Shown here in pieces: positions 1 through 64,000 of a stretch of DNA of 64,000 nt. Position numbers and translations under genes: made by a program. The notes under the pieces are model-generated. The model was not told the origin of the DNA. It worked only from the letters and a program-made list of their open reading frames with translations, and did no database searches. How positions within the stretch are numbered: position 1 is the first letter of the stretch; each line of letters opens with the position of its first letter. The stretch is from Planctomyces sp. (GTDB taxonomy: Bacteria > Planctomycetota > Planctomycetia > Planctomycetales > Planctomycetaceae): NCBI GenBank assembly GCA_019636235.1, contig JAHBXW010000022.1, forward strand, positions 1-64,000. Reading direction: 5' to 3'.

Positions 1-1
1 T

Positions 2-1792
2 GAATCGGCTCTGCCCGCGGAGCGCGACCGGCTGCGGGTGACGTTGACGCCGGACGTGCCGCAGACGCTGCCGGGGCACAATCTGGCGCTGGCGTATGAC
101 CTCTCGAACTATCCGCTGCCGAAATGGGCGCACTCCGCCGACGTCGACGCGCCGCCGGGGCCATCGTCCGCCAACATCCTGGCGTTCGCCGAGATCGCCG
201 CTGAGGCGGGCCTCATCTGCACGTACGACAACGGGCATGACGGCTCCCAGCCGGGCATGATGGTCTACCAGAGCATTGGCGGCGGCATCGCGGCGATCGA
301 CTTCGACCGGGATGGGCGGATCGACGTGTTTGTTCCGCAGGCCGGCGGGGACTGGCGGCCGGGCGATCCGCCCAGCGACCGGTCGGACCACCTGTTCCGC
401 AACATCGGCGGCGGTTTCCAGGACGCCAGCCGATGGGCGCTGCCGCCGGACGAGGGCTTTGGCTTTGGCGCGGCCGTGGGAGACGTCAACGGCGACGGGT
501 TCCCCGACGTGTACGTCGCCAACGCCCGGCGGAACCTGTTGCTGATGAATCAGGGGGACGGCACATTCCTCGACGCCACGGACGCAGCGGGGCTGGAGCG
601 CGAGGAGTGGACGTCGTGCGGCCTGATCGCCGACTTGAACGGCGACGGGCTGCCCGATCTGTATGACGTGAACTACTGCGAAGGGGACCGTCCCTTCACT
701 CATCTGTGCATGCGGACCAGCGGCATTCCGCGCACGTGCATTCCGACCGAGTTCAAAGCCGCGCCTGACCGGCTGCTAATCAACCTCGGCGACGGCCGGT
801 TCCAGGAGGCGGACGAATCGGCGGGCATCATCGACGTCGACGGCCGCGGGCTGGGAGTCGTCGCGGCGGACTTCGACGGCGAACCGGGGCTGGACCTGTA
901 CATCGCCAACGACATGACGGCGAACTTTCTGTTCCTGAACCGGACGGCCTCGCCCGGGGGGCCGCCGAAGTTCGAGGAGCGGGGAGTCATCGCCGGCGCG
1001 GCGTACGACGCGGACGGGCGGTCGCAGGCCTCCATGGGCATCGCCGCGGATGACTGCGACGGGGACGGCCTGCTCGACCTGTTCGTCACCCACTTCTTCA
1101 ATGAGTCGAACACGCTGTACCGCCAACAGGCGGGGAGTTTTTTCGTGGACGCCACGCGCGAGGCGCGGCTCCGCGCTCCGAGCATGTCGATGCTGGGCTT
1201 CGGGACGCAGTTTCTGGACGTCGAACTGGACGGCTGGCCGGACCTGGTGGTCGCGAATGGGCATGTGGACGACTTCACCGAGCGCGACATTCCGTTCCGG
1301 ATGCGACCCCAATTGTTCCGGAACGTCGATGGCGAGTTCGCGGAAGTCGCCGGCGAGGAGCTGGGGGATTTCTTCACCTCCGAGCAGCTCGGACGGGGTT
1401 TGGCGACGCTCGACTGGAACGGCGATGGACGGGTGGATTTCGTCGTGTCGCGTCTGGGTGAACCGGTGGCGCTGGTCGAGAACCGGACGCCCGTGGTGGG
1501 GCGGCACTTCGTGGCGTCGTTCGTCGGTCGACAGGAGCGGGACGCCATCAGCGTGCGGATCCGCGTGACGGCCGGCGGGCGGACGCTGCACAAGCAGCTC
1601 ACCGCGGGGGATGGCTTCGAGTGCAGCAACGAACGGCGGCTGGTCTTCGGCCTGGGCGACGCGGCGATCGTCGACGAAGTGCACGTCCGCTGGCCGAACG
1701 GCGACGAGCAGACGTTCTCTCAATTGCCCGTCGATCGGGAGTTCCGCTTCGTGGAGGGTCGGGACCGGCCGCTGGAGCTGCCCCGGCCATGA
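2..1792 (+). CDS. CRTAC1 family protein (FG-GAP/VCBS repeats + ASPIC/UnbV), 5' partial
   Basis: The reading frame is open to the first base of the window, so the true start lies upstream; a GTG at 38 is internal. About 596 residues are visible. At least five Ca-binding FG-GAP/VCBS-like repeats with the DxNGDGxxD pattern appear (for example DVNGDGFPD and DLNGDGLPD), followed by a C-terminal ASPIC/UnbV domain containing VRWPNGDEQ. Such proteins are predicted beta-propellers, normally exported; any signal peptide is out of view. The stop overlaps the next start as ATGA, so it is translationally coupled to a TPR gene, a pairing common in planctomycetes. The exact role is unknown; adhesion or polymer binding is a family-level guess. 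Confidence 0.88.
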   Translation, partial: ESALPAERDRLRVTLTPDVPQTLPGHNLALAYDLSNYPLPKWAHSADVDAPPGPSSANILAFAEIAAEAGLICTYDNGHDGSQPGMMVYQSIGGGIAAIDFDRDGRIDVFVPQAGGDWRPGDPPSDRSDHLFRNIGGGFQDASRWALPPDEGFGFGAAVGDVNGDGFPDVYVANARRNLLLMNQGDGTFLDATDAAGLEREEWTSCGLIADLNGDGLPDLYDVNYCEGDRPFTHLCMRTSGIPRTCIPTEFKAAPDRLLINLGDGRFQEADESAGIIDVDGRGLGVVAADFDGEPGLDLYIANDMTANFLFLNRTASPGGPPKFEERGVIAGAAYDADGRSQASMGIAADDCDGDGLLDLFVTHFFNESNTLYRQQAGSFFVDATREARLRAPSMSMLGFGTQFLDVELDGWPDLVVANGHVDDFTERDIPFRMRPQLFRNVDGEFAEVAGEELGDFFTSEQLGRGLATLDWNGDGRVDFVVSRLGEPVALVENRTPVVGRHFVASFVGRQERDAISVRIRVTAGGRTLHKQLTAGDGFECSNERRLVFGLGDAAIVDEVHVRWPNGDEQTFSQLPVDREFRFVEGRDRPLELPRP

Positions 1793-3147
1793 CAATCGCG
1801 ACGCCCATGACGAAACCCGTGCCTCAGCCCGCCCACGCGCCGCGTCCGCAGCGGGACGACGACCGGTCGCGTCGCCGGTTTTGGAGGTTGTGGCTGTTGA
1901 TCGCCGGTCTCACGCTGCTGGCCGCGCTGTTCGGCCGGACGGCGATTGTACAGGCGCAGTTGGCGTTGGGCCGCCGGAGTCTGGAACGCGGCGACTGGGC
2001 GGCGGCCAGGGAACATTTCCAGGCGGCCCGGGCAGTCGACCCCAAGCATGGCGAAACGCATTTCTGGCTGGCCCGCGCGGCTCGCAAGTCGGGCGATCTC
2101 GAGGTCCTGCGGACGTCGATCGAGAACGCGCGCAAACACGGATTCCGGGACCGCGAACGGCTGGCCCGCGAGTGGATGCTGGCGCTGGCGGAAACCGGAC
2201 GCATCCATGAGGTCGAACGGCGGCTGCCGGAGATGCTGATGCGGCCCGGGGAGGACGGTCCGGAGATCTGCAGCGCGTTCGTGTCGGGCTATTGTCTGCG
2301 TCTGCAGTTCGAGGAAGCGCTCACGGTGCTCGAGGCCTGGGAGGCCGATTATCCGCGGGATATCCGCCCGCACCTGCACCGCGGACGCATCTACGCCGGC
2401 AACGAGAAGTGGCCGCAGGCGGAATCGGCATACGCCCGGCTGCTCGAAATGTCTCCGGGGCACGCCGAGGGCTTGCGCGGGCTGGCCGAAGCCCAGCGGG
2501 GGCAGGGCCGGTCGGCCGAGGCGGAAACGACCCTTCGAGAACTGATCCGCCGCCGGCCGGAGGACGCATCGGGATACGTGCATCTCGCGGAGTTGCTGTT
2601 CGACCGCAAGGACGCGGAGCAGGCGCTGCCGCTGTTGCTGAAGGCCGTCGAGCTGGAACCCGCGAAGGCCAATTCCCGGGTGCTGCTGGGAAAGACATTG
2701 ACCGCGCTGGGCCGGACGAACGAGGCGGTGGAACAGTTGCAGCCGCTGGTCGACGCCTGGCCGGAGGACTTTGCCAGCCGTTACGCGCTGGCGATGGCTC
2801 TGCGGGGCGCCCGACGCGCCGCGGAGGCGGAGGATCATTTCCGGACCTACGCGGAGCTGCAGCAGTCGATGCCGCGGCTGGAGGAACTGAAGCGCGACGT
2901 GCGCCTGCATCCGCAGTCGCCCGACATTCGCTGCGAGCTGGGACTGCTCGTGCTGCGCCACATATCCCGGTCGGAGGGAGTCGCGTGGCTGGAGTCGGCG
3001 CTGCAATTCGATGCCCAGCATGCCGGCGCACACGCGGCGCTGGCGGAACATTACGACAAGATCGGTCGGCGGGACCTGGCGGAAAAGCACCGCCGGTCGG
3101 CGCGGGCCGCAACGCCACCCCCAACATCGGGAGCGCCCTCCGCATGA
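1789..3147 (+). CDS. membrane-anchored tetratricopeptide repeat protein
   Basis: A 452-aa protein. The ATG at 1789 overlaps the upstream stop (ATGA); an alternative ATG lies at 1807. A basic N-terminus (residues 1-27) precedes one membrane segment (WLLIAGLTLLAALFG, near residues 30-47). The remainder is a run of TPR-like helices with repeated A-x-x-x-L-x-x-x-x-P spacing, for example around 'AESAYARLLEMSPGHAEGL' and 'AEQALPLLLKAVELEPAKA'. It probably presents a TPR scaffold outside the inner membrane. It is coupled on both sides to the CRTAC1 gene and the following membrane protein, suggesting the three act together. No enzymatic motif is seen. Confidence 0.85.
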   Translation: MTIATPMTKPVPQPAHAPRPQRDDDRSRRRFWRLWLLIAGLTLLAALFGRTAIVQAQLALGRRSLERGDWAAAREHFQAARAVDPKHGETHFWLARAARKSGDLEVLRTSIENARKHGFRDRERLAREWMLALAETGRIHEVERRLPEMLMRPGEDGPEICSAFVSGYCLRLQFEEALTVLEAWEADYPRDIRPHLHRGRIYAGNEKWPQAESAYARLLEMSPGHAEGLRGLAEAQRGQGRSAEAETTLRELIRRRPEDASGYVHLAELLFDRKDAEQALPLLLKAVELEPAKANSRVLLGKTLTALGRTNEAVEQLQPLVDAWPEDFASRYALAMALRGARRAAEAEDHFRTYAELQQSMPRLEELKRDVRLHPQSPDIRCELGLLVLRHISRSEGVAWLESALQFDAQHAGAHAALAEHYDKIGRRDLAEKHRRSARAATPPPTSGAPSA

Positions 3148-3941
3148 CGTCCTCATCCCCTGCCGATTCGCCTGTCAGTCCCATTTCCGCGGAGCCCCTG
3201 CCGGTGACGCACGGAGGCCGGCTGGGACATGCGCTGCTGTTCGCCGCGGTGGCGGTGGTGGCGGCCGTGGCCGCGGTGCTCGCGATTCGTGCGGTGGGCG
3301 ACCGGCTGTTCGTCCTGCCGCCGGAACTCGCCAGGCTGGGGATCGGCCGGATTCCGAGTTCCGAGGAGCAACGGATCCTGGGGGACGCGAACCTGGTCCT
3401 GACCTACAAGCACTTCGTGGTGTGGATGTCGATCTGCGGGGCGCTGTTGGGGGGCGCGCTGGCGGCGGCGCACGGCATCCTGTCGCGGGCGTCGGCCCGA
3501 CAGATCGTGATCGGCGTGGCGATCAGCGCGCTGGTGGCGGCGGCGTTCGGCGCGGCTTCGGGCCCGCTGACGGTCAAGATCGACCACTGGCTGCGGACCA
3601 ATCTGCCGTCGGGCCAGTTGACGGTGTCGGACTCGCAGGTGCTGATGATGCATGCGGCGGCGTGGTGCCTGTTCGGAGCAGGCGTGGGCCTGGCGTTCGC
3701 GCTGGGCGCGCCGCGCCGCGCCGCGAGGGACATCGCGGGGGGGCTGGCCGGCGGAGCGGTGGCGGGCCTCCTGGGGGGACTCGTGTTCGCGTTTCTGATC
3801 GGCGTCATCGATCCGATGGTCGATCCCTCGCTGCCGATGCCCGAGGCGACCTGGCACCGCGTGCTCTGGCTGGCGCTGCCGTTCGCGCTGATCGGCCTGG
3901 CGCTGGGGCGTCGCCGCTGGCCGGACGCCCGCGCCGGTTGA
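3144..3941 (+). CDS. polytopic membrane protein of unknown function
   Basis: A 265-aa protein whose ATG overlaps the TPR stop by ATGA. It has about six hydrophobic segments: residues near 20-45, then 'FVVWMSICGALLGGALAAA', 'IVIGVAISALVAAAFGA', 'AAAWCLFGAGVGLAFALG', a Gly/Ala-rich helix 'GGLAGGAVAGLLGGLVFAFL', and a last helix near the C-terminus. I do not recognise the family. Glycine-zipper-like helices suggest tight packing or oligomerisation (inference). It is the third gene of the CRTAC1-TPR operon and converges on the cbb3 cluster 69 bp downstream. Confidence 0.75.
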   Translation: MTSSSPADSPVSPISAEPLPVTHGGRLGHALLFAAVAVVAAVAAVLAIRAVGDRLFVLPPELARLGIGRIPSSEEQRILGDANLVLTYKHFVVWMSICGALLGGALAAAHGILSRASARQIVIGVAISALVAAAFGAASGPLTVKIDHWLRTNLPSGQLTVSDSQVLMMHAAAWCLFGAGVGLAFALGAPRRAARDIAGGLAGGAVAGLLGGLVFAFLIGVIDPMVDPSLPMPEATWHRVLWLALPFALIGLALGRRRWPDARAG

Positions 3942-4010
3942 GGCGCCAGCTCGCTGGGGAACGGCTGTGCGGACGCGCGCGGTTGGTCTTCGTCACGCCG
4001 CGGATGTCCG

Positions 4011-4499
4011 TCACTCGACGATCGACGACAGCGACATTCGCGCCGCGAGCAGGCCGATCGCCAGCACATGCAGAATGGCCACCAGAACGCCGACGCCCAG
4101 CAGCGTCCGCGCCCCGTCATCCCGCCCCGGAGGCCGCCGCAACACCAGCGAACTGGCGATTGAACAGACCCAGTTCCAGTGCAGCATGACGTGCAGAACG
4201 ATCAGCAGCGCCAGGCCGCAGATGAGCGAGAACTCCGCGTCCCGCCAGGCCTCGATTCCGCCGAACCACAGCCGCCGGCCATACGCCTCGCGCCCCGCGG
4301 GAAAGACGAACCGGATGACTGCGGCGACCCACGTCAGCGTCAGAAACACGATCGCCAGCAGCCCGTCCAGCCAGAAGTTGATCGCGGTTCGCCACGGGAC
4401 CTGCGGTCGGCGAGGTCGGGGAGAGACCGGCCCGCACTCCCGGGCAGGCGCCCGCTCAGGCTCCGCGACGGCATCCGGCTGCTGATCCTGGGCGTTCAT
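4011..4499 (-). CDS. DUF4405 domain-containing membrane protein
   Basis: A 162-aa protein. ATG 4499 overlaps the stop of the SafE-like gene (ATGA), which fixes the start; a longer upstream frame has no coding character. After a Pro-rich hydrophilic N-terminus there are three hydrophobic segments: 'FWLDGLLAIVFLTLTWVA', 'FSLICGLALLIVLHVMLHW' and a final one near the C-terminus. The arrangement D-x-x-L..., W-R-D-x-x-F, then H-x-x-L-H-W-x-W is typical of DUF4405, a small relative of cytochrome b-type membrane proteins in which the histidines may bind haem. It is the last gene of the cbb3 operon, so a redox or assembly role is inferred. Confidence 0.8.
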   Translation of the reverse strand: MNAQDQQPDAVAEPERAPARECGPVSPRPRRPQVPWRTAINFWLDGLLAIVFLTLTWVAAVIRFVFPAGREAYGRRLWFGGIEAWRDAEFSLICGLALLIVLHVMLHWNWVCSIASSLVLRRPPGRDDGARTLLGVGVLVAILHVLAIGLLAARMSLSSIVE

Positions 4500-5251
4500 C
4501 GCGGTTCCGTCGCCGACGGTTGCCCGGCGTCCCGAGGCATGCAGAAGGGACAATCGGGCGCCGCCGATTCCGACTGCGGACGGAGGAATCCCGCCCCGCG
4601 CGCGATCGTCAACAGCCCGGTTGCGATGACGCAGCACGCCGCCGCCTGCAGCATCCGCTGGCGGACCGCGCGACTGGCCCACGAGGCGCCCAGTCCGGTC
4701 GCCGCCATCAGCGGGACGGTGCCGGCGCCGAACGCGGCCATCACCAGCAGCCCCTCAAACGGATGAGCGCGCGACGCGGCCAGCGCGACAAAGGCATACA
4801 CCAGTCCGCAGGGCAGGAATCCCGTCATCACTCCCGCCAGAAACGTATGCAGTCGGCCGGGGCTCTGCAGGAACGTCCGCAGCAACTGGCCGGACAGGCA
4901 ACCGCCCGCGACGGACGACCCGCTCCCCGGAAACGGAAACCTCAGGCCCAGCGCGGACAGCCCCTGCAGAACCAGAAACGCGCCGCACAGGATGCTGAAT
5001 GTTGCGGCGAAGCTGACGGCGCCGGAGACGGGCTGGCCGGAGAGCCGCATGCCGACGGTTCCGGCGCACAGGCCGAACGTCGCGTAAGTGAAGATCCGCC
5101 CCGCGCTGTACACAAGCTGGCGGGCCAGCACGCGGCGGCGTCCCCCGGGGACCAGGGCCAGGATGGCCGCGAAGCCGCCGCACATGCCGATGCAGTGCGC
5201 CGAGCCCAGCAGTCCCGACATGGCGATCAGTCCGAGTTCGCCGCCCGTCAT
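4496..5251 (-). CDS. sulfite exporter TauE/SafE family protein (cbb3-associated)
   Basis: A 251-aa protein with about six membrane segments. The N-terminal motif GLLGSAHCIGMCGGF and the central GFLPCGLVYAFVALA are signatures of the SafE/DsbD-like subgroup that accompanies cbb3 oxidase genes; the cysteines in C-x3-C-G-G and the conserved LPCG mark the DsbD-type transmembrane core. Known relatives take part in copper delivery or cytochrome oxidase maturation. The start overlaps the ccoI stop (ATGA) and the end overlaps the DUF4405 start, so the three are translationally coupled. The C-terminus holds a further CPFC pair, possibly for metal or disulfide chemistry (inference). Confidence 0.88.
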   Translation of the reverse strand: MTGGELGLIAMSGLLGSAHCIGMCGGFAAILALVPGGRRRVLARQLVYSAGRIFTYATFGLCAGTVGMRLSGQPVSGAVSFAATFSILCGAFLVLQGLSALGLRFPFPGSGSSVAGGCLSGQLLRTFLQSPGRLHTFLAGVMTGFLPCGLVYAFVALAASRAHPFEGLLVMAAFGAGTVPLMAATGLGASWASRAVRQRMLQAAACCVIATGLLTIARGAGFLRPQSESAAPDCPFCMPRDAGQPSATEPR

Positions 5252-7488
5252 GCGACACCCTCCAGAACGGCCGGGCCGCGAAGAGGCTCCGCGGCAGGCG
5301 CGCTCGACGGCGACGCCTGGTCCTGCATGGACATGCCCTGCTCGCCGGTCGACGTTGAATTCAACGCGGACTTCGATTCCGGTTCGCGACCCGCCAGCCG
5401 CACCGACCGCGAGATCACGACCCCGCTGCTGACGACCATCAAGAGCGCTGCGATCGATGGATGCAGCAGACCTCCCATCGCCAGCGCCACGCCGACGGTG
5501 TTGTAGCCGAACGACCACAGGAGATTGCCGCGGATCGTCCGGACGGTGTCGCGGGACAGGTCGATGGCGTCGACGAGAGTTCGCAGCCGGCTGCTCAGGA
5601 GGCAGACATCGGCGCTGTCGCGCGTGACGTCCGCCCCGCATCCCAGTGCGATTCCGACGTCCGCCGTCGACAGCGCGGGGGCGTCATTCAGTCCATCGCC
5701 GACCATCGCGACGACCTGACCGACCCCCTGCAGACTCCGGATGGCGTCGGCCTTGGCCTGCGGCGTCAGCCCGGACTGGACGGGGATGCCCAGCTCCTGG
5801 GACAACCGCGCGGCGCGGAGCGCGTGGTCGCCGGTCAGCAGCCCCAGGTCCAACCCGTCGTCGCGCAGACGTGCCAGAGTTTCCACGGCGTCCCGCCGCA
5901 ACTGCTCTTCAATGATGAACACGCCCTGAATCCGGGACTGCCAGGCGATCGCGACCAGGGAACTGCCGGCGATCGCGGCGGAGCGCAGTTGATCGCCCAG
6001 GTGCGGTTCGAGGACGCAACCGGCATCGACCAGCCATCGCCATTGGCCAAGCCGGACCGGTTCGGACTCGCCGGGCCAGTCGGCTTCGACGCCCTGCGCG
6101 GGCACGGTTCGCACGGTCAGGGGGCCGCGCGCGAGACGCCGGGAACGGAACGTTCGCTGAATGGCGCGCGAAAAAGCGTGCGACGATTCCGAGGCGAGGC
6201 GCTGCGCGCGCTCCGCGATCTCCGCGGACGCGACGTTCGCCGCGACATGCAGCATGACGACCTGCGGAGCGCCGGTTGTGATCGTGCCCGTCTTGTCGAA
6301 ACGCACCGCCGTCACGGCGGCCAGACGCTCCAGCGCCTCGCCGCTGCGGAACAGGATGCCCAGGCGCGCGGCGCGGCCCAGACTCGCCCAGACCGCCAGC
6401 GGAGCCGCCAGCGCCAGTCCGCAGGGGCAGGCGATCAGCAGCACCGACAGTCCGGCCAGCAGTCCCGCGGACCAGCCGCGCGAGAAGCCGTGTGCCGCGG
6501 CGGCCGTCAGCGCCAACAGTCCGATGACGGGGAAGAAGGCCGAGGATACGCGGTCGGCCAGAGTCTGCCACGGTCCGCGGTCCTCACGGGCCGAGCGCAC
6601 CGCCTCGACCAGCGCGCCGAACGCGCCCTGGCGCGGCAGCGCCGACGCGCGAATCCACAGCGTGCCGTCGAGATTCAGCGTCCCCGCGTGCAGGTTGTCC
6701 CCCACGCGGCGCGACACGGGCGCGCTTTCCCCGGTGAACACCTGCTCGTCGATCGACGCGTCGCCCAGTTCGATCCGGCCATCGACCGGAATCCGATCGC
6801 CAGCGCGGACGCTGACCAGGTCGCCGATCCGCAGCGCGTCGAGATCCGTCTCTTCGAATTCACCCCGCTCCAGCCGGAGGACGCGCTCCGGCAGCAGGCG
6901 CACCAGGCCGTCCAGCGCCTCGTTCACGCGCAGCCGCCCGGTGGCGGACATCCAGCGGCCGATCGTCACGGCGACGAGGATCATGCAGGTCACTTCGTAG
7001 TACACCGGACCGTGTCCGCGAAGCACGCTCCAGGTCGAGGCCACGAACGCCGCCCCGACGCCCGTAAGCAGCAGCAGGTCCGTCGACAGCACGCACGACC
7101 GCAGCGCGGCCAGCGAGTCCTCGATCAGCGGGCGCCCCAGCAGCAGCAGCACCGGAACCGTGAACAGCAGCGCCAGCCACTGCAGCAACTGGCCGAACGC
7201 GACCGACAGCGGAGTGCCCGCCGGGCCCGACAGGTCGTACACGCCGTACATCCAGTGCGCGATGGTGAACACCATCACGCTCATCGTGAAGAAGATCGAC
7301 AGGCCGAGGCTCATCAGCGTCCAGCCCGCCGCGCCAGCCTCGCCGCGCTCCCGCACGACTTCAAACGAGAACCGGCAGCCCGTGCAGCAGAATCGCGACG
7401 CGGAGTCTCCGGCCGGACGCCGCCGCGCCAGTCGCCGGGGCAGCGGCAGTCCGCAATAGTCGCACTGATCGTCCGGCGACGTGTTCAT
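5248..7488 (-). CDS. ccoI: heavy-metal translocating P-type ATPase, CcoI/FixI type
   Basis: A 746-aa copper-transporting P1B ATPase. The N-terminus carries a Cys-rich module (CDYC at about 10-13, FCCTGC at about 33-38) typical of CcoI/FixI. Conserved elements are the TGES actuator loop, the CPC metal motif at residues 354-356, the phosphorylation motif DKTGT with Asp398, and GDGLND around residue 598, with eight expected membrane helices. It supplies copper to the CuB site of cbb3 oxidase. Its ATG overlaps the stop of the preceding 57-aa gene. Oddity: the nucleotide-binding His-Pro motif reads S-S-H-A-F-S, so the usual proline is alanine. Confidence 0.95.
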   Translation of the reverse strand: MNTSPDDQCDYCGLPLPRRLARRRPAGDSASRFCCTGCRFSFEVVRERGEAGAAGWTLMSLGLSIFFTMSVMVFTIAHWMYGVYDLSGPAGTPLSVAFGQLLQWLALLFTVPVLLLLGRPLIEDSLAALRSCVLSTDLLLLTGVGAAFVASTWSVLRGHGPVYYEVTCMILVAVTIGRWMSATGRLRVNEALDGLVRLLPERVLRLERGEFEETDLDALRIGDLVSVRAGDRIPVDGRIELGDASIDEQVFTGESAPVSRRVGDNLHAGTLNLDGTLWIRASALPRQGAFGALVEAVRSAREDRGPWQTLADRVSSAFFPVIGLLALTAAAAHGFSRGWSAGLLAGLSVLLIACPCGLALAAPLAVWASLGRAARLGILFRSGEALERLAAVTAVRFDKTGTITTGAPQVVMLHVAANVASAEIAERAQRLASESSHAFSRAIQRTFRSRRLARGPLTVRTVPAQGVEADWPGESEPVRLGQWRWLVDAGCVLEPHLGDQLRSAAIAGSSLVAIAWQSRIQGVFIIEEQLRRDAVETLARLRDDGLDLGLLTGDHALRAARLSQELGIPVQSGLTPQAKADAIRSLQGVGQVVAMVGDGLNDAPALSTADVGIALGCGADVTRDSADVCLLSSRLRTLVDAIDLSRDTVRTIRGNLLWSFGYNTVGVALAMGGLLHPSIAALLMVVSSGVVISRSVRLAGREPESKSALNSTSTGEQGMSMQDQASPSSAPAAEPLRGPAVLEGVA

Positions 7489-7658
7489 TTCGGGAAGAAG
7501 GCCTCGTCCTGTATCGCCGGCAGGAAGTAGGTGATGCCGTAATAAATCACGAAGATCCAGAACAACAGCCAGATGCCGCGGACGTACCAGGGAATCACGT
7601 TCGACTGGTAGGCGTGGTGCTGGTGTTCCTGTTCAGGGGCGGCGTTGTCGACGGACAT
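7485..7658 (-). CDS. 57-aa single-pass protein of the cbb3 cluster (CcoQ-like position)
   Basis: A small gene easily missed by length cut-offs. The ATG at 7658 gives 57 residues, starting MSVDNAAPEQ, with a His/Gln-rich N-terminus (EHQHHAYQ), then one aromatic-rich membrane helix (WYVRGIWLLFWIFVIYYGI) and a short acidic tail ending DEAFFPK. Its stop overlaps the ccoI ATG (ATGA), and it lies 7 bp after the previous gene, so it sits in a tightly packed operon. Size, topology and location recall CcoQ/FixQ, the small non-catalytic cbb3 subunit, but I cannot show homology. It could also be an assembly factor. Confidence 0.75.
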   Translation of the reverse strand: MSVDNAAPEQEHQHHAYQSNVIPWYVRGIWLLFWIFVIYYGITYFLPAIQDEAFFPK

Positions 7659-7665
7659 GGGACAC

Positions 7666-7980
7666 TCAGGGATTCGTGGAAAAGGCGTCGTCGGGACGGT
7701 CGAGCAGCCGCTCGCGCTCGAGCATCGTCTGCTTCGGGCCTTCGATGTCGCGGAACATGCCCTGCAGCGCGGCCCACAGCAGCAGGCAGAAGAACCCGAG
7801 GCTCGCCAGGACGTAATTCATCATGGGGGTCAGAGCGAACAGCCCTTCCGTCTCCCCGCGGGCGACATGCGCGAACTCGATGAGCTTGTTGATGAAGCCC
7901 AGCAGGCTGGGGACGAGGATCAACACGCCCAGGACGGCGGTCGTGATGTAGACGGCGCGGGGAGTGGAGGCGCTGGACAT
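7666..7980 (-). CDS. two-helix membrane protein in the cbb3 cluster
   Basis: A 104-aa protein starting MSSASTPRAVY; the longer upstream frame overlaps ccoO and has no coding character. Two hydrophobic segments (residues about 9-30, ITTAVLGVLILVPSLLGFI, and about 54-72, VLASLGFFCLLLWAAL) are followed by a charged cytoplasmic tail (DIEGPKQTMLERERLLDRPDD). I do not recognise a named family. Its position between ccoO and the CcoQ-like gene suggests an accessory subunit or assembly role. Confidence 0.75.
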   Translation of the reverse strand: MSSASTPRAVYITTAVLGVLILVPSLLGFINKLIEFAHVARGETEGLFALTPMMNYVLASLGFFCLLLWAALQGMFRDIEGPKQTMLERERLLDRPDDAFSTNP

Positions 7981-8036
7981 CGGCGGGTGCTCCCGGTGAG
8001 GTGCGGCGTGTGGAACGGCGTGCGGCGGTCGGCGAA

Positions 8037-8735
8037 TCATTGCGCGGCCGCCGCCGGCAGTTCGACATCCTTCAGGTCCGAGGGGAGATACGTTTCGTAG
8101 TACGGGTAGCTGTCCAGCCAGGAACCCAGCCACTGGACGTACACCAGCAGTGCCAGGCCGCGGCGGTTGGGACGGTCCGCCGCGCCGTCGAACAGCCAGG
8201 GGTACTCCGGCATCGGCGAGCCGGGAGACAGATCCGTCGGGCGGAAGAAATGCACGGCATGCCAGTCGTTGGAGCGGCGGCCTCCCTCGCGGGACAGATC
8301 GGGACCGACGCGCCGCGTGCCGAACATCACCGGCCGCTGCAGTTCGTTCTGATACTCCGGCGACTCCGACACCGGCCCCCAGCGGCGGGACTCGTTCGAC
8401 ACCGGCCGGACGAACTGGCTGTGGCAATGCCAGCAGCCTTCGCCGACGTAGATCTTGCGGCCCTCGCGAAGCGCCTCGGCGCCGGTCTTCACATACCATT
8501 CGGCGGCCGCAGCTTCCTCCACGGGCGCATCGCCCCAGGCCGTGCGAAACGCCTCGGGATATCGCTGCGCGAGGTCCTCGAGCTGGAACAGCACGTTGCC
8601 GTTGACGACCTGCTCCGCGGTCTGTTCCGGGACATCGCGATACATCAGCGCGGGGACGAGCGCGTTCGACAGGAAGGCGAACGCGAAGAACGCCAGACCC
8701 GCGACAAAAAAGATGCCGGACTTCGTTTCAAACAT
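8037..8735 (-). CDS. ccoO: cbb3-type cytochrome c oxidase subunit II (monohaem)
   Basis: A 232-aa protein with one N-terminal membrane anchor (residues about 7-30), then a periplasmic cytochrome c domain. The haem-binding CWHCH is at residues 101-105, followed by SQFVRPV as in CcoO/FixO, and a distal Met is likely in the P-M-P-E-Y-P-W motif. It passes electrons from the diheme cytochrome to CcoN. It follows ccoN by 25 bp and precedes the two-helix protein, so it is part of the same operon. Length is close to the usual CcoO size (about 200-240 aa). Confidence 0.95.
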   Translation of the reverse strand: MFETKSGIFFVAGLAFFAFAFLSNALVPALMYRDVPEQTAEQVVNGNVLFQLEDLAQRYPEAFRTAWGDAPVEEAAAAEWYVKTGAEALREGRKIYVGEGCWHCHSQFVRPVSNESRRWGPVSESPEYQNELQRPVMFGTRRVGPDLSREGGRRSNDWHAVHFFRPTDLSPGSPMPEYPWLFDGAADRPNRRGLALLVYVQWLGSWLDSYPYYETYLPSDLKDVELPAAAAQ

Positions 8736-8760
8736 GAGTCAACGCCGCTGGGTAGGAAGG

Positions 8761-10176
8761 TCAAATGGCCAGTCCGGCCGCGGGGGCGGCTTCCGCGCTC
8801 CGCTCGCGACGCGCGGCCTGCCAGGTCTGGAACAGGTTCCAGGCGAAGCACATCTGCCCGCCGAAAATCGCCAGGCCGGCGAACAGCCGCGCGACCCAGA
8901 ACGGCTGGGAGATCTCCACCGAGTGGTCCCAGTGCATCAGGCCCATCCAGGACCAGCCCTGGAACAGCCCCGCCAGAGTCAGGTCGCTGGCCATCACCAG
9001 GATGCCCCCGGCCGACAGCCAGAAATGCCACTCGCACAGCCGTCGACTGTGCCAGTCCTGCTTCAACAGCCGCGGGAACAGGTACGTCATCACGCCCAGT
9101 TGCCACATGCTGAACACCCCGAACATCACCAGATGCGCGTGCCCGACGACCCAGTCGGTGAAGTGGATCAGCTGCTGGAACGTCAGCGTGACCTGCAGCG
9201 AGCACTGCAGGCAGGTCAGGAAGTAGAACACCATGCCGGTGTAGAACCAGCGGATGGGCAGGTTTGTCCAGAACTCCGAGCCGCGGCCCCGCAGCGTCCC
9301 GAAGAAGTTGATGATGACCGTCGTCACCACCAGCTCCACGGCGATTGTGGACACCACCGCCCCGTACTGCAGGAACATCGGGATCGGCGTGTACAGAAAG
9401 TGATGGATGCCCTGCAGCGGGTAGAAGAACGCCAGTCCCCAGAACCCCACCAGCGACAGCCCGTGGCTCCAGATCGGCTTGCCCAGCAGGATCGGCACGA
9501 AATAGTACATCATGCCCCAGCCCAGGGGCGTCACGAACAGGCCCACCAGGTCGTGGATGAACAGCCCGCCGACCGCGCCCGCCGCCGTTCCGGACACGAA
9601 GTACTGCGGCACGAAGTTGCCCATCGCGTACGTCAGGAAGGTCCACACCAGCGCCGCGATGAAGTACCACAGCGTCACGTAGATCGGCCCCTGCACGCGC
9701 ACGATCGGCGCCATGAAGTTGATCGCCACCAGCAGCAGTCCGGCCTGCGCGACCGGATCGATCCAGACCGGCGTCTCGCCCCACTCCAGTCCCTGGGCCT
9801 CTCCCAGCAGAATCCCCACCGCGGTCGCCAGCACCACCCCCTGCCAGACGAAGAAGATCGCATACGACAATCCGCGGCTGAGCACGGGACGCAACGTCAG
9901 TCGCGGCACGACCCAGTGCAGAATCCCCAGGAAGGCGTTCGCCAGAAACCCGTAGGCGATCGCGTTCGTGTGCACCATTCGCCAGCGGCCCGGCGAGAGC
10001 AGCTCGATGCCCGACAACGGGTTGTGCCGGATCAACTGGAAGCCCATCAGGAAGCCGCCCAGCATCGACACGAACAGAAAGGCCAGCGCCGCCAGGAAAT
10101 ACCAGCAGACGAGGCGCTCCTCAACGAGTTCCGAGTGCCGGGGAATGCTGGCCGGTGAAGCGGTGTCAGCCGTCAT
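8761..10176 (-). CDS. ccoN: cbb3-type cytochrome c oxidase subunit I
   Basis: A 471-aa haem-copper oxidase catalytic subunit with about 12 helices. I chose ATG 10176 (MTADTASPAS) because the longer frame is low in coding character and overlaps the preceding gene. Ligand motifs typical of CcoN are visible: the low-spin haem His in 'MVHTNAIAYGF', an active-site His in 'LFIHDLVGLFVTPLGWG' with the nearby Tyr pair MMYYF, the CuB pair in GIHHFLYT, and G-H-A-H for the haems. It reduces oxygen to water and pumps protons in the inner membrane. It lies directly upstream of ccoO. Confidence 0.96.
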   Translation of the reverse strand: MTADTASPASIPRHSELVEERLVCWYFLAALAFLFVSMLGGFLMGFQLIRHNPLSGIELLSPGRWRMVHTNAIAYGFLANAFLGILHWVVPRLTLRPVLSRGLSYAIFFVWQGVVLATAVGILLGEAQGLEWGETPVWIDPVAQAGLLLVAINFMAPIVRVQGPIYVTLWYFIAALVWTFLTYAMGNFVPQYFVSGTAAGAVGGLFIHDLVGLFVTPLGWGMMYYFVPILLGKPIWSHGLSLVGFWGLAFFYPLQGIHHFLYTPIPMFLQYGAVVSTIAVELVVTTVIINFFGTLRGRGSEFWTNLPIRWFYTGMVFYFLTCLQCSLQVTLTFQQLIHFTDWVVGHAHLVMFGVFSMWQLGVMTYLFPRLLKQDWHSRRLCEWHFWLSAGGILVMASDLTLAGLFQGWSWMGLMHWDHSVEISQPFWVARLFAGLAIFGGQMCFAWNLFQTWQAARRERSAEAAPAAGLAI

Positions 10177-10232
10177 GGGAGGCGATGTGCGTAAGGCTCG
10201 AAACAGGGAACGGGTTCGGGAACCGGGGGCCG

Positions 10233-10868
10233 TCAGCCGGGGGGCGCGACGCGCGGCGGCTGATAGGGCGTGAACTGCCCCAGCGGATACAGCACCGCCA
10301 GAGTCCATCCGAAAACGAGGTGCGTCGCCGCCGCGACCCACGGCGGGAGAATCGTCGGATCCGTGATCCAATTCCCGCCGATCAACAGCGGCTGCAGCCA
10401 CGACAGCAGCACATGAAAGTTGATCGCGTACAACGCCAGCGCCAGCACCGAGGCGACGATCAGCCGCTTGCCCAGCCCCGCCGACCGCCCCAGCACGCGA
10501 GCCATCACCCAGTACATCGGCACGCCCAGAAGCATGCCCGTCGCGATGTACAGCGTGCAGCCCAGCGCGAGGATCAGACCGCCGCCCGTCTGCATGTCCA
10601 GCGCCCGCGCGCCGAATGGAAACGTCAGATACACCTTGATCAGTTCCAGAGGAGACTTGCCCGCCAGCGGCGCCGCGAACACGTTCGCCAGCAGACTCGC
10701 CAGCGCCCCCGCGCCCCCCAGCAGGAATCCGGTTGTCGCGTAGTACGCGCTGTAGAAGCCCCGGGGGGGCCAGTCGGCCGTCGTCTCCTCGCGGGCGATG
10801 ACGCGCTCCAGCTCGCTGACTTCCTGCTGCAGCTTCTGGAGTCGGCGTCGTGTGTCGGCAGTGTCCAT
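10233..10868 (-). CDS. coiled-coil plus membrane protein upstream of ccoN
   Basis: A 211-aa protein. The first 30 residues form an amphipathic, probably coiled-coil stretch (RRRLQKLQQEVSELERVIARE), then about four hydrophobic segments follow (for example 'TTGFLLGGAGALASLLANV', 'LILALGCTLYIATGMLLGV' and 'VASVLALALYAINFHVLL'). I do not recognise the family. It lies between the diheme cytochrome gene and ccoN on the same strand, with gaps of about 100 and 56 bp. A role as an extra oxidase subunit or membrane anchor is inferred from context only. Confidence 0.75.
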   Translation of the reverse strand: MDTADTRRRLQKLQQEVSELERVIAREETTADWPPRGFYSAYYATTGFLLGGAGALASLLANVFAAPLAGKSPLELIKVYLTFPFGARALDMQTGGGLILALGCTLYIATGMLLGVPMYWVMARVLGRSAGLGKRLIVASVLALALYAINFHVLLSWLQPLLIGGNWITDPTILPPWVAAATHLVFGWTLAVLYPLGQFTPYQPPRVAPPG

Positions 10869-10972
10869 CGGCGCTGTGTTCCGCGGGGGAATGCCGGACC
10901 GCCCGCGGTGGGTGGCGTCCGGAGGTCAGGGCTTTGGCGGTCGAGTTCGAATATGGGCCTGGGCGCGGAGGC

Positions 10973-12043
10973 TCAACCGGCGTCGTCCGAGGCTGCGGGG
11001 ACGTCCGACGACCCGGGGGGGATGAAAGGTTGGATGACGCCGGGGGGCGGCCTGTCTCCGGCGCGGCGCCGGTTGGTGATGTATTTGACGTACGCGACGA
11101 GGTCCCACAGGGCGTCCGGCTCGGCCTGATAGGCGCTCGCGAAGCCCGGCATGGGCGTCCCGTTGATGCCGCCGTAAATCCGGCGATAGACGTCGAGCGG
11201 CTCCTGTCCGCCGCGGAGCATGCCCGACGTCAGGTCAGCGGCGCGCGTCGGCTGCCCCCAGGCGTCGCGAAGATTGCCGGCCAGGTTGTCGGGCGTGCGG
11301 CCCCGCCCATCCTCCCCGTGGCATTTGAAGCAACCTGTCGATTCCGCCAGAAACCGCTCGCGGCCTCGCTCCACGCGCTCCAGCGTCAGCTCCGGCTCCA
11401 ACGTCGTCGGGACGATCACCGATTCCCGGGCTCGCTTCCAACGCCCCACGACGACATCGATCGCCTCTGACTGCACGAGTTCCTCATCCAGCTCGCCCTC
11501 CAGGTCCGCCAGCGAGCACAACTGATCCTCCAGTTCGCCCCGGTGCGCCAGCGCCAGCACGTAATCGACGACCGCCTCGCGCTCCTCCTCGGGCAGCGTC
11601 TCGAAGCCAGGCATGGAAGTGCCGCGAATGCCGTTCTCCACAGTCCGCAGCAGGTCCGACCGCAGCGGCCGCGAGCCGAACACCGTCGACGTGAACTTGA
11701 AGACGCCCTTGCGGTAGTCGCGGGGGCGGGGATACATCTGCGCCGCCACGGGGCCGGCGCCGTCGCCATCATCGCCGTGGCATTGAGCGCAGCGCAGCTG
11801 GTACACGGCCTGCCCGCGTTTGAGCTGGGCCGTCGACACGCGGTCGTCCCCCAAAACCTTCGGCGCGGCGAACGTGCCGCAGTGCTTGCCGAGCTGCTCA
11901 TCGACAGCGGCCTGCAGCTCCGGCGACAACGCGGCCCGGGCCTCGGAGGGACGATAGATGATGTCGGACGCCGGCCGGCATCCGGACGCCTGGACCAGCG
12001 CCATCAGCCCGATCGCCGCCGCTCCCGCGCAGAACTGTCTCAT
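10973..12043 (-). CDS. diheme c-type cytochrome lipoprotein (CcoP-like role)
   Basis: A 356-aa protein. ATG 12043 starts a lipoprotein signal (MRQFCAGAAAIG...) with a lipobox ending A-S-G-C at Cys22. Two cytochrome c domains follow: CAQCH at residues 85-89 with distal T-S-M-P-G-F (Met144), and CFKCH at 238-242 with a distal G-T-P-M-P-G-F. It should carry electrons to the cbb3 oxidase. A classical CcoP has transmembrane anchors; here the anchor appears to be a lipid. The tail is Pro-rich. It is the first gene of the cbb3 cluster, and no separate ccoP is present in the window. Confidence 0.88.
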   Translation of the reverse strand: MRQFCAGAAAIGLMALVQASGCRPASDIIYRPSEARAALSPELQAAVDEQLGKHCGTFAAPKVLGDDRVSTAQLKRGQAVYQLRCAQCHGDDGDGAGPVAAQMYPRPRDYRKGVFKFTSTVFGSRPLRSDLLRTVENGIRGTSMPGFETLPEEEREAVVDYVLALAHRGELEDQLCSLADLEGELDEELVQSEAIDVVVGRWKRARESVIVPTTLEPELTLERVERGRERFLAESTGCFKCHGEDGRGRTPDNLAGNLRDAWGQPTRAADLTSGMLRGGQEPLDVYRRIYGGINGTPMPGFASAYQAEPDALWDLVAYVKYITNRRRAGDRPPPGVIQPFIPPGSSDVPAASDDAG

Positions 12044-12353
12044 GCACCACTCATCGAAATCGCAATCAGATCGTTCCGCCGGACATCCAACGGTTGGAAC
12101 GTCGCCTTGGCAAATGCTGCGCCATCGAGATCCGCACTCGCGTCGCACGCGGCGATCAAACGATTCCGGGCATTCCGATCTGCCGTCGGCGAAGCCCGCC
12201 GCGATTCACTGTGCGGAATCGTCTCGCCGCCAGGCCGCCAGCGCGCGGCATCGCACAGCCGTCCGCTGGCCCCCGGCCTCACCGATGTCGCATGCCGGAC
12301 GCGCTCCGGGTAGAACGTGAGGCGATGCGACCACTCTCCTGGGAAGACCGCTC
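12044..12353. other. divergent intergenic region
   Basis: This 310-bp gap separates the divergent diheme cytochrome (leftward) and serine hydrolase (rightward) genes. It must hold both promoters. I find no convincing -35/-10 pair, no strong inverted repeat and no small gene; short frames here lack coding character. Confidence 0.5.
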
Positions 12354-13814
12354 ATGAAGCCGCTCACCGCCGTGACCGTTTGGATGTCCTGTGCCGCCGC
12401 AGCTCACGCGGGTGACCTCCCCAGAAGCGCGCCCGAAACGCAGGGGCTCGCCTCGTCCGCCGTGCTGGCGTTTGTCGAGGCCGCGGATTCTTCCGTGGAT
12501 TCGCTGCACAGCCTGATGATCGTGCGGCATGGGCAGGTGGTGGCGGAGGGCTGGTGGGCGCCGTACGACGCCGACTCCCGTCACTCTCTGTATTCGCTCA
12601 GCAAGAGCTTCACCGCGACGGCCATCGGCATCGCGATCGCCGAGGGCAAGCTGTCGCTCGACGATCCGGTGCTGAAGTTCTTTCCCGACGATGCGCCCGC
12701 CAATCCGAGCCCGAACCTCCAGGGCATGCGGATCAGCGATCTCTTGCGGATGTCGACAGGCCACCAGTCTGAACCGCCGCGCACGGCCAACGAGTCCTGG
12801 GCGAAGACTTTTCTGGCCCACCCTGTTCCATTCAAGCCGGGCACGCATTTCCTCTACAACACGTCGGCGACGTACATGCTGTCAGCCATCATCCAGCAGG
12901 CGACGGGCGAAACGCTGCTCGACTATCTCACGCCCCGGTTGTTCCAGCCGCTGGGCATCGACGAGCCGACCTGGGAAGTCAGTCCACAGGGTGTTTCCAC
13001 GGGCGGGTATGGGTTGAGCGTCCGGACCGGGGACATTGCCCGGTTCGGCCAGCTCTGCCTGCAGAATGGAAGCTGGGAGGGGCGTCAGCTCGTCCCCGCA
13101 GAATGGATCACCCGCGCGACGTCGCTGCAGACGTCCAACGGCAGCAACCCTCACAGCGACTGGGACCAGGGTTACGGCTACCAGTTCTGGCGCTGCCGGC
13201 ATGACGGATACCGCGGCGACGGCGCGTTCGGCCAGTTCTGCATCGTGCTCCCCGAGCAGGACGCCGTCATCGCCATCACCAGCGGCACGGCCGACATGCC
13301 CGCGGTGTTGAACCTCGTCTGGAAGCATCTGCTGCCAGCGTTTCAATCGGAGCCGTTGCCGGACGACGCCGCGTCGCAGGCCCGGCTGAGGGAGCGACTG
13401 GCCGCGTTGAGCCTGCCGCCGGTCGAGCAAACCGCGTCGCCCGCGACGACGTCCTCGCGGCGATACGAGTTCCCCGAGAACGACTCGAAGCTGCAGGCCG
13501 TTGTCCTCGAACCGTCCCCGGACGGCGCGGCGACGACAGTGCGGATCATCACCGCCGGGACAGAAGCGAAGCTGAACTGCCTCCCGGGCGTCTGGACGCG
13601 CGACCGGATCGCCTATGGGCAGTTTCCAGAACAGCCCTTGGCCATCAGCGGCGGATGGACGGCGGGCAACACATTGACCATCAAAATGTGTTTCATCGAG
13701 ACGCCGTTCGTCGTGACGCTGCGACTCGAACGGGAGGGGGAGGAACTGCGATACGCCTCGGAGACGAACGTCGGATTCGGCCCGACCAAGCGTCCGGTGT
13801 TGACGGGGCGGTGA
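12354..13814 (+). CDS. serine hydrolase, beta-lactamase/class C PBP fold
   Basis: A 486-aa protein with an N-terminal signal peptide (residues 1-19, ending AAAAHAG). The beta-lactamase domain (PF00144 family) shows the nucleophile motif S-L-S-K near residues 83-86 (YSLSKSFTATAIG), a YNTSATY motif corresponding to the second catalytic tyrosine, and H-x-G-like glycine-rich strands near the end of the domain. The C-terminal 130 residues form an extra beta-rich domain, as in esterase-type or D-aminopeptidase-type members. It likely acts in the periplasm as an esterase, peptidase or amidase; the substrate cannot be told. The start is the only ATG that gives a signal peptide. Confidence 0.85.
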   Translation: MKPLTAVTVWMSCAAAAHAGDLPRSAPETQGLASSAVLAFVEAADSSVDSLHSLMIVRHGQVVAEGWWAPYDADSRHSLYSLSKSFTATAIGIAIAEGKLSLDDPVLKFFPDDAPANPSPNLQGMRISDLLRMSTGHQSEPPRTANESWAKTFLAHPVPFKPGTHFLYNTSATYMLSAIIQQATGETLLDYLTPRLFQPLGIDEPTWEVSPQGVSTGGYGLSVRTGDIARFGQLCLQNGSWEGRQLVPAEWITRATSLQTSNGSNPHSDWDQGYGYQFWRCRHDGYRGDGAFGQFCIVLPEQDAVIAITSGTADMPAVLNLVWKHLLPAFQSEPLPDDAASQARLRERLAALSLPPVEQTASPATTSSRRYEFPENDSKLQAVVLEPSPDGAATTVRIITAGTEAKLNCLPGVWTRDRIAYGQFPEQPLAISGGWTAGNTLTIKMCFIETPFVVTLRLEREGEELRYASETNVGFGPTKRPVLTGR

Positions 13815-14013
13815 CTCATTCCTCAGCGACTCCGTCCCGGCATGTTCCAGCCGTGCCAACGAACGCTTCGAGGAATTCGCCGTTGGCGTGAAGCGTCATT
13901 GATGCCTCTCGACCGCGCCGATGCGCCGTGGCTGTCCGCCGTCATGGCAGACGATCCCGCGTTCTCCGACTACCATGCCTCCACGCAGTTTCCCACCCGC
14001 ACGGGATTGATCC

Positions 14014-15960
14014 ATGCCCCGTCTGTGTCTCTCGATTGTCCTGGCCTGCATGTTCCTGCCCAAAGCCGCTCCGGCGGCCGATGTCGATCCCTATCGCCCC
14101 CCCGCCATTTCCACCGAGTCGGTCCCCGCCGTCCCCAGGACGCTGATGGATCAGCTCCGCCAGTACCAGAGCGTCCGCAACGCCAATTTCCGCGGCTGGT
14201 CGCCGGATGGGCAGGGGATTCTGGTCCAGACGCAGTTCGGCAACACGATGCAGCTGCATCGCGTGTATGAACCGGGCGGCCGACGCGAGCAGGTGACGTT
14301 CCTCGAAGAACCGACCGACGGCACGTTCCTCAAGGGAACCCGGGACGGAACGCTGCTGCTGCAGCAGTCGCAGGGGGGCAATGAGAATACCCAGATCCTG
14401 CGGCTCGACCGTGAGACCGGGCAGGCCATCCTGCTGACCGACGGCGTCTCCCGGCACATGGCGGGTCCGCAGGCCGAGGACGGATCGTTTCTGATCGTCG
14501 CGCATAACGCCCGCAACGGCCGCGACATGGACCTGTTCCGGATCGATCCGCGCGTGCCGGGACAGCAAACGCCTCTGATGGAAGTCGAGAACGAGTACTG
14601 GCAGGCGCAGGACCTGTCTCCGGACAAATCTCGACTGGCGATGACGCAGTACGTTTCGATCAATGAGAGTTATCCCGCGCTGCTGGACCTGAGCACGGGA
14701 TCAAAAACGGCCATTCCCGCGCCGCCCGACGCAGTCGGGAAGGTGTCCTTCGGGACGCTGGCCTTCGCTCCGGATGGCAAGTCGCTGTACGTCACCACCG
14801 ACGCCCGCAGCGAGTTTCAGCAACTGGCCCTGCTGGACCTGGCGACGCTCGAGTACAGCGCGTGGCTGACCGAGGGGATTCCGTGGGACGTCGATGCCAT
14901 CGAGGTCGATCACAAGCATGGCCTGACGGCCTTCACCACGAACGCCGATGGCGCCAGCGACCTGTACATGATCCGCGGGGACGAACTTCGCCAGCTCGAC
15001 ATCCCGCTGGGCATCGTTGAATCGATGCGATTCTCTCCGGACGGATCGTCGCTGGGGTTCACGCTGTCGCGGCCCGATGCGCCCGCGGACGCGTACTCGA
15101 TCCAGCTCGCCAGCGGCGAGCTGACGCGTTGGACGTACAGCGAGGTCGGCGGACTGAATTCCGAGCGGTTCATCGCCCCCGAGCGGATTCAGTTCGAAAG
15201 CTTCGACGGCCGCGTCATACCGGCGTATGCCTTCAAGCCACGGTCGGCGTCTGCGGACGCTCCGGCGCCCGTGCTGATCAACATTCATGGCGGGCCGGAG
15301 GCCCAGTATCGCCCGTTCTTCACCGGGTTCGATCAACTGCTGCTCAACGAGCTCGGCATCGCCGTGGTCCGGCCGAACGTCCGGGGCTCGGCGGGGTATG
15401 GGAAGACGTATCTGCAGCTCGACAACGCGGAACAGCGCGAGGACAGCGTCCGCGACATCGGCGCGCTGCTGGACTGGATCGACTCACAGCCGGATCTCGA
15501 TTCGTCGCGGGTGGCGGTGTACGGCGGATCGTATGGCGGCTACATGGTGCTGGCATCGCTGGTCCATTACCCGGACCGGTTGAAGGGGGGCGTGAACGTG
15601 GTGGGCATCGCGAACTTCGTGACGTTTCTGAAGAACACCAGCGAGTACCGTCGGGATCTGCGCCGCGCGGAGTACGGTGACGAGCGAGACCCGGAGATGC
15701 TGAAGGTGTTCGAGCGGATCAATCCCTCCGCCAATGCGCACAAGATTCGTTCGGCGCTGTTGGTGGCGCACGGCAAGAACGATCCGCGCGTGCCGTTCTC
15801 GGAGGCCGAGCAGATCGCGCCGTTGGTGAGGCAGAACGACGTCCCGGTGTGGACGGTGTACGCCGACAACGAGGGGCACGGGTTCGCCAAGCGCGACAAT
15901 CGCGACTACCTGACGGCGACGATCGCCATGTTCCTGAACGAATTCCTCGTCAGGGATTGA
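14014..15960 (+). CDS. S9 family prolyl oligopeptidase-type peptidase
   Basis: A 648-aa exported serine peptidase. The signal peptide covers residues 1-21 (MPRLCLSIVLAC...APA). Residues 60-390 form a WD/propeller-like domain with repeated F-S-P-D-G motifs. The C-terminal alpha/beta-hydrolase has GGSYGGY with the nucleophile Ser506, Asp590 in HGKNDPRVP, and His622 in EGHGF; the HGGPE oxyanion motif lies near residue 430. It resembles dipeptidyl or acylaminoacyl peptidases. It ends 13 bp before the Na/Pi transporter gene, so both may share a transcript. Confidence 0.92.
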   Translation: MPRLCLSIVLACMFLPKAAPAADVDPYRPPAISTESVPAVPRTLMDQLRQYQSVRNANFRGWSPDGQGILVQTQFGNTMQLHRVYEPGGRREQVTFLEEPTDGTFLKGTRDGTLLLQQSQGGNENTQILRLDRETGQAILLTDGVSRHMAGPQAEDGSFLIVAHNARNGRDMDLFRIDPRVPGQQTPLMEVENEYWQAQDLSPDKSRLAMTQYVSINESYPALLDLSTGSKTAIPAPPDAVGKVSFGTLAFAPDGKSLYVTTDARSEFQQLALLDLATLEYSAWLTEGIPWDVDAIEVDHKHGLTAFTTNADGASDLYMIRGDELRQLDIPLGIVESMRFSPDGSSLGFTLSRPDAPADAYSIQLASGELTRWTYSEVGGLNSERFIAPERIQFESFDGRVIPAYAFKPRSASADAPAPVLINIHGGPEAQYRPFFTGFDQLLLNELGIAVVRPNVRGSAGYGKTYLQLDNAEQREDSVRDIGALLDWIDSQPDLDSSRVAVYGGSYGGYMVLASLVHYPDRLKGGVNVVGIANFVTFLKNTSEYRRDLRRAEYGDERDPEMLKVFERINPSANAHKIRSALLVAHGKNDPRVPFSEAEQIAPLVRQNDVPVWTVYADNEGHGFAKRDNRDYLTATIAMFLNEFLVRD

Positions 15961-15973
15961 CCGGCGGGCTGCC

Positions 15974-17710
15974 ATGAACCCGCTCCCCGGACTCCTCGGC
16001 GGCATCGGCCTGTTCCTGCTCGGCATGAGTCTGCTGACCGACGGGCTCAGGGACTTCGCCGGCGATTCGCTGCGCCGCGGCCTGATGCGGTTCACGGGGA
16101 CGCCGCTGAAGGCGTTTCTGTCCGGCATGCTTGTGACGCTCTTGATCCAGTCGTCCAGCGCCACGACGGTGATGGTGATCGGGTTCGTCAGCGCCGGCCT
16201 GCTGACGTTCCCCCAGGCGCTGGGCGTCGTGCTGGGGGCCAGCGTGGGCACGACCGGGACGAGCTGGATCATCGCCTGGATCGGGCTGAAGGTGAAAGTC
16301 GGCCTGTACGCGCTGCCTCTGGTCGGGTTCGGAGCCTTTCTGCGGCTGCTGGGTCAGGGGCGGTGGCCGGCGCTGGGGACGGCGCTGGCCGGGTTCGGCC
16401 TGATCTTCGTCGGCATCGACACGCTGCAGGCTGGCATGCAGGGCATGGCCGAGGTGTTCAATCTGGCGCGGCTGCCGGTCCGGGGCGTTCTGGGGGGCGC
16501 GGCGGCGGTTCTGATCGGCATGGTGATGACGGTCGTCATGCAATCCTCGAGCGTCGCCGTCGCCATGACGCTGACCGCGATGGACGCAGGCGCCGTCAGC
16601 TTCGAGCAAGCCACGCTGCTGGTGATCGGCGCGGCGATCGGCACAACGGTCACTGGGGCGCTGGCGGCGATCGGGGCCAGCGTTCCGGCCAAGCGCACCG
16701 CCGTGGCCCACATCCTGTTCAACCTGTCGGCCGGGGCCATGGCCGTGCTGCTGCTGCCGCTGTTTCTGCGGGCCATCGCCTCTGCGCAGGACCGGTTCGG
16801 CTGGACGGAAGGCGCGACGAGCCTGGCGGCGTTTCACACGGCCTTCATCGGCCTGGGGGCGGTCGTGTTTCTGCCGCTGGTCAACCGGTTTGCCAGCACG
16901 GTCGAGCGGCTGATCCCTGAGGAGCGCCCGCAGATCACGCGACACCTGGACCGGACCTTGAAGTCGACGCCGGCCGTGGCTCTGGAGGCGACGCTCCGCG
17001 CTCTTCGAGATACGGCTCTGGGGCTGTTCGCCGCGCTGCGGACGGGACTGGTCATCGGAAACTGGCGGTCATCGACGGTCGAGCTGGAACAGGCGCTGGC
17101 GGAGATCGAGGCGTTTCTGGAATCGCTGCGGGCCAACCCCGAGGATGACACGTTGACGCGTCATCGCCTCGAGCAGATGCATGCGATCGACCATCTGCTG
17201 CGGCTGCTGTCGCGGGCCCGGCCCTCGCCGTCAATCCGGTCAGTGCTGACGAGCGCACGGCTGACCGGTTCCGCGGTCGCCTGCCGGACCCTGATCGAAA
17301 TGGGCGAGGCGATCCTGCAGCAGCGTGCGGAGGCCGGCGCGCAGTCCCGGATGCGGACGGGCGCGAAGGACCTCGCGCAGGCGCGCCGCAATCTCCGGAC
17401 AGACGTCATCAGCGATTCGGCGACCGGCCGCCTGGCGCCGTCGGAAGCGCTGCGGCTGATGGATGGCTCGCGGTGGCTGGAGCGGGTCGCTCACCACGCC
17501 TGGCGGGCGACGGAATACCTGGGGGGCGATCCGCCCGAGCCGGATCCGGAAGACCAGGACGCGGTTGGAGAGGACTCCGTGGAGGGGTGGGCGCTGGCTG
17601 CCTCCGCGAATGCGGGCGGAGCAGGGGCGTCGGAGGACGAGGTCGGATCGAAGCCGTCCGACCCTGACGCGGCCGGCGCATCAGGCGCGGCGACGCAATC
17701 GCCGTCGTGA
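15974..17710 (+). CDS. Na/Pi cotransporter family protein
   Basis: A 578-aa protein. The N-terminal 320 residues contain two inverted NptA/PNaS repeats, each with the substrate motif Q-S-S-S (QSSSATT near residue 57, QSSSVAV near residue 192) and G-x-x-x-G-T-T motifs. They form the sodium-dependent phosphate carrier in the inner membrane. A PhoU-like helical domain follows (residues about 340-520), and the last 60 residues are acidic and low in complexity. The start lies 13 bp after the S9 peptidase stop. Family members may also move other anions, so the substrate is inferred. Confidence 0.88.
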   Translation: MNPLPGLLGGIGLFLLGMSLLTDGLRDFAGDSLRRGLMRFTGTPLKAFLSGMLVTLLIQSSSATTVMVIGFVSAGLLTFPQALGVVLGASVGTTGTSWIIAWIGLKVKVGLYALPLVGFGAFLRLLGQGRWPALGTALAGFGLIFVGIDTLQAGMQGMAEVFNLARLPVRGVLGGAAAVLIGMVMTVVMQSSSVAVAMTLTAMDAGAVSFEQATLLVIGAAIGTTVTGALAAIGASVPAKRTAVAHILFNLSAGAMAVLLLPLFLRAIASAQDRFGWTEGATSLAAFHTAFIGLGAVVFLPLVNRFASTVERLIPEERPQITRHLDRTLKSTPAVALEATLRALRDTALGLFAALRTGLVIGNWRSSTVELEQALAEIEAFLESLRANPEDDTLTRHRLEQMHAIDHLLRLLSRARPSPSIRSVLTSARLTGSAVACRTLIEMGEAILQQRAEAGAQSRMRTGAKDLAQARRNLRTDVISDSATGRLAPSEALRLMDGSRWLERVAHHAWRATEYLGGDPPEPDPEDQDAVGEDSVEGWALAASANAGGAGASEDEVGSKPSDPDAAGASGAATQSPS

Positions 17711-17752
17711 CGTCCGGTTGCCCGCCGGGATTGCCCGCGCCGCTGGCCTGCC

Positions 17753-17783
17753 AAAAAGAAACGGCCCGTCCGAAGACGGGCCG
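17753..17783 (-). terminator. Rho-independent terminator of the BBP7 gene
   Basis: A perfect 9-bp stem (17762-17770 with 17775-17783) and a 4-nt loop, followed on the minus strand by TTTCTTTTT. It lies 32 bp past the stop of the BBP7 barrel gene and also separates it from the convergent Na/Pi gene. Confidence 0.85.
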
Positions 17784-17815
17784 CGCGGCGTCGCGACGGG
17801 CGGAGTCGAACGCAG

Positions 17816-19519
17816 TCAGTACGTCCACTCCAGGCCCAGGTTGAACCGGCTCAGGTTCCAGCTCTTGTAGTTGATGTTGACCTTCGGCGATTCCGGAAAG
17901 CCCAGCCACTCGGTCGAGTGGGCCGGCCGGGCGACGTTCCCCACCAAGGTGTAGGTGTAGCCCAGCCGCAGGTTGGCGTCGCTGACGAACGGGATCTCCT
18001 TGATCAGCGGGAGCGCGGCGAGCACCCGCGATTCCGCATTGATCGACGTCTCGAACAGGGGCGACACATGCGTGTGCCGCTCCGTGTCCGAGAAGCTCGA
18101 ATCGCCGTCCAGCATGCTCGTCCCCGTGACGAACTGGGTGATGACGGTTTCGCCGGCATTGAACCCGCGAACCCGGACCTCCTCGTGGTTCGCCATCAGG
18201 CCGGCGCTGGTCTGGCCCCACAGCTTGAAGCCGCGGCTGCGTCCGAAGTCGTACCGGAAGCCGACGGTCGGGCCGGCCAGGTGCGTCTTGGCGTCGGTCT
18301 TGACCGACGTTTCAAACAGGTCGTTGTTGATCGTGAAGGGCGGGCCGGTGGGGCGGAACGTCGCGTTTTCCGTGGCGCCGTCTTCCCCGTCGATTGTGTA
18401 CGACAGTCCGCTGTCGATGCCGCGGAAGTGGAAGCCCTCGCCGATGTACAGGTACTTCGCCGAGTAGGCCGGTCGCAGCCGCACCGCGGAGTTCGAGTAA
18501 GTGATGTCGGGCAGATACAACTGGATGTCGCCGCCGCCCATCTCCTGGGTGACGTTCATCCGGTACATGACGTCGTATTTCTGCGTGCCGATCACGCCGC
18601 CGTCATTGCCGGGTTCGGCCCCGCCGATGACGGAGATCGGAATTCCGGTGTCCCAGGGCACGGCGCCGTTCCGGGTAAACAGCATCCGTCCCGCCTGGTT
18701 GATGATGATGTCCTGCGTCAGCGGGATGCCATTGATCTGGCTGCTGCCGCGCTGGAACGTATTGCTGTCGTCGAAGCCCCACCAGCCGGTGGTGCGGACG
18801 CCCAGGCCCGTTTCATCTTCGAAACCCCAGTTCAGCTGCAGGCCGGCCGACCGGAAGTCGCCGAACAGGGAGAACTTGTGGATCGGGAACAGGTTGTTGT
18901 CGACGATCGCGATCGGAACGATGTCGCCGGCCTCGAACAGGAACGGATACGGGAACACGCCCGGCGCGATGAACACGCGATCGGTCGGTTCCGTGGTGGC
19001 GCCGCCGGTCCCCTGCTGTGAGCCCGGCACGCCGCCCCACCCGTAGGTCGGCAGCGTGTAGCCTTCGAGTCCGTTCGTGACGTCGTCCAGCGGCTGCGTC
19101 TTGGCGCCGATGTTCGCGTTGCCCGGCTTCTTGCCAATGAGATACAGCGCGTCGATGCTGAAGTACTGTTCGCGGCGGCGGGTCAGCACTTCGCGAAACC
19201 AGGTGCCGTTCTGGTTGTAGTGCGTGTCGCGGGAGATGTTCCCCATGCCGTAGGGCGAGACGTGCGGCCAGGGCGAATAGCCGGCCGGCGTCTGCGGCGG
19301 GTACAGCACGCCGGGGTCATTGGTCGCGTAGGGCGGCTGATACATGCCGGGAGGCGCCGCGGCATAGGGATAGCCGCCGTCGGGAGCGTACGCGGGGGCC
19401 CCGTCGGCCGTGACCCACTCCCCTCCTCCGTCCCAGGGGCCCTGCGCAACGGCGGAATCGGCAGCTGCGCCGAGGCACAGTCCGCACGCCAACGCCTTCA
19501 ACCATCGATGTGTCCGCAT
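17816..19519 (-). CDS. BBP7-type outer membrane beta-barrel protein
   Basis: A 567-aa protein. ATG 19519 starts a clear signal peptide (MRTHRWLKALACGLCLG, cleavage near AVAQ). A Pro/Tyr/Gly-rich linker (residues about 30-100) precedes a long beta-strand-rich region, with alternating hydrophobic residues, GFRYDFGRS, LWGQTSAGL and a terminal aromatic residue (LEWTY) as expected of outer-membrane barrels. The motif 'FSIDALYLIG' after the linker and the overall layout fit the planctomycete BBP7 family. It probably forms a porin-like or structural barrel. It is monocistronic: it has its own terminator and a 400-bp upstream gap. Confidence 0.85.
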   Translation of the reverse strand: MRTHRWLKALACGLCLGAAADSAVAQGPWDGGGEWVTADGAPAYAPDGGYPYAAAPPGMYQPPYATNDPGVLYPPQTPAGYSPWPHVSPYGMGNISRDTHYNQNGTWFREVLTRRREQYFSIDALYLIGKKPGNANIGAKTQPLDDVTNGLEGYTLPTYGWGGVPGSQQGTGGATTEPTDRVFIAPGVFPYPFLFEAGDIVPIAIVDNNLFPIHKFSLFGDFRSAGLQLNWGFEDETGLGVRTTGWWGFDDSNTFQRGSSQINGIPLTQDIIINQAGRMLFTRNGAVPWDTGIPISVIGGAEPGNDGGVIGTQKYDVMYRMNVTQEMGGGDIQLYLPDITYSNSAVRLRPAYSAKYLYIGEGFHFRGIDSGLSYTIDGEDGATENATFRPTGPPFTINNDLFETSVKTDAKTHLAGPTVGFRYDFGRSRGFKLWGQTSAGLMANHEEVRVRGFNAGETVITQFVTGTSMLDGDSSFSDTERHTHVSPLFETSINAESRVLAALPLIKEIPFVSDANLRLGYTYTLVGNVARPAHSTEWLGFPESPKVNINYKSWNLSRFNLGLEWTY

Positions 19520-19921
19520 CCGTGCGTCCTTGGCATTCGGGCCCAAGGGGGGAAGGCCTGGGGGGGCGGCAGCCTGACGATCCGCTGCCTCCCTGCCGGC
19601 GACGCCGCGAGCCATCCGTGACGGCACGCGGCGACGAGGCCCGCCGTCTGCCGCCCATGGAAAACCTGGGCGCACAGGAACGGACCTGACGGTTGTATCG
19701 GCGGTCCGATTGGGCAGACTGTACGGTTTGTTCCGGTGTTACGGCGTTTTCCGGCCCCGCCGGCGCCGCGGCTCCGCGGGGAGGCGTCGCCAGGCGGCAA
19801 CTCCCGAATGCGATGTCACGGAGAACCTCCAGCCCCAGCGGCAGAACGACTTACGCTCGCCATTCCCACCGCACGCCGGTCCGCAGCCCCCGCCCGCCCC
19901 CTCTTGATCAGGACGATCCCA
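19520..19921. other. divergent intergenic region
   Basis: About 400 bp separate the divergent BBP7 and metallopeptidase genes. The stretch near 19691-19735 is locally richer in A/T and is the most likely promoter area for BBP7, but no consensus -35/-10 pair is convincing. Short frames in it look like composition artefacts. Confidence 0.45.
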
Positions 19922-20677
19922 ATGAAGCAGCCGCCGCTCGTATTGACGTCTCGCTGGCCCGCCACGCTGCTGCTCCTGGCAGTCTGCGCAAGCTTCGTGC
20001 TCCGCGAAGCCTTTGCCAGCGATGACCGAAACCCGCATCCCACGTCTCACGAGACCCGCAGCATCGAGGGCTGGACGGTCCACGTGGACGCCCGGCTGCT
20101 GGCCGGCGACCACCAGCCGCTGGGCGAGCGGTCTCTCAAGCTCCTGGCCGGGAAGCTGTTCGAGGTCTCGCTCGTCGTCCCGGCGAGTCGTCTGGAGAAG
20201 CTTCGCGAGGCGCCGATCTGGCTGGACCTGTCCCACGGCCGGCTGGAATCAATGCAGTATCATCCATCCGTGGACTGGTTGACCGCGCATGGCTATTCGG
20301 CCGATCTGGCCAGGTGCGTGCATATCCCGAAAGCCGCCCTGTTTGCCGATTCCGAACACAATCGGACACAGCCCTGGGCCGTGCTGCACGAGCTGGCCCA
20401 CGCCTATCACGACCGAGAGCTGGGATTCGACGACGCTCGGATCGTCGCGGCGTACGACCGATACCGGACGGCGGACCGGGGGAAAGCGGCCCTGCATGTC
20501 GATGGCGACCCCCGCGAGCACTACGCGCGGACGAATCCGATGGAGTTTTTCGCCGAGTTTTCCGAGGCCTATTTTGGCACGAACGACTTCTACCCGTTCG
20601 TGCGGGGCGAACTCCGGCAGGATTCTCCGGAGATCTTCGAACTGCTGGAAGAGGTGTGGGGGGCGCGGGGCGATTGA
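19922..20677 (+). CDS. secreted zinc metallopeptidase, HExxH gluzincin-like
   Basis: A 251-aa protein. ATG 19922 begins a signal peptide (MKQPPLVLTSRWPATLLLLAV..., cleavage near AFAS). The active site is H-E-L-A-H at residues 156-160, with NPMEFFAEFSEAYF providing a likely third zinc ligand, Glu212. This spacing and the 'ExFFAE' motif resemble anthrax lethal-factor-like (ATLF/Pro-Pro endopeptidase) or related domains. The protein is small, with the catalytic site in the C-terminal half. It is probably periplasmic or extracellular, and no substrate can be read from context. It is followed by a CCxxC protein on the same strand, 174 bp away. Confidence 0.8.
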   Translation: MKQPPLVLTSRWPATLLLLAVCASFVLREAFASDDRNPHPTSHETRSIEGWTVHVDARLLAGDHQPLGERSLKLLAGKLFEVSLVVPASRLEKLREAPIWLDLSHGRLESMQYHPSVDWLTAHGYSADLARCVHIPKAALFADSEHNRTQPWAVLHELAHAYHDRELGFDDARIVAAYDRYRTADRGKAALHVDGDPREHYARTNPMEFFAEFSEAYFGTNDFYPFVRGELRQDSPEIFELLEEVWGARGD

Positions 20678-20851
20678 CGAATGGATCAGGACTGCCGGCT
20701 TCTCCGGTTTTACGGCCTCAGACGGATTGTCGGGGTCGCATCAGTCGATTAAGATGCGTGCCGAGAGAAGATTGCGCTTTGCGCCCGGCGCGTTCGGGCC
20801 AGCCGTCATGCGAGTGCCTGTCCATCAACACTGCAGGTGAGGGAGAGATTC

Positions 20852-21304
20852 ATGAAGCGGATCACCGCGTTGGCCAGTGTGGCCGTTCTGCTCTGTGCCG
20901 CCATCGGTCTGCGGGCCGAAGAGGAAAAGAAGAAGGACGACCTGAAGTGCCCGGTGTCGGGCGCCAAGGTGAAGATGGACCAGACCGTTGAGCACAACGG
21001 CGCCAAGGTCTACTTCTGCTGCGAGAACTGTCCTAAGGCGTTCAAGGCCGACACCGCCAAGTACGCCGTGAAGGCGAATGCCCAGATCGTCGCCAGCGGT
21101 CAGGCGACCCAGGTGAAGTGCCCGCTCAGCGGCGGCAAGTTGAACCCCGACGCCAAGTCGACGGTCAGCGGCGTGGAAGTCCAGTTCTGCTGCAACAACT
21201 GCAAGGGCAAGGTCGACAAGGCCACCGGCGACGACCAGCTGGCCCTCGTGTTCTCCGACGAAGCCTTCAAGAAGGGCTACGACGTCGGCAAGGAAGACAA
21301 GTAA
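20852..21304 (+). CDS. secreted protein with two CCxxC (YHS/TRASH-like) metal-site repeats
   Basis: A 150-aa protein. ATG 20852 has the ribosome site GGAGAG 6 nt upstream and opens a signal peptide (MKRITALASVAVLLCAAIGLRA); an earlier ATG at 20837 lacks this. The mature part has two tandem copies of about 50 residues: C-P-V-S-G...F-C-C-E-N-C and C-P-L-S-G...F-C-C-N-N-C. This matches metal-binding YHS/TRASH-type folds. It could bind copper or another thiophilic metal in the periplasm (inference). It ends at a strong terminator, so it is likely monocistronic. Confidence 0.85.
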   Translation: MKRITALASVAVLLCAAIGLRAEEEKKKDDLKCPVSGAKVKMDQTVEHNGAKVYFCCENCPKAFKADTAKYAVKANAQIVASGQATQVKCPLSGGKLNPDAKSTVSGVEVQFCCNNCKGKVDKATGDDQLALVFSDEAFKKGYDVGKEDK

Positions 21305-21351
21305 GCCGTCAAGCTCCGGACCCCGCGTCCGGAGGCCGGTTGGAAGCTTCC

Positions 21352-21386
21352 ACGGGCGCCCGTCACACGACCGGCGCCCGTTTTTT
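21352..21386 (+). terminator. Rho-independent terminator
   Basis: A perfect 9-bp GC-rich stem (21352-21360 with 21373-21381) with a 12-nt loop, followed by six T residues. It lies 48 bp past the stop of the CCxxC protein gene. Confidence 0.9.
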
Positions 21387-21423
21387 CTTGCGCCGGTGCA
21401 ACCGACCCTCGCCGGCCGACGCC

Positions 21424-21807
21424 ATGCATCGCATTCGACTTCACGGCCCCTGGGAACGGCTGGATGACGACGCCCGCGTGCGCGTCCATTTGCCCCGCGA
21501 CTGGGCCAGCCTCGCCCACTCCGGCGGCGATGATCATCCCCTGCGCATTGCCCGCCGCTTCCATCGCCCGACCGGCCTGACTCCCGGCTGCCGCGTCCAT
21601 CTGTCGATCCCGGACGAATGGCGGGAGGCCGTTCTCTGGCTGAACGGAGAGCCGATTCCCCGTCTTGAGTCGAGCGGCGGCCGTCAGCGGTTCGAAATCA
21701 CCCCCGCGGTGATGCGGACGGATTCGCACGAAGTCGTGCTGGTCGCACGCATCGCGCCCGCCGCCCCCTGTCTCGTCGTGCTGGAGATTGAACCGGGCCA
21801 ATCCTAG
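21424..21807 (+). CDS. hypothetical protein with GH2-like sugar-binding beta-sandwich features
   Basis: A 127-aa protein from ATG 21424; the longer frame upstream crosses the terminator and is not coding. It lacks a signal peptide and membrane segments. Its pattern (R-R-F-H-R-P-T-G-L, then V-x-L-x-I-P-x-x-W, then V-L-W-L-N-G-E-P, then a closing strand EVVLVARI) resembles the N-terminal jelly-roll domain of family 2 glycoside hydrolases, here alone. No catalytic domain is attached. It follows a terminator and converges with the isomerase gene. The function is unknown; a short carbohydrate-binding or structural protein is possible. Confidence 0.6.
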   Translation: MHRIRLHGPWERLDDDARVRVHLPRDWASLAHSGGDDHPLRIARRFHRPTGLTPGCRVHLSIPDEWREAVLWLNGEPIPRLESSGGRQRFEITPAVMRTDSHEVVLVARIAPAAPCLVVLEIEPGQS

Positions 21808-21860
21808 GTGCGCTTCGCGGATTTGCCGCGTGGCCGTCGCAGTGCACCCCGCGCGCGACG

Positions 21861-21899
21861 CAGCCCGAGGACCAGCGGCCCCCGGGCTGTCGCAATTGA
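21861..21899. terminator. possible bidirectional terminator hairpin
   Basis: A 7-bp inverted repeat (21861-21867 with 21893-21899) lies between two convergent genes. It lacks a clear T-tract on either strand, so it is a weak candidate. Confidence 0.3.
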
Positions 21900-21919
21900 A
21901 CTGGAGCGTCGCGAGCCGA

Positions 21920-22921
21920 TCAGTCCGAGAAGGCCGCGTCGAAGGCCCGGTCGGACGGGCGGAAGTCGACGTTCTTGCAGAACTGAGCGGCTTCGGCAGC
22001 GCCGGCCTCGCGGTTCATGCCCGAGTCCTCCCATTCAACGGACAGCGGCGCATCCCCCGGGTAGCCGGCCGCGTTCAAAGCCCGGATGATCTCCTCGAAC
22101 CGCACGCCGCCCCGGCCCACGCTGCGGAAGTCCCAGCCGCGACGCGCGTCGCCGAACGGCAAATGGCTGGACAGGATGCCGGTGCGCCCGTTGAGCGTCA
22201 CCGAGGCGTCCTTCATGTGGACATGGTAAATGCGTTTGGGGAACTCGCGGATGAACTCGACCGGGTCCACCCCCTGCCAGATCAGATGGCTGGGATCGAA
22301 GTTGAACCCGAATTCCTCGCGGTGGTCGATGGCGTCGAGAGCCAGCTTCGCGGAGTAGATGTCGAACGCGATTTCGGTCGGATGGACTTCGAGCGCGAAC
22401 TTCACGCCGCATTCCTGAAACACGTCGAAGATCGGGTTCCAGCGGTCGGCGAACTGCTTGTAGCCGGCCTCGATCATCTTCCGCGGCACGGGCGGGAAGT
22501 CGTAAATGAGATGCCAGATGCTGGAGCCGGTGAAGCCATTGACGACGCCGACACCCAGCTTTTTGGCGGCGCGGGCGGTGTTCTTCATTTCGGCGATGGC
22601 CCGTTCGTTGACCTTCTCCGGCTTGCCGTCCCCCCACACTGCGGGGGACAGAATCTGCTTGTGCCGCTCGTCGATGTTGTCGCACACCGCCTGGCCGACG
22701 AGGTGGTTGGAAATGGAGAACAGCTTGAGGTCGAACTTCTCCAGCAGGTCGCGCTTGCGGGCGCAGTAGGTGTCGTCGGACAGCGCCTTGTCGACTTCGA
22801 AGTGGTCGCCCCAGCAGGCGAGTTCCAGCCCGTCATACCCGAACTCCTGCGCCTTCTTGCACAGCGTTTCCAGCGGCAGATCGGCCCATTGGCCCGTGAA
22901 GAGAGTAACCGGACGTCCCAT
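21920..22921 (-). CDS. sugar phosphate isomerase/epimerase (xylose isomerase-like TIM barrel)
   Basis: A 333-aa protein. The sequence has the AP endonuclease 2-type TIM-barrel layout: '[15 protein letters not shown]', LEVHPTE with a metal-binding Glu, a central '[13 protein letters not shown]', the 'HVHMKDA' strand and a final SVEWED. These supply the Glu/Asp/His ligands of a divalent metal centre. Planctomycetes carry many such paralogues that act on sugars or inositol-like compounds; the exact substrate cannot be read. No signal peptide is seen, so it is cytosolic. It is monocistronic, about 290 bp downstream of the TPR/peptidase gene on the same strand. Confidence 0.88.
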
Positions 22922-23210
22922 TGGTGGTCCTCAGCGACTGGGGATGATCGAAACGAATTGGCTTCGGCGTCAGTCCGCATCCGCTGTGACAGCGGGACGG
23001 GACAGCGGCTGACTGGCGGCCGCAATCGGGCCGCAGCCGGGGTGGGGTGGGCCGGTCAGCCCATCGCACAGGGCCGTCCGAGGCGCCGGTCTGAAGCTAA
23101 CGGAACCGCGGGCGTGCGCCAACTTGACGCACGGACTCAGAGTCGACGGGCTGAATGGGCGTTGCCGTGCCCCGGCGGCTGGTTTCCGGAAGCGTTCCAG
23201 TTCCGCTTAG

Positions 23211-26084
23211 TTACGTGCCGCCGTCCGTCGATGTCTCGACCGGTGGCAGACTTTCGAGCAGCGACTTCGCCTCGACATCGTCGGCATCGAGAGCGGCCGC
23301 CGCGGCCAAGTGCCGTCGGGCTTTCTCCGGCTGATCCAGCTTGAGCCACGCCGCGCCGACCTGCCGCTGCGCCGCAACGTTCCGCACGTCGACCTGCAAG
23401 ACCTCGGTTCCCCAGCGGATGGCATCTTCCCAGCGTTCCTCGCCGGCGGCGTCGTTCATCAGCCACAGCCGAGGTCCGACGTCGTCCGGTTCGTTCTTCG
23501 ACACGGCCAGCATCAGCTCCTTCAGCCCCCCCGACTGGCCCATTCGCAGCTTCGACACCGCCAGGCCGCGCAGCCAGCCGGACTCGTTCGGAAACTCCTT
23601 CAGGCCCTGGTCGAACACCTCGGCGGCGCGCACAAAGTCCTTCGCCTCCAGGCAGTCGCGTCCCAGCAGGCCCACCACAGCGGGGTGCGGCGACGAGCGA
23701 AACGCCCGCTCCAGACGGGCGCGGGCCTCTTCACTCTTGCGAGTCCGAAACTCGAGCCTGGCCAACACGGCGTTCGCCACGGGATGGTCCGGCGCTTTGA
23801 CCAGCACGGCCTCACACAGCTCGCGCGCTTCCCGGGCCCGCGCCGCGGGAGCCGCGTTCAACACCGCCCACGCCAGCTCCGCCCGGGCATCGGCGTCGTC
23901 GGGGCGCTCCCGCGCAGCGGCTTCGGCCTCGCGCAGTCCCGGCAGCTCGGGCGCTCGTCCGTCATCAAGGCCGCTCAACACTCCGGTCAAGAACGTGCTG
24001 AACCCGGCTTCGAACTCCTCAACCGACGTGTCGAACACCTCGCGAATGGCCGCCGGCGTCTTCAATCCGCGGCGATAGGCGTCGACGAGCTGAAACAGCC
24101 GCTCGGCGCCGTACGTCTCCTCCATGTAGCGGGCATACAGCCGGCTCTGGCAATACGCGAGCTGCCAGTCATCTCCGCTTCGGGGTCGCTGGAAACCCTG
24201 GTTCAGGGTGTCGAGCGTGAACAGGTCGTCGCGGTCGGCGCGCTGTCGCAGGATCCGCCGCCAGACATCGGGAAACACGTCCCCTTCCGTCCGCACGGCC
24301 AGCGCCTCGGTGTACCAGTGCGGAATCGCGAAGCCCGACTGCTGCAGCGTGAGCACGTGACTGAATTCATGCGTCGCGACGCGGGCCCAGTTGTACGGTT
24401 CGCGCGAGGCGGTCGGAGAGGACATGGCGACGATCATTCCGGTGGATGCGCCGATCGTCTGGATCCAGGGCAGACCGACCATGCGGGCGCTGAACCACGC
24501 ATGCGCGCCCTGACCCTTCGCGGAACTGTACAACTCGAACGGCGTGCGGACCGGGGGCTCGTAGCCGAACTCGGACGTCAGCGGGCCGTAAACCGATTCG
24601 AGGTGCTCGGCGAGGAATTCCGCCTGCAGCCGGTCGCTGCGGTCGTAGCGGATCACGAAGTGCTCGGTCGTCAGCGTTTCGTATCCCTCGAGGACGCCCA
24701 GGACCTTCCGCATGTTGCTGACCCGGACATGGAACGGGTCCGCCTTGAAGGCGACATCGAGGATCTCGCGGGCGTCGGCCAGTTCGCCCGTTCGCATTTT
24801 GAGAAGCCCCAGGGATGTGCGCGGCGCGGACAATTGCGGGGCGACTTCGATGGCCCGCGCATAGCACCGCGCGGCCGCGTCCCACCGCCGCTGGTGCTCG
24901 AGAAACGATCCCAGTCCCGTGAGGAACTCGCCGGGCGCGGCGTTGCGGCGCAGCAGATCGGCGTAGAGGTCCGCGTACGCACGTCCCTGTTCGCCCGCAT
25001 CCGGCTCGCCGGTGGACAGCAACGTGTCGCTCAGGCTCTCGGCCGCCATGCCTGACTTGAGCAGGTCGATTGCCGCCAGGCGGTACAGTACGGATTGCGA
25101 GGTCGGGTTGATCTCGCGGGCACGGCGGGCGAACTCCTCCGCCCCTTCCGGATCGTCGGCCAGCAAGCTCAAGTCGACGGCCAGCAGCAGACTCTCCAGA
25201 TGCCGCGCGTTGACCGCCAGCGCCCGGTCGACATACTCCCCCGCCTGTTCGACATCCTGTTCCGACCAGGCGGCTCGCCCGAGACCCGCCAGAACGTCCG
25301 CCGAACGCGGATTGATGGCCAACGCCGCGTTGAACTCCTGCACCGCCTGCGCGTGATTGTACTTCTCGATCAGCAGGCTGCCGGAAATAAAGGCCGCCTC
25401 CCACCGCAGCGGGTCGGCCTTGAGCGCGTCGGGCGCAAGATCGTTGATGACAAAATTGTAAATTTGCGCGACGCCCCTGGCCCGCGCGTACTCGACCGCG
25501 CCTCGCGCGACGAGCAGCAGCGTTTCGGCGTCCCGCGGCTGCCGCTGGTTGTAATGCCGGACGAACCAGCGGTACTCCTCGATGGACTCATCGACCTGAC
25601 CCCGGGCGGATTTGAGATCGGCCATGACGAGCCGGGCTCGCAGCTCTTCCGGATTGGCGTCGAGCGCCCGCTGCGCGGCGCGTTCGGCGGCTTCGTCGCG
25701 GCCGCGATGCAACTGCAGTTCGGCCATCCGCCCCTGCAGGGCGGCGTTGTCCGGGCGGCGATCCGCCTCCGCGGCCAGCAGTTCCTCCGCCCGGTCCCAC
25801 TCTCCCTCCGCGAGGTGCGTTTCGACCATGCCGATCGCCGCGTCGAGGGCGATCGTCGGGTCGGCCGATTGCTGGAGTTCGGCGAACTGTTCGGCGGCTT
25901 CGTCGTAGCGCCCGCGCTGCAGATGTTCGCGCGCGATCGCGAGCGCCGGGGCGTCCGCGTGAAGCGGTTGGGACGCGGGACCGAGGAGCAGCAGCGCGAG
26001 CACGCCGGCCACAGCGACCTGGAGGGCGCGCCTGGAACCCTGGAATTCCCTCGAGACGACGTTGCACCGGTCCGAGTCTGCCAT
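23211..26084 (-). CDS. TPR protein with peptidase MA-like zinc metallopeptidase domain
   Basis: A 957-aa protein. An N-terminal hydrophobic segment (residues about 22-38, VAVAGVLALLLLG) acts as signal or anchor. Long TPR arrays occupy residues about 45-450 and 700-950. Between them is a peptidase-MA-type domain: H-E-F-S-H at residues 572-576, preceded by the 'STGMIVAMSSP' region and followed by 'IPHWYTEALAVRTEG', whose Glu is the likely third ligand. It is probably a large periplasmic scaffold with a protease site. Substrates are unknown. It is separated from frr by about 100 bp on the same strand. Confidence 0.85.
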   Translation of the reverse strand: MADSDRCNVVSREFQGSRRALQVAVAGVLALLLLGPASQPLHADAPALAIAREHLQRGRYDEAAEQFAELQQSADPTIALDAAIGMVETHLAEGEWDRAEELLAAEADRRPDNAALQGRMAELQLHRGRDEAAERAAQRALDANPEELRARLVMADLKSARGQVDESIEEYRWFVRHYNQRQPRDAETLLLVARGAVEYARARGVAQIYNFVINDLAPDALKADPLRWEAAFISGSLLIEKYNHAQAVQEFNAALAINPRSADVLAGLGRAAWSEQDVEQAGEYVDRALAVNARHLESLLLAVDLSLLADDPEGAEEFARRAREINPTSQSVLYRLAAIDLLKSGMAAESLSDTLLSTGEPDAGEQGRAYADLYADLLRRNAAPGEFLTGLGSFLEHQRRWDAAARCYARAIEVAPQLSAPRTSLGLLKMRTGELADAREILDVAFKADPFHVRVSNMRKVLGVLEGYETLTTEHFVIRYDRSDRLQAEFLAEHLESVYGPLTSEFGYEPPVRTPFELYSSAKGQGAHAWFSARMVGLPWIQTIGASTGMIVAMSSPTASREPYNWARVATHEFSHVLTLQQSGFAIPHWYTEALAVRTEGDVFPDVWRRILRQRADRDDLFTLDTLNQGFQRPRSGDDWQLAYCQSRLYARYMEETYGAERLFQLVDAYRRGLKTPAAIREVFDTSVEEFEAGFSTFLTGVLSGLDDGRAPELPGLREAEAAARERPDDADARAELAWAVLNAAPAARAREARELCEAVLVKAPDHPVANAVLARLEFRTRKSEEARARLERAFRSSPHPAVVGLLGRDCLEAKDFVRAAEVFDQGLKEFPNESGWLRGLAVSKLRMGQSGGLKELMLAVSKNEPDDVGPRLWLMNDAAGEERWEDAIRWGTEVLQVDVRNVAAQRQVGAAWLKLDQPEKARRHLAAAAALDADDVEAKSLLESLPPVETSTDGGT

Positions 26085-26186
26085 CGCTTGCCGCTCCCTG
26101 AGGCCTGCTGTGCCTCAAGAATACGGATTTCGAGGGCCGATCGCAGGCGCGTCGGGGAAGAATCCGCGCCGCCCGGACCGCCACCG

Positions 26187-26747
26187 CTAATCGTCCATCA
26201 CCTCTTTTTCCTTTTGAGCGGCCAGATCGTTGACCGCTCCTTCGAACTTCTTCGTCAGTTCCTGAACCGATTCCTTGGTCGCCTTGCAGAGGTCCTCAGT
26301 CAGCACCTTGTCCTTCTCGGCCGTGTCGGCGCTCTTGTTGGCGTCCCGGCGGACGTTGCGAATGGCGACCCGCGCCTCCTCGGCGAGCTTGCCGACGCGC
26401 GAAACGAATTCGCGGCGACGTTCGGTCGACAAGGGCGGGACATTGATGCGGATCAGCCGGCCGTCGGAGTTCGGCGCCAATCCGGCGTCGCTGGACTGAA
26501 TCGCCTTGACGATTTCGCTGAGGATCGAGGCGTCAAACGGGCGGATGACGATCTGCTGCGGCTCGGGGCAGCTGACCTGCGCGACCTGCTTGAGCGGCGT
26601 GGGGGAGCCGTAATAGTTGACGCGGACGGAGTCGACGAGGCCGGGGGTCGCGCGGCCGGTGCGGAGTCCCTGGAGGGCGGCTTTGAAAACGGACACCGCC
26701 TTTTCCATGCGGTCTTCGGCGTCGAGGAGAATTTCGTCCTGGTCCAT
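26187..26747 (-). CDS. frr: ribosome recycling factor
   Basis: A 186-aa protein from ATG 26747, close to the 185-aa family norm; ATG 26765 would add six residues. The family hallmarks are present: 'ALQGLRTGRATPGLVDSV', 'QVSCPEPQQIVIRPFD', 'INVPPLSTERRREF' and the C-terminal helix with 'VQELTKKFEG'. It works with EF-G to split post-termination ribosomes in the cytosol. Here it follows dnaJ, grpE and an FmdB-like gene rather than pyrH and tsf, its usual partners, which are not in the window. Confidence 0.96.
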   Translation of the reverse strand: MDQDEILLDAEDRMEKAVSVFKAALQGLRTGRATPGLVDSVRVNYYGSPTPLKQVAQVSCPEPQQIVIRPFDASILSEIVKAIQSSDAGLAPNSDGRLIRINVPPLSTERRREFVSRVGKLAEEARVAIRNVRRDANKSADTAEKDKVLTEDLCKATKESVQELTKKFEGAVNDLAAQKEKEVMDD

Positions 26748-26872
26748 CGCCTGGCTGCCTTGCATCAAGAGAACATCACGTCGGGAAACGCTCGAACCGT
26801 ACCGGATCGGGGAGCGCTGTGAAAGCGGCGGCGACCGAGGGCGGATTGCGGCGGCTGGGGCGTGAAACCGAT

Positions 26873-27178
26873 TCAGTCGCCCGACTTGGCGCTGCCGCTG
26901 GCCTTATCGCCCGAGCTGGAACCGCCCCCTTCGGCCTTCGCCGCCGACGACGAAGAGGACGAGGTGTCGGCCGCGGCCGCCTTCTTGTAGGCGTCGCTGC
27001 GGTAGTCGGTCTGATAGAAGCCCGAGCCTTTGAACAGGATCGCCGCGCCGGGACCGATCACGCGCTCCGCGGAGGACTTGCCGCACGTCGGGCATTTGCG
27101 GATCGGTTCCGCTTTGATGGAGTGGAACGCCTCCCAAGTGTGATCGCATTTGCGGCAGCGGTAGTCGTACGTGGGCAC
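26873..27178 (-). CDS. FmdB/CxxC-CxxC zinc ribbon family protein
   Basis: A 101-aa protein starting with GTG at 27178, preceded by an exact GGAGG 9 nt away. The first 50 residues are the FmdB-type zinc ribbon: MPTYDYRC-x2-C and later KCPTCGKSS, closing with 'GSGFYQTDYRS'. The C-terminal half is Ser/Gly/Lys-rich and disordered. The family is widespread and poorly understood; a regulatory or nucleic-acid-linked role is often suggested. It lies 66 bp after grpE on the same strand. Confidence 0.92.
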   Translation of the reverse strand: MPTYDYRCRKCDHTWEAFHSIKAEPIRKCPTCGKSSAERVIGPGAAILFKGSGFYQTDYRSDAYKKAAAADTSSSSSSAAKAEGGGSSSGDKASGSAKSGD

Positions 27179-27244
27179 GCGGTCGGCCCTCCTTTCTGGA
27201 ATCAGCTCAGCAACTGGTTGTTCACAATTCGCCCGGGCTCGGCG

Positions 27245-27766
27245 TCAGCCGCCGGCAGCGCTCGCCACGATCACCTTGCTGGGCCGCACGACCCGGTCGT
27301 GCATCGTGTAGCCCTTCTCGGCTTCGATCAGCACCGTCATCGGCGGTTGATCGGCTGACGGCATCTGTGAGATGGCCTCGTGGACGTTCGGGTCAAACGG
27401 CTGTCCCAGCGCGGGGATCGGCTTCGCTTCGTACTTGTTGAACACGTCGTCGACCTGGGTCAGGACCATTTCCACGCCCTGCCTCAGGGACTCGATTGAC
27501 GTGGACTGCTGGGCCGCCTCGACGGCGCGTCGCAGGTTGTCGAGCGCCGGGAGCAGGTCCCGGACGATCGGCAGCGCCTGGTACTTCCGCTGTTCCTCCG
27601 ATTCCTTCTGCCAGCGGCGGCGGGCGTTCTCCAGGTCGGCCTGCGCCCGCAGGAACCGCTGGAGGTTCTCATCCCGCTCCTGGAGCGCCGCCTGCAGCGC
27701 GTCATCGGCGCCGGCCGCGGACGACATCGGGTCCATGGCATCGGTCGGCTCAATGGGATCAGCCAT
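27245..27766 (-). CDS. grpE: nucleotide exchange factor GrpE
   Basis: A 173-aa protein. ATG 27766 lies 2 bp past the dnaJ stop; a TTG at 27772 would overlap it. The layout is classic: acidic N-terminus, a long coiled coil (residues about 25-75, 'RFLRAQADLENARRRWQKE'), and the four-helix/beta-wing region with 'QPFDPNVHEAI' and 'GYTMHDRVVRPSKVIVA'. It releases ADP from DnaK. Co-transcription with dnaJ is certain from the spacing. DnaK itself is not in the window. Confidence 0.95.
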   Translation of the reverse strand: MADPIEPTDAMDPMSSAAGADDALQAALQERDENLQRFLRAQADLENARRRWQKESEEQRKYQALPIVRDLLPALDNLRRAVEAAQQSTSIESLRQGVEMVLTQVDDVFNKYEAKPIPALGQPFDPNVHEAISQMPSADQPPMTVLIEAEKGYTMHDRVVRPSKVIVASAAGG

Positions 27767-27768
27767 GG

Positions 27769-28917
27769 TCAATCGCGCTCCTCTTCGTCCTCATCCCCGG
27801 AAATGAATTCTCGCAGCTTCTCCAGCCACGATTTCTGATGCGGCGACACCTGCGTCTGCTCGTAATTCGCCAGCTGCCGCAGCAGCGCCTCGTGCTCGTC
27901 GTCCAGCTTTTTGGGGACGAGCAGTTCAATTTCAAGATGCAGGTCGCCGCGCCGTCCGCCATGCGGATCCGGCATGCCCTGCCCGCGGACCCGGAACACT
28001 TCCCCCGGCTGCGTGCCGGCGGGAATCTCCAGATCCTGCGAGCCGTCGAGCAATGGCGCCTCGATCGTCGCGCCCAGCGCCGCCTGCGTGTACGTCACTG
28101 GCACGGTGCACAACAGGTGCACGCCCTCCCGACGAAACAGTTTGTGTTCGCGAACATGCACATCGACGTACAGGTCGCCGCGCGGACCGCCGCCGACGCC
28201 CGCTTCACCCTCGCCGCGGAGGCAGAGCTGCATGCCGTTGTCGATCCCCGCGGGAATGCGGACCTCCAGCGTCGTCTCTTCGTCGGTGCGTCCCGTGCCC
28301 CCGCAGCCGCCGCACTTGTTGCGGATGATTCGTCCGCTGCCCCGACAGGCCGGGCAGGTCGTCTGCACGCGGAAGAAGCCCTGCGACTGAACCACCTGGC
28401 CGCGGCCGCCGCAGTAGTCGCAGGCGTGAGGCGAGCTGCCCCGTTCCGCCCCTGTCCCGTCGCACTCGCCGCAGGCCGTCTTGCGGTTGAGGGTCAGTTC
28501 GCGCGTGCAGCCCTTCGATGCCGTGACCAGATCGATCGTGACGGCGGTCCGCAGATGCGCGCCTCGTTGGGCTCCGCCGCCGCCGCGGCGCCGCTGGCCG
28601 CCGCCGAAGACGCCGAACCCCTCGAACAGGTCGCTGAAGTGTTCGAAAATGTCGCCGACATCCTGGAACGGATGCCCGCCGGAATTGCCCTGCACGCCGG
28701 CATGACCATAGCGGTCGTAGCGGGCCCGCTTGTCGGAGTCGGAGAGGATTTCGTAGGCCTCCGCCGCCTCCTTGAAACGCGACACCGCGGCGTCATCCCC
28801 GGGATTGCGGTCGGGATGATTCGCCAGCGCCAGCTTCTTGTAAGCCTTCCGGATTTCCTCGGCTGACGCGGACTTCGCGACCCCCAGGACTTCGTAGTAG
28901 TCGCGTTGTCCTGCCAT
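27769..28917 (-). CDS. dnaJ: molecular chaperone DnaJ
   Basis: About 382 aa from ATG 28917 (MAGQRDYYEVLGV); an in-frame ATG at 28926 adds three residues. It contains a J domain with HPD in 'ANHPDRNPG', a Gly-rich linker (FGVFGGGQRRRGGGG), and four CxxCxGxG zinc motifs: CGECDGTG, CDYCGGRG, CPACRGSG and CGGCGGTG. The C-terminal substrate domains follow. Length and architecture are those of a type I DnaJ. It stimulates the DnaK ATPase and delivers unfolded clients. It is the first gene of dnaJ-grpE-fmdB-frr, and a palindrome lies 20-38 bp upstream of the longer start. Confidence 0.96.
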   Translation of the reverse strand: MAGQRDYYEVLGVAKSASAEEIRKAYKKLALANHPDRNPGDDAAVSRFKEAAEAYEILSDSDKRARYDRYGHAGVQGNSGGHPFQDVGDIFEHFSDLFEGFGVFGGGQRRRGGGGAQRGAHLRTAVTIDLVTASKGCTRELTLNRKTACGECDGTGAERGSSPHACDYCGGRGQVVQSQGFFRVQTTCPACRGSGRIIRNKCGGCGGTGRTDEETTLEVRIPAGIDNGMQLCLRGEGEAGVGGGPRGDLYVDVHVREHKLFRREGVHLLCTVPVTYTQAALGATIEAPLLDGSQDLEIPAGTQPGEVFRVRGQGMPDPHGGRRGDLHLEIELLVPKKLDDEHEALLRQLANYEQTQVSPHQKSWLEKLREFISGDEDEEERD

Positions 28918-28945
28918 CGAGACCATTGTGATAACGACCGAGAAG

Positions 28946-28964
28946 TTCTGCCAGATTGGCAGAA
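28946..28964. promoter_or_regulatory. perfect 8-bp inverted repeat upstream of dnaJ (operator candidate)
   Basis: TTCTGCCA and TGGCAGAA flank a 3-nt spacer, giving a perfect 19-bp dyad 20-38 bp upstream of the dnaJ start region. It is not CIRCE (TTAGCACTC-N9-GAGTGCTAA) and not HAIR. Its position fits a repressor site overlapping the promoter of the co-chaperone operon. The regulator is unknown. Confidence 0.5.
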
Positions 28965-29085
28965 ACGGCGGCGGAAATGTCCTTCCAGCCGAGGATTTGC
29001 AATGGGCGTGCCCAGCCCGGTCGTCGATCGCCGGACACGCCGTTTCCCCGCAAATTGTAGCCGCAGGCGCTGAATGCGCCGCGAG

Positions 29086-29451
29086 TTACGTCCCCGAGTC
29101 GGCGTCCGATTCCGTCGCCGGCGTCGATTTCGCCGCTTCAGCCGCGTCGAGCTTCGCCAGGTATTTGTCAGGATCAGCCAGGAGCGCGTCCCGGCACCCC
29201 TCGCAGCAAATGAACACATCCCGGTCGCGGACGCGGACCTTGATCGGCGTGCCCATCGACCCGAGTTCTTCGTCAGCGACGATGCAGACCTTCTGCGCGT
29301 CGGCGAGCGCCTGCTCCTCGGGCGTCAGCTTGGCGGGGGCGGTGGAGGAGGTCGTTTCCGGGGCCGGCGGCGCGCCTCCGGCGGGGGGCGACTGGCTGCA
29401 GCCGGCGGCGCACAGCATGACGGCCGGAATCATCGCGATCAGGGTCTTCAC
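29086..29451 (-). CDS. lipoprotein with a CCxxC metal-site domain
   Basis: A 121-aa protein. GTG 29451 has GGAG 7 nt upstream and opens a lipoprotein signal (VKTLIAMIPAVMLCAAGC, lipobox ending A-A-G-C). A Pro/Thr-rich linker leads to a small domain with 'DVFICCEGCRDALLADPDKY', closely like the FCCENC...AFKADTAKY region of the protein at 20852. It is probably a periplasmic metal-binding lipoprotein. It lies about 85 bp downstream of the Rieske gene on the same strand. Confidence 0.8.
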   Translation of the reverse strand: MKTLIAMIPAVMLCAAGCSQSPPAGGAPPAPETTSSTAPAKLTPEEQALADAQKVCIVADEELGSMGTPIKVRVRDRDVFICCEGCRDALLADPDKYLAKLDAAEAAKSTPATESDADSGT

Positions 29452-29536
29452 AAGTCGGCTCCATTGGAAAGAAAGGGATAGCGGCGAGGGCCTGTCGGGG
29501 CCGGCCCGGCGCGGGTGTGCCTGCGGCAGCGTCGGT

Positions 29537-29851
29537 TCAGTCGTCGGACTGCACGTAGATGCCGTCATTGCGGACGTCGACTCCGAACGTCCGGACCGGC
29601 TCGGTGGCCGGCATGCATTTGGCCTCGCCGGTGGCGACGTCGAATTTCGCGCCATGACGGGGACAGACGATGCAGCCCTGGGAGAACTCTCCATCGGTCA
29701 GGGGCTGCCCGTCGTGCGTGCAGACGTCTTCAATGGCATGGTACCCGCGCTCATCGCGGAGCAGGAGGACCATGAAATCGCCAGCGATCAGGCTTTTCCG
29801 GCCGCCGGGGGGGATTTCATCGGGGCCAGCGGCCAACAACCAGGAAGACAT
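29537..29851 (-). CDS. Rieske [2Fe-2S] ferredoxin-type protein
   Basis: A 104-aa protein from ATG 29851 (MSSWLLAAGPDEIPPGG). The cluster motifs are C-T-H-D-G and C-P-R-H-G-A-K-F-D, giving the Cys-His/Cys-His ligands of a Rieske [2Fe-2S] centre. The domain fills the whole protein, as in ferredoxin components of dioxygenases or NirD-like proteins. No signal peptide or partner oxygenase is nearby, so the electron partner is unknown. It lies just upstream of the CCxxC lipoprotein. Confidence 0.92.
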   Translation of the reverse strand: MSSWLLAAGPDEIPPGGRKSLIAGDFMVLLLRDERGYHAIEDVCTHDGQPLTDGEFSQGCIVCPRHGAKFDVATGEAKCMPATEPVRTFGVDVRNDGIYVQSDD

Positions 29852-30351
29852 TCTGAAACCTCGCGTCCGCGAACCACAGCGGCTCGCTGCGCGAACCTCG
29901 TCGAATGTTAGGGGTTGCGACCCGGATTTCCAGATTGCCCTGCGGCCGGGGGCTGCGAACGATGCCGTAAGCCGGCCCCGCGGGCCGCCAGCCATCACCC
30001 CCCGATTCCGGGAATTGGCGGAACTCGCGGAAGGCGGGAGACGTCATAATCCCGAGAACGATTGTCCCCGCCCGGTCCGTCTGGAACGTTGGTGCGGGCC
30101 AGGCGGCGTCGATCGGTCGTGGGGAGGCGAAGGATCGCCCGCGGCGTCCCTTTTCGGTTGACGCTGTTAGAAGTCCCAAGTTAGCTTTCGGTTATGTCAT
30201 TTCCGCTCGGGCGGGCGGGGGGATTCGGCCCCTGCTGGCCGGAGTTCATTTCCAGTGCGACAGACTCGCGGCGGCGCGACTGGCCCCGACAACGGACGGG
30301 ACCTGTCGGCGGCGGCGTGTTTCCTCTCAACACGGTGGGATGAGGTCCGCG
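29852..30351. other. intergenic region between the Rieske gene and the PilM operon
   Basis: About 500 bp without a convincing gene. It must hold promoters in both directions. A weak rightward candidate is TTGACG at 30158 with a 17-bp gap to TTAGCT at 30181; the -10 match is poor. Frames over this stretch read as shadows. The SD-like GAGG 6 nt upstream of ATG 30352 supports the pilM-like start chosen. Confidence 0.4.
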
Positions 30352-32502
30352 ATGGCGCAGAAACGTGCTGCCTGGGGCATCGACATCGGCCAGTCGTCGC
30401 TCAAAGCGATCAAGCTGCAGTATTCCGACGCGACCGATCAGGTCGTCGCCGTCGCGTTCGATTTCATCCAGTATCCGAAGATTCTCAGCCAGCCGGACGC
30501 GATCCCGGAAGAGATCATCGCCGAGTCGATGAAGACCTTCCTGACCCGGAACTCCATCAAGGACGACCTGATCGCCATCTCCGTGCCCGGCCATTCTTCG
30601 CTGGCGCGGTTCATTCAGTTGCCCCCGGTCGAGGCCAGCAAGCTGGCCGAGATCGTCAAGTACGAAGCCCGCCAGCAGATCCCCTTCGCGCTCGAGGAGG
30701 TGATCTGGGACTTCCAGCCGCTGGGCGCGGGAGTCGAAGAGGGAGGCTATCTGCTGGACGCCGAGGTTGGCCTGTTCGCGATGAAGCGCGACCAGGTGAT
30801 GAACGCCATGCGGCCGTTCACCTCGAACAAGCTCGAAATCGAACTCGTCCAGACCGCCCCGCTGGCGCTGTACAACGTCCTCAGCTTCGATGAGCTCGGA
30901 ATCCGGCGGGGCCAGCCGGTGTCCGCCCGCGACGAGTACACGATCGTGCTCGACATGGGCTGCGACAACACGACGCTGATGATCTCCAACGGCGCCAAAA
31001 TCTGGATTCGCAACGTCCCCATCGGCGGCAACCACTTCACCCGCGCGCTGACCAAGGAGATGAAGCTCAGCTTCGCCAAGGCCGAGCTGCTGAAGTGCAA
31101 CGCCACCAAGTCGCCGGACCCGCGGGCCGTGTTTCAGGCCCTCCGCCCGGTGTTCAACGATTACGTCTCTGAAATCCAGCGTTCGATCGGGTATTTCTCG
31201 AGCGTCAACCGGCAGGCCAAGGTGTCCAAGGTCCTGGGCCTGGGCAACGGGTTCAAGCTGGCCGGACTGCAGAAGTTTCTGCAGCAGAACCTGCAGTACG
31301 ACGTCGAGAAGCCGGATGCGTACCATTCGCTGGCCGGCGATTCGGTGATCAACGCGCCGTTGTTCAGCGACAACGTCCTGTCGTTCGCCGTGCCCTATGG
31401 CCTGGCGCTGCAGGCGCTCGATGTGACACGGATCCGCACCACGCTGCTCCCGCCGGAGATCGCCAGCGCCCGCATCATCCGCCGCAAGAAGCCGTGGGCC
31501 GCAATGACGGCGGCGATGCTGCTGGTCGCCGCCAGCCTGGGCGTCGCGGCCAGCGCGAACTCGTACTCCTACGTGCACAGCAAGGTGTTCGAGGACGCGG
31601 AGAAGGCGGCCGATGGCTTCGCTTCGGAGATTTCCGGCAAGCGGAGCGCGTACGAAGGGGAGAAAGGGAACTTCACCAAGGCCCGGCAGGACCTCGAGGC
31701 GCTGGTCGTCGGTCGCCGCGGCATGGACTGGATGGAGCTGTTCAACGCCGTCAACGACTGCCTCCCCAGGGACGGCAACGCCCAGCAGGATGAAATCCCG
31801 CTGACGCAGCGGAACCAGGTTTCGATTTCTCACCTCACGGCCCGCCGCGAAGGGGACGTCGGCGCCTGGTTCACCAGCCTGCCCGATCAGAGCTGGCTGG
31901 CCAAGGCGGATCGCGAGAACGCCCCGTCTGGCAGCGGCTACATCGTCACGCTGATCGGCAAGCACTGGCACTCCGATCCCGATCCCGAGCAGAACGACAT
32001 CCTGTATCTCCGCAACAACTTCCTGCGGAATCTGCAGCAGCCGACGGTGCAGCAGCCGGGTTACCCGCCGCGAGACATCACGCGGATGGGCATCTCGCAC
32101 GCGACGATCGTCGAGTACACGTCGAACAAGACCTGGATCCCGAAGAGCGGCCTGCAGGAGATCCAGTCCGGGCCGCGGGTGAACATCACGGAAAATCAGC
32201 CTCCGGCAGGCGCCCGCTCTAGCAGCGCCTTCGACGGGGACAGCTCGCTGTTTGGCCCGGGGCCAATCGGGGCGCCCTCGGTCGGATCCGGCGGCTCGGC
32301 CGACAGCATGATGCGGTCCAGCATGGGCGGCATGCGCGGCGCAGGCGGCGCCAGCTTCGGCCAGACGACGCGGCCCATGGACCCCGAGAACTACGACGAG
32401 GTCGAAGAGACGCAGTTCAAGATCGAGTTCGTGTTCAAGTACAAGCCGAAGTCGGAACGGACGACGCCGGCCGAGGAATCGGCCGAGGACGCCGGAGAAT
32501 GA
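30352..32502 (+). CDS. PilM-like actin-fold ATPase fused to a PilN-like membrane domain
   Basis: A 716-aa protein. ATG 30352 has GAGG 6 nt upstream; ATG 30340 has no such site. Residues 1-365 form a PilM/FtsA-type actin fold: 'WGIDIGQSSLKAIKL' (phosphate loop 1), 'IVLDMGCDNTTLMI' (loop 2) and 'VLGLGNGFKLAGL' (adenosine). A membrane segment follows at about 382-404, then a PilN-like extracytoplasmic part with a coiled coil (405-450). The tail is Gly/Met/Ser-rich (DSMMRSSMGGMRGAGG). Normal PilM (about 350 aa) and PilN are separate cytosolic and membrane proteins. No PilT/B/C/Q genes are near. It is first in a three-gene set with the next two genes. Confidence 0.85.
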   Translation: MAQKRAAWGIDIGQSSLKAIKLQYSDATDQVVAVAFDFIQYPKILSQPDAIPEEIIAESMKTFLTRNSIKDDLIAISVPGHSSLARFIQLPPVEASKLAEIVKYEARQQIPFALEEVIWDFQPLGAGVEEGGYLLDAEVGLFAMKRDQVMNAMRPFTSNKLEIELVQTAPLALYNVLSFDELGIRRGQPVSARDEYTIVLDMGCDNTTLMISNGAKIWIRNVPIGGNHFTRALTKEMKLSFAKAELLKCNATKSPDPRAVFQALRPVFNDYVSEIQRSIGYFSSVNRQAKVSKVLGLGNGFKLAGLQKFLQQNLQYDVEKPDAYHSLAGDSVINAPLFSDNVLSFAVPYGLALQALDVTRIRTTLLPPEIASARIIRRKKPWAAMTAAMLLVAASLGVAASANSYSYVHSKVFEDAEKAADGFASEISGKRSAYEGEKGNFTKARQDLEALVVGRRGMDWMELFNAVNDCLPRDGNAQQDEIPLTQRNQVSISHLTARREGDVGAWFTSLPDQSWLAKADRENAPSGSGYIVTLIGKHWHSDPDPEQNDILYLRNNFLRNLQQPTVQQPGYPPRDITRMGISHATIVEYTSNKTWIPKSGLQEIQSGPRVNITENQPPAGARSSSAFDGDSSLFGPGPIGAPSVGSGGSADSMMRSSMGGMRGAGGASFGQTTRPMDPENYDEVEETQFKIEFVFKYKPKSERTTPAEESAEDAGE

Positions 32503-32622
32503 CGCCCCGCCCGGGAACCCGCCGCGGCGCGGCCGCGTCGAAGTCTCCGGAAGGCGACTGAGCGTGTTGAGAGTCTGACGAAGCCATACCCCCGCCGGCC
32601 CCCGGCGGACAGGAGTCGAGCG

Positions 32623-34431
32623 ATGGACAAACTTCAGCCGATTCTCCAGCAGCGGTTCTGGATCCTGCTGGCGGTCTGTCTGGGCCTGGGAATCTTCGGA
32701 TTCTTCAAGGCGCAGTCGGCGCTCGTCGCCGCGACGGAAGCCCGCGAGCAGGTGCTGCGCGACAAGACCTCGAAGATCTCGAAGGGCGAGGAGCCGAACG
32801 ACAATTACGTCGTCCAGCTCAAGGAAATCAACCGCCAGTACGGAGGCCACATCCAGGACGCCGTGCGGGAACTGTTCGATGAGCAGCAGAAGCTGACGTG
32901 GTGGCCCGATTCCGTCGTGGCGAGGATTCCGAAGGACTACCGCACGGAGATCGAGACGTCCCCCGCGATCATCTACTCGAAGGAATATCCGGACCTGATC
33001 CACGAGTTGTGGAAAAAGGTCGAGCCGGTTGTGGAGAAGCCGGACATGGCGGGTCCCGCGGCGGGCGCGACGGCGGCACGGCCAATCGGTTCGCCGATGG
33101 GACGATCGCCATTGGGGCGTCCAGGCGCGACCCGGCCGCAGCGCGCCGGCGAGCCCGTCACGTGGCAGCAGAAGGTGTACTGCGATGAACTCGACCTGCC
33201 GCAGAAGGCGTTCGGCCGCGTCGTCCCCTGGCAGCAGGTGTGGGACGCGCAGGAAGACATCTGGTTCGTCGAGCGCGTGTTTGAGGCCGTCCGGGCCATC
33301 AATCGCAACGCCGACTCTCCGACCAACGCCGTCGTCCGCAAGATCAACCGCCTGGAGCTGCGCGGCGGCAGCGGCGAAGTCGGCGGAGAGGCGGAGGCGG
33401 GAGTCGAATCCGGCAGCAGCGACTATGCGAACATGAGCCGGATGATGATGAATCGCGGGGGCGGCGATCAGGGGGGCGGCGGAGGCGGCGACTTCTCCGC
33501 GGCGGTCCAGTTCGATCCCGCCGAGGAGTTCGGCTCCGACGCTGACAACAGCACCCCGGAAGATTCTGACGACAGCCCCGGCGGCCTGTCCGGAATGATG
33601 CGCGGCATGGGCGCCGCTGCCACGCTGCGCTGGATCAGGATGGAGGAGTCCAAGCCCTACCGCGAACGCGGGTTTTACCTCAGCGTGGTCATGCAGCAGG
33701 CCCAGGTTCCGGAGTTCATCATTGAACTGCTGAACTCCCCCTGGCCGATCCGTGTGGTCCGCGTGCAGATGGGTCCGAATCCTCATTATCGCGAGGAGGC
33801 TGGGGGCACGGGCGGCGGCTATTCGATGGGCGACAGCAGCATGGCCATGATGCGTGGCGGCTCTCGTCCCACCGGCGGGGATGGCGGCGCGCTGGGCGGC
33901 GGCAGCATGAGCAGCCTGGCCGGCGGACGGGGCTCACAGGGCGCCACCGGCATGATGCAGCGCGCCGCGGGCGGCGGCGGTCGCGGCGGTGCGATGGGCG
34001 CCGCGGGCGCTGGTCTGGCCTTCATCGGCAGTCCGAGCGACCCCTACGCCGGCTCACTGAACAATCCCGACCTGGTGCAGATCGATCTGGCCGGCATCAT
34101 CACGTTCTACATGCCGACCAAGGAAGATGGCACGTCCGCGGTCGAGACTCCGGCCGTCGACTCGCCGACGCTCGAGGAAGCCGTAGATGCGGACCTGCCG
34201 GCGGCGGAAGACGGCGCCGTGGACGGCGAGGAAATGCCGGTCGATCCGGAGTCCATTGAAGGGGATGCGCCAGCGGCGGATCCCGTTGACGCGCCGACAG
34301 AAGTTCCGGCCGATTTTGTCGAGCCGGCCGTGGAAGATGTTCCGGATCCGGCATTCGCGCCGGACGCCGGCCCCGAGGAACCCGACGACGCGGAAGCAGC
34401 GTTGGAGACCGTCGAAGAGACCGTTCCCTGA
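32623..34431 (+). CDS. single-pass envelope protein with Gly/Met-rich insertion (PilO-like position)
   Basis: A 602-aa protein. One N-terminal membrane helix (FWILLAVCLGLGIFGFF, about residues 12-28) is followed by an extracytoplasmic coiled-coil part. A low-complexity block (GGGDQGGGGGGDFS) lies near residue 285. A folded segment follows (about 325-390: 'ERGFYLSVVMQQAQVPEFI', 'PWPIRVVRVQMG'), then a second Gly/Met/Ser block (about 395-465) and an acidic Pro/Glu/Asp-rich tail. The folded segment recalls the ferredoxin-like fold of PilO/GspM, but this is inferred from position and topology. No enzyme motif is seen. It starts 120 bp after the PilM-like gene. Confidence 0.75.
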   Translation: MDKLQPILQQRFWILLAVCLGLGIFGFFKAQSALVAATEAREQVLRDKTSKISKGEEPNDNYVVQLKEINRQYGGHIQDAVRELFDEQQKLTWWPDSVVARIPKDYRTEIETSPAIIYSKEYPDLIHELWKKVEPVVEKPDMAGPAAGATAARPIGSPMGRSPLGRPGATRPQRAGEPVTWQQKVYCDELDLPQKAFGRVVPWQQVWDAQEDIWFVERVFEAVRAINRNADSPTNAVVRKINRLELRGGSGEVGGEAEAGVESGSSDYANMSRMMMNRGGGDQGGGGGGDFSAAVQFDPAEEFGSDADNSTPEDSDDSPGGLSGMMRGMGAAATLRWIRMEESKPYRERGFYLSVVMQQAQVPEFIIELLNSPWPIRVVRVQMGPNPHYREEAGGTGGGYSMGDSSMAMMRGGSRPTGGDGGALGGGSMSSLAGGRGSQGATGMMQRAAGGGGRGGAMGAAGAGLAFIGSPSDPYAGSLNNPDLVQIDLAGIITFYMPTKEDGTSAVETPAVDSPTLEEAVDADLPAAEDGAVDGEEMPVDPESIEGDAPAADPVDAPTEVPADFVEPAVEDVPDPAFAPDAGPEEPDDAEAALETVEETVP

Positions 34432-34551
34432 GTGAGTTTCGCAGCGCAGGGCGAATTGCCCTTGCGCGATCACACGACCTGAGACCCAGTCCCTGATTTC
34501 CCCGGCGTCGCCCTGGCGACGCCGATCACTCCCCGACCCCCGGGAGCCGCC

Positions 34552-37083
34552 ATGAAAGTCAAATTCAACGCCAAGAAGTTCCTCCTCGATCACGGCGAGA
34601 AGATCGGCCTCGCGGTCGTTGGCGTCGTGGTGCTGCTGGGGCTGGCCGGCGCTGACTGGAGGCCCTACGAAGGGAATCCCGCCGACATCACCGTGAAGGT
34701 GAACGACGGCAAGCGCGCGCATGCCCAGCACCAGTGGCCGGAGGGCGAGCGCAAGCAGTTCGACGTCCAGGAAAAGGACATGCCCCGCAGCGTGGTGCAT
34801 GCCAACCTGAAGCAGTCGTTTGATCTGTACGAGTACCAGTTCTCGACGGCCAAGTTCTTCCGCACGCCCTTCGAGCAGAAGGAGCCGCTGAAGGAGCCGA
34901 AATGGGCGAAGCTCGAAGACCCGCTCGCGGACGCCGGCCGCGTGCTGATCGCCACGGTCAGCGCCGACTCCAGGGCCAGCGATCCGTTGCTGGCGACGCC
35001 GGATTCGCCGGAGGCCGCGCCGGCGGACGACAGTCGCCCTGATGAATTCCGCTCTCGGACGCCGGGCGCCGGCGTCGGGACGGGGCAGCTTGGAACGGGC
35101 ACGTCGTCGAATCCGTATCTGGGCGGCCCGACGGCCGTAAACACGGGCCGCGGCGGTCCGCAGGGGGCTCAGGCGGGCGGCCGGGGACGCGGCAACCCGC
35201 CGGCCGCGGGCAACGCGGGGACCGCTCGCAACCGTCCTGCTGCGGGGCGCGGCGACTCGTCGGGCGGACTGCTCGGCGGCGATGATTCCGGCGGGTTGTT
35301 TAGCGGCAGCCCGTATGGCGGCAGCATGGCGTTCGGCGGCGGGATGGGCGGTCAGGAAGGGCGCGGCTTCCCGTATGTCGCGGTTCGCGCCGTGTTCCCG
35401 GTTCGCGATCAGATCACCCGCATTGCCCAGGCGACCAGCGAGTCGCTGGAGATGGCCGCTGGCCTGTTCGAGATTCTGGATTTTGACATCGAACGGCAGA
35501 CAATGCAGTTCGACGGCGAACCCTGGAGCGGCCCGTGGCAGCCCGTGGATCTGAACGTCACCCGGGACATTCTGGAGAAGATTTCCGCGGGCATTGAGGC
35601 GGATGTCGTCGCCGGGCAGGTGACCGATCCGGCCATCACCCAGCCGTTGCCCGCGCGGATCAGCGGCGTGTGGCTGAAGCACGCGACGCATCCGCGGATC
35701 GAAAAGTTCACGCTGTCTGAGGAACAGATTCAGCAGGAGATTGAGCTCAACGAGGCGATGCTGATGCAGTTCCAGGAGCAGCAGCGGCAGTTGCCTCCGC
35801 CGCCGGCCGAGAAGAAGGGTTGGTCCAACCTGCAGACCGACGCCAAGCAGATTCGCGCGATGGCGCTGGGCGGCGGGGGGGGCGGCGCCCTGGGCGGCGG
35901 CGGCGGCAGCAGTTATTACCAGCAGATGATGGGCAGCATGCGGATGGCCCCGCCAACGGCCGGCAGCGGCGGCGGGTCGGCGGCTTCGATGATGCAGCGG
36001 AATTCGTCGATGATGTCCGGCGGCGGACGCAGTTCCATGAACATGGGTCCCGGGCGAGGCTCTGCTCCTGGGCGCGGTCCGGCCGGCGCGCAGCCGCCGA
36101 AGGACGCTCCGCAGATCGAAGAGCTGTTGAACAAGCTGCCCGAAGAGCGGCGCGAAATGATGCGGAAGTACATCCAGGATATCGTCCAGGTGGACGGCGA
36201 ACTGCTGCTGTTCCGATACATCGATTTCAGCGTGGAACCGGGCTACACGTACCGGTATCGCGTGCGGCTGGTGTTCCGGAATCCGAACTTCGGGCGCAAG
36301 GAAGCAGAGGCGGGGGGCGATCGGACGATCGTTTCCGGCGAGACGCGGACTTCGGAGTGGTCGGACCCGACGTCTCCGGCGCGGGTCGACAAGTTCCAGC
36401 ATTACTTCGTGGCGGACGTCAAGTCGCCGCCTGGACGCGCCTACCCCGTGCCGCGTCTGAACATCTACCAGTGGGACACCTCGCTGGGGACGACGCAGCA
36501 GGCGGAGCTGGACCTGGCGCTGGGGCAGACGGTGTCCGGCAAGGTCAAGACGAAGGTCCTCGATCCGGCGAAGCAGTCGTTCGAGGAGAAGGATTACACG
36601 TTCCAGTCCACGGACTTCACCGTCGACGCGCTGCCGGACCTGGCGCTGGAGAGCAGCGTGCATGAGATCAAGCCGCTGGGCGGAATGACGCGGGGCGACC
36701 TGCGTCTGGACAAGCAGGTGCTGGTCGCGACGTCCGAAGGGGACCTGGTGCTGCTGGATCCCTCGGCCCAGGAGAAGCAGGCGAAGGACCAGTCCGACAT
36801 GCTGAAGTGGCAGAACGAGGACTATCAGCACCTCCTGGAGGGTCGCGCTCCTCAGGGCGGCCTGGGAGGGGATCTGATGGACATGTACTCGCGGTCCGGG
36901 ATGGGCATGGGGGGCGCGGGACGAGGCGCGAACCCGCTGTCGCGGCGCGGCGGCGGCGGTCGCGGCATGGGGTCGATGGGCTCGATGGGGTCCATGGACT
37001 CGAATCGCAGCATGCCTGCGGGGGCCGGAGGCCGGGGCGCGACCGGTTCGCGGCCTGAGGCCCGACGGGGGCCCGGCGGGTGA
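34552..37083 (+). CDS. large single-pass Gly/Met/Ser-rich envelope protein
   Basis: An 843-aa protein. A short basic N-terminus (MKVKFNAKKFLLDHGEK) precedes one membrane helix (IGLAVVGVVVLLGLAGA, about 18-34). Two folded regions alternate with low-complexity blocks: a Gly/Pro/Arg block (about 180-265), a folded part (about 275-440, 'FPYVAVRAVFPVRDQI'), a Gly/Met/Ser block (about 440-515), a beta-rich part (about 520-760, 'EPGYTYRYRVRLVFRNPNF'), and a tail with tandem M-G-S units. I do not recognise the family. It is the last gene of the PilM-like set; a terminator follows 44 bp after its stop. Confidence 0.75.
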   Translation: MKVKFNAKKFLLDHGEKIGLAVVGVVVLLGLAGADWRPYEGNPADITVKVNDGKRAHAQHQWPEGERKQFDVQEKDMPRSVVHANLKQSFDLYEYQFSTAKFFRTPFEQKEPLKEPKWAKLEDPLADAGRVLIATVSADSRASDPLLATPDSPEAAPADDSRPDEFRSRTPGAGVGTGQLGTGTSSNPYLGGPTAVNTGRGGPQGAQAGGRGRGNPPAAGNAGTARNRPAAGRGDSSGGLLGGDDSGGLFSGSPYGGSMAFGGGMGGQEGRGFPYVAVRAVFPVRDQITRIAQATSESLEMAAGLFEILDFDIERQTMQFDGEPWSGPWQPVDLNVTRDILEKISAGIEADVVAGQVTDPAITQPLPARISGVWLKHATHPRIEKFTLSEEQIQQEIELNEAMLMQFQEQQRQLPPPPAEKKGWSNLQTDAKQIRAMALGGGGGGALGGGGGSSYYQQMMGSMRMAPPTAGSGGGSAASMMQRNSSMMSGGGRSSMNMGPGRGSAPGRGPAGAQPPKDAPQIEELLNKLPEERREMMRKYIQDIVQVDGELLLFRYIDFSVEPGYTYRYRVRLVFRNPNFGRKEAEAGGDRTIVSGETRTSEWSDPTSPARVDKFQHYFVADVKSPPGRAYPVPRLNIYQWDTSLGTTQQAELDLALGQTVSGKVKTKVLDPAKQSFEEKDYTFQSTDFTVDALPDLALESSVHEIKPLGGMTRGDLRLDKQVLVATSEGDLVLLDPSAQEKQAKDQSDMLKWQNEDYQHLLEGRAPQGGLGGDLMDMYSRSGMGMGGAGRGANPLSRRGGGGRGMGSMGSMGSMDSNRSMPAGAGGRGATGSRPEARRGPGG
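36966..37001 (+). repeat. four tandem 9-bp units in the 3' end of the Gly/Met-rich gene
   Basis: Four in-frame 9-bp units, with consensus ATGGGGTCG and minor changes, encode Met-Gly-Ser three times and Met-Asp-Ser once. Such repeats are prone to slippage and may change length between strains. Confidence 0.8.
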
Positions 37084-37126
37084 GGCGAACCGGCCGAAGA
37101 CGGCCGGCCCAGTGAAAGGTCTTTCG

Positions 37127-37159
37127 AGCCCGGATCGCGACACGCGGTCCGGGCTTTTT
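37127..37159 (+). terminator. Rho-independent terminator of the PilM-like operon
   Basis: A perfect 8-bp stem (37127-37134 with 37148-37155) is followed by a T-run. A second GC hairpin (7-bp stem, 37090-37107) lies just before it. The rest of the 328-bp gap to the MFS gene shows no gene. Confidence 0.85.
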
Positions 37160-37411
37160 GCTGCGCGGTCGCGGCGGGGCCAACGATGCGAACCGGCGAC
37201 AGGCCGCTGTCGTCGGCCAGCCACGGAATCGGCAGGCGGCCGGAGGCAAACTTGCGTCACGCCCCGCGCGCCGCTTGCTGGCGGGGCAGGCCACGTGTAC
37301 GCTCGCAACCTCGCCGGATCGACGCCCGCAATGGGGGACCGCCCCCCGCATTCGTCGGTCCGCGCGCCTGCACGACGCTGGCCTGAGATCCGCCTCCCGG
37401 AGTGAATTCGC

Positions 37412-38686
37412 ATGAGCGACGCTGCCGCGATCAAGACCGACCCCGCGGTCAAAATGAAGCTGTTCGTGATGATGATCATCGAGATCTTCATCTGGGGCGC
37501 CTGGCAGCCGAAGATCAACCCCTACATGGACATGCTGGGGTTCAGCGGGCTGGAAAAGGGCCTGGTGAACAGCGCGTTCGGCATCGCGGCGCTTTTGGGC
37601 ATCTTCTTCAGCAACCAGTTCGCCGACCGGAATTTTTCGGCGGAGCGGTTTCTGGCGTTCAGTCATGTCGTGGGCGGGCTGGGGCTGCTGGGGGCCTGGC
37701 ACTTCAAAGAGTTCTGGCCGTTCTTCGCGTGTTTCCTGGCCTACGCGATCCTGTTCGTGCCCACGATTTCGGTGACGAACTCGCTGGCTTTCGCCAACCT
37801 GCGCAGCCCTGCGCAAGAGTTCGGGTTCGTGCGGATGGGGGGCACGATCGGCTGGATCATCGCGTCGTGGCCGTTCGTGTTTCTGTTGCAGAAGAAGACC
37901 GGCCCGGACCTGCAGAACGCCACGAGCTGGATCTTTCTGGTGGGCGCGATCGCCTCGTTCGTGATGGCGGCCTACAGCCTGACGCTGCCGCACACGCCGC
38001 CCCGCAAGGACGCCGCCGGCATGGACGCGCTGGCTTGGCGAAGGGCGCTCAGCCTGCTGGCCGTTCCCGCGGTGCTGGTGCTGTACATCGTCACGTTCAT
38101 CGATTCCTTCATCCACAACGGTTACTTCGTGATGACGGACGGGTTCCTGACGAATCGGGTGGGCATTTCGCCGAGCGTGAGCATGGTGGTGATGAGCATC
38201 GGTCAGGTGGCCGAGATCGTGACGATGCTGGTGCTGGGCCTGGTGCTGACGCGGCTGGGCTGGAAGACGACGATGCTGATCGGCATTCTGGGGCATGCGC
38301 TGCGGTTCGCCGCGTACGCGTATCTGCCGGACAACAAGGAGCTGATCATCGCGGTGCAGGTGCTGCACGGCATCTGTTACGCGTTCTTCTTCGCGACGGT
38401 GTACATCTTTGTGGACGCGGTGTTCCCCAAGGATGTGCGGGCCAGCGCCCAGGGGTTGTTCAACCTGATGATTCTGGGCATCGGCATGGTGGGCGCGGGC
38501 TTCTTCTTCCCGTGGCTGCAGTCGATGCTGACGACAAAGGTGGATGGCGTGGACGTGGTCGACTACCAGACGCTGTTCCTGTGGCCGACGGGGATGGCGA
38601 TCGTGGCGATGCTGCTGCTGGGATTGTGCTTCCATCCGCCCAAAGGCGAGGCTGCGCTCGACGGGGCGGCCGCACCGCCGCACTGA
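37412..38686 (+). CDS. MFS transporter, nucleoside:H+ symporter-like (NupG type)
   Basis: A 424-aa protein with 12 expected helices. ATG 37412 has GGAG about 9 nt upstream. The layout ('EIFIWGAWQPKINPYMDML', 'FVRMGGTIGWIIASW', and the late 'FFATVYIFVDAVFPKD') matches the nucleoside:H+ symporter group of the MFS. The substrate is inferred from the family and could be another small solute. The next gene, 4 bp downstream, is a related transporter; both share a central L-P-H-T-P-P motif. Confidence 0.85.
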   Translation: MSDAAAIKTDPAVKMKLFVMMIIEIFIWGAWQPKINPYMDMLGFSGLEKGLVNSAFGIAALLGIFFSNQFADRNFSAERFLAFSHVVGGLGLLGAWHFKEFWPFFACFLAYAILFVPTISVTNSLAFANLRSPAQEFGFVRMGGTIGWIIASWPFVFLLQKKTGPDLQNATSWIFLVGAIASFVMAAYSLTLPHTPPRKDAAGMDALAWRRALSLLAVPAVLVLYIVTFIDSFIHNGYFVMTDGFLTNRVGISPSVSMVVMSIGQVAEIVTMLVLGLVLTRLGWKTTMLIGILGHALRFAAYAYLPDNKELIIAVQVLHGICYAFFFATVYIFVDAVFPKDVRASAQGLFNLMILGIGMVGAGFFFPWLQSMLTTKVDGVDVVDYQTLFLWPTGMAIVAMLLLGLCFHPPKGEAALDGAAAPPH

Positions 38687-38690
38687 CGAC

Positions 38691-40040
38691 ATGGCCAGCG
38701 CCGTTCCGCGGATTCTTCGACGGCGGCTGAGCATCCTGTGGATTCTCGAGTGGGGAATCACGGGAGCGATCCTGACGTACCTGCCGCTGTACTTCACGCA
38801 GCACGGCCTGACGCTGGACGAGACGGGTCCGGTCCTGGCGATCGGGGCGATCGGCCTGTGGGCGGCGCCGATCGTCGTGGGCCAGATCTGCGACCGGTGG
38901 GTGGCGGCCCAGCGATACCTGGCCGTCGCGCACTTCTGCGGCGGGGTCGTCCTGTTGACGATCCCGGCGGCGACGGAGGTGTATCGCGAAACGGGGGCGG
39001 GCTATGGATTGATCCTGACCCTGTTCGGCACGTTTGCGGCCGTCTACCTGCCGACGATCCCCCTGGCCAGCGCGCTGACGTTCCGGCATCTGTCCGATCC
39101 CAAGACCCAGTTCGGCGGAATCCGGGTCTGGGGCACCGTGGGCTGGGTGTTGGCCGGAATCGGGCTGTCGCTGTGGCTGGAACAAAGGGAGGTCGCGGCC
39201 TGGCTGCGGCAGATGTTCCCGTCGACGGCGTCCGGGATTTATGCAGTGGCGCGGCGGTTCTGGTTTCTGCCCGAGCCGAACAGCAGCCACTGTTTCGCGA
39301 TGGCGGCGATACTGTCGTTCGCGCTGTCGAGCTTCTGCGCGTTCCTGCCGCACACGCCGCCGCTGCACACGTCCCGGGAAGCGGGTTCGCCGGTGGGCTG
39401 GCTGGGCAGCCTGTGGCGGCAGAAAGGGCTGACGCGGCTGCTGGTGGTCGGCAGTCTGCTGGCCCTGGTGATTCCGCTGTACTCGCTGGTGGTTCCGAAG
39501 CTGCTGGAGCAGAAGGTGGCCCGGGACTGGGTGCCGGCGGTGATGACGGTCGGGCAATTGTCGGAATTTCCGGCGCTGCTGCTGCTGCCGTGGTGCCTGC
39601 GGTCGCTGGGGCTGAAGGCGACGTTTGCGATCGGCATTGTGGCCTGGATCGTCCGGTATGCGCTGTTCGCGGTGATGGCGCCGTTTCCGTGGATCCTGTT
39701 CGGCATCGCGCTGCATGGCGTCTGCCATGTGTACCTGATCATCGTCGTGCAGCTGTATGTGGACGGGGCCTGTCCGCGCGACTTGCGCGCCACGGCGCAG
39801 AATCTGTTCGCGTTCGTGACGGGGGGCATCGCGATGCCCCTGGGGTTGATGCTGACGCAGCCGCTGGTTCGCTGGAGCACCGATCCGGCGACGGGGGACA
39901 TCGATTTCGGGCCGTTGTTCGCCGCGCCGACAGCCTTCCTGGCCTGCGTGATTCTGGCGTTCTGGAAATGGTTCCCGCTGGAGGAGGGGGATGCCGCCGA
40001 CGCGTCCCATCCGGCATCCTCAGGCGGCGGCAGCGTCTGA
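38691..40040 (+). CDS. MFS transporter, paralogue of the preceding gene
   Basis: A 449-aa protein with about 12 helices, starting at ATG 38691, 4 bp after the upstream stop. Its pattern ('[18 protein letters not shown]', '[16 protein letters not shown]', LPHTPP, and the late '[17 protein letters not shown]') parallels the preceding transporter, so the pair looks like an old tandem duplication. Substrates are unknown. The stop lies 13 bp before trmL. Confidence 0.85.
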
Positions 40041-40053
40041 ATCCCTGGTGAGC

Positions 40054-40572
40054 ATGTCCCGCGATCCGTCCGCCGCCGGCCCTGAATCATCGGCGCCCCA
40101 TTCCGCCGAGCCGCTGCTGCACGTCGTGCTGCATCAGCCGGACATCCCGCAGAACACGGGCAACATCGGTCGGACGTGCGTGGCGGTGGGGGCCAAGCTG
40201 TGGTTGGTGCGTCCGCTGGGGTTTCGGCTGGAGGACCGTTTTCTGAAGCGGGCGGGGATGGACTACTGGCCGCACCTGGACTGGGAGGCGGTGGATGACT
40301 GGCCGACGCTGCAGCGAAAGCTGGCCGGCCGGCCGATGTGGCTGCTGACGAAGTTCGCGGACCGGCTGGTGTGGGAGGCGGAGTTTCAGCGGGGGGACGT
40401 GCTGGTGTTCGGCAGCGAGACGCGGGGCCTGCCGGAGCCGATCCGGGCCGCGCTGCCGCATCGCTGTTTGAAGCTGCCGATGCGGGAGACGGTCCGCAGT
40501 CTGAATCTGGCGAGCACGGCGAACACGGTCGTGTACGAGGCGGTGCGTCAGTTCGGCGGCGGGCTGGGCTGA
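40054..40572 (+). CDS. trmL: tRNA (cytidine(34)-2'-O)-methyltransferase
   Basis: A 172-aa SPOUT methyltransferase. ATG 40054 is chosen; an in-frame ATG at 39991 with a strong SD-like GAGGAGGGG overlaps the MFS gene and would add 21 residues. Motifs are '[18 protein letters not shown]', '[11 protein letters not shown]' and '[26 protein letters not shown]', the knot region binding SAM. The enzyme methylates the wobble base of certain leucine tRNAs in the cytosol. Confidence 0.94.
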
Positions 40573-40705
40573 CGGTCTTGCGGCGCGTGTCTGCAGCGCG
40601 CGGATGCGATGGATGTCGTCGCGCCTTGTCCGTAGCACAAAGCGGCGTTTGCAAACCGTTCCGGCCCGGCCATACTTTCAACTGCATCGCAACCGGGAGT
40701 CGAAT

Positions 40706-42244
40706 ATGGGATCAACCGCTCCGGACCAGCCCCTTGTCGATCAGCCCCTCGTGGGCCTCACGATCCGGACAGAGCCGTTGCCGGTCCGCTGGCAGGAAAT
40801 CTTCAGTCTGGCCGCGATTGTGGCGGTTGCGGATGTCACGCTGTACCGCGCGGCGGGGTTCGCGGGTCCGGCCGTCGCCGCTCTGGCGCTGCCGCTGTTG
40901 CTGATCGTGGGCGTGACGCGTCCGCGGCTGGGGCCCGACATGGGCTGGAACGCGCTGCTGCTGGTCGCCGTGTCGCTGCGCCTGTTGTGGTGCGGCGGCC
41001 CCCTGGCGGTGATGTCCGCGCTGGTGTTGATGACGATGTTTGCGATGACGCTGACGGGGTCTCGGCCGTTTCTGGGTCGGATCGCGGGTTTTCTGGTGCG
41101 CACTGCGGGCTGGGGAGTGCGAGGAGCTGCGGAATACGTGTGCCTGGCGTTCGGGGCGCTGCCTGGGGGGTGGGCTCGGCGGATCCGGCGTCCGGCGGCG
41201 TTCGCGATGCCGGCAATGGCTGTCGCCGCGTTTGGCGGATTGTTTCTGCTGGCGAATCCAGCGTTGATCCGCCACGTGCGTGAGGCGCTCATCGCTGTTC
41301 AGGAGCAGTTGCGAATCTGGCTGCAGAACCTATCGGTGCTGGAGGTGCTGTTCTGCGGCGTCGTGGGCTGGCTGACGATCGGCGTGTTGCGATGCCGTGG
41401 CCCCGTCGAGGCCGGAGTATTGGAGGACGAACATGCAACGCCGGCGAACGCTCCTCTGGACGACGATATTTACCAGGGGTATCGGAACACGCTGGCGGCG
41501 GTGGCGACGACTTTCGGGGCGTACCTGCTGTTCGAGTGCGTGACGATTTGGGTCCGGGGGACTCCTGAAGCGGGTTTCGACTATGCCGGCTATGCGCATG
41601 AAGGCGCGTTCTGGCTGACGGTGGCTCTGGCATTGTCGACGGGCGTCCTGTGTTTGATCTTCCGGGGATCGACGCTGATCGATGCGCGTCTGCCGACGCT
41701 GCGTCGGTGGGGAGCGATCTGGGCGGTGCAGAATGTGGTGTTGGCACTGGCGGTGTTCTATCGCCTGTGGCTGTACGTGGATTTCAATGGCCTGACGCGG
41801 CTGCGCGTCGTGGGGGCCTTGGGGACGGCCGCGGTGGCAGCGGGGCTGTTGTTGACGCTGATCAAAATCCGTTCCAACCGCAGCGCGGCGTGGCTGCTGC
41901 GGCGTCAGATGTGGGCGCTGGGGGTCGCGGTGCTGCTGTATGTGCTTCCGCCGGTTGATCGCTGGGTGACTCAGTACAACGTGTCGCGACTGATGGCGGG
42001 CCGATCGGCGCCGGCCGTGTATGCCAATCAGGTGGGGAATTCGACCGAAGGGCTGCTGATGCTGGCGCCGCTCCTGGACGCCCCCGATCCGGAGGTACGC
42101 CAACTGACGGCGCTCCGACTGGCGGAGAAACGGGCGTCGCTGCGAAGCGCGGGCGAGCATTGGTCGGCATGGCAACTGGCGGATCGCCGGTTCGAACGAC
42201 AACTGTCGGCGCTTGCGCCGCGGCTGCCGGCAGCGCCGGAGTGA
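40706..42244 (+). CDS. DUF4173/DUF4153-type polytopic membrane protein
   Basis: A 512-aa protein. ATG 40706 has GGGAG about 6 nt upstream. There are about ten to twelve hydrophobic segments. The C-terminal half has 'DYAGYAHEGAFWLTVALALS', 'YRLWLYVDFNGLTRLRVVG' and 'NVSRLMAGRSA', typical of DUF4173. The last 60 residues are soluble ('EVRQLTALRLAEKRASLRS'). The function is unknown for the whole family. It is separate from trmL (133-bp gap) and converges with the SnoaL-like gene. Confidence 0.8.
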   Translation: MGSTAPDQPLVDQPLVGLTIRTEPLPVRWQEIFSLAAIVAVADVTLYRAAGFAGPAVAALALPLLLIVGVTRPRLGPDMGWNALLLVAVSLRLLWCGGPLAVMSALVLMTMFAMTLTGSRPFLGRIAGFLVRTAGWGVRGAAEYVCLAFGALPGGWARRIRRPAAFAMPAMAVAAFGGLFLLANPALIRHVREALIAVQEQLRIWLQNLSVLEVLFCGVVGWLTIGVLRCRGPVEAGVLEDEHATPANAPLDDDIYQGYRNTLAAVATTFGAYLLFECVTIWVRGTPEAGFDYAGYAHEGAFWLTVALALSTGVLCLIFRGSTLIDARLPTLRRWGAIWAVQNVVLALAVFYRLWLYVDFNGLTRLRVVGALGTAAVAAGLLLTLIKIRSNRSAAWLLRRQMWALGVAVLLYVLPPVDRWVTQYNVSRLMAGRSAPAVYANQVGNSTEGLLMLAPLLDAPDPEVRQLTALRLAEKRASLRSAGEHWSAWQLADRRFERQLSALAPRLPAAPE

Positions 42245-42294
42245 CCATGGACCGCGTGAAACGCGTCGCGACCCGGCCGAGAGAACCAGCGGTC

Positions 42295-42786
42295 TCACTC
42301 GTCGGCGCGCATCCGCAACCGTGCTTCCGCGCGGAGTTCGTCGGTCAGCCCGCGCGCTATTTCCGGACGGCCATGAAAGGCCGCCGGCGTGTTGTGGAAC
42401 AGCTCGATCTTCCACTGCCCGTCCCGCCGGGCGGCGATCAGCGTCTGCACCACGTTCAACTCCGGATTGATGTCCGATTCCCCCGGCGGAACCATCCCCG
42501 CGACGGCGCGCAGCAGTTCCACATCGCCCGTCAATTGCCGGACTTCGCGGACGATGCCCACGTAGGCCGGGGGCGTGTGCAGCGCGAAGATGTGGCTCAG
42601 GTGCAGCTCGATTTCCTCGCGGCCGTTCACCTGGCTGCCGTCGAAGCCGACGACCGTGCCTTCATCGGAGAAGAGTTCGGCGAAACCAGGCGCGTGGCGC
42701 TCGTTCCAGAATTCGAGCAGCCGGTGATACAGGACGCGGACGACCGCCTCATCAAGGTGGTCGGCATGTTCGGACATCGTCGTCAT
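42295..42786 (-). CDS. SnoaL-like / DUF4440 family protein (SgcJ/EcaC type)
   Basis: A 163-aa protein. It has the small alpha+beta cone of the NTF2/SnoaL fold: 'RLLEFWNERHAPGFAELFSDEGTVVGFDG', 'NGREEIELHLSHIF' and a last strand 'GQWKIELFHNTPAAFHGRPE'. Relatives are annotated SgcJ/EcaC; they are small cytosolic proteins, often without proven activity. ATG 42786 is used; ATG 42777 is an alternative. No operon partner is close: the ELM1 gene lies about 165 bp upstream on the same strand. Confidence 0.85.
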   Translation of the reverse strand: MTTMSEHADHLDEAVVRVLYHRLLEFWNERHAPGFAELFSDEGTVVGFDGSQVNGREEIELHLSHIFALHTPPAYVGIVREVRQLTGDVELLRAVAGMVPPGESDINPELNVVQTLIAARRDGQWKIELFHNTPAAFHGRPEIARGLTDELRAEARLRMRADE

Positions 42787-42950
42787 GGACGGCCCCTGGC
42801 GGTGCGTCGGCCGGGAGACGGCCCGACCGCGGGTGCATCATAGCAGCCGGCGGGAACGGTTCGCGAAGCCGGGGCCTGGCGCGCGGACGAGTGGAGCCCC
42901 TGACGTCATCGCCACTGACGCCCCCGACGCTGGATCGGGCGGATCGATCT

Positions 42951-43904
42951 TCAGGCGGCCCGGGAGCGTGTCGCGGGCGCCAGCAGCCGATCGAAGATCC
43001 AATCCGCGCAGCGGTCAGCCTCCGCCAGCGGTCCGGCCGGCGGGGGCAGCTCGCCCGTCGCGAGGAAGTCGTTGCAGAACGTGACCAGCCCGTCCGCAGC
43101 CAGGCGTTCCAGGCCGACCAGCACCCGGCTCCGGCCTTTGCGGGGCATCGCCAGCACGCCGACGGCCACGCCCGCCGTCAGGCTTTCGTACACCATCGAC
43201 ACGCTGTCCTCAGTGACGAATGCAGCCGACACTGCGGCCAGTTGCTCGGCGACCCAGCCCTGCGGCGTCTCGTCCGCGGGAATCGTCGTCAGCCGCGCGC
43301 ACTCTTCAGGCCCCAGCCGGGACGCCAGCGCGTCGAGAAAGTCCTGCGGCGTGCGCCGCGAGGTCGTCAGCGTCCAGTGCCGCTGTCGTTCGCGGCGCAG
43401 AACGGCCTGAATCTGATGGCAGAGACGCACTTCTTCCCAGCCGTGATGTCGCGAGGGCCCCCCGATCAGAAACAGCCCGCGGCGGTCCCGGTCCGAGGAA
43501 GGCGGAGCTGCCGTGACGGCGTTGAGGACGCCGCGGGTGATGATCACGTTCGCCTGCGGGGCAATCTGGTCATGTTCGGGAATGATGCACAGGTCGAACC
43601 AGGCGACGGGCAGTCCGGGCCGCATCAGCAAGACAGTCCGCCCGCCGGCGGCGCGCTGCGCGGCCAGCAGCGGAAGGTGAGTTCGGCTGCCGCAGCCGAT
43701 GAGCAGGTCGGGACGCGGCCGGCCGCGACCGGGCGCGAAGCGGGACAGCATCCAGGACGCGAACACGCCGTGCATGGCGGCGACGTTGATCGCATGCTGT
43801 TCGAGCGGAACCCGGCGGCGGAGCGCTTCGATAAGACCCCGGGACTGGCTCTCATGCCCCGGCGTTCCATCCGCCAACTGCCAGACGACGAGCGGCGACT
43901 TCAT
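42951..43904 (-). CDS. ELM1/GtrOC1-like family protein (mitochondrial fission ELM1 family)
   Basis: A 317-aa protein. It opens with VWQLADGTPGHESQSRGL and has 'PDLLIGCGSRTHLPLLAAQRA', 'FLIGGPSRHHGWEE' and 'AFVTEDSVSMVYESLTAGVAVGVLA', a GT-B-like layout seen in bacterial ELM1 (PF06258) proteins. The bacterial function is not established; a glycosyltransferase-type role in the envelope is plausible. The ATG overlaps the stop of the MsbA-like ABC exporter (ATGA), so the two are translationally coupled, pointing to lipid or LPS-type work. Confidence 0.85.
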   Translation of the reverse strand: MKSPLVVWQLADGTPGHESQSRGLIEALRRRVPLEQHAINVAAMHGVFASWMLSRFAPGRGRPRPDLLIGCGSRTHLPLLAAQRAAGGRTVLLMRPGLPVAWFDLCIIPEHDQIAPQANVIITRGVLNAVTAAPPSSDRDRRGLFLIGGPSRHHGWEEVRLCHQIQAVLRRERQRHWTLTTSRRTPQDFLDALASRLGPEECARLTTIPADETPQGWVAEQLAAVSAAFVTEDSVSMVYESLTAGVAVGVLAMPRKGRSRVLVGLERLAADGLVTFCNDFLATGELPPPAGPLAEADRCADWIFDRLLAPATRSRAA

Positions 43905-45985
43905 GCAGCAGCCCTGATGGCGGACGACTCGCCGTCGGTCTGAGCGGCGCCGGACATCTTGCGGGATGCCGCGTGATACAGCCGCTGGTAGACCGAGCAG
44001 CTTTCCAGCAGTTCGCTGTGGCTGCCGGCGGCGAGGACGCGGCCTTCCTCCATCACCACGATGCGGGTGACGAAATCGAGCAGGCTGTCCGACATGGTGT
44101 GCGAGATGAGCAGGATCGTGCGTCCGGGCGCGAAGGCTTTGAGGGCCTCGTGGATCAGCGCCTCGCTGTCGGCGTCGGCGGCCGAGGTCGCCTCGTCGAG
44201 GATCAGCAGGCTGGGATCGCGGACGATGGCCCGGGCCAGCGCGATCCGCTGGCGCTGTCCGCCTGACAGCGAGCGCCCCTTCTCCCCGACGCGGGATTCG
44301 AAGCCCTGCGGCAGGGCGTGCACGATGGGCATGACGTGGGCCTTCTGAGCGGCTTCTTCCAGCTCCTGGCGCGTCGCCTCGGTGTTCCCGTAGCGGATGT
44401 TTTCCAGCACCGTGTCGTCGAACAGGACCGTGTCCTGCGTGACGACGCCGATCTGCCGGCGGAGTTCCGCCGTCGACACCTGCCGGAGCGCGACGCCGTC
44501 GACGTACACCTCGCCGCTGCAGGGATCGAAGAACCGCGGCAGAAGATGCACGAGCGTCGACTTCCCGCAGCCGTTATGGCCGACGATTGCCACGACTTCT
44601 CCAGCCTCGATCGTCAGGTTGAACTGATCCAGCACGGCGCCGCGCTGCTCCGAGGGGTTGCGGCTGAAGTACCTGAAGCAGACATCCTTGAATTCGATCC
44701 GCTTGGACAGTCGGGGCAGGGGCTGAGGATTCGCCGGCTCCTGGACGCGCGAAACGGCATCGATCAGGGCGAAGACTCGCTCCATGGCCGCGGACGATTT
44801 CTTGAGCTTGGAGAACGTCGTCGACATCTTCCGGCAGGGATCGAGCATCCCGGCCAAAAGCGCGTACAGGGTCCCCAGCGTCGCAAACTCCATCTTGTGG
44901 GCCGTCAGCCGGATGCCGAACAGGCTCGTCTCCTGCCGCAGCACCAGATACGCGCCCGGCAGCATGGCGACGCAGATGGCCAGCATGCCCAGCAGCTCCA
45001 TCGTCGGCTTGGCGACGGCATCGATCCGCACCAGCCGCATGGCTTTGTCGAAGTACCGGGAGTATTCGCTGTTGAAGCTGCGGCGATGAGCCCGCGCGGC
45101 GTCGAAGGCGATGACCACCTTCAGACCGTCGAACGTTTCCTCCAGCACCCGGTAAATCCGGGACATGCTTTCCATCATCCGCTTGCTGGCCCGTTTCAGC
45201 AGCTTGCCGAACCGGTGGAACGCCAGGCCCAACAGCGGAATGAACAGCAGCGTCAACACGGTCAGCCGCCAGTTCAGCCAGAGCGCGAGAAACATGCACA
45301 CCAGGCACTTCAGCGGCTCGCGAACCAGCTTGCCCCCCAGCAGGTTGATGCCGTTGGCGAGCTGTTCCGTGTCGTAGGTGAAGCGGGACATCAGCCCGCC
45401 CGTGCCTTCCGCCGACAGCGTCTGGTAGTCGAGCGTCAGGATCTTTCGCAGCAGCTTTTTGCGGACGCTCATCAGCGCACGCTCGGCCACGCTGCCCACC
45501 AGCACGTCCTGCAGATAAATGAACACGCCTTTGAGCGCCGTCGCCGCCAGCAGCAGGCCGATCACCGCCGCAAAACATTGAAAGCCGTCCTGGGGAGTCC
45601 AGGGGAGAACCACGCGTTCGACCCAGGACATCCAGAACTGCGATCGCGTGGCCTCGTGCAGCTTGCCCTGGTTGTGCAGCCGTCGCTCGGACAGTTCGAG
45701 GAACGCCGGATCCGTCTCCGGAACCCGTTGAGCGACAAGTTCCTCAATCTGGCGATCGACGTCCTTGAGATTGGCCGTCCGCTGCTCGATCTCCTCGTCC
45801 GCGGTCTGCAGGCGCTCCGCCACGTACTGCGTGGGAGTCCGGTTGCCAAGCAGCATCAGCACGGGGTACGCGGCCGCGAGGTCCAACCCCCACAGCGCCG
45901 CGACCAGCATCCCGAAGATCACCGACCAGCCCAGCTTCTTGCGCTGCGGCCAGATGTACGGAAACAGTCTGCGGAAGATATCCAC
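43901..45985 (-). CDS. ABC exporter with fused permease and ATPase, MsbA-like
   Basis: A 694-aa protein. The N-terminal permease has six expected helices but includes an unusual hydrophilic insertion with a coiled coil (about residues 55-115, 'QTADEEIEQRTANLKDVDRQ') in the first extracytoplasmic loop. The ATPase domain is complete: Walker A GHNGCGKST, signature LSGGQRQR, Walker B LLILDEATSAAD with catalytic Glu, and H-loop ISHT. It likely flips a lipid-linked substrate across the inner membrane. It is coupled to the ELM1 gene. Confidence 0.9.
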   Translation of the reverse strand: MDIFRRLFPYIWPQRKKLGWSVIFGMLVAALWGLDLAAAYPVLMLLGNRTPTQYVAERLQTADEEIEQRTANLKDVDRQIEELVAQRVPETDPAFLELSERRLHNQGKLHEATRSQFWMSWVERVVLPWTPQDGFQCFAAVIGLLLAATALKGVFIYLQDVLVGSVAERALMSVRKKLLRKILTLDYQTLSAEGTGGLMSRFTYDTEQLANGINLLGGKLVREPLKCLVCMFLALWLNWRLTVLTLLFIPLLGLAFHRFGKLLKRASKRMMESMSRIYRVLEETFDGLKVVIAFDAARAHRRSFNSEYSRYFDKAMRLVRIDAVAKPTMELLGMLAICVAMLPGAYLVLRQETSLFGIRLTAHKMEFATLGTLYALLAGMLDPCRKMSTTFSKLKKSSAAMERVFALIDAVSRVQEPANPQPLPRLSKRIEFKDVCFRYFSRNPSEQRGAVLDQFNLTIEAGEVVAIVGHNGCGKSTLVHLLPRFFDPCSGEVYVDGVALRQVSTAELRRQIGVVTQDTVLFDDTVLENIRYGNTEATRQELEEAAQKAHVMPIVHALPQGFESRVGEKGRSLSGGQRQRIALARAIVRDPSLLILDEATSAADADSEALIHEALKAFAPGRTILLISHTMSDSLLDFVTRIVVMEEGRVLAAGSHSELLESCSVYQRLYHAASRKMSGAAQTDGESSAIRAAA

Positions 45986-46152
45986 GGTTCCTTCCGATCG
46001 TCACTTCGGCCGCGTCCCGCGACCAGCGTCCGCCGCGAGGCCCAGTGGCCCGTCCGGCGGATTTTGCGGGTCGGATTAGACTCGGATGCCCGGACCGGGT
46101 CCAGCCGAAATTCGGCGCTCCGCAGGCCCGCGAAAACCGCCCGCCCGCCGAT

Positions 46153-47622
46153 TCAGCGACGGATCACGACCTGGGATCCGACCGTCAGAAACTCGTACAG
46201 CTCGGCAATGTCCTCGGCCTGAAGGCGAATGCAGCCCTTGGAGGCCGCCCTGCCGATCGACCCGGGATCAATCGTCCCGTGGATGCCATAGCCATCGCCG
46301 ATGCCGATCCAGTGCTCGCCCAGCGGATTCTGGGGATCGTCATGTTCGATCACGCCATCGGGACCGTAGTACGTCGGATCGACGAGCTTTTCCTCGACGA
46401 GAAACGTCCCGATCGGCGACGACTCATCCCGCCCCACGCCGATCTCGTACCGCTTCACGAAGTAGCCATGCGCGTGAACCGTCAGCTCGAAATCGCTGAG
46501 ATCGACGACCGCGGAGAATGGTCCCTTGATGACCTTCAGCTTCTGCCCCGGACGGATCCGCTTCGGATCGGTCCGATTGACCGTCGCCAGATACTCCCAC
46601 GATACGCGGTAGTTCTTCGCCACGGTCTGCAGCACGTCCCCCGCCTGCACGACGTAGGGATCCATGTAATGCGGTTGCGGCTGCAGATAGATGCGCCGCG
46701 CCAGCCGTTCCATGCGGTCCTGGAATTTCTCCCGCTCCTGCGGATACTTCCAGTACCACTGCGACAGCATGCGGTGCGCGGCGATGTCGTCTCCGTCATC
46801 CAGAAGCTGTTCGATGGTCGCGAGATTGACGGGCGTGGTGTTCGTCCCGGGGTTGTCGAACGCGGGAGGCGCGCCGGCGGTCGCCTCGGCGCTCGCGGGA
46901 GCGACCTGCGCGTCCCGGCGATCGGTCGCCGGCTGGGAGTTGCTTGTTCGAACGATGTCCGACGAACGGCGATCCAGCCGCGGCGACTCGTTCGCGGCGA
47001 GCGACTCGGAGTTCGCCGCGAAAGGGCGGGCGTCGGCCGTCGCCTTGGGGGTTCGGCGGTAGGGCGAGACGTGCGCGGGTTCGCCGTCCCCCAGGTCGCC
47101 GCTGTCGTCCAGGGCGAGTCCTGTCGATTCCGCCGCGGGAGCGAAGCCAGCGGGGGCGCTGTCCAGGCCGGCGCCGTTGTCCGGCATTGCGACAAACTCG
47201 GGATTGGCCGGACCGAAGGGGCTGACGGCGGCCCGTCGCGCCGACGCCGGTTCAACGACGGGAGTCGCTTCCGCGGTTCGCGTCAGGGGCTGGTCAATGG
47301 GGGCGACGGCCGCTACCCGTTCGATGGAATGGATCGGCTCGACAGTCGCGCTCGAGCCGGCGGTCGCATTGGGCGACGGCTTCGCGCCGGGACGGTTGGA
47401 ATCCGTGACGGCGATCAGGTTCAGTTCGTCCTCGGTCAACAGGTCGAGGTCGTCGGCGTCTTCCGGAGCGGACTCCGCGACGGTCGGCGGCTCCGCCTTG
47501 TGGCGATTGCCCAGCAGGTCGAGCTTCCACGCCGTCGCCATCGCCACGGCGGACAGCACCAGGAACCAGAACCGGAACGACTGGAGAGGGTGGCGGTGAT
47601 GCCTGCGTCGCATGGCGTTCAT
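46153..47622 (-). CDS. LysM and L,D-transpeptidase (YkuD) domain protein
   Basis: A 489-aa protein from ATG 47622 (ATG 47658 and 47613 are alternatives). An N-terminal anchor (residues about 16-36) is followed by a long disordered Ala/Pro/Ser-rich part (about 40-260). A LysM domain follows ('YVVQAGDVLQTVAKNYRVS', 'RIRPGQKLKVIKG'), then the YkuD catalytic domain with 'YGIHGTIDPGSIGRAASKGCIRL', whose Cys is the nucleophile. It cross-links peptidoglycan or attaches proteins to it in the periplasm. Confidence 0.92.
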   Translation of the reverse strand: MNAMRRRHHRHPLQSFRFWFLVLSAVAMATAWKLDLLGNRHKAEPPTVAESAPEDADDLDLLTEDELNLIAVTDSNRPGAKPSPNATAGSSATVEPIHSIERVAAVAPIDQPLTRTAEATPVVEPASARRAAVSPFGPANPEFVAMPDNGAGLDSAPAGFAPAAESTGLALDDSGDLGDGEPAHVSPYRRTPKATADARPFAANSESLAANESPRLDRRSSDIVRTSNSQPATDRRDAQVAPASAEATAGAPPAFDNPGTNTTPVNLATIEQLLDDGDDIAAHRMLSQWYWKYPQEREKFQDRMERLARRIYLQPQPHYMDPYVVQAGDVLQTVAKNYRVSWEYLATVNRTDPKRIRPGQKLKVIKGPFSAVVDLSDFELTVHAHGYFVKRYEIGVGRDESSPIGTFLVEEKLVDPTYYGPDGVIEHDDPQNPLGEHWIGIGDGYGIHGTIDPGSIGRAASKGCIRLQAEDIAELYEFLTVGSQVVIRR

Positions 47623-47717
47623 CCCTGAACGGGCGGCGGACCGATCGGCCGGCCGCATGACTCTGGTCCTTGGTCCCGCCGCGAGCGTGCCTCGCCCGCA
47701 TCGACGGATGGCTGCGT

Positions 47718-47975
47718 TTACAGGCCGTTCTGATTCAACGGTGGAGCATCGAGCGACGCCGTTGTGGTCGCGACCGACCCAGTCCGTTTCGGCGGCTGGG
47801 CGGCCGGCTCGTTCGGAATGCTGAAGTACGCATCTCCCCGGTCCATCGGCGGATGGCGATTCAACTTCCAGAGCTGCGTGGGCGAGAACACCTCGCAGCC
47901 TGTCAAAAGCAACAAGCCGATCCCGGCAATCGAGACGAATGGACGACGAGGCTCCGACCGCGATACTGATGCCAT
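47718..47975 (-). CDS. small lipoprotein of unknown function
   Basis: An 85-aa protein. The signal region (RRPFVSIAGIGLLLLTGC) ends in a good lipobox L-L-T-G-C at about residue 27. The short mature part is polar, with 'WKLNRHPPMDRGDAYFSIP' and a Pro/Thr-rich tail. No family is recognised. It lies about 95 bp upstream of the L,D-transpeptidase gene on the same strand, so an envelope role is inferred. Confidence 0.7.
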   Translation of the reverse strand: MASVSRSEPRRPFVSIAGIGLLLLTGCEVFSPTQLWKLNRHPPMDRGDAYFSIPNEPAAQPPKRTGSVATTTASLDAPPLNQNGL

Positions 47976-48200
47976 GACGGAACGACCTCCAATGACGCCC
48001 GGGCGCGAATGCGCGGCAGACTGCGTCGATTCTTCACACTGGGGGGCGGAACTGTATGAGCGTCCGCATTTTTCACCAACAGCAGTTTGCCGCGCGGCCG
48101 AATCGGCCCCCGCAGCGCGGCGGACATCGTCCGCCCCCCGCCGTCAGTCGGTCGCAAGCCCGCCAACAGCGGCTGCATGCGTCCTCGTGCGCCACCGGGT

Positions 48201-50129
48201 TCAGGGTGCGGGAACGATCGCCGCTGCCGGTCGCGCCTGCGGGGCGCCGTTCCCCGTCGACTCGTCAGCCGACGCGGGCAGGCCTTCCGCAAGCTCCTGC
48301 AGCTTCTGGAGTTGGCGATACCAGCCGCTGGCTTCCATCAGCTCCGCATGCGTTCCCAGCGCCGCGATCCGCCCTTTCGACAGGACCAGAATCCGGTCGG
48401 CCCGCCGCAGGGTGCTCAGCCGATTCGACACCAGCAGCGTCGTGCGTCCGCGCGCGGCCCCGTCCAGCGCCGCGGCGATCTCGTGCTCCGTCTCCGAGTC
48501 CACCGCCGCCGTCGCATCGTCCAAAAGCAGAATCGGCGGATCCCGCAGCACGGCCCGGGCGATCGCCAGCCGCTGCCGCTGCCCGCCGCTGAGCGTATTG
48601 CCGTATTCGCCAATGACAGTCTCGTACCGTTCGGGGAGTTCCGCGATGAACTCTTCGGCGGCGGCGATCCGCGCCGCACGGGCGATGCGCTCCGCCGGCG
48701 CTCCCGGTTCCCCGAACGCGATGTTCGCCGCCACTGTGTGGCTGAACACGAACGTCTCCTGGAACACCAGCCCCATATTGCGGCGGAGGTCATCCAGGTC
48801 GAGGTCCCGGACGTCGAGGCCGTCGATCTTCACCACGCCCGATTCGACGTCATAGAACCGCATCAGCAGGGCCAGCAGAGTCGACTTGCCCGCCCCGGTC
48901 GGCCCGGTGATGCCCAGGCATTCTCCCGGCGCCACATGGAACGAGACATCCCTGAGCGCGGGGGGACCGCTGGCATAGGCGAACGTCACCCGGTCGAACT
49001 CGATCTCCCCCCGGGCCCGGGGCAGGGACGCGGCGCCTTCGCGGCTTTCGATCGCCAGCGGCGCGTCCACGACTTCGAACACCCGCTGCGCCCCGACCAG
49101 ACTGCTCTGGATCGTGTTCGCGATGTTCGTGATCTGACCCACCTGGTTCGCGAATTCCTGCAACAGGTTGGCGAACACGAACAGGCCGGAGCCCAGCGCC
49201 AGCCGGCCCTCGATCACCAGCCAGCCGCCGTATCCAATGAGCACCAGCAGGTTCAATTGCGTCAGCCCTCCCATCAGCGGCTGAAACGTGCTGACTCGGC
49301 GGAAAATCTCCTGCTTCTGCGTGCGGATGTTTGCGCTGGCGCGGCGGAAGCCCTCGATGGCCTCGGCTTCGCGCCCGAAGCCCTTGACGACCTGCGCGCC
49401 CTGGACATTCTCCACCAGCGTGCGGACCAGCTCATCGGACAGCTCGCTCGACCGCCGGTACATCGGCTGCACGCGCCGTGAGAATCGCACGGCGCACCAC
49501 CACAGAATGGGCGTCGACAACAGGCATACCAGCGTCAGCCCGGCGTGCACCCGCAGCATGTAGAACAGATACACCGACAGCGTCAGCGAAACGGTCAGCA
49601 CCTTGACCATCACGCCGTCGATGAACGACCGCACGGCGTTCACATCCCCGGCCGCGCGATTGATGATCGAACTCGACTGCCCGGCGTCGTAAAAGGAGAA
49701 GCTCAGCCGCTGGAGCTTGTCGAACACGTCCGCGCGGAGCCGGATGAGGATTCGCTGCGACAGATCGGCGGCCGCGAGCGCCGCGGAGAACCGGACCAGG
49801 GCGTTGAGGAGGGCGAAGCCCAGTACGGCCCCGGCGATCAGGGAGATCACGCCCATGGGCGGCCAGTCCGACGGCGGGGCCCAACCCAACGGCCAGCGTG
49901 GCGGAGGACTGGACGGATCGATCCGCGAGCGCAGGAAGTCGATTCCCAGGCCGGTCAGACCGAGGCCGGCCAGTCCGAGGCCGACCAGCCCCAGCTGCAG
50001 GACGACGACGCGCAGGGCCGGAATTCGATACTCGAAGCCCAACTTCAGCAGCCGGCGGATCAGCGGCCAGTTGGCGGCCGGGGAGCGGGCCGGCCCTGGA
50101 GAAGCAGCGTCGTGGGAAGCCTGCGCCAT
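48201..50129 (-). CDS. ABC half-exporter with degenerate ATP site
   Basis: A 642-aa protein: permease (about residues 20-350) and ATPase fused, in the multidrug/lipid exporter group. Walker A is GPTGAGKST and the signature is LSGGQRQR. The catalytic Walker B Glu is replaced by Asp (LLLDDATAAVD, Asp538), and the switch His is Asn569 (VSNRLST). Such pairs of changes occur in one half of heterodimeric exporters such as TM287/288. A partner with a canonical site is expected but is not adjacent; the MsbA-like gene at 43.9 kb is canonical but separated. The end is Ala/Pro-rich. Confidence 0.88.
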   Translation of the reverse strand: MAQASHDAASPGPARSPAANWPLIRRLLKLGFEYRIPALRVVVLQLGLVGLGLAGLGLTGLGIDFLRSRIDPSSPPPRWPLGWAPPSDWPPMGVISLIAGAVLGFALLNALVRFSAALAAADLSQRILIRLRADVFDKLQRLSFSFYDAGQSSSIINRAAGDVNAVRSFIDGVMVKVLTVSLTLSVYLFYMLRVHAGLTLVCLLSTPILWWCAVRFSRRVQPMYRRSSELSDELVRTLVENVQGAQVVKGFGREAEAIEGFRRASANIRTQKQEIFRRVSTFQPLMGGLTQLNLLVLIGYGGWLVIEGRLALGSGLFVFANLLQEFANQVGQITNIANTIQSSLVGAQRVFEVVDAPLAIESREGAASLPRARGEIEFDRVTFAYASGPPALRDVSFHVAPGECLGITGPTGAGKSTLLALLMRFYDVESGVVKIDGLDVRDLDLDDLRRNMGLVFQETFVFSHTVAANIAFGEPGAPAERIARAARIAAAEEFIAELPERYETVIGEYGNTLSGGQRQRLAIARAVLRDPPILLLDDATAAVDSETEHEIAAALDGAARGRTTLLVSNRLSTLRRADRILVLSKGRIAALGTHAELMEASGWYRQLQKLQELAEGLPASADESTGNGAPQARPAAAIVPAP

Positions 50130-50537
50130 GGAGCGGAAAAGGGGGAAACCGGGATCGACTGCCGCGCCCGGAGCGACGAACCCGCTGGCGTGCGGCGCAT
50201 TCTATGCCGCACGGCCCGCTGGACAACAGGCGGGTGTGGTTGCTGTCCGTCTCGACCAGATCGACCCGGGAAATTTCATCGCGCGCTGATTCCGTTTGAC
50301 TTCACCGTCAGCGGGGCCGAAAATTTTTACGGAGGCTCGGCCGAGGAACGGCCCCGCGTGGGTGGTTCCAAAGGCATTGCCTCTTTTTTCATGCGCCGTG
50401 CTGATTCACGCTCTCCCGGGCGCATAGGGGCTTTGGACGTAGACGCCACGAAAGATGGCGTTGGAACAATCCATGATGCCCGGAACCGGCCAGTGCTCGT
50501 TCGTGTAGAATAGGCTTGCTCGACCTGTCATTGTTCG
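50130..50537. other. intergenic region with inverted repeats and lower GC
   Basis: About 400 bp. A 7-bp inverted repeat (50313-50319 with 50349-50355) encloses a 10-bp palindrome (CTCGGCCGAG). The part beyond 50370 has lower GC, like the adjacent nuclease-like gene. No gene is evident; it must include the ABC exporter promoter. Confidence 0.4.
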
Positions 50538-51131
50538 TCACGAAAAGAGATGCTGCACCCTGAGCCACCATTCTTGGATGCGCTGCGCCTCGATTGACCA
50601 GATATGGGCATCTACAAAGTAGTCTTCCCAGTACGGATTCGCAGTCGATTGCGAACTGACATTCCAGAGTTCTGCTAGTTCAGCCAGTTGCGAAAACTCC
50701 CTCAGGTCATCAGCAATGTCATGTTTCTCTGTATAGGACGACACCACAATAATTCCGAGCAAATCTGCATCGAAAAAGGGCATTGTGGCCAGCTTTTCAA
50801 GGTCTCGGGCCGTCGAGTGAGTTTCTGTCCACGTGCCAGCCGCCTTGAGTGGACAAAATAGACGCTGAATATGTCGTGGGCCGCGTCGCCAATATGCGGG
50901 ATACAGCAGCTTGACTTCAAAATAGGCCGTTTGGCCCTGATGTTCGACTCTTAAGTCGCATTTCTTATTTCCGCCAGTCGGATAGCGAACCTCTCGGCAC
51001 GTTGAAAGGCCGTCTGCGCGGAGTTGCTCGCAAAGTCGGTCAGAAAAGTAGCGTTCACCGTCTCTAGTACGGTTGAAGAAGTCGTCGGATCGCGTGAGGC
51101 GCTCAATTTTGCCGAGGATCGCGTCGTGCAT
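50538..51131 (-). CDS. PD-(D/E)XK nuclease-like protein of unusual composition
   Basis: A 197-aa protein from ATG 51131; the longer frame upstream is Arg-rich and not coding. The region 'CDLRVEHQGQTAYFEVKLL' gives Asp59 and Glu72-x-Lys74, the D-x12-E-V-K pattern of PD-(D/E)XK nucleases, with strands on both sides. Two counted 60-base rows of the gene are 50% and 45% GC, against about 70% for neighbours, which suggests recent transfer. No methylase, integrase or toxin partner is adjacent. It could be a solitary restriction-like or defence nuclease; function is inferred. Confidence 0.75.
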   Translation of the reverse strand: MHDAILGKIERLTRSDDFFNRTRDGERYFSDRLCEQLRADGLSTCREVRYPTGGNKKCDLRVEHQGQTAYFEVKLLYPAYWRRGPRHIQRLFCPLKAAGTWTETHSTARDLEKLATMPFFDADLLGIIVVSSYTEKHDIADDLREFSQLAELAELWNVSSQSTANPYWEDYFVDAHIWSIEAQRIQEWWLRVQHLFS

Positions 51132-51201
51132 GAGGAATCGGCCATTGGGGTTTCTGCAATAGGTCAGATTTGAAAGTCTTAGTTGTGTTGCGGCCGTCCC
51201 A

Positions 51202-52635
51202 TCACTTCGCCGGCTTCCGCTTCGGCCGGTACACGTGCGTCGCCTGCGCGAACGCCGCCTCCGCCGACTCCATGATCGTTTCCGAAAGCGTCGGATGCGC
51301 GTGGATGCTCTCCGCCAGATCCCGCGCCACCGCCGCCGTCTCCACCGCCAGAACCCCCTCGGCAATCAGCTCCCCCGCACCCGGACCGACAATCCCCACG
51401 CCCAACACCCGGTCCGTCTTCGGCTCGAACAGCAGCTTCGTGAGGCCTTCCGTACGGCCCAGCGTCTGAGCGCGCCCCGAGGCCGCCCACGGAAACCGCA
51501 CCACATTCACCTCGAGCTTCTGCTCTTTCGCCTGCGTCTCCGTCAGCCCGCACCAGGCAATCTCCGGATCGGTGAACACGACCGCGGGAATCGCCACGTT
51601 GTCGAACATCGCCGGCTCGCCCAACAGCGTCTCGATCGCCACCTTGGCCTCCCGCGTCGCCTTGTGCGCCAGCATCGGCTCTCCGGCGACGTCTCCGATC
51701 GCCAGAATGTGCGGATCGGCCGTCCGCATGTTGCGGTCGACTTCGATGAATCCGCGATCCGTCACTCGGGCTTTCGTCTTTTCAAGCCCGATGCCCTTGC
51801 CGTTCGGAGTGCGGCCGACCGACACCAGCACGCGGTCGAATGTCTGCGGCGATTCGACTCCCTCTCCCTGCAGGTCGGCGACGATCCCCTCGGGAGTTGC
51901 CTTCAGACTGGCCACCTTCGTGTTCACATGGATGGCCGCGAACTGCGCCGCCAGCCGCTTCTGCAGCGGATTGACGAGATCGCGATCCGCTCCCGTCAGG
52001 ATCTGCGGCAGCATCTCGACGACCGTCACCTGCGAGCCCAGCGCCGAATACACCGAACCCATCTCCAGGCCGATATAGCCGCCGCCGATCACCAGCAGCC
52101 GACCGGGAATGTCGGGCAGCTCCAGCGCCCCGGTCGAGTCCATGACCCGCGGATCGCCGATGTTGAAGATCGGCGGCATCGCCGGCCGCGAGCCGACCGC
52201 CACAATCGCGTAGTCGAACTCGACCGTCTCCCGCTTGCCGTCGGCGTGCTCGAGCTCGACGGACGTCGAACTCGCGAACGTGCCCCGGGCCTGAACCAGC
52301 TTGACGCCCCGCGCGCGGCACAGCTCCCTGATGCCGCCCGTCAGCTTGCCGACCACTCCCGACTTGAAGGATCGCAGCTGGTCGAGATTGATCTCCGGCT
52401 CGGAATACTTCAGCCCCCACTCGGCGGCCTCCCGCGCCTCGTGAATCAGCTTGGCCACATGCAGCAGCGCCTTCGAGGGAATGCAGCCCCGGTTCAGGCA
52501 GACGCCCCCCGGCTGCGGGTCCTGGTCGACGAGCGTCACGTCCAGGCCGTGGTCCGCGGCCTCGAACGCGGCCGGATATCCGCCGGGTCCGCCGCCCAGC
52601 ACGAGGAGCTTCTTCTTCGAGGGGGAGTCAGCCAT
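51202..52635 (-). CDS. lpdA: dihydrolipoyl dehydrogenase
   Basis: A 477-aa flavoprotein from ATG 52635 (MADSPSKKK). FAD site [13 protein letters not shown], redox disulfide [13 protein letters not shown] (Cys46/Cys51), NAD site [14 protein letters not shown], a second FAD motif '[18 protein letters not shown]', and the dimer-interface catalytic 'HAHPTLSE' are all present. It reoxidises lipoamide in 2-oxoacid dehydrogenase or glycine cleavage complexes in the cytosol. No E1/E2 genes are adjacent. It is divergent from the zinc-ribbon gene. Confidence 0.95.
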
Positions 52636-52839
52636 ATCGGATGGGCGTCGATCAGGGTCGGTGAGTGTGCGGGAAGGCCCGGAAGTCGCGGAGAATAGGG
52701 GATCGGGCGACGTCCCTCCAACGCTCGGGCATCGGCGGCGCCGCGACAGTGCATTATACTCGGGGAGGAGATCGGGACTGACCGATCCGGGGACGACGGT
52801 TGGAGCGTTGCCGTCGACGACAGATCCGCAGGAGTCGAC

Positions 52840-53415
52840 ATGCGCGGTCCGGGGTTGAGGTCGAGGAATGTCGTGCATCGCCTGTGGCGCTGCCCCGCCT
52901 GCGGGTACGAGCGGCGAGTGGGGCAGCAGGCGACTTCAGTGGAGTGCGCGTGCCACGATCCGCCGCGGATGATGAAGCTGATCGAGGGGCAGCGCGTCGT
53001 GCGACCGGAGCCGCGACCTGTGGCGCGGTTCATCGACGAAGCGGACCTGCCGCCGGACGATTCCCCGCCGCGACCGGCGCCGCCAGTTCCGCCCCTCCCG
53101 GTTCAACCCGTCGAGCCAGTTCAGGCCGTCGAGGCGGCGCCGCCGGAGCCCGCTGAATCTCGCGCGCCAACGGCCGTCTCTCCGCCGCCGCAGATCACGT
53201 CTCCCGCCAGCGAGCCGCTGGAGCCCGGCCAGGGCGCGGAGACGCGCGGCAAGCGTCGCCGGAACCGTCGCGGAAAGAAGGTTCTGGATGAAACCGGAAG
53301 CGCGGCCCCGTCGACGGCCGCGGACGCCACGTCGGAGGCGGCAATCGAGCCCGTGGTGGAACCGCCGTCAAAGCCGTTCACGGACAGTTTCGGCGTGGGT
53401 ATCGACGAGGTGTGA
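52840..53415 (+). CDS. zinc-ribbon protein with Pro-rich and basic tail
   Basis: A 191-aa protein. The N-terminal 45 residues hold a small ribbon: W-R-C-P-A-C-G-Y then E-C-A-C-H. A Pro/Glu-rich disordered stretch (about 60-130) leads to a strongly basic patch ([12 protein letters not shown], about 137-148) and an acidic tail. No known family. The basic patch could bind nucleic acid (inference). It is divergent from lpdA and has no close downstream partner. Confidence 0.65.
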
Positions 53416-53679
53416 CGCCCGGACAGCCTGGAGGCGAACCACGCCGTCTTTCCGAAAGCCGCCGCGGTCCGCGCGATGACGGCAAAAGGGTTCAAGGCGT
53501 CCCGCCGGGTGGTCCGATGAAGTCAGTCCTTCCCGGGGGGACGGCAGGAGCGGCTTGCGCCTCCGGTTCGCTTTCGTTTCCCGCGCCGGCCGTTTAGCCT
53601 GTTTTCAGGACCGCCGGCCGACAAGCCCGCGTGGCGCCGCGTTTCACGTCTCTGTCCGTCGAGCTAAGGATCATTCCGC

Positions 53680-55056
53680 ATGCGTCTGCCCGCTTCCCGC
53701 AGAGAATTCATGAAGGCTTCGTCGGCCCTCGGGGCCGCACTGTTTGTCGGCGGCCCCGCGACCCGCACCGTGCTGGCGCAGGCGCGTTCCGCCAATGAGC
53801 GAGTCCGTTACGCCTGCATTGGCGTCGGCGGCAAGGGGGACAGCGACTCGAACGACGCGGCTCAGCACGGCGACGTCGTGGCCGTGTGCGATGTCGACTC
53901 GACCACGCTGAACGACAAGGCCCAGAAGCTGGAGAGCCGCACGAAGGTCAAGCCGGCGACCTACGCCGACTTTCGCAAACTGCTCGACGAGATGAAGGAC
54001 AAGATCGACGCCGTCACGGTGTCGACGCCCGACCACTGCCATGCCCATGCGGCCGCCTTGGCGATGAAGATGGGCAAGGCCTGTTTCTGCCAGAAGCCGT
54101 TGACGCACAGCGTCTGGGAGGCTCGGCGGCTGCAGGAGATCGCCGCGGAAATGGACGTGGCGACGAGCATGGGCAACCAGGGCACTCAGGAACGGGCGCT
54201 CCGCGAAGCGGCCGCCATCCTCAAGGCGGGCCATCTGGGCCAGCCCAAAGAAGTGCACGTCACGACGAACCGGCCGGTGTGGCCGCAGGGGGGGCCGCGT
54301 TCGGCATCGAAGAACCCGCCGGCCAATCTGGACTGGAATCTGTGGCTGGGACCGGCGCCGATTCGCCCATACGCCGACAACTACCACACGTTCGCCTGGC
54401 GCGGCTGGTGGGACTTCGGCACGGGCGCCCTCGGCGACATGGCCTGCCACACCTTCAACATGCCCTACATGGGCGTCGGCCTGAAGGACCCGGTCTCCAT
54501 CCAGGCCACCTGCTCCGGCCACAACGGCGACAGCTATCCGCAGAGCTCGAAGATCAAGTTCGAGTTTCCGGAAGCCGAGGGGCGCGGCCCCGTCACCGTC
54601 TGGTGGTATGACGGCGGCAACGAGCCGGACGAATCGATCGTCGGCAGCTACAAGTTCAAGCGAGGCGGAGACGGCAAGACCACTGGCGCGGTGATCGTCT
54701 GCGAAAAGGGCATCCTGTACTCGTGGGGCGACTACGGCGGCGACTTCGTCGTGCTGTCGCCCGAGGGGCAGCCGATCGACAAGCCGAAGGTCGAATACGA
54801 GCGTTCGCCCGGCCACTTCACCGAGTTCCATGAGTCGGTCACTGGCGAGCGGAAGCGCGCCGTGGGGAACTTCGAGAACTACTCCGGCCGGCTGACCGAA
54901 ACGATCCTGCTGGGCAACCTCGCTGTGTGGGCGGCGGCGACCGGCGAGAGCAAGGTCATCGAGTGGGACGCGAAGACGCTCACGCCGACGAACGCTCCGG
55001 AGGTCGAGCAGATCGTCCAGCGCGGCTACCGCAAGGGATACCAGGACATCCTCTGA
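53680..55056 (+). CDS. Gfo/Idh/MocA family oxidoreductase, Tat-exported
   Basis: A 458-aa protein. The N-terminus (MRLPASRREFMKASSALGAALFVGG) carries a Tat motif S-R-R-E-F-M-K with a hydrophobic stretch and A-x-A (VLAQA) site. The Rossmann domain shows 'ACIGVGGKGDSDSND', AVCDVD and 'VSTPDHCHAHAAALAMKMG' with the catalytic 'CQKPLTHSVWEARRL' (Lys in K-P-L). The C-terminal sheet domain follows ('WRGWWDFGTGALGDMACH'). Planctomycetes have many such exported members; substrate unknown, probably a sugar or inositol. It ends 29 bp before a perfect 11-bp hairpin. Confidence 0.92.
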   Translation: MRLPASRREFMKASSALGAALFVGGPATRTVLAQARSANERVRYACIGVGGKGDSDSNDAAQHGDVVAVCDVDSTTLNDKAQKLESRTKVKPATYADFRKLLDEMKDKIDAVTVSTPDHCHAHAAALAMKMGKACFCQKPLTHSVWEARRLQEIAAEMDVATSMGNQGTQERALREAAAILKAGHLGQPKEVHVTTNRPVWPQGGPRSASKNPPANLDWNLWLGPAPIRPYADNYHTFAWRGWWDFGTGALGDMACHTFNMPYMGVGLKDPVSIQATCSGHNGDSYPQSSKIKFEFPEAEGRGPVTVWWYDGGNEPDESIVGSYKFKRGGDGKTTGAVIVCEKGILYSWGDYGGDFVVLSPEGQPIDKPKVEYERSPGHFTEFHESVTGERKRAVGNFENYSGRLTETILLGNLAVWAAATGESKVIEWDAKTLTPTNAPEVEQIVQRGYRKGYQDIL

Positions 55057-55085
55057 GTTCCCGGAACGCTCTGGCTGCAATTCTC

Positions 55086-55117
55086 GCGGCCCCGGCGGTT
55101 ACGACTGCCGGGGCCGC
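55086..55117 (+). terminator. perfect 11-bp hairpin after the Gfo/Idh gene
   Basis: Positions 55086-55096 pair perfectly with 55107-55117 across a 10-nt loop. There is no T-tract on the plus strand, so it may act as an intrinsic-like or transcript-stabilising hairpin. Confidence 0.55.
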
Positions 55118-55225
55118 TGTGCTGCGCGGACCTGGAACCTGGCTCGCCCCGAGAGGCCGTGAACGCCTGCGAGACAGTGGCGTGAAACTCCATCAGCGCG
55201 CCGTTCGGCCCTGGCCCCTTGCGTG

Positions 55226-55295
55226 TTTTTCGTTGTTTTCGTGGTTCTGCTTCGCGCGTTCAAAGACGGGTTTGAACCACGAAAGGCACGAAAGA
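55226..55295. repeat. imperfect inverted repeat with CCACGAAA-type arms
   Basis: Arms of 22 nt (55226-55247 and 55274-55295) match at 18 of 22 positions when folded, with GAACCACGAAA as the perfect outer part. Similar A/T-leaning palindromes are often dispersed between genes. The rest of the 315-bp gap holds no gene; the GC hairpin at 55086-55117 lies in it. Confidence 0.55.
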
Positions 55296-55371
55296 ATCGA
55301 TAGGCTTCATGGAGCGGACCGCCCGGCTCCTAGCAATGAGCCCGCCGCCTGGCCGTGGGCCGAACGCCTGC

Positions 55372-55812
55372 TCAGTCGTCCTTCTTCCGCGGCGTGCGGC
55401 TGCGGCGCAGCGGTCCCGCGCCAGCGCCGGAAGCCCCCTCCTGCTCCGGCACATCTTCGAGTGCCTTGCGGACGGCCTCCAGCAGCACGTCCATCGAGAA
55501 CGGCTTTCGCAGATAGTCGACGACGCCCAGCATCTCCGCGTATGCCTTGTGCCGTCCCCCCTCGTTGGCCGTGATCATGATGACCTTCGGCGGGGACTCC
55601 AGCGTCTTCAGAAACTCCAGCACCGGAAAGCCGCCCAGCCGCGGCATCATCATGTCGGTGATCACCAGCTCGGGGCGCTCCGCCTCGATCAGCCGCTGTC
55701 CTTCAATGCCGTTGGGCGCGGTCAGCACCTGGTAGCCGGCCGCTTCCAGAACTCCCGAAAGCGTGGAGCTGATCTCCCGGTCGTCTTCAATCAGCAGCAG
55801 TCGTCTGGGCAT
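55372..55812 (-). CDS. single-domain response regulator (CheY-like receiver)
   Basis: A 146-aa protein. The receiver domain is complete: acidic pair Glu9/Asp10/Asp11 ([10 protein letters not shown]), phosphoacceptor Asp53 (VITDMMMP), Thr81 (ITAN) and Lys103 (LRKPF). No output domain follows, only a short Gly/Ala/Arg/Lys tail. It probably relays phosphate to a partner or acts by protein contact. No histidine kinase is nearby. Confidence 0.93.
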
Positions 55813-55902
55813 GGAGCAAGGGGGCCGTAGGCGGGGGCGGGCGTCGTCGGAGTGCAGCGCGGACCCGTGAGCCGCCGGAACCGATGGGCGGCGCGCCGCT
55901 GG

Positions 55903-56187
55903 TCACGGCTCCAAGTGTATCGTATCGAGGATTGCGGCGCAGTACGCGTCGATCGGTTTCTGGTCGGGATGAAACGGACCCGCCGCCTCCGCTCCCTCGC
56001 TGATGGCGATCATCTGCCCCTCGGTCGCCCCCAGTTCGTCATAGACGATCAGTTCTTCGCTGACGCCCGCCGGATCGCCGCGCAGCCCCGCCAACGAAAA
56101 CGGCTCGACGACCAGCCACCGCGCGCCGCGGACCGACTCCTCGCCGCGCGACAGCGTCAGTTTTCCAATCACCCGTCCGATCCGCAT
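55903..56187 (-). CDS. EutN/CcmL family bacterial microcompartment vertex protein
   Basis: A 94-aa protein, the usual size for BMC-P pentamers. It shows M-R-I-G-R-V-I-G-K-L at the start, 'ELGATEGQMIAISEG' in the middle and 'KPIDAYCAAILDTI' at the end, as in EutN/CcmL. These proteins cap the vertices of microcompartment shells. No hexameric shell gene (BMC-H) or signature BMC enzyme is seen in the window, so it is an orphan here. The next gene, 51 bp downstream in the minus direction of the aldo/keto reductase, is on the same strand. Confidence 0.9.
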   Translation of the reverse strand: MRIGRVIGKLTLSRGEESVRGARWLVVEPFSLAGLRGDPAGVSEELIVYDELGATEGQMIAISEGAEAAGPFHPDQKPIDAYCAAILDTIHLEP

Positions 56188-56238
56188 GCCGCGCGTCCTG
56201 ATTGCCGTTTCCCTCTGGGTGGCCCCAATGGCTGCGAA

Positions 56239-57264
56239 TCATAGCGGCTGGGCCTGGGAATCTCCCGCAGGCGAGTCCCGTACGAGCGCATCGACGCAGT
56301 CCGCAAGCCGCGCCAACTCGGCCGGGGACCACGGCCCCTGTTCCGCGATCCGCGCCGCCTCGTCGACATGCGCCACGTCGCCAAACCCCAGAATCGCCGA
56401 AGCCGCCTCCGGCTGCGACAGCACGAATCGCAGCGAGGCCGCGGCCGGGGGAAAGTCGGGCAGCGCCCGGGCGAGCGCCGCCGCCCGCCGCCGGTCCCGT
56501 TCGTACAGCGCCGCAGGAAAGAACGGCGTCTTGAGCGTATGAGCGCTCGGCGGGGCATCCAGCAGCGCGCCTCCGGCGAAGACGCGAATGGCGAAGATCC
56601 CCATCTTCCGCCGATGCGCCTCCCGCAGGAAGCCGCCATAGTCCGGCTCGCGAAACCCCCGGGGTGCATCGACCAGCGCACTGGGATTCAGCAGATGCAC
56701 CGGCGCCTGAATCGTCGCGAACGCCCCGGAACGCAGGACCTCCCGCAGCGATTCCGGATCGCCGATGCCCGTCAGCCCCAGGTGGCCGACCAGCCCTTCC
56801 GACCGGAGTTCCTCGAACGACTCCAGCACGCCCCCGGGGCCGAGGATGTCGTCGGGCGTGACGGAAGTCGGCTCGTCGTTGCGGCGCGCGGTGATGGAAT
56901 TGTGCAACTGGATGAGCGTGACGCGCGGCCGCCGCAGCCGGCCGAGGCTGGCTGCGAACGAACGGCGAATTTGTGCGGGAATGCTCTCGGCGCGAGCGAG
57001 GTCGAGCCGCACTTTCGTCGCGACGTGCGCCGTCCCGGCGGGATCAACGGCGGCAAGCGCCGCGCCGAGACAACTCTCCGAGCGTCCCGCCCCATACCCC
57101 GCGGCCGTATCGAACCAGTTAATTCCCAGCGCGATCGCCCGCGCGACGACATCCGTCTGCCGGTCCAGTTCGTCCCCCGTCATCAGACCGGACACCGGCC
57201 CTGCGCCGAACGAGATTTCCGAGACCTCCAGACCCGTGCCGCCCAGCGGCCGACGTCGCATCAT
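56239..57264 (-). CDS. aldo/keto reductase
   Basis: A 341-aa protein. ATG 57264 overlaps the stop of the dehydrogenase upstream (ATGA). The AKR tetrad is visible: Asp in 'NWFDTAAGYGAGRSE', Tyr in the same motif, Lys in 'VATKVRL' and His in LIQLHNS. It is a TIM-barrel NADPH-dependent reductase of the D-threo-aldose dehydrogenase type. It is coupled to a beta-hydroxyacid dehydrogenase and an MFS gene, suggesting a sugar or hydroxy-acid pathway. It precedes the EutN gene on the same strand. Confidence 0.9.
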   Translation of the reverse strand: MMRRRPLGGTGLEVSEISFGAGPVSGLMTGDELDRQTDVVARAIALGINWFDTAAGYGAGRSESCLGAALAAVDPAGTAHVATKVRLDLARAESIPAQIRRSFAASLGRLRRPRVTLIQLHNSITARRNDEPTSVTPDDILGPGGVLESFEELRSEGLVGHLGLTGIGDPESLREVLRSGAFATIQAPVHLLNPSALVDAPRGFREPDYGGFLREAHRRKMGIFAIRVFAGGALLDAPPSAHTLKTPFFPAALYERDRRRAAALARALPDFPPAAASLRFVLSQPEAASAILGFGDVAHVDEAARIAEQGPWSPAELARLADCVDALVRDSPAGDSQAQPL

Positions 57265-58142
57265 CCTTCGCCTCGCACGTCCGTCTCCGGTTGGAACGCC
57301 TTGAGGATGGCACTGTTGTCGAGATCGCCGCAGCCCTGCTGCTCGAGTTCTTCGAGCAACTGCTCGTGAACGGTCGAGAGGGGCAGTCGGGCGGCGAGGC
57401 GGCGGCCCATGTCGAGGATCAGCCGGACGTCCTTGTGGTGCTGAGACAGCCGGGCGTGCGGGGTGAAGTCGCCCGTCAGCATCTTCTCGCCTTTGACGTC
57501 CATCACCCGGGAAAACGCCGGTCCGGTGCGGAGGATGTCGAGCGCCGTCTGCGGATCGAAGCCCACCGCCCGGGCGAAGGCCAGCCCCTCGGCGAGGGCC
57601 GCCCGGTTCAGGCCCAGGACCAGATTCACGACCAGCTTCATCCGCGCCCCCGCCCCCCAGTCGCCGACATGGTAAACCTCGGCTGCGAAGCTCCGCAGGA
57701 GGGTCTCGCAATCGGCGACGGTCTCCGCTGGTCCGCCGACGAGCACCACGGCCTCGCCATCGCGGATCTGGACACTCGACCCGGCGATCGTCGCGTCCAG
57801 GTAGCGGGCTCCGCAGGCCGCCAGACGATGGGCGATGCCAGCCATCTGTTCCGGATCCCCGGTCGTCGTGTCGACGACGGTCTTCCCCGCCAGGTGCGGC
57901 GCCACGGCGTCCAGCACCCCCGCGACGATCTCCGACGTCGGCAGGCTGATGACGACGATGTCCGCCACGTCGAACACCTGGTCGGCGTTCGGGGCGGCGC
58001 GGGCCGTCAGCGCCGACAGCGGTCCCAGCCGCTCGGCCACGATGTCGAACCCGATCACTTCCCAACCGTGGAATACGAACCGCTCCATCAGGGCGCTGCC
58101 CACGAGCCCCACGCCCACCAGACCGATGCGTTTGTGCGGCAT
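57261..58142 (-). CDS. NAD(P)-dependent beta-hydroxyacid dehydrogenase
   Basis: A 293-aa protein from ATG 58142 (MPHKRIGLVG). The Rossmann motif GLVGVGLVGSALM binds NAD(P). The family patterns 'DATIAGSSVQIRDGEAVVLVGG' and 'GAGARMKLVVNLVLGLNRAALAEG', with the catalytic Lys, are those of 3-hydroxyisobutyrate/tartronate-semialdehyde reductases. It oxidises or reduces a beta-hydroxy acid in the cytosol. It starts 1 bp past the MFS stop and overlaps the aldo/keto reductase, so the three are co-transcribed. Confidence 0.92.
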   Translation of the reverse strand: MPHKRIGLVGVGLVGSALMERFVFHGWEVIGFDIVAERLGPLSALTARAAPNADQVFDVADIVVISLPTSEIVAGVLDAVAPHLAGKTVVDTTTGDPEQMAGIAHRLAACGARYLDATIAGSSVQIRDGEAVVLVGGPAETVADCETLLRSFAAEVYHVGDWGAGARMKLVVNLVLGLNRAALAEGLAFARAVGFDPQTALDILRTGPAFSRVMDVKGEKMLTGDFTPHARLSQHHKDVRLILDMGRRLAARLPLSTVHEQLLEELEQQGCGDLDNSAILKAFQPETDVRGEG

Positions 58143-58143
58143 C

Positions 58144-59475
58144 TCAGTCTCCGAGGCTGGCGCTGTCCGTCCGCGGTGCGAACAGCACAATGATCATCCC
58201 CAGGGCGTATATCATCCCTGTCCACAGCCCGATCCGCGCGTAGTCGCCGCCGAAGGCCTGCAGCAGCGAACTGGTCCCCAGCACGACGATGGCCGCCACG
58301 ACCCGCCCGCTGTTGAACGAAATCCCCGCTCCCGTTGCGCGGACGCGCGTCGGGAACAGTTCCGGCAGGTACAGCGGCAGCCACCCGAAATAGATCACGC
58401 CGATCAGCCCGAACGCGAACGACGCGGCATAAAAACCCGGATCCAGTGGATGCATCCGCCCGAACACGATCGTGCTCGCCGCCAGCGACAGCAGGCTGAT
58501 CAGAAAATACGTCGTCCGCCGGCCCAGCAGAGCCGCCAGCAGTCCGCCCAGCAGACTCCCCAGCACGGCCCCGCTGGAACGCGATACGATCGTCCAGGCC
58601 TTCGACTTCTGAGCAGTGCGGCCACGCGCCGCCGCGCTGCCGGCGGTCGCGTCCCCAGGCAGGGCCGCGGCCGCCTTTCCCGCCGCCTGATCGCTCCACG
58701 GCACGATCCACTGCGCGTTCGCCGCCGTGCCGATGACCGGAACAGCGCCCAGCAGAACGCCCATGATGAGCCGTCCACGCAGCGGCGGTTGCAGCAGTTC
58801 CTTCAGGGGATCCGCCGAATCCGAGCGGGCCGCGCGACGCGCGCGCAGCCAGCGCACCGACTCCGGAACGCTGGTCAGGCACCATGCGCCGATCAACGCC
58901 GGCGCCGCCCCCGCCAGCAGCACCCAGCGCCAGGACCCCGGCGCCACGGCCGACATCAGCCCCAGCCCTCCCATCAGCACCTGTCCCACGTTGGCCGCCG
59001 TCCCCAGTACGCCCGCCAGCAACGGTCTCGAGGCGCCCGGCCAGGCCTCGGCGACCAGCGCCATCGTGTTCGGCCACGCGCCCCCCACTCCCAGGCAGGC
59101 CAGAAACCGCAGCACCAGCAACTGCTCGGGCGTCTCGGCGACGTAGCTCGCCCCCGTGAACGTCGAGTAGCACAGCACGCTCATCGCCAGCGACCACGTG
59201 CGACCCCGCCGGTCTCCCAGCCAGCCGAACAGCCAACCGCCCGCGGCCGCGCCGAACAGGAACGCCGCCTGGTACCGCGCGAACCACAATGTGATGTCCC
59301 GCTCCTCGGTCGTCGCCCCCAGCAGGTCCTGCATCGCCGCGCGATGAATCAGCACAAACAACGCGATCTCGAAACCGGCGAACATCCAGCCGACGAATGC
59401 CGCGGCCAGCACCGTTCGCCGTTGCCCGCCGGAAAGCTCCGGAACGTCGTCAGTTTCGGCCATCGCGTCGCTCAT
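58144..59475 (-). CDS. MFS transporter, sugar/acid:H+ symporter type
   Basis: A 443-aa protein with 12 expected helices. Motif A-like G-D-R-R-G-R-T appears after helix 2, and the late 'PELFPTRVRATGAG' is typical of metabolite:H+ symporters. A central hydrophilic loop (about 205-290) is long and Ala-rich. Being co-transcribed with a hydroxyacid dehydrogenase and an aldo/keto reductase, it may import their substrate (inference). Confidence 0.9.
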   Translation of the reverse strand: MSDAMAETDDVPELSGGQRRTVLAAAFVGWMFAGFEIALFVLIHRAAMQDLLGATTEERDITLWFARYQAAFLFGAAAGGWLFGWLGDRRGRTWSLAMSVLCYSTFTGASYVAETPEQLLVLRFLACLGVGGAWPNTMALVAEAWPGASRPLLAGVLGTAANVGQVLMGGLGLMSAVAPGSWRWVLLAGAAPALIGAWCLTSVPESVRWLRARRAARSDSADPLKELLQPPLRGRLIMGVLLGAVPVIGTAANAQWIVPWSDQAAGKAAAALPGDATAGSAAARGRTAQKSKAWTIVSRSSGAVLGSLLGGLLAALLGRRTTYFLISLLSLAASTIVFGRMHPLDPGFYAASFAFGLIGVIYFGWLPLYLPELFPTRVRATGAGISFNSGRVVAAIVVLGTSSLLQAFGGDYARIGLWTGMIYALGMIIVLFAPRTDSASLGD

Positions 59476-59616
59476 GTCGGACCACAGGCGGCGACCGCAG
59501 CGAATGCCCGATCCGTGGAGCTGCTGTCGCTGTGGATACCCGACCGCCAGCGGCGACGCAATCCTGCGGCGCGGACGGCTGGACAGGCGTACGGTGCGAA
59601 CGACCGCCTCCGGGAA

Positions 59617-60504
59617 TCAGCGAGGCCCGCTGGCGACGCCCGGCTTTGCCGGGGGCTCCAGACGCAGCCGCGCCTGCTGAGCCTCCGCCAGCAACGCCGT
59701 CAGTTCCCGCTCTCCGCCCGACTGCAGCAGCGCGTCGGCGGCATCCAGCGTCCGCCGGTAGGCCGCCAGCGCCGACCGCACGGCGTCCCGGTTCAGCATC
59801 AGAATCGACGACCACAGCTTCGGATCGCTCGCGGCGATGCGCGTTGAGTCGCGAAACCCCGTCGCGGCGAATGGAATGTCGTTCCCCTCCAGCAGGGACG
59901 CCAGCGCATAGGCCGCCAGATGCGGCAGATGGCTGGTCCGCGCGAGGATCGCATCATGATCGTCGGCCGGCATGACGAGAACGCGCATGCCGAGCGCGGT
60001 CCAGAATGCCCGGATTTCGTCGACCATGTCCGAGGGCGTTGATTCCTCGGGCGTCACGACGCACACGCGGTCTTGAAGCTGGACCTCATGCGCGTGTTCG
60101 TGCCCGCGTTTCTCCGACCCGGCCAGCGGATGTGCGCCGACGAACCGCGGAACGTCTCGAAGGTTCCGCGTGATGGCAGCTTTAACGCTCCCCGCGTCGG
60201 TGATCAGGCGCGGGCCGCCGCCGGAGACGAGCAGCGACCGCACATCGGCCTCGATGCGGTCGACCGGCGTGCAGATGACGGCCAGGCCGACGTTCCGCAG
60301 GCCCTCGGGGGACGTCAGCGCCTCGTCAATGACGCCCGAATGCCGGGCTGCCGCCAGCCGCGCCGGATCGCGCCCCAGTCCCACAATATGCGCGGCTGCT
60401 CCCTGCCGCCGCGCCTCGCGCGCAATCGCGGCCCCCATCAGGCCCACGCCCACGATGGCCAGGGTCTCGCAGTGGAATTCCGGTGCGTCGGTTCGCGGCG
60501 GCAT
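59617..60504 (-). CDS. tyrA: prephenate dehydrogenase
   Basis: A 295-aa protein. NAD site AIVGVGLMGAAIA; then 'VICTPVDRI', 'ITDAGSVKAAI', the substrate motif 'FVGAHPLAGSEKRGHEHA' and 'ARTSHLPHLAAYALAS', as in TyrA. It oxidatively decarboxylates prephenate for tyrosine synthesis in the cytosol. It lacks a fused chorismate mutase and a long ACT domain. It lies 30 bp downstream of the AI-2E-family gene on the same strand. Confidence 0.93.
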   Translation of the reverse strand: MPPRTDAPEFHCETLAIVGVGLMGAAIAREARRQGAAAHIVGLGRDPARLAAARHSGVIDEALTSPEGLRNVGLAVICTPVDRIEADVRSLLVSGGGPRLITDAGSVKAAITRNLRDVPRFVGAHPLAGSEKRGHEHAHEVQLQDRVCVVTPEESTPSDMVDEIRAFWTALGMRVLVMPADDHDAILARTSHLPHLAAYALASLLEGNDIPFAATGFRDSTRIAASDPKLWSSILMLNRDAVRSALAAYRRTLDAADALLQSGGERELTALLAEAQQARLRLEPPAKPGVASGPR

Positions 60505-60534
60505 GCCGCGGATTGTACAGCACCCGGAAGGACG

Positions 60535-61701
60535 TCAAACCGCCCGCGACGGGTTTGTCGGCGTCGCGCTCGGCGACTGCCCCTCGCCCCCCATCAGTAT
60601 CGCCATCCAGCGCGTGTCGTCCGTCACCTCCAGCGCCACCTTGAACGCCATCGTCAGCGGCACCGAGATCAGCATCCCCACCGGCCCCAGCACCCAGCCC
60701 CAGAACACCAGCGACAGGAACACGACCAGCGTCGAAATGCCCAGCCCCCGCCCCATCCACTTGGGCTCGACGTAGTAGCCGATGACCCCGTTCGTGATCA
60801 AAATCAGCGTCGCCGCGCCCAGCATCAGCCCGAAGCCGCCCCCCGGCTGCAGCAGCGCCATCATCACCGGCGGCACGCCCGCGAGAATCGACCCGATGTT
60901 CGGGATGTAGTTCAACAGAAACGCCAGCAGACCCCACAACAGCGCGAATTCCACCCCCATCAGCCACAGCCCCAGGGCGACCACGCAACCTGTCACAAAG
61001 CTCGTCAATGTTTTGATCGCCATGTAGCGGTTCACTTCCTCGGCGATCTTCGACAGCTCGGCAAACCGGCGGTCGGCCTCCGGGGAGATCCGCCGCAGTT
61101 TGTCCGGCAGCGCCGATGCTTCCGCCACCAGGAACATCGCCGTCACCAGGATCATCAACAACTGGCTCAACAGCCCCCCCGCCGTCCGCATCGCCGACAT
61201 CACCTGCTGCATCACGGCATCCGGGTTCGTCCAGCCCTCCCACAGGCTCCGCACATCGCCGATCTGCAGGCCCTGCAACCACGAGTGGTCGGAGATCAGC
61301 CCTTCAACCCACGAGTCCCACTGCAGGGCCAACTGCTCCGCTCGCGGCTCGTACAACGACGGCCACTCCCGCGCAAAGCGGTTGATCGCCCCCAGGATCA
61401 GGGAGCCGAACATCAGGAACCCGACCGCCAGCAGCAACAGCACCACCAGCAGCGACACGCCCCGCGAAAACCCCCTGCGCCGCAGGCCGCTGAGCGGAGG
61501 ACCGCTCAGCACCGCGAGAAACACGGCCAGCAGAAACGGCACGATGATCGTCGAAGCCGCTTTCATTCCCGCAACCACGACGACGAATGCGGCGCTTGCG
61601 ATCACCGCCCGCACGCCCGGCCCATAACCCTGTACGGGGCGAGGCGGGACGACGGGCGCCAGACGCGAGAGCTGCGATGCGGGATGCTCCGGACCTTCCA
61701 C
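60535..61701 (-). CDS. AI-2E family transporter
   Basis: A 388-aa protein with about eight membrane segments and a soluble helical part (residues about 110-175). The conserved 'LLAFLLNYIPNIGSILAGVPP' and 'YYVEPKWMGRGLGISTLVVFLSLVFWGWVLGPVGM' are diagnostic of the AI-2E/TqsA/YdiK family. Substrates in the family range from autoinducer to Na/H+ exchange, so none is assigned here. It may share a transcript with tyrA. Confidence 0.92.
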   Translation of the reverse strand: MEGPEHPASQLSRLAPVVPPRPVQGYGPGVRAVIASAAFVVVVAGMKAASTIIVPFLLAVFLAVLSGPPLSGLRRRGFSRGVSLLVVLLLLAVGFLMFGSLILGAINRFAREWPSLYEPRAEQLALQWDSWVEGLISDHSWLQGLQIGDVRSLWEGWTNPDAVMQQVMSAMRTAGGLLSQLLMILVTAMFLVAEASALPDKLRRISPEADRRFAELSKIAEEVNRYMAIKTLTSFVTGCVVALGLWLMGVEFALLWGLLAFLLNYIPNIGSILAGVPPVMMALLQPGGGFGLMLGAATLILITNGVIGYYVEPKWMGRGLGISTLVVFLSLVFWGWVLGPVGMLISVPLTMAFKVALEVTDDTRWMAILMGGEGQSPSATPTNPSRAV

Positions 61702-61899
61702 GGCAGTGGTTCCTCAGCGGTCTGCGATTCTGACGCCGACGACGGCGCGGGATGGTACCCCGGCGGGCGGTTGCGAAACCATGCGGATTCCATCTCCCCC
61801 GCCCGCGGGGCCGGCGTAAAATTGCTCTGGCGCGCGGAGCTCGCCGTCGACGGGGCGTCGACGCGATTCCCCTTCCCCGCCAGACAGGAAACCCGATCG

Positions 61900-62190
61900 A
61901 TGATGTTTGCCGCCGCTCCTTCCATTGTCCGTACGCTCGCGCTGCTTGGCGGGCGGAGGCTGCTGTCGCGCCTGGGACCGGGAGCGGCAACGGCGTCCCG
62001 CTTGAAGAATGGCCGGCTGAACGGGCTGTTCCTTGGACTGGCGATCCTTTACACGCTGTGGCCCATCGACTTCATCCCGGATGCGATTCCGCTGCTGGGC
62101 TGGCTGGACGATGGCCTCGTCCTGTGGCTGGGACTGCGCGCCGCCTGGGCGCGGAGGTCAACGGCGTTCGCCGGTCGGACGGCCAACTGA
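61900..62190 (+). CDS. DUF1232 (YkvA-like) membrane protein
   Basis: A 96-aa protein from ATG 61900 (ATG 61903 is also in frame), with AGGAAAC about 10 nt upstream. It has the DUF1232 core 'LYTLWPIDFIPDAIPLLGWLDD' within a membrane-associated helix pair. The role of the family is unknown. It is divergent from the AI-2E gene and about 175 bp before mnmA. Confidence 0.88.
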   Translation: MMFAAAPSIVRTLALLGGRRLLSRLGPGAATASRLKNGRLNGLFLGLAILYTLWPIDFIPDAIPLLGWLDDGLVLWLGLRAAWARRSTAFAGRTAN

Positions 62191-62365
62191 CGCTGATGCG
62201 GCTCTCCGTTCGCCCGGCGGACGCTCGCCGGCGCCCGCGACGCGCGGCGTCCCGAAGCATAGAATTCAACTCCCGGTCAGCCGCCGCGCTCCGCGGCGGC
62301 GCAGGCCGGCGGCCAGTCGTCATCGTGAACTCTGCCGCCCCGCGTCAAACAGGAATGGTCTGCTC

Positions 62366-63472
62366 GTGGCACGCGTGGTTCTCGCAATGAGCGGCGGCGT
62401 CGACAGCTCCGCCTCGGCCTGGCTGCTGCGGCAGCAGGGGCACGAGGTGATCGGGCTGTTCATGCGTTCCGGCGCGAACGAGGAAACGCAGTGCCGTCCG
62501 GGCGAGCTGCCGGTGCTGGCGTTGAAGCCGCACCACCAGGGTTGCTGCAGCGCTTCCGACGCGGCCGATGCGCGGCGCGTCGCCGACCGGCTCGATATTC
62601 CGTTCCACGCGCTGAACTTCCGGGACGACTTCGGGCGGATCAAGGACTACTTCGCGGACGAGTACCTGGCGGGCCGCACGCCGAATCCCTGCGTGATGTG
62701 CAACATCTGGCTGAAGTTCGGCCGCCTGTGGGAGTTCGCCCGCCAGGTTGACGCCGACTTCATCGCCACCGGACACTATGCCCGCGTCGCGCCCGGCCCG
62801 GACGGCGGGCTGGCGCTTGTCCGCGGACGCGACGCCGCCAAGGACCAGTCCTACGTGCTGTTCGGCATCCGTCGCGACCTGCTGCCCAACATTCAGTTTC
62901 CGGTGGGCGACCGTTCCAAGCCCGAAATCCGTGACCTCGCGCGCGAGGCCGGCATTCAAACGGCCGACAAGCCCGACAGCCAGGAGATCTGCTTCATCCC
63001 GGACAACGACTACTCCGGCTTCCTCGGACGCTTCCGCGGGCCGCAGGAGACCGCCGGCGACATCGTCGACACAGCCGGCCGCGTCCTCGGCCAGCATCAG
63101 GGATACCAGTCCTACACGATCGGGCAGCGCAAGGGGCTGGGCCTGGCCTTCGGCGAACCGCGCTACGTCGTGCGGATCGAACCCGAGACGCGCCGCGTCG
63201 TGATCGGCACGCGCGATGAGCTCGGACGGCGCGAACTGACGGCCGACCGCCTGAACTGGCTCGTTGATCCGCCCGCCGCGGCCCTGCGCTGCACGGCGCA
63301 GATCCGGTATCAGCACACCCCAGCCGAGTGCACGGCGGAAGTCATCGACAAGGATCGTCTGCAGGTGACGTTCGACGATCCTCAGTTCGGAATCGCCCCC
63401 GGCCAGGCGGTCGTGCTGTATGACGGGGACCGCGTGCTGGGCGGCGGTTGGATCCGGTCGTCGGGGGAGTGA
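62366..63472 (+). CDS. mnmA: tRNA 2-thiouridine(34) synthase MnmA
   Basis: A 368-aa protein. GTG 62366 is the natural start: it places VARVVLA before the P-loop SGGVDSS (residues 9-15), as in the family; the next ATG is too late. The catalytic Cys109 (PNPCVMCN) and Cys209 (SQEICFIP) form the persulfide pair. C-terminal beta-barrel motifs such as 'YTIGQRKGLG' are present. It thiolates U34 of Lys, Glu and Gln tRNAs using ATP and sulfur relay. Confidence 0.96.
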   Translation: MARVVLAMSGGVDSSASAWLLRQQGHEVIGLFMRSGANEETQCRPGELPVLALKPHHQGCCSASDAADARRVADRLDIPFHALNFRDDFGRIKDYFADEYLAGRTPNPCVMCNIWLKFGRLWEFARQVDADFIATGHYARVAPGPDGGLALVRGRDAAKDQSYVLFGIRRDLLPNIQFPVGDRSKPEIRDLAREAGIQTADKPDSQEICFIPDNDYSGFLGRFRGPQETAGDIVDTAGRVLGQHQGYQSYTIGQRKGLGLAFGEPRYVVRIEPETRRVVIGTRDELGRRELTADRLNWLVDPPAAALRCTAQIRYQHTPAECTAEVIDKDRLQVTFDDPQFGIAPGQAVVLYDGDRVLGGGWIRSSGE

Positions 63473-63488
63473 CGGCTCGGGAGGTCGC

Positions 63489-64000
63489 GTGATTCCGGCT
63501 GCGCTCAAGGAGAAGCTGCGTGTATTGGCGGAATGCGGCCTGCGGTTGAATCCGGGCTTCGATTCGCGGGAGTTGTCGAGACCTGGGGCAGTGAAGCCTT
63601 TGAGGAGCCTGGCTTCGAGCTGGTTCTGGTCTGCCTGGGAACGGCCGAGGACGATCCGCCGTTCCGCGCCTGCTGCGACAATCTCTGGCATTTCGATACG
63701 GAGTGCATCGAAGGCCCAGGCAGCTACGCGCGCATTGCGCAGCGCATGTCGGAACTGACGCAAGGCTCGCTGCCGATCATCGATGTCGAAGACCATGTCG
63801 ACGACAGCGCCGGCGAGGCGTGGCTGGAGTTCAAGTGCTTCGGGCGGCCAGTCCACATCGACCTTGAATTCAGCGACGACTGGGTGGACGTCGCTGTTTT
63901 CAGTGCGTTCGCGGGTCTGCTCGCCCAGCACGATCCGGGAAAACTGTACTTCCTGTGCGATCTGGACGGGCAGGACTGCGTGATTGGATGCCTGACGCGC
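63489..64000 (+). pseudogene. frameshifted or mis-sequenced hypothetical gene, 3' partial
   Basis: Two frames join into one plausible protein. GTG 63489 reads 'MIPAALKEKLRVLAECGLRL...DSREL' up to about 63575. A second frame then gives 'VETWGSEAFEEPGFELVLV', later 'NLWHFDTECIEG' and 'DDWVDVAVF', open to the window end. One missing base near 63575 (TTGTC for TTGGTC) would join them. ATG 63533 could also open the second frame alone, with a shorter N-terminus. The family is unrecognised; it is cytosolic and acidic. The change could be a real mutation or a sequencing error. Confidence 0.6.

Follow-up and report, generated by a model that had tools for sequence, protein, structure and literature searches.

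Three genes, here designated A, B and C, follow one another on the forward strand of the window (the whole stretch of 64,000 nucleotides analysed). Gene A (30352-32502) encodes a protein of 716 amino acids. Its open frame begins slightly upstream at an ATG at 30340, giving a 720-residue frame, and family members use the ATG at 30352. B (32623-34431) and C (34552-37083) encode proteins of 602 and 843 amino acids, respectively, each with one N-terminal hydrophobic helix. The operon ends in an intrinsic terminator at 37126-37156 on the same strand, comprising a hairpin with a 14-bp stem and a 3-nt loop (-27.3 kcal/mol, z -3.7) and a T run; this was overlooked by a simple scan. The open reading frames and the hairpin thus agree with the original prediction of three genes and a terminator, the second and third genes encoding large single-pass proteins. 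A promoter scan of the upstream region (30180-30351, forward strand) found no sigma-70-like promoter. The neighbouring genes are unrelated to A-B-C, being Rieske, DnaJ-like and GrpE-like genes on the opposite strand 5′ to A, and MFS transporter genes on the 3′ side. Two MFS genes adjoin each other past the terminator; that at 37412-38686 belongs to the nucleoside H+ symporter family (Pfam, 2e-135), and that at 38691-40040 looks similar.

The N-terminal part of A (residues ~1-360) is a PilM actin-like ATPase domain. It lies over the cut-offs of Pfam PilM_2 (7.9e-33) and TIGR01175 pilM (2e-45), and matches the M. xanthus PilM structure entry 3jc8 (1.6e-28). The domain is followed by the sequence TTLLPPE at residues 363-369, which is the N-terminal motif of PilN, and then by basic residues, a transmembrane helix and a periplasmic PilN-like domain containing a Gly/Ser-rich insertion at ~600-680. 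An (I)NLLP start is found in the majority of A proteins phylum-wide, distant relatives included, and in the phylum's stand-alone PilN proteins. When the C-terminal part of A is compared with the latter by profile-profile alignment, the deep set reaches probabilities of 97-98% and the family set 81-86%; the deep set gives 39-48% against PilO and ~1% or less against PilP, and block-shuffled controls give <1%. The PilM matches, the NLLP motif and the PilN probability relative to PilO, PilP and the controls therefore identify A, at the level of sequence, as a PilM ATPase fused to PilN, as had been predicted. The PilM part is highly conserved across the family, with 20-residue blocks mostly >70% and up to 97% in column identity, in contrast to the variable periplasmic parts.

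This extreme conservation of the ATPase domain is found in organisms whose class, the Planctomycetia, has lost FtsZ and FtsA (PMC10632474), and A weakly passes the Pfam FtsA model (9.9e-08). A might then be an FtsA-like factor in FtsZ-less division, with B and C as envelope-linking division proteins. Yet the PilM matches are far stronger, the score against TIGR01174 is 22 bits where the cut-off is 176, so that A falls outside the FtsA family, and neither the PilN segment nor the secretin linkage described below has a counterpart in division. We regard a role in division as very improbable.

Protein B comprises an N-terminal transmembrane helix and coiled coil, a split beta-alpha-beta-beta core, long Gly/Met-rich insertions and an acidic C-terminus. 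Neither B nor any of 22 family members has a meaningful match in Pfam or NCBIfam. Profile-profile comparison with canonical PilO gives a probability of 95% for all B proteins in global mode and 76-78% for the short B proteins of deep relatives, against 2-16% for PilN and <=3% for PilP. A profile made from the family only, and so rich in Gly/Met insertions, gives 4% against PilO. With the Pfam PilO model, 86 of 147 genomes yield canonical PilO above the cut-off, and among the matches listed in those 147 genomes none falls at B. B is probably a divergent PilO, but not certainly so, because the deep and combined profiles reach 76-95% while the family set gives 4% and no PilO match is listed.

Protein C has an N-terminal transmembrane helix, a conserved domain at ~270-400, an fn3-like stretch at ~545-615, a beta-rich domain at ~617-735 and Gly/Met-rich tails. 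The corresponding stretch in a deep relative matches fn3 at 0.0042; otherwise neither C nor any of 22 family members has a meaningful Pfam or NCBIfam match. C occupies the position of PilP, and was compared with it as a candidate homologue. The profile-profile probability is <1%, and C has a transmembrane helix where PilP is a lipoprotein. In the lack of any PilP signal we reject that identity. The original prediction, which was to be given up if the last two proteins proved to be clear PilO and PilP homologues, survives this comparison. Profile searches of the PDB with B and C gave nothing significant. One profile of B aligned with the structure of Amuc_1100 (E 0.15-0.22), but the aligned region was the coiled coil and the match did not survive a broader profile; we therefore discount it. 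AlphaFold2 models were unusable (pLDDT 34 for B and 29 for C), the alignment including one relative, L022. Gly/Met/Ser-rich insertions and tails of B and C lie at 33400-34250, 35900-36150 and 36850-37080 of the window; these are kept in the family and absent in the shorter deep relatives. There are also Gly/Gln-rich stretches in the secretin discussed below.

How widespread is the A-B-C arrangement? A has matches in 97 of 101 family genomes, 93 of them at E<1e-100 and the remaining four partial or weak, and at phylum level 200 of 236 good Planctomycetota genomes are matched by the A profile (E<=1e-3), although the weakest of these matches may stem from canonical PilM. A scan of genome contigs finds one locus only. 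A synteny survey, proposed in the original prediction, shows that the A-B-C order is kept in all 21 family loci read while the flanks otherwise vary, and such preservation amid changing flanks is far beyond chance. The survey was extended to 40 loci of other families and classes, in most of which two open reading frames on the same strand follow A in the places of B and C. In at least 12 relatives outside the family, including a locus of the same class (L100), these are followed in turn by a secretin; in two loci (L104 and L106) a secretin instead lies a few genes upstream of A.

Several other features were observed in these surroundings. Among the 61 loci, four contain GspG-like genes, three of them deep and the fourth from the family. 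The genes upstream of A in deep relatives were considered as possible pilins and rejected, as they are housekeeping genes (UDG, MiaA, radical SAM, cytidylyltransferase). A divergent GH38/GH57-like gene (~950-1090 aa) lies upstream of A in 13 of the 21 family loci (L069, L073, L077-L082, L084-L087 and L022), often with cytidylate kinase beyond it, and is absent from the window. Same-class genomes also encode a second, very divergent PilM-like protein of ~850 aa (L129:8641-11229 and L131:8513-11056, both on the minus strand), which forms its own branch in the PilM tree; there are GspG-like genes upstream of it in L129.

The order PilM, PilN, probable PilO, C and then, in relatives, a secretin resembles the pilMNOPQ arrangement of the type IVa pilus. 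A-B-C could be an ordinary alignment complex (PilM-N-O-P) for twitching or adhesion whose partners are merely scattered in the genome, and a run of PilB-PilT-PilB-PilC genes on contig C34 would be in keeping with this. Against it stand the fusion of PilM with PilN, the dissimilarity of C to PilP and the large Gly/Met-rich insertions in B and C. Moreover, in a tree of PilM domains the A proteins form one group of 48 rows (support 94/95) apart from the canonical PilM of the phylum, and canonical PilM-N-O-P loci coexist separately with A-B-C in several relatives, such as G038, G019, G216 and G140. We consider an ordinary pilus complex unlikely.

Within the window, whole-genome family searches place no secretin, T2SSE-type ATPase, T2SSF or N-methyl prepilin gene. 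To that extent the original description of a system devoid of pilus partners was correct, but it fails for the genome as a whole, where a secretin, the PilB, PilT and PilC genes of C34 and 50 genes with an N-methyl prepilin signal are found elsewhere. The search for secretin and pilin genes elsewhere, suggested as a check, thus speaks against a partnerless set. Most of the prepilin-like genes encode 330-430 aa and are singly scattered over the genome. The secretin is a protein of 1344 aa encoded on a contig other than that of A-B-C (G000:C45:182291-186322), and is matched by the secretin 3′ to C in L100 at 2e-143. The idea that it is absent from the genome is therefore rejected. Because a secretin follows C in many relatives and the genome's own orthologue lies on C45, with further parts elsewhere, A-B-C cannot be called partnerless. 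Orthologues of the C45 type occur family-wide, ~10 kb from A in G005 and on another contig in G060. The secretins of deep relatives have N-terminal TPRs and a secretin domain; TPR Pfam models give no match on the C45 protein. Here, and in each of the five other family genomes that were read, the secretin gene is preceded by a gene for a SurA-like PPIase lipoprotein (G000:C45:186.6-187.8k, equivalent to L026:12608-13834, minus strand; also in L165-L169), which is likely to be a dedicated folding or targeting factor for the secretin. In deep relatives two secretin-like genes are found in tandem or within ~10 kb of each other, several near A-B-C; examples are L128 (842 and 799 aa), G103:C36, G107:C4, G112:C12 and G153:C106.

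The genome also contains components of a type II secretion system. The alignment complexes of type II systems and type IV pili are related, and by this scaffold logic A-B-C might be compared with GspL-GspM-GspC-GspD and form the inner-membrane part (GspL/M/C) of an enzyme exporter. That planctomycetes encode many secreted CAZymes (PMC11131199) would fit such a role. However, the type II set of the genome is on other contigs: a pseudopilin cluster at C3:93-101k has its own PilM/GspL-like protein and a protein matching Pfam PilO, and at C1:61-67k GspE adjoins a protein of 1319 aa in which Secretin_N matches five times. A-B-C is not encoded with these pseudopilins, and the GspL and PilO proteins of C3 are separate from it, which makes enzyme export quite improbable. 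A-B-C is distinct both from the type II set and from the canonical PilMNOP loci, and to this extent the original prediction was right. Elsewhere, consecutive open reading frames of 505, 729 and 1051 aa at G000:C41:98.3-103.5k contain several T2SSF (PilC-type) domains, an unusual array of platform proteins near which lie two prepilin-like genes.

Among known systems, A-B-C comes closest to the Amuc_1098-1102 (MUL2) locus of the Verrucomicrobial gut bacterium Akkermansia, which encodes a secretin, two uncharacterised proteins, a PilM-like protein and a pilin-like protein. The order of PilM-like protein, two unknowns and secretin is common to both. The best overall NCBIfam match of A is Amuc_1101_fam (3e-54), and the alignment runs past the PilM domain through the PilN part to residue 511 of the 720-residue frame; the score is nevertheless 185 bits where the equivalog cut-off is 650. 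The secretin in the deep-relative locus L124 has its best match to Amuc_1098_fam at 5e-21 and the C45 secretin matches it at 1e-16, both below the cut-off. The Akkermansia PilQ/Amuc_1098 secretin carries TPRs (PMC4960237), as do the N-termini of the deep-relative secretins. There are differences, however. Neither B nor C significantly matches Amuc_1100 or Amuc_1099 (NCBIfam, 22 family members each), no Amuc_1102-like pilin was recognised beside A in the window or among the upstream neighbours examined in deep relatives, and in this genome the secretin is detached from A-B-C. Since the core resembles MUL2, A-B-C is not wholly undescribed as a kind. What stands of the claim to an undescribed system is that planctomycetes have here a real and conserved variant of the alignment complex of type IV pili, uncharacterised but not categorically new.

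Our preferred reading of these comparisons, to which we give a probability of roughly two-thirds, is that A-B-C serves as the alignment complex, in the inner membrane, for a type IV pilus-like secretin machine found throughout the Planctomycetota. The working scheme of PilM-N-O-P-Q in type IVa pili is established. By analogy, the PilM domain of A would bind, on the cytoplasmic side, the PilN segment of the same protein; A would pair with B in PilN/O fashion to span the periplasm and form a collar there; and C, in the PilP position, would connect them to the secretin. A fibre built from at least one of the 50 prepilin-like proteins would then be pushed out and pulled back through the secretin by the PilB, PilT and PilC proteins of C34. 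As a counterpoint, there is no assembly ATPase or PilC gene beside A-B-C in any of the 61 loci (~1.08 Mb), in which PilB, PilT and PilC homologues were sought by phmmer with own-genome queries.

What might such a machine do? MUL2 is reported to be the attachment and glycan-uptake machinery of Akkermansia (PMC13174399), and planctomycetes bind dextran on pili-like fibres that emanate from crateriform structures joining both membranes, and its uptake is active (PMC5394234). Together these make glycan capture plausible, and surface attachment with capture or uptake of large polymers is the role we tentatively favour for A-B-C. We are more doubtful that A-B-C, the TPR-secretin and the PPIase lipoprotein make up the trans-envelope core of the crateriform complexes themselves, as an active machine drawing fibre-bound polysaccharides into the enlarged periplasm, its crateriform character being due to the Gly/Met-rich insertions of the class. 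Both would join inner and outer membranes and carry a fibre. But the operon extends beyond the class, and the Phycisphaeraceae are reported to be devoid of crateriform structures (PMC8882080); this makes crateriform identity less likely than glycan capture. Three pilQ-like genes of Planctopirus limnophila (Plim_0794, 3284 and 3688) are described as dispensable in the laboratory, in a passage that gives no uptake phenotype (PMC11958385).

The route by which planctomycetes take up large polymers has not been identified, and the descriptions of their fibres and crateriform structures consulted here name no genes for them. A-B-C is conserved throughout the phylum, is close to single-copy and has a defined secretin partner; as a gene set it is also open to deletion in P. 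limnophila, which is genetically tractable. Our analysis also suggests that the mucin-capture locus of Akkermansia and the planctomycete machine are of common ancestry, and may represent a variant of the type IV filament that is PVC-wide.
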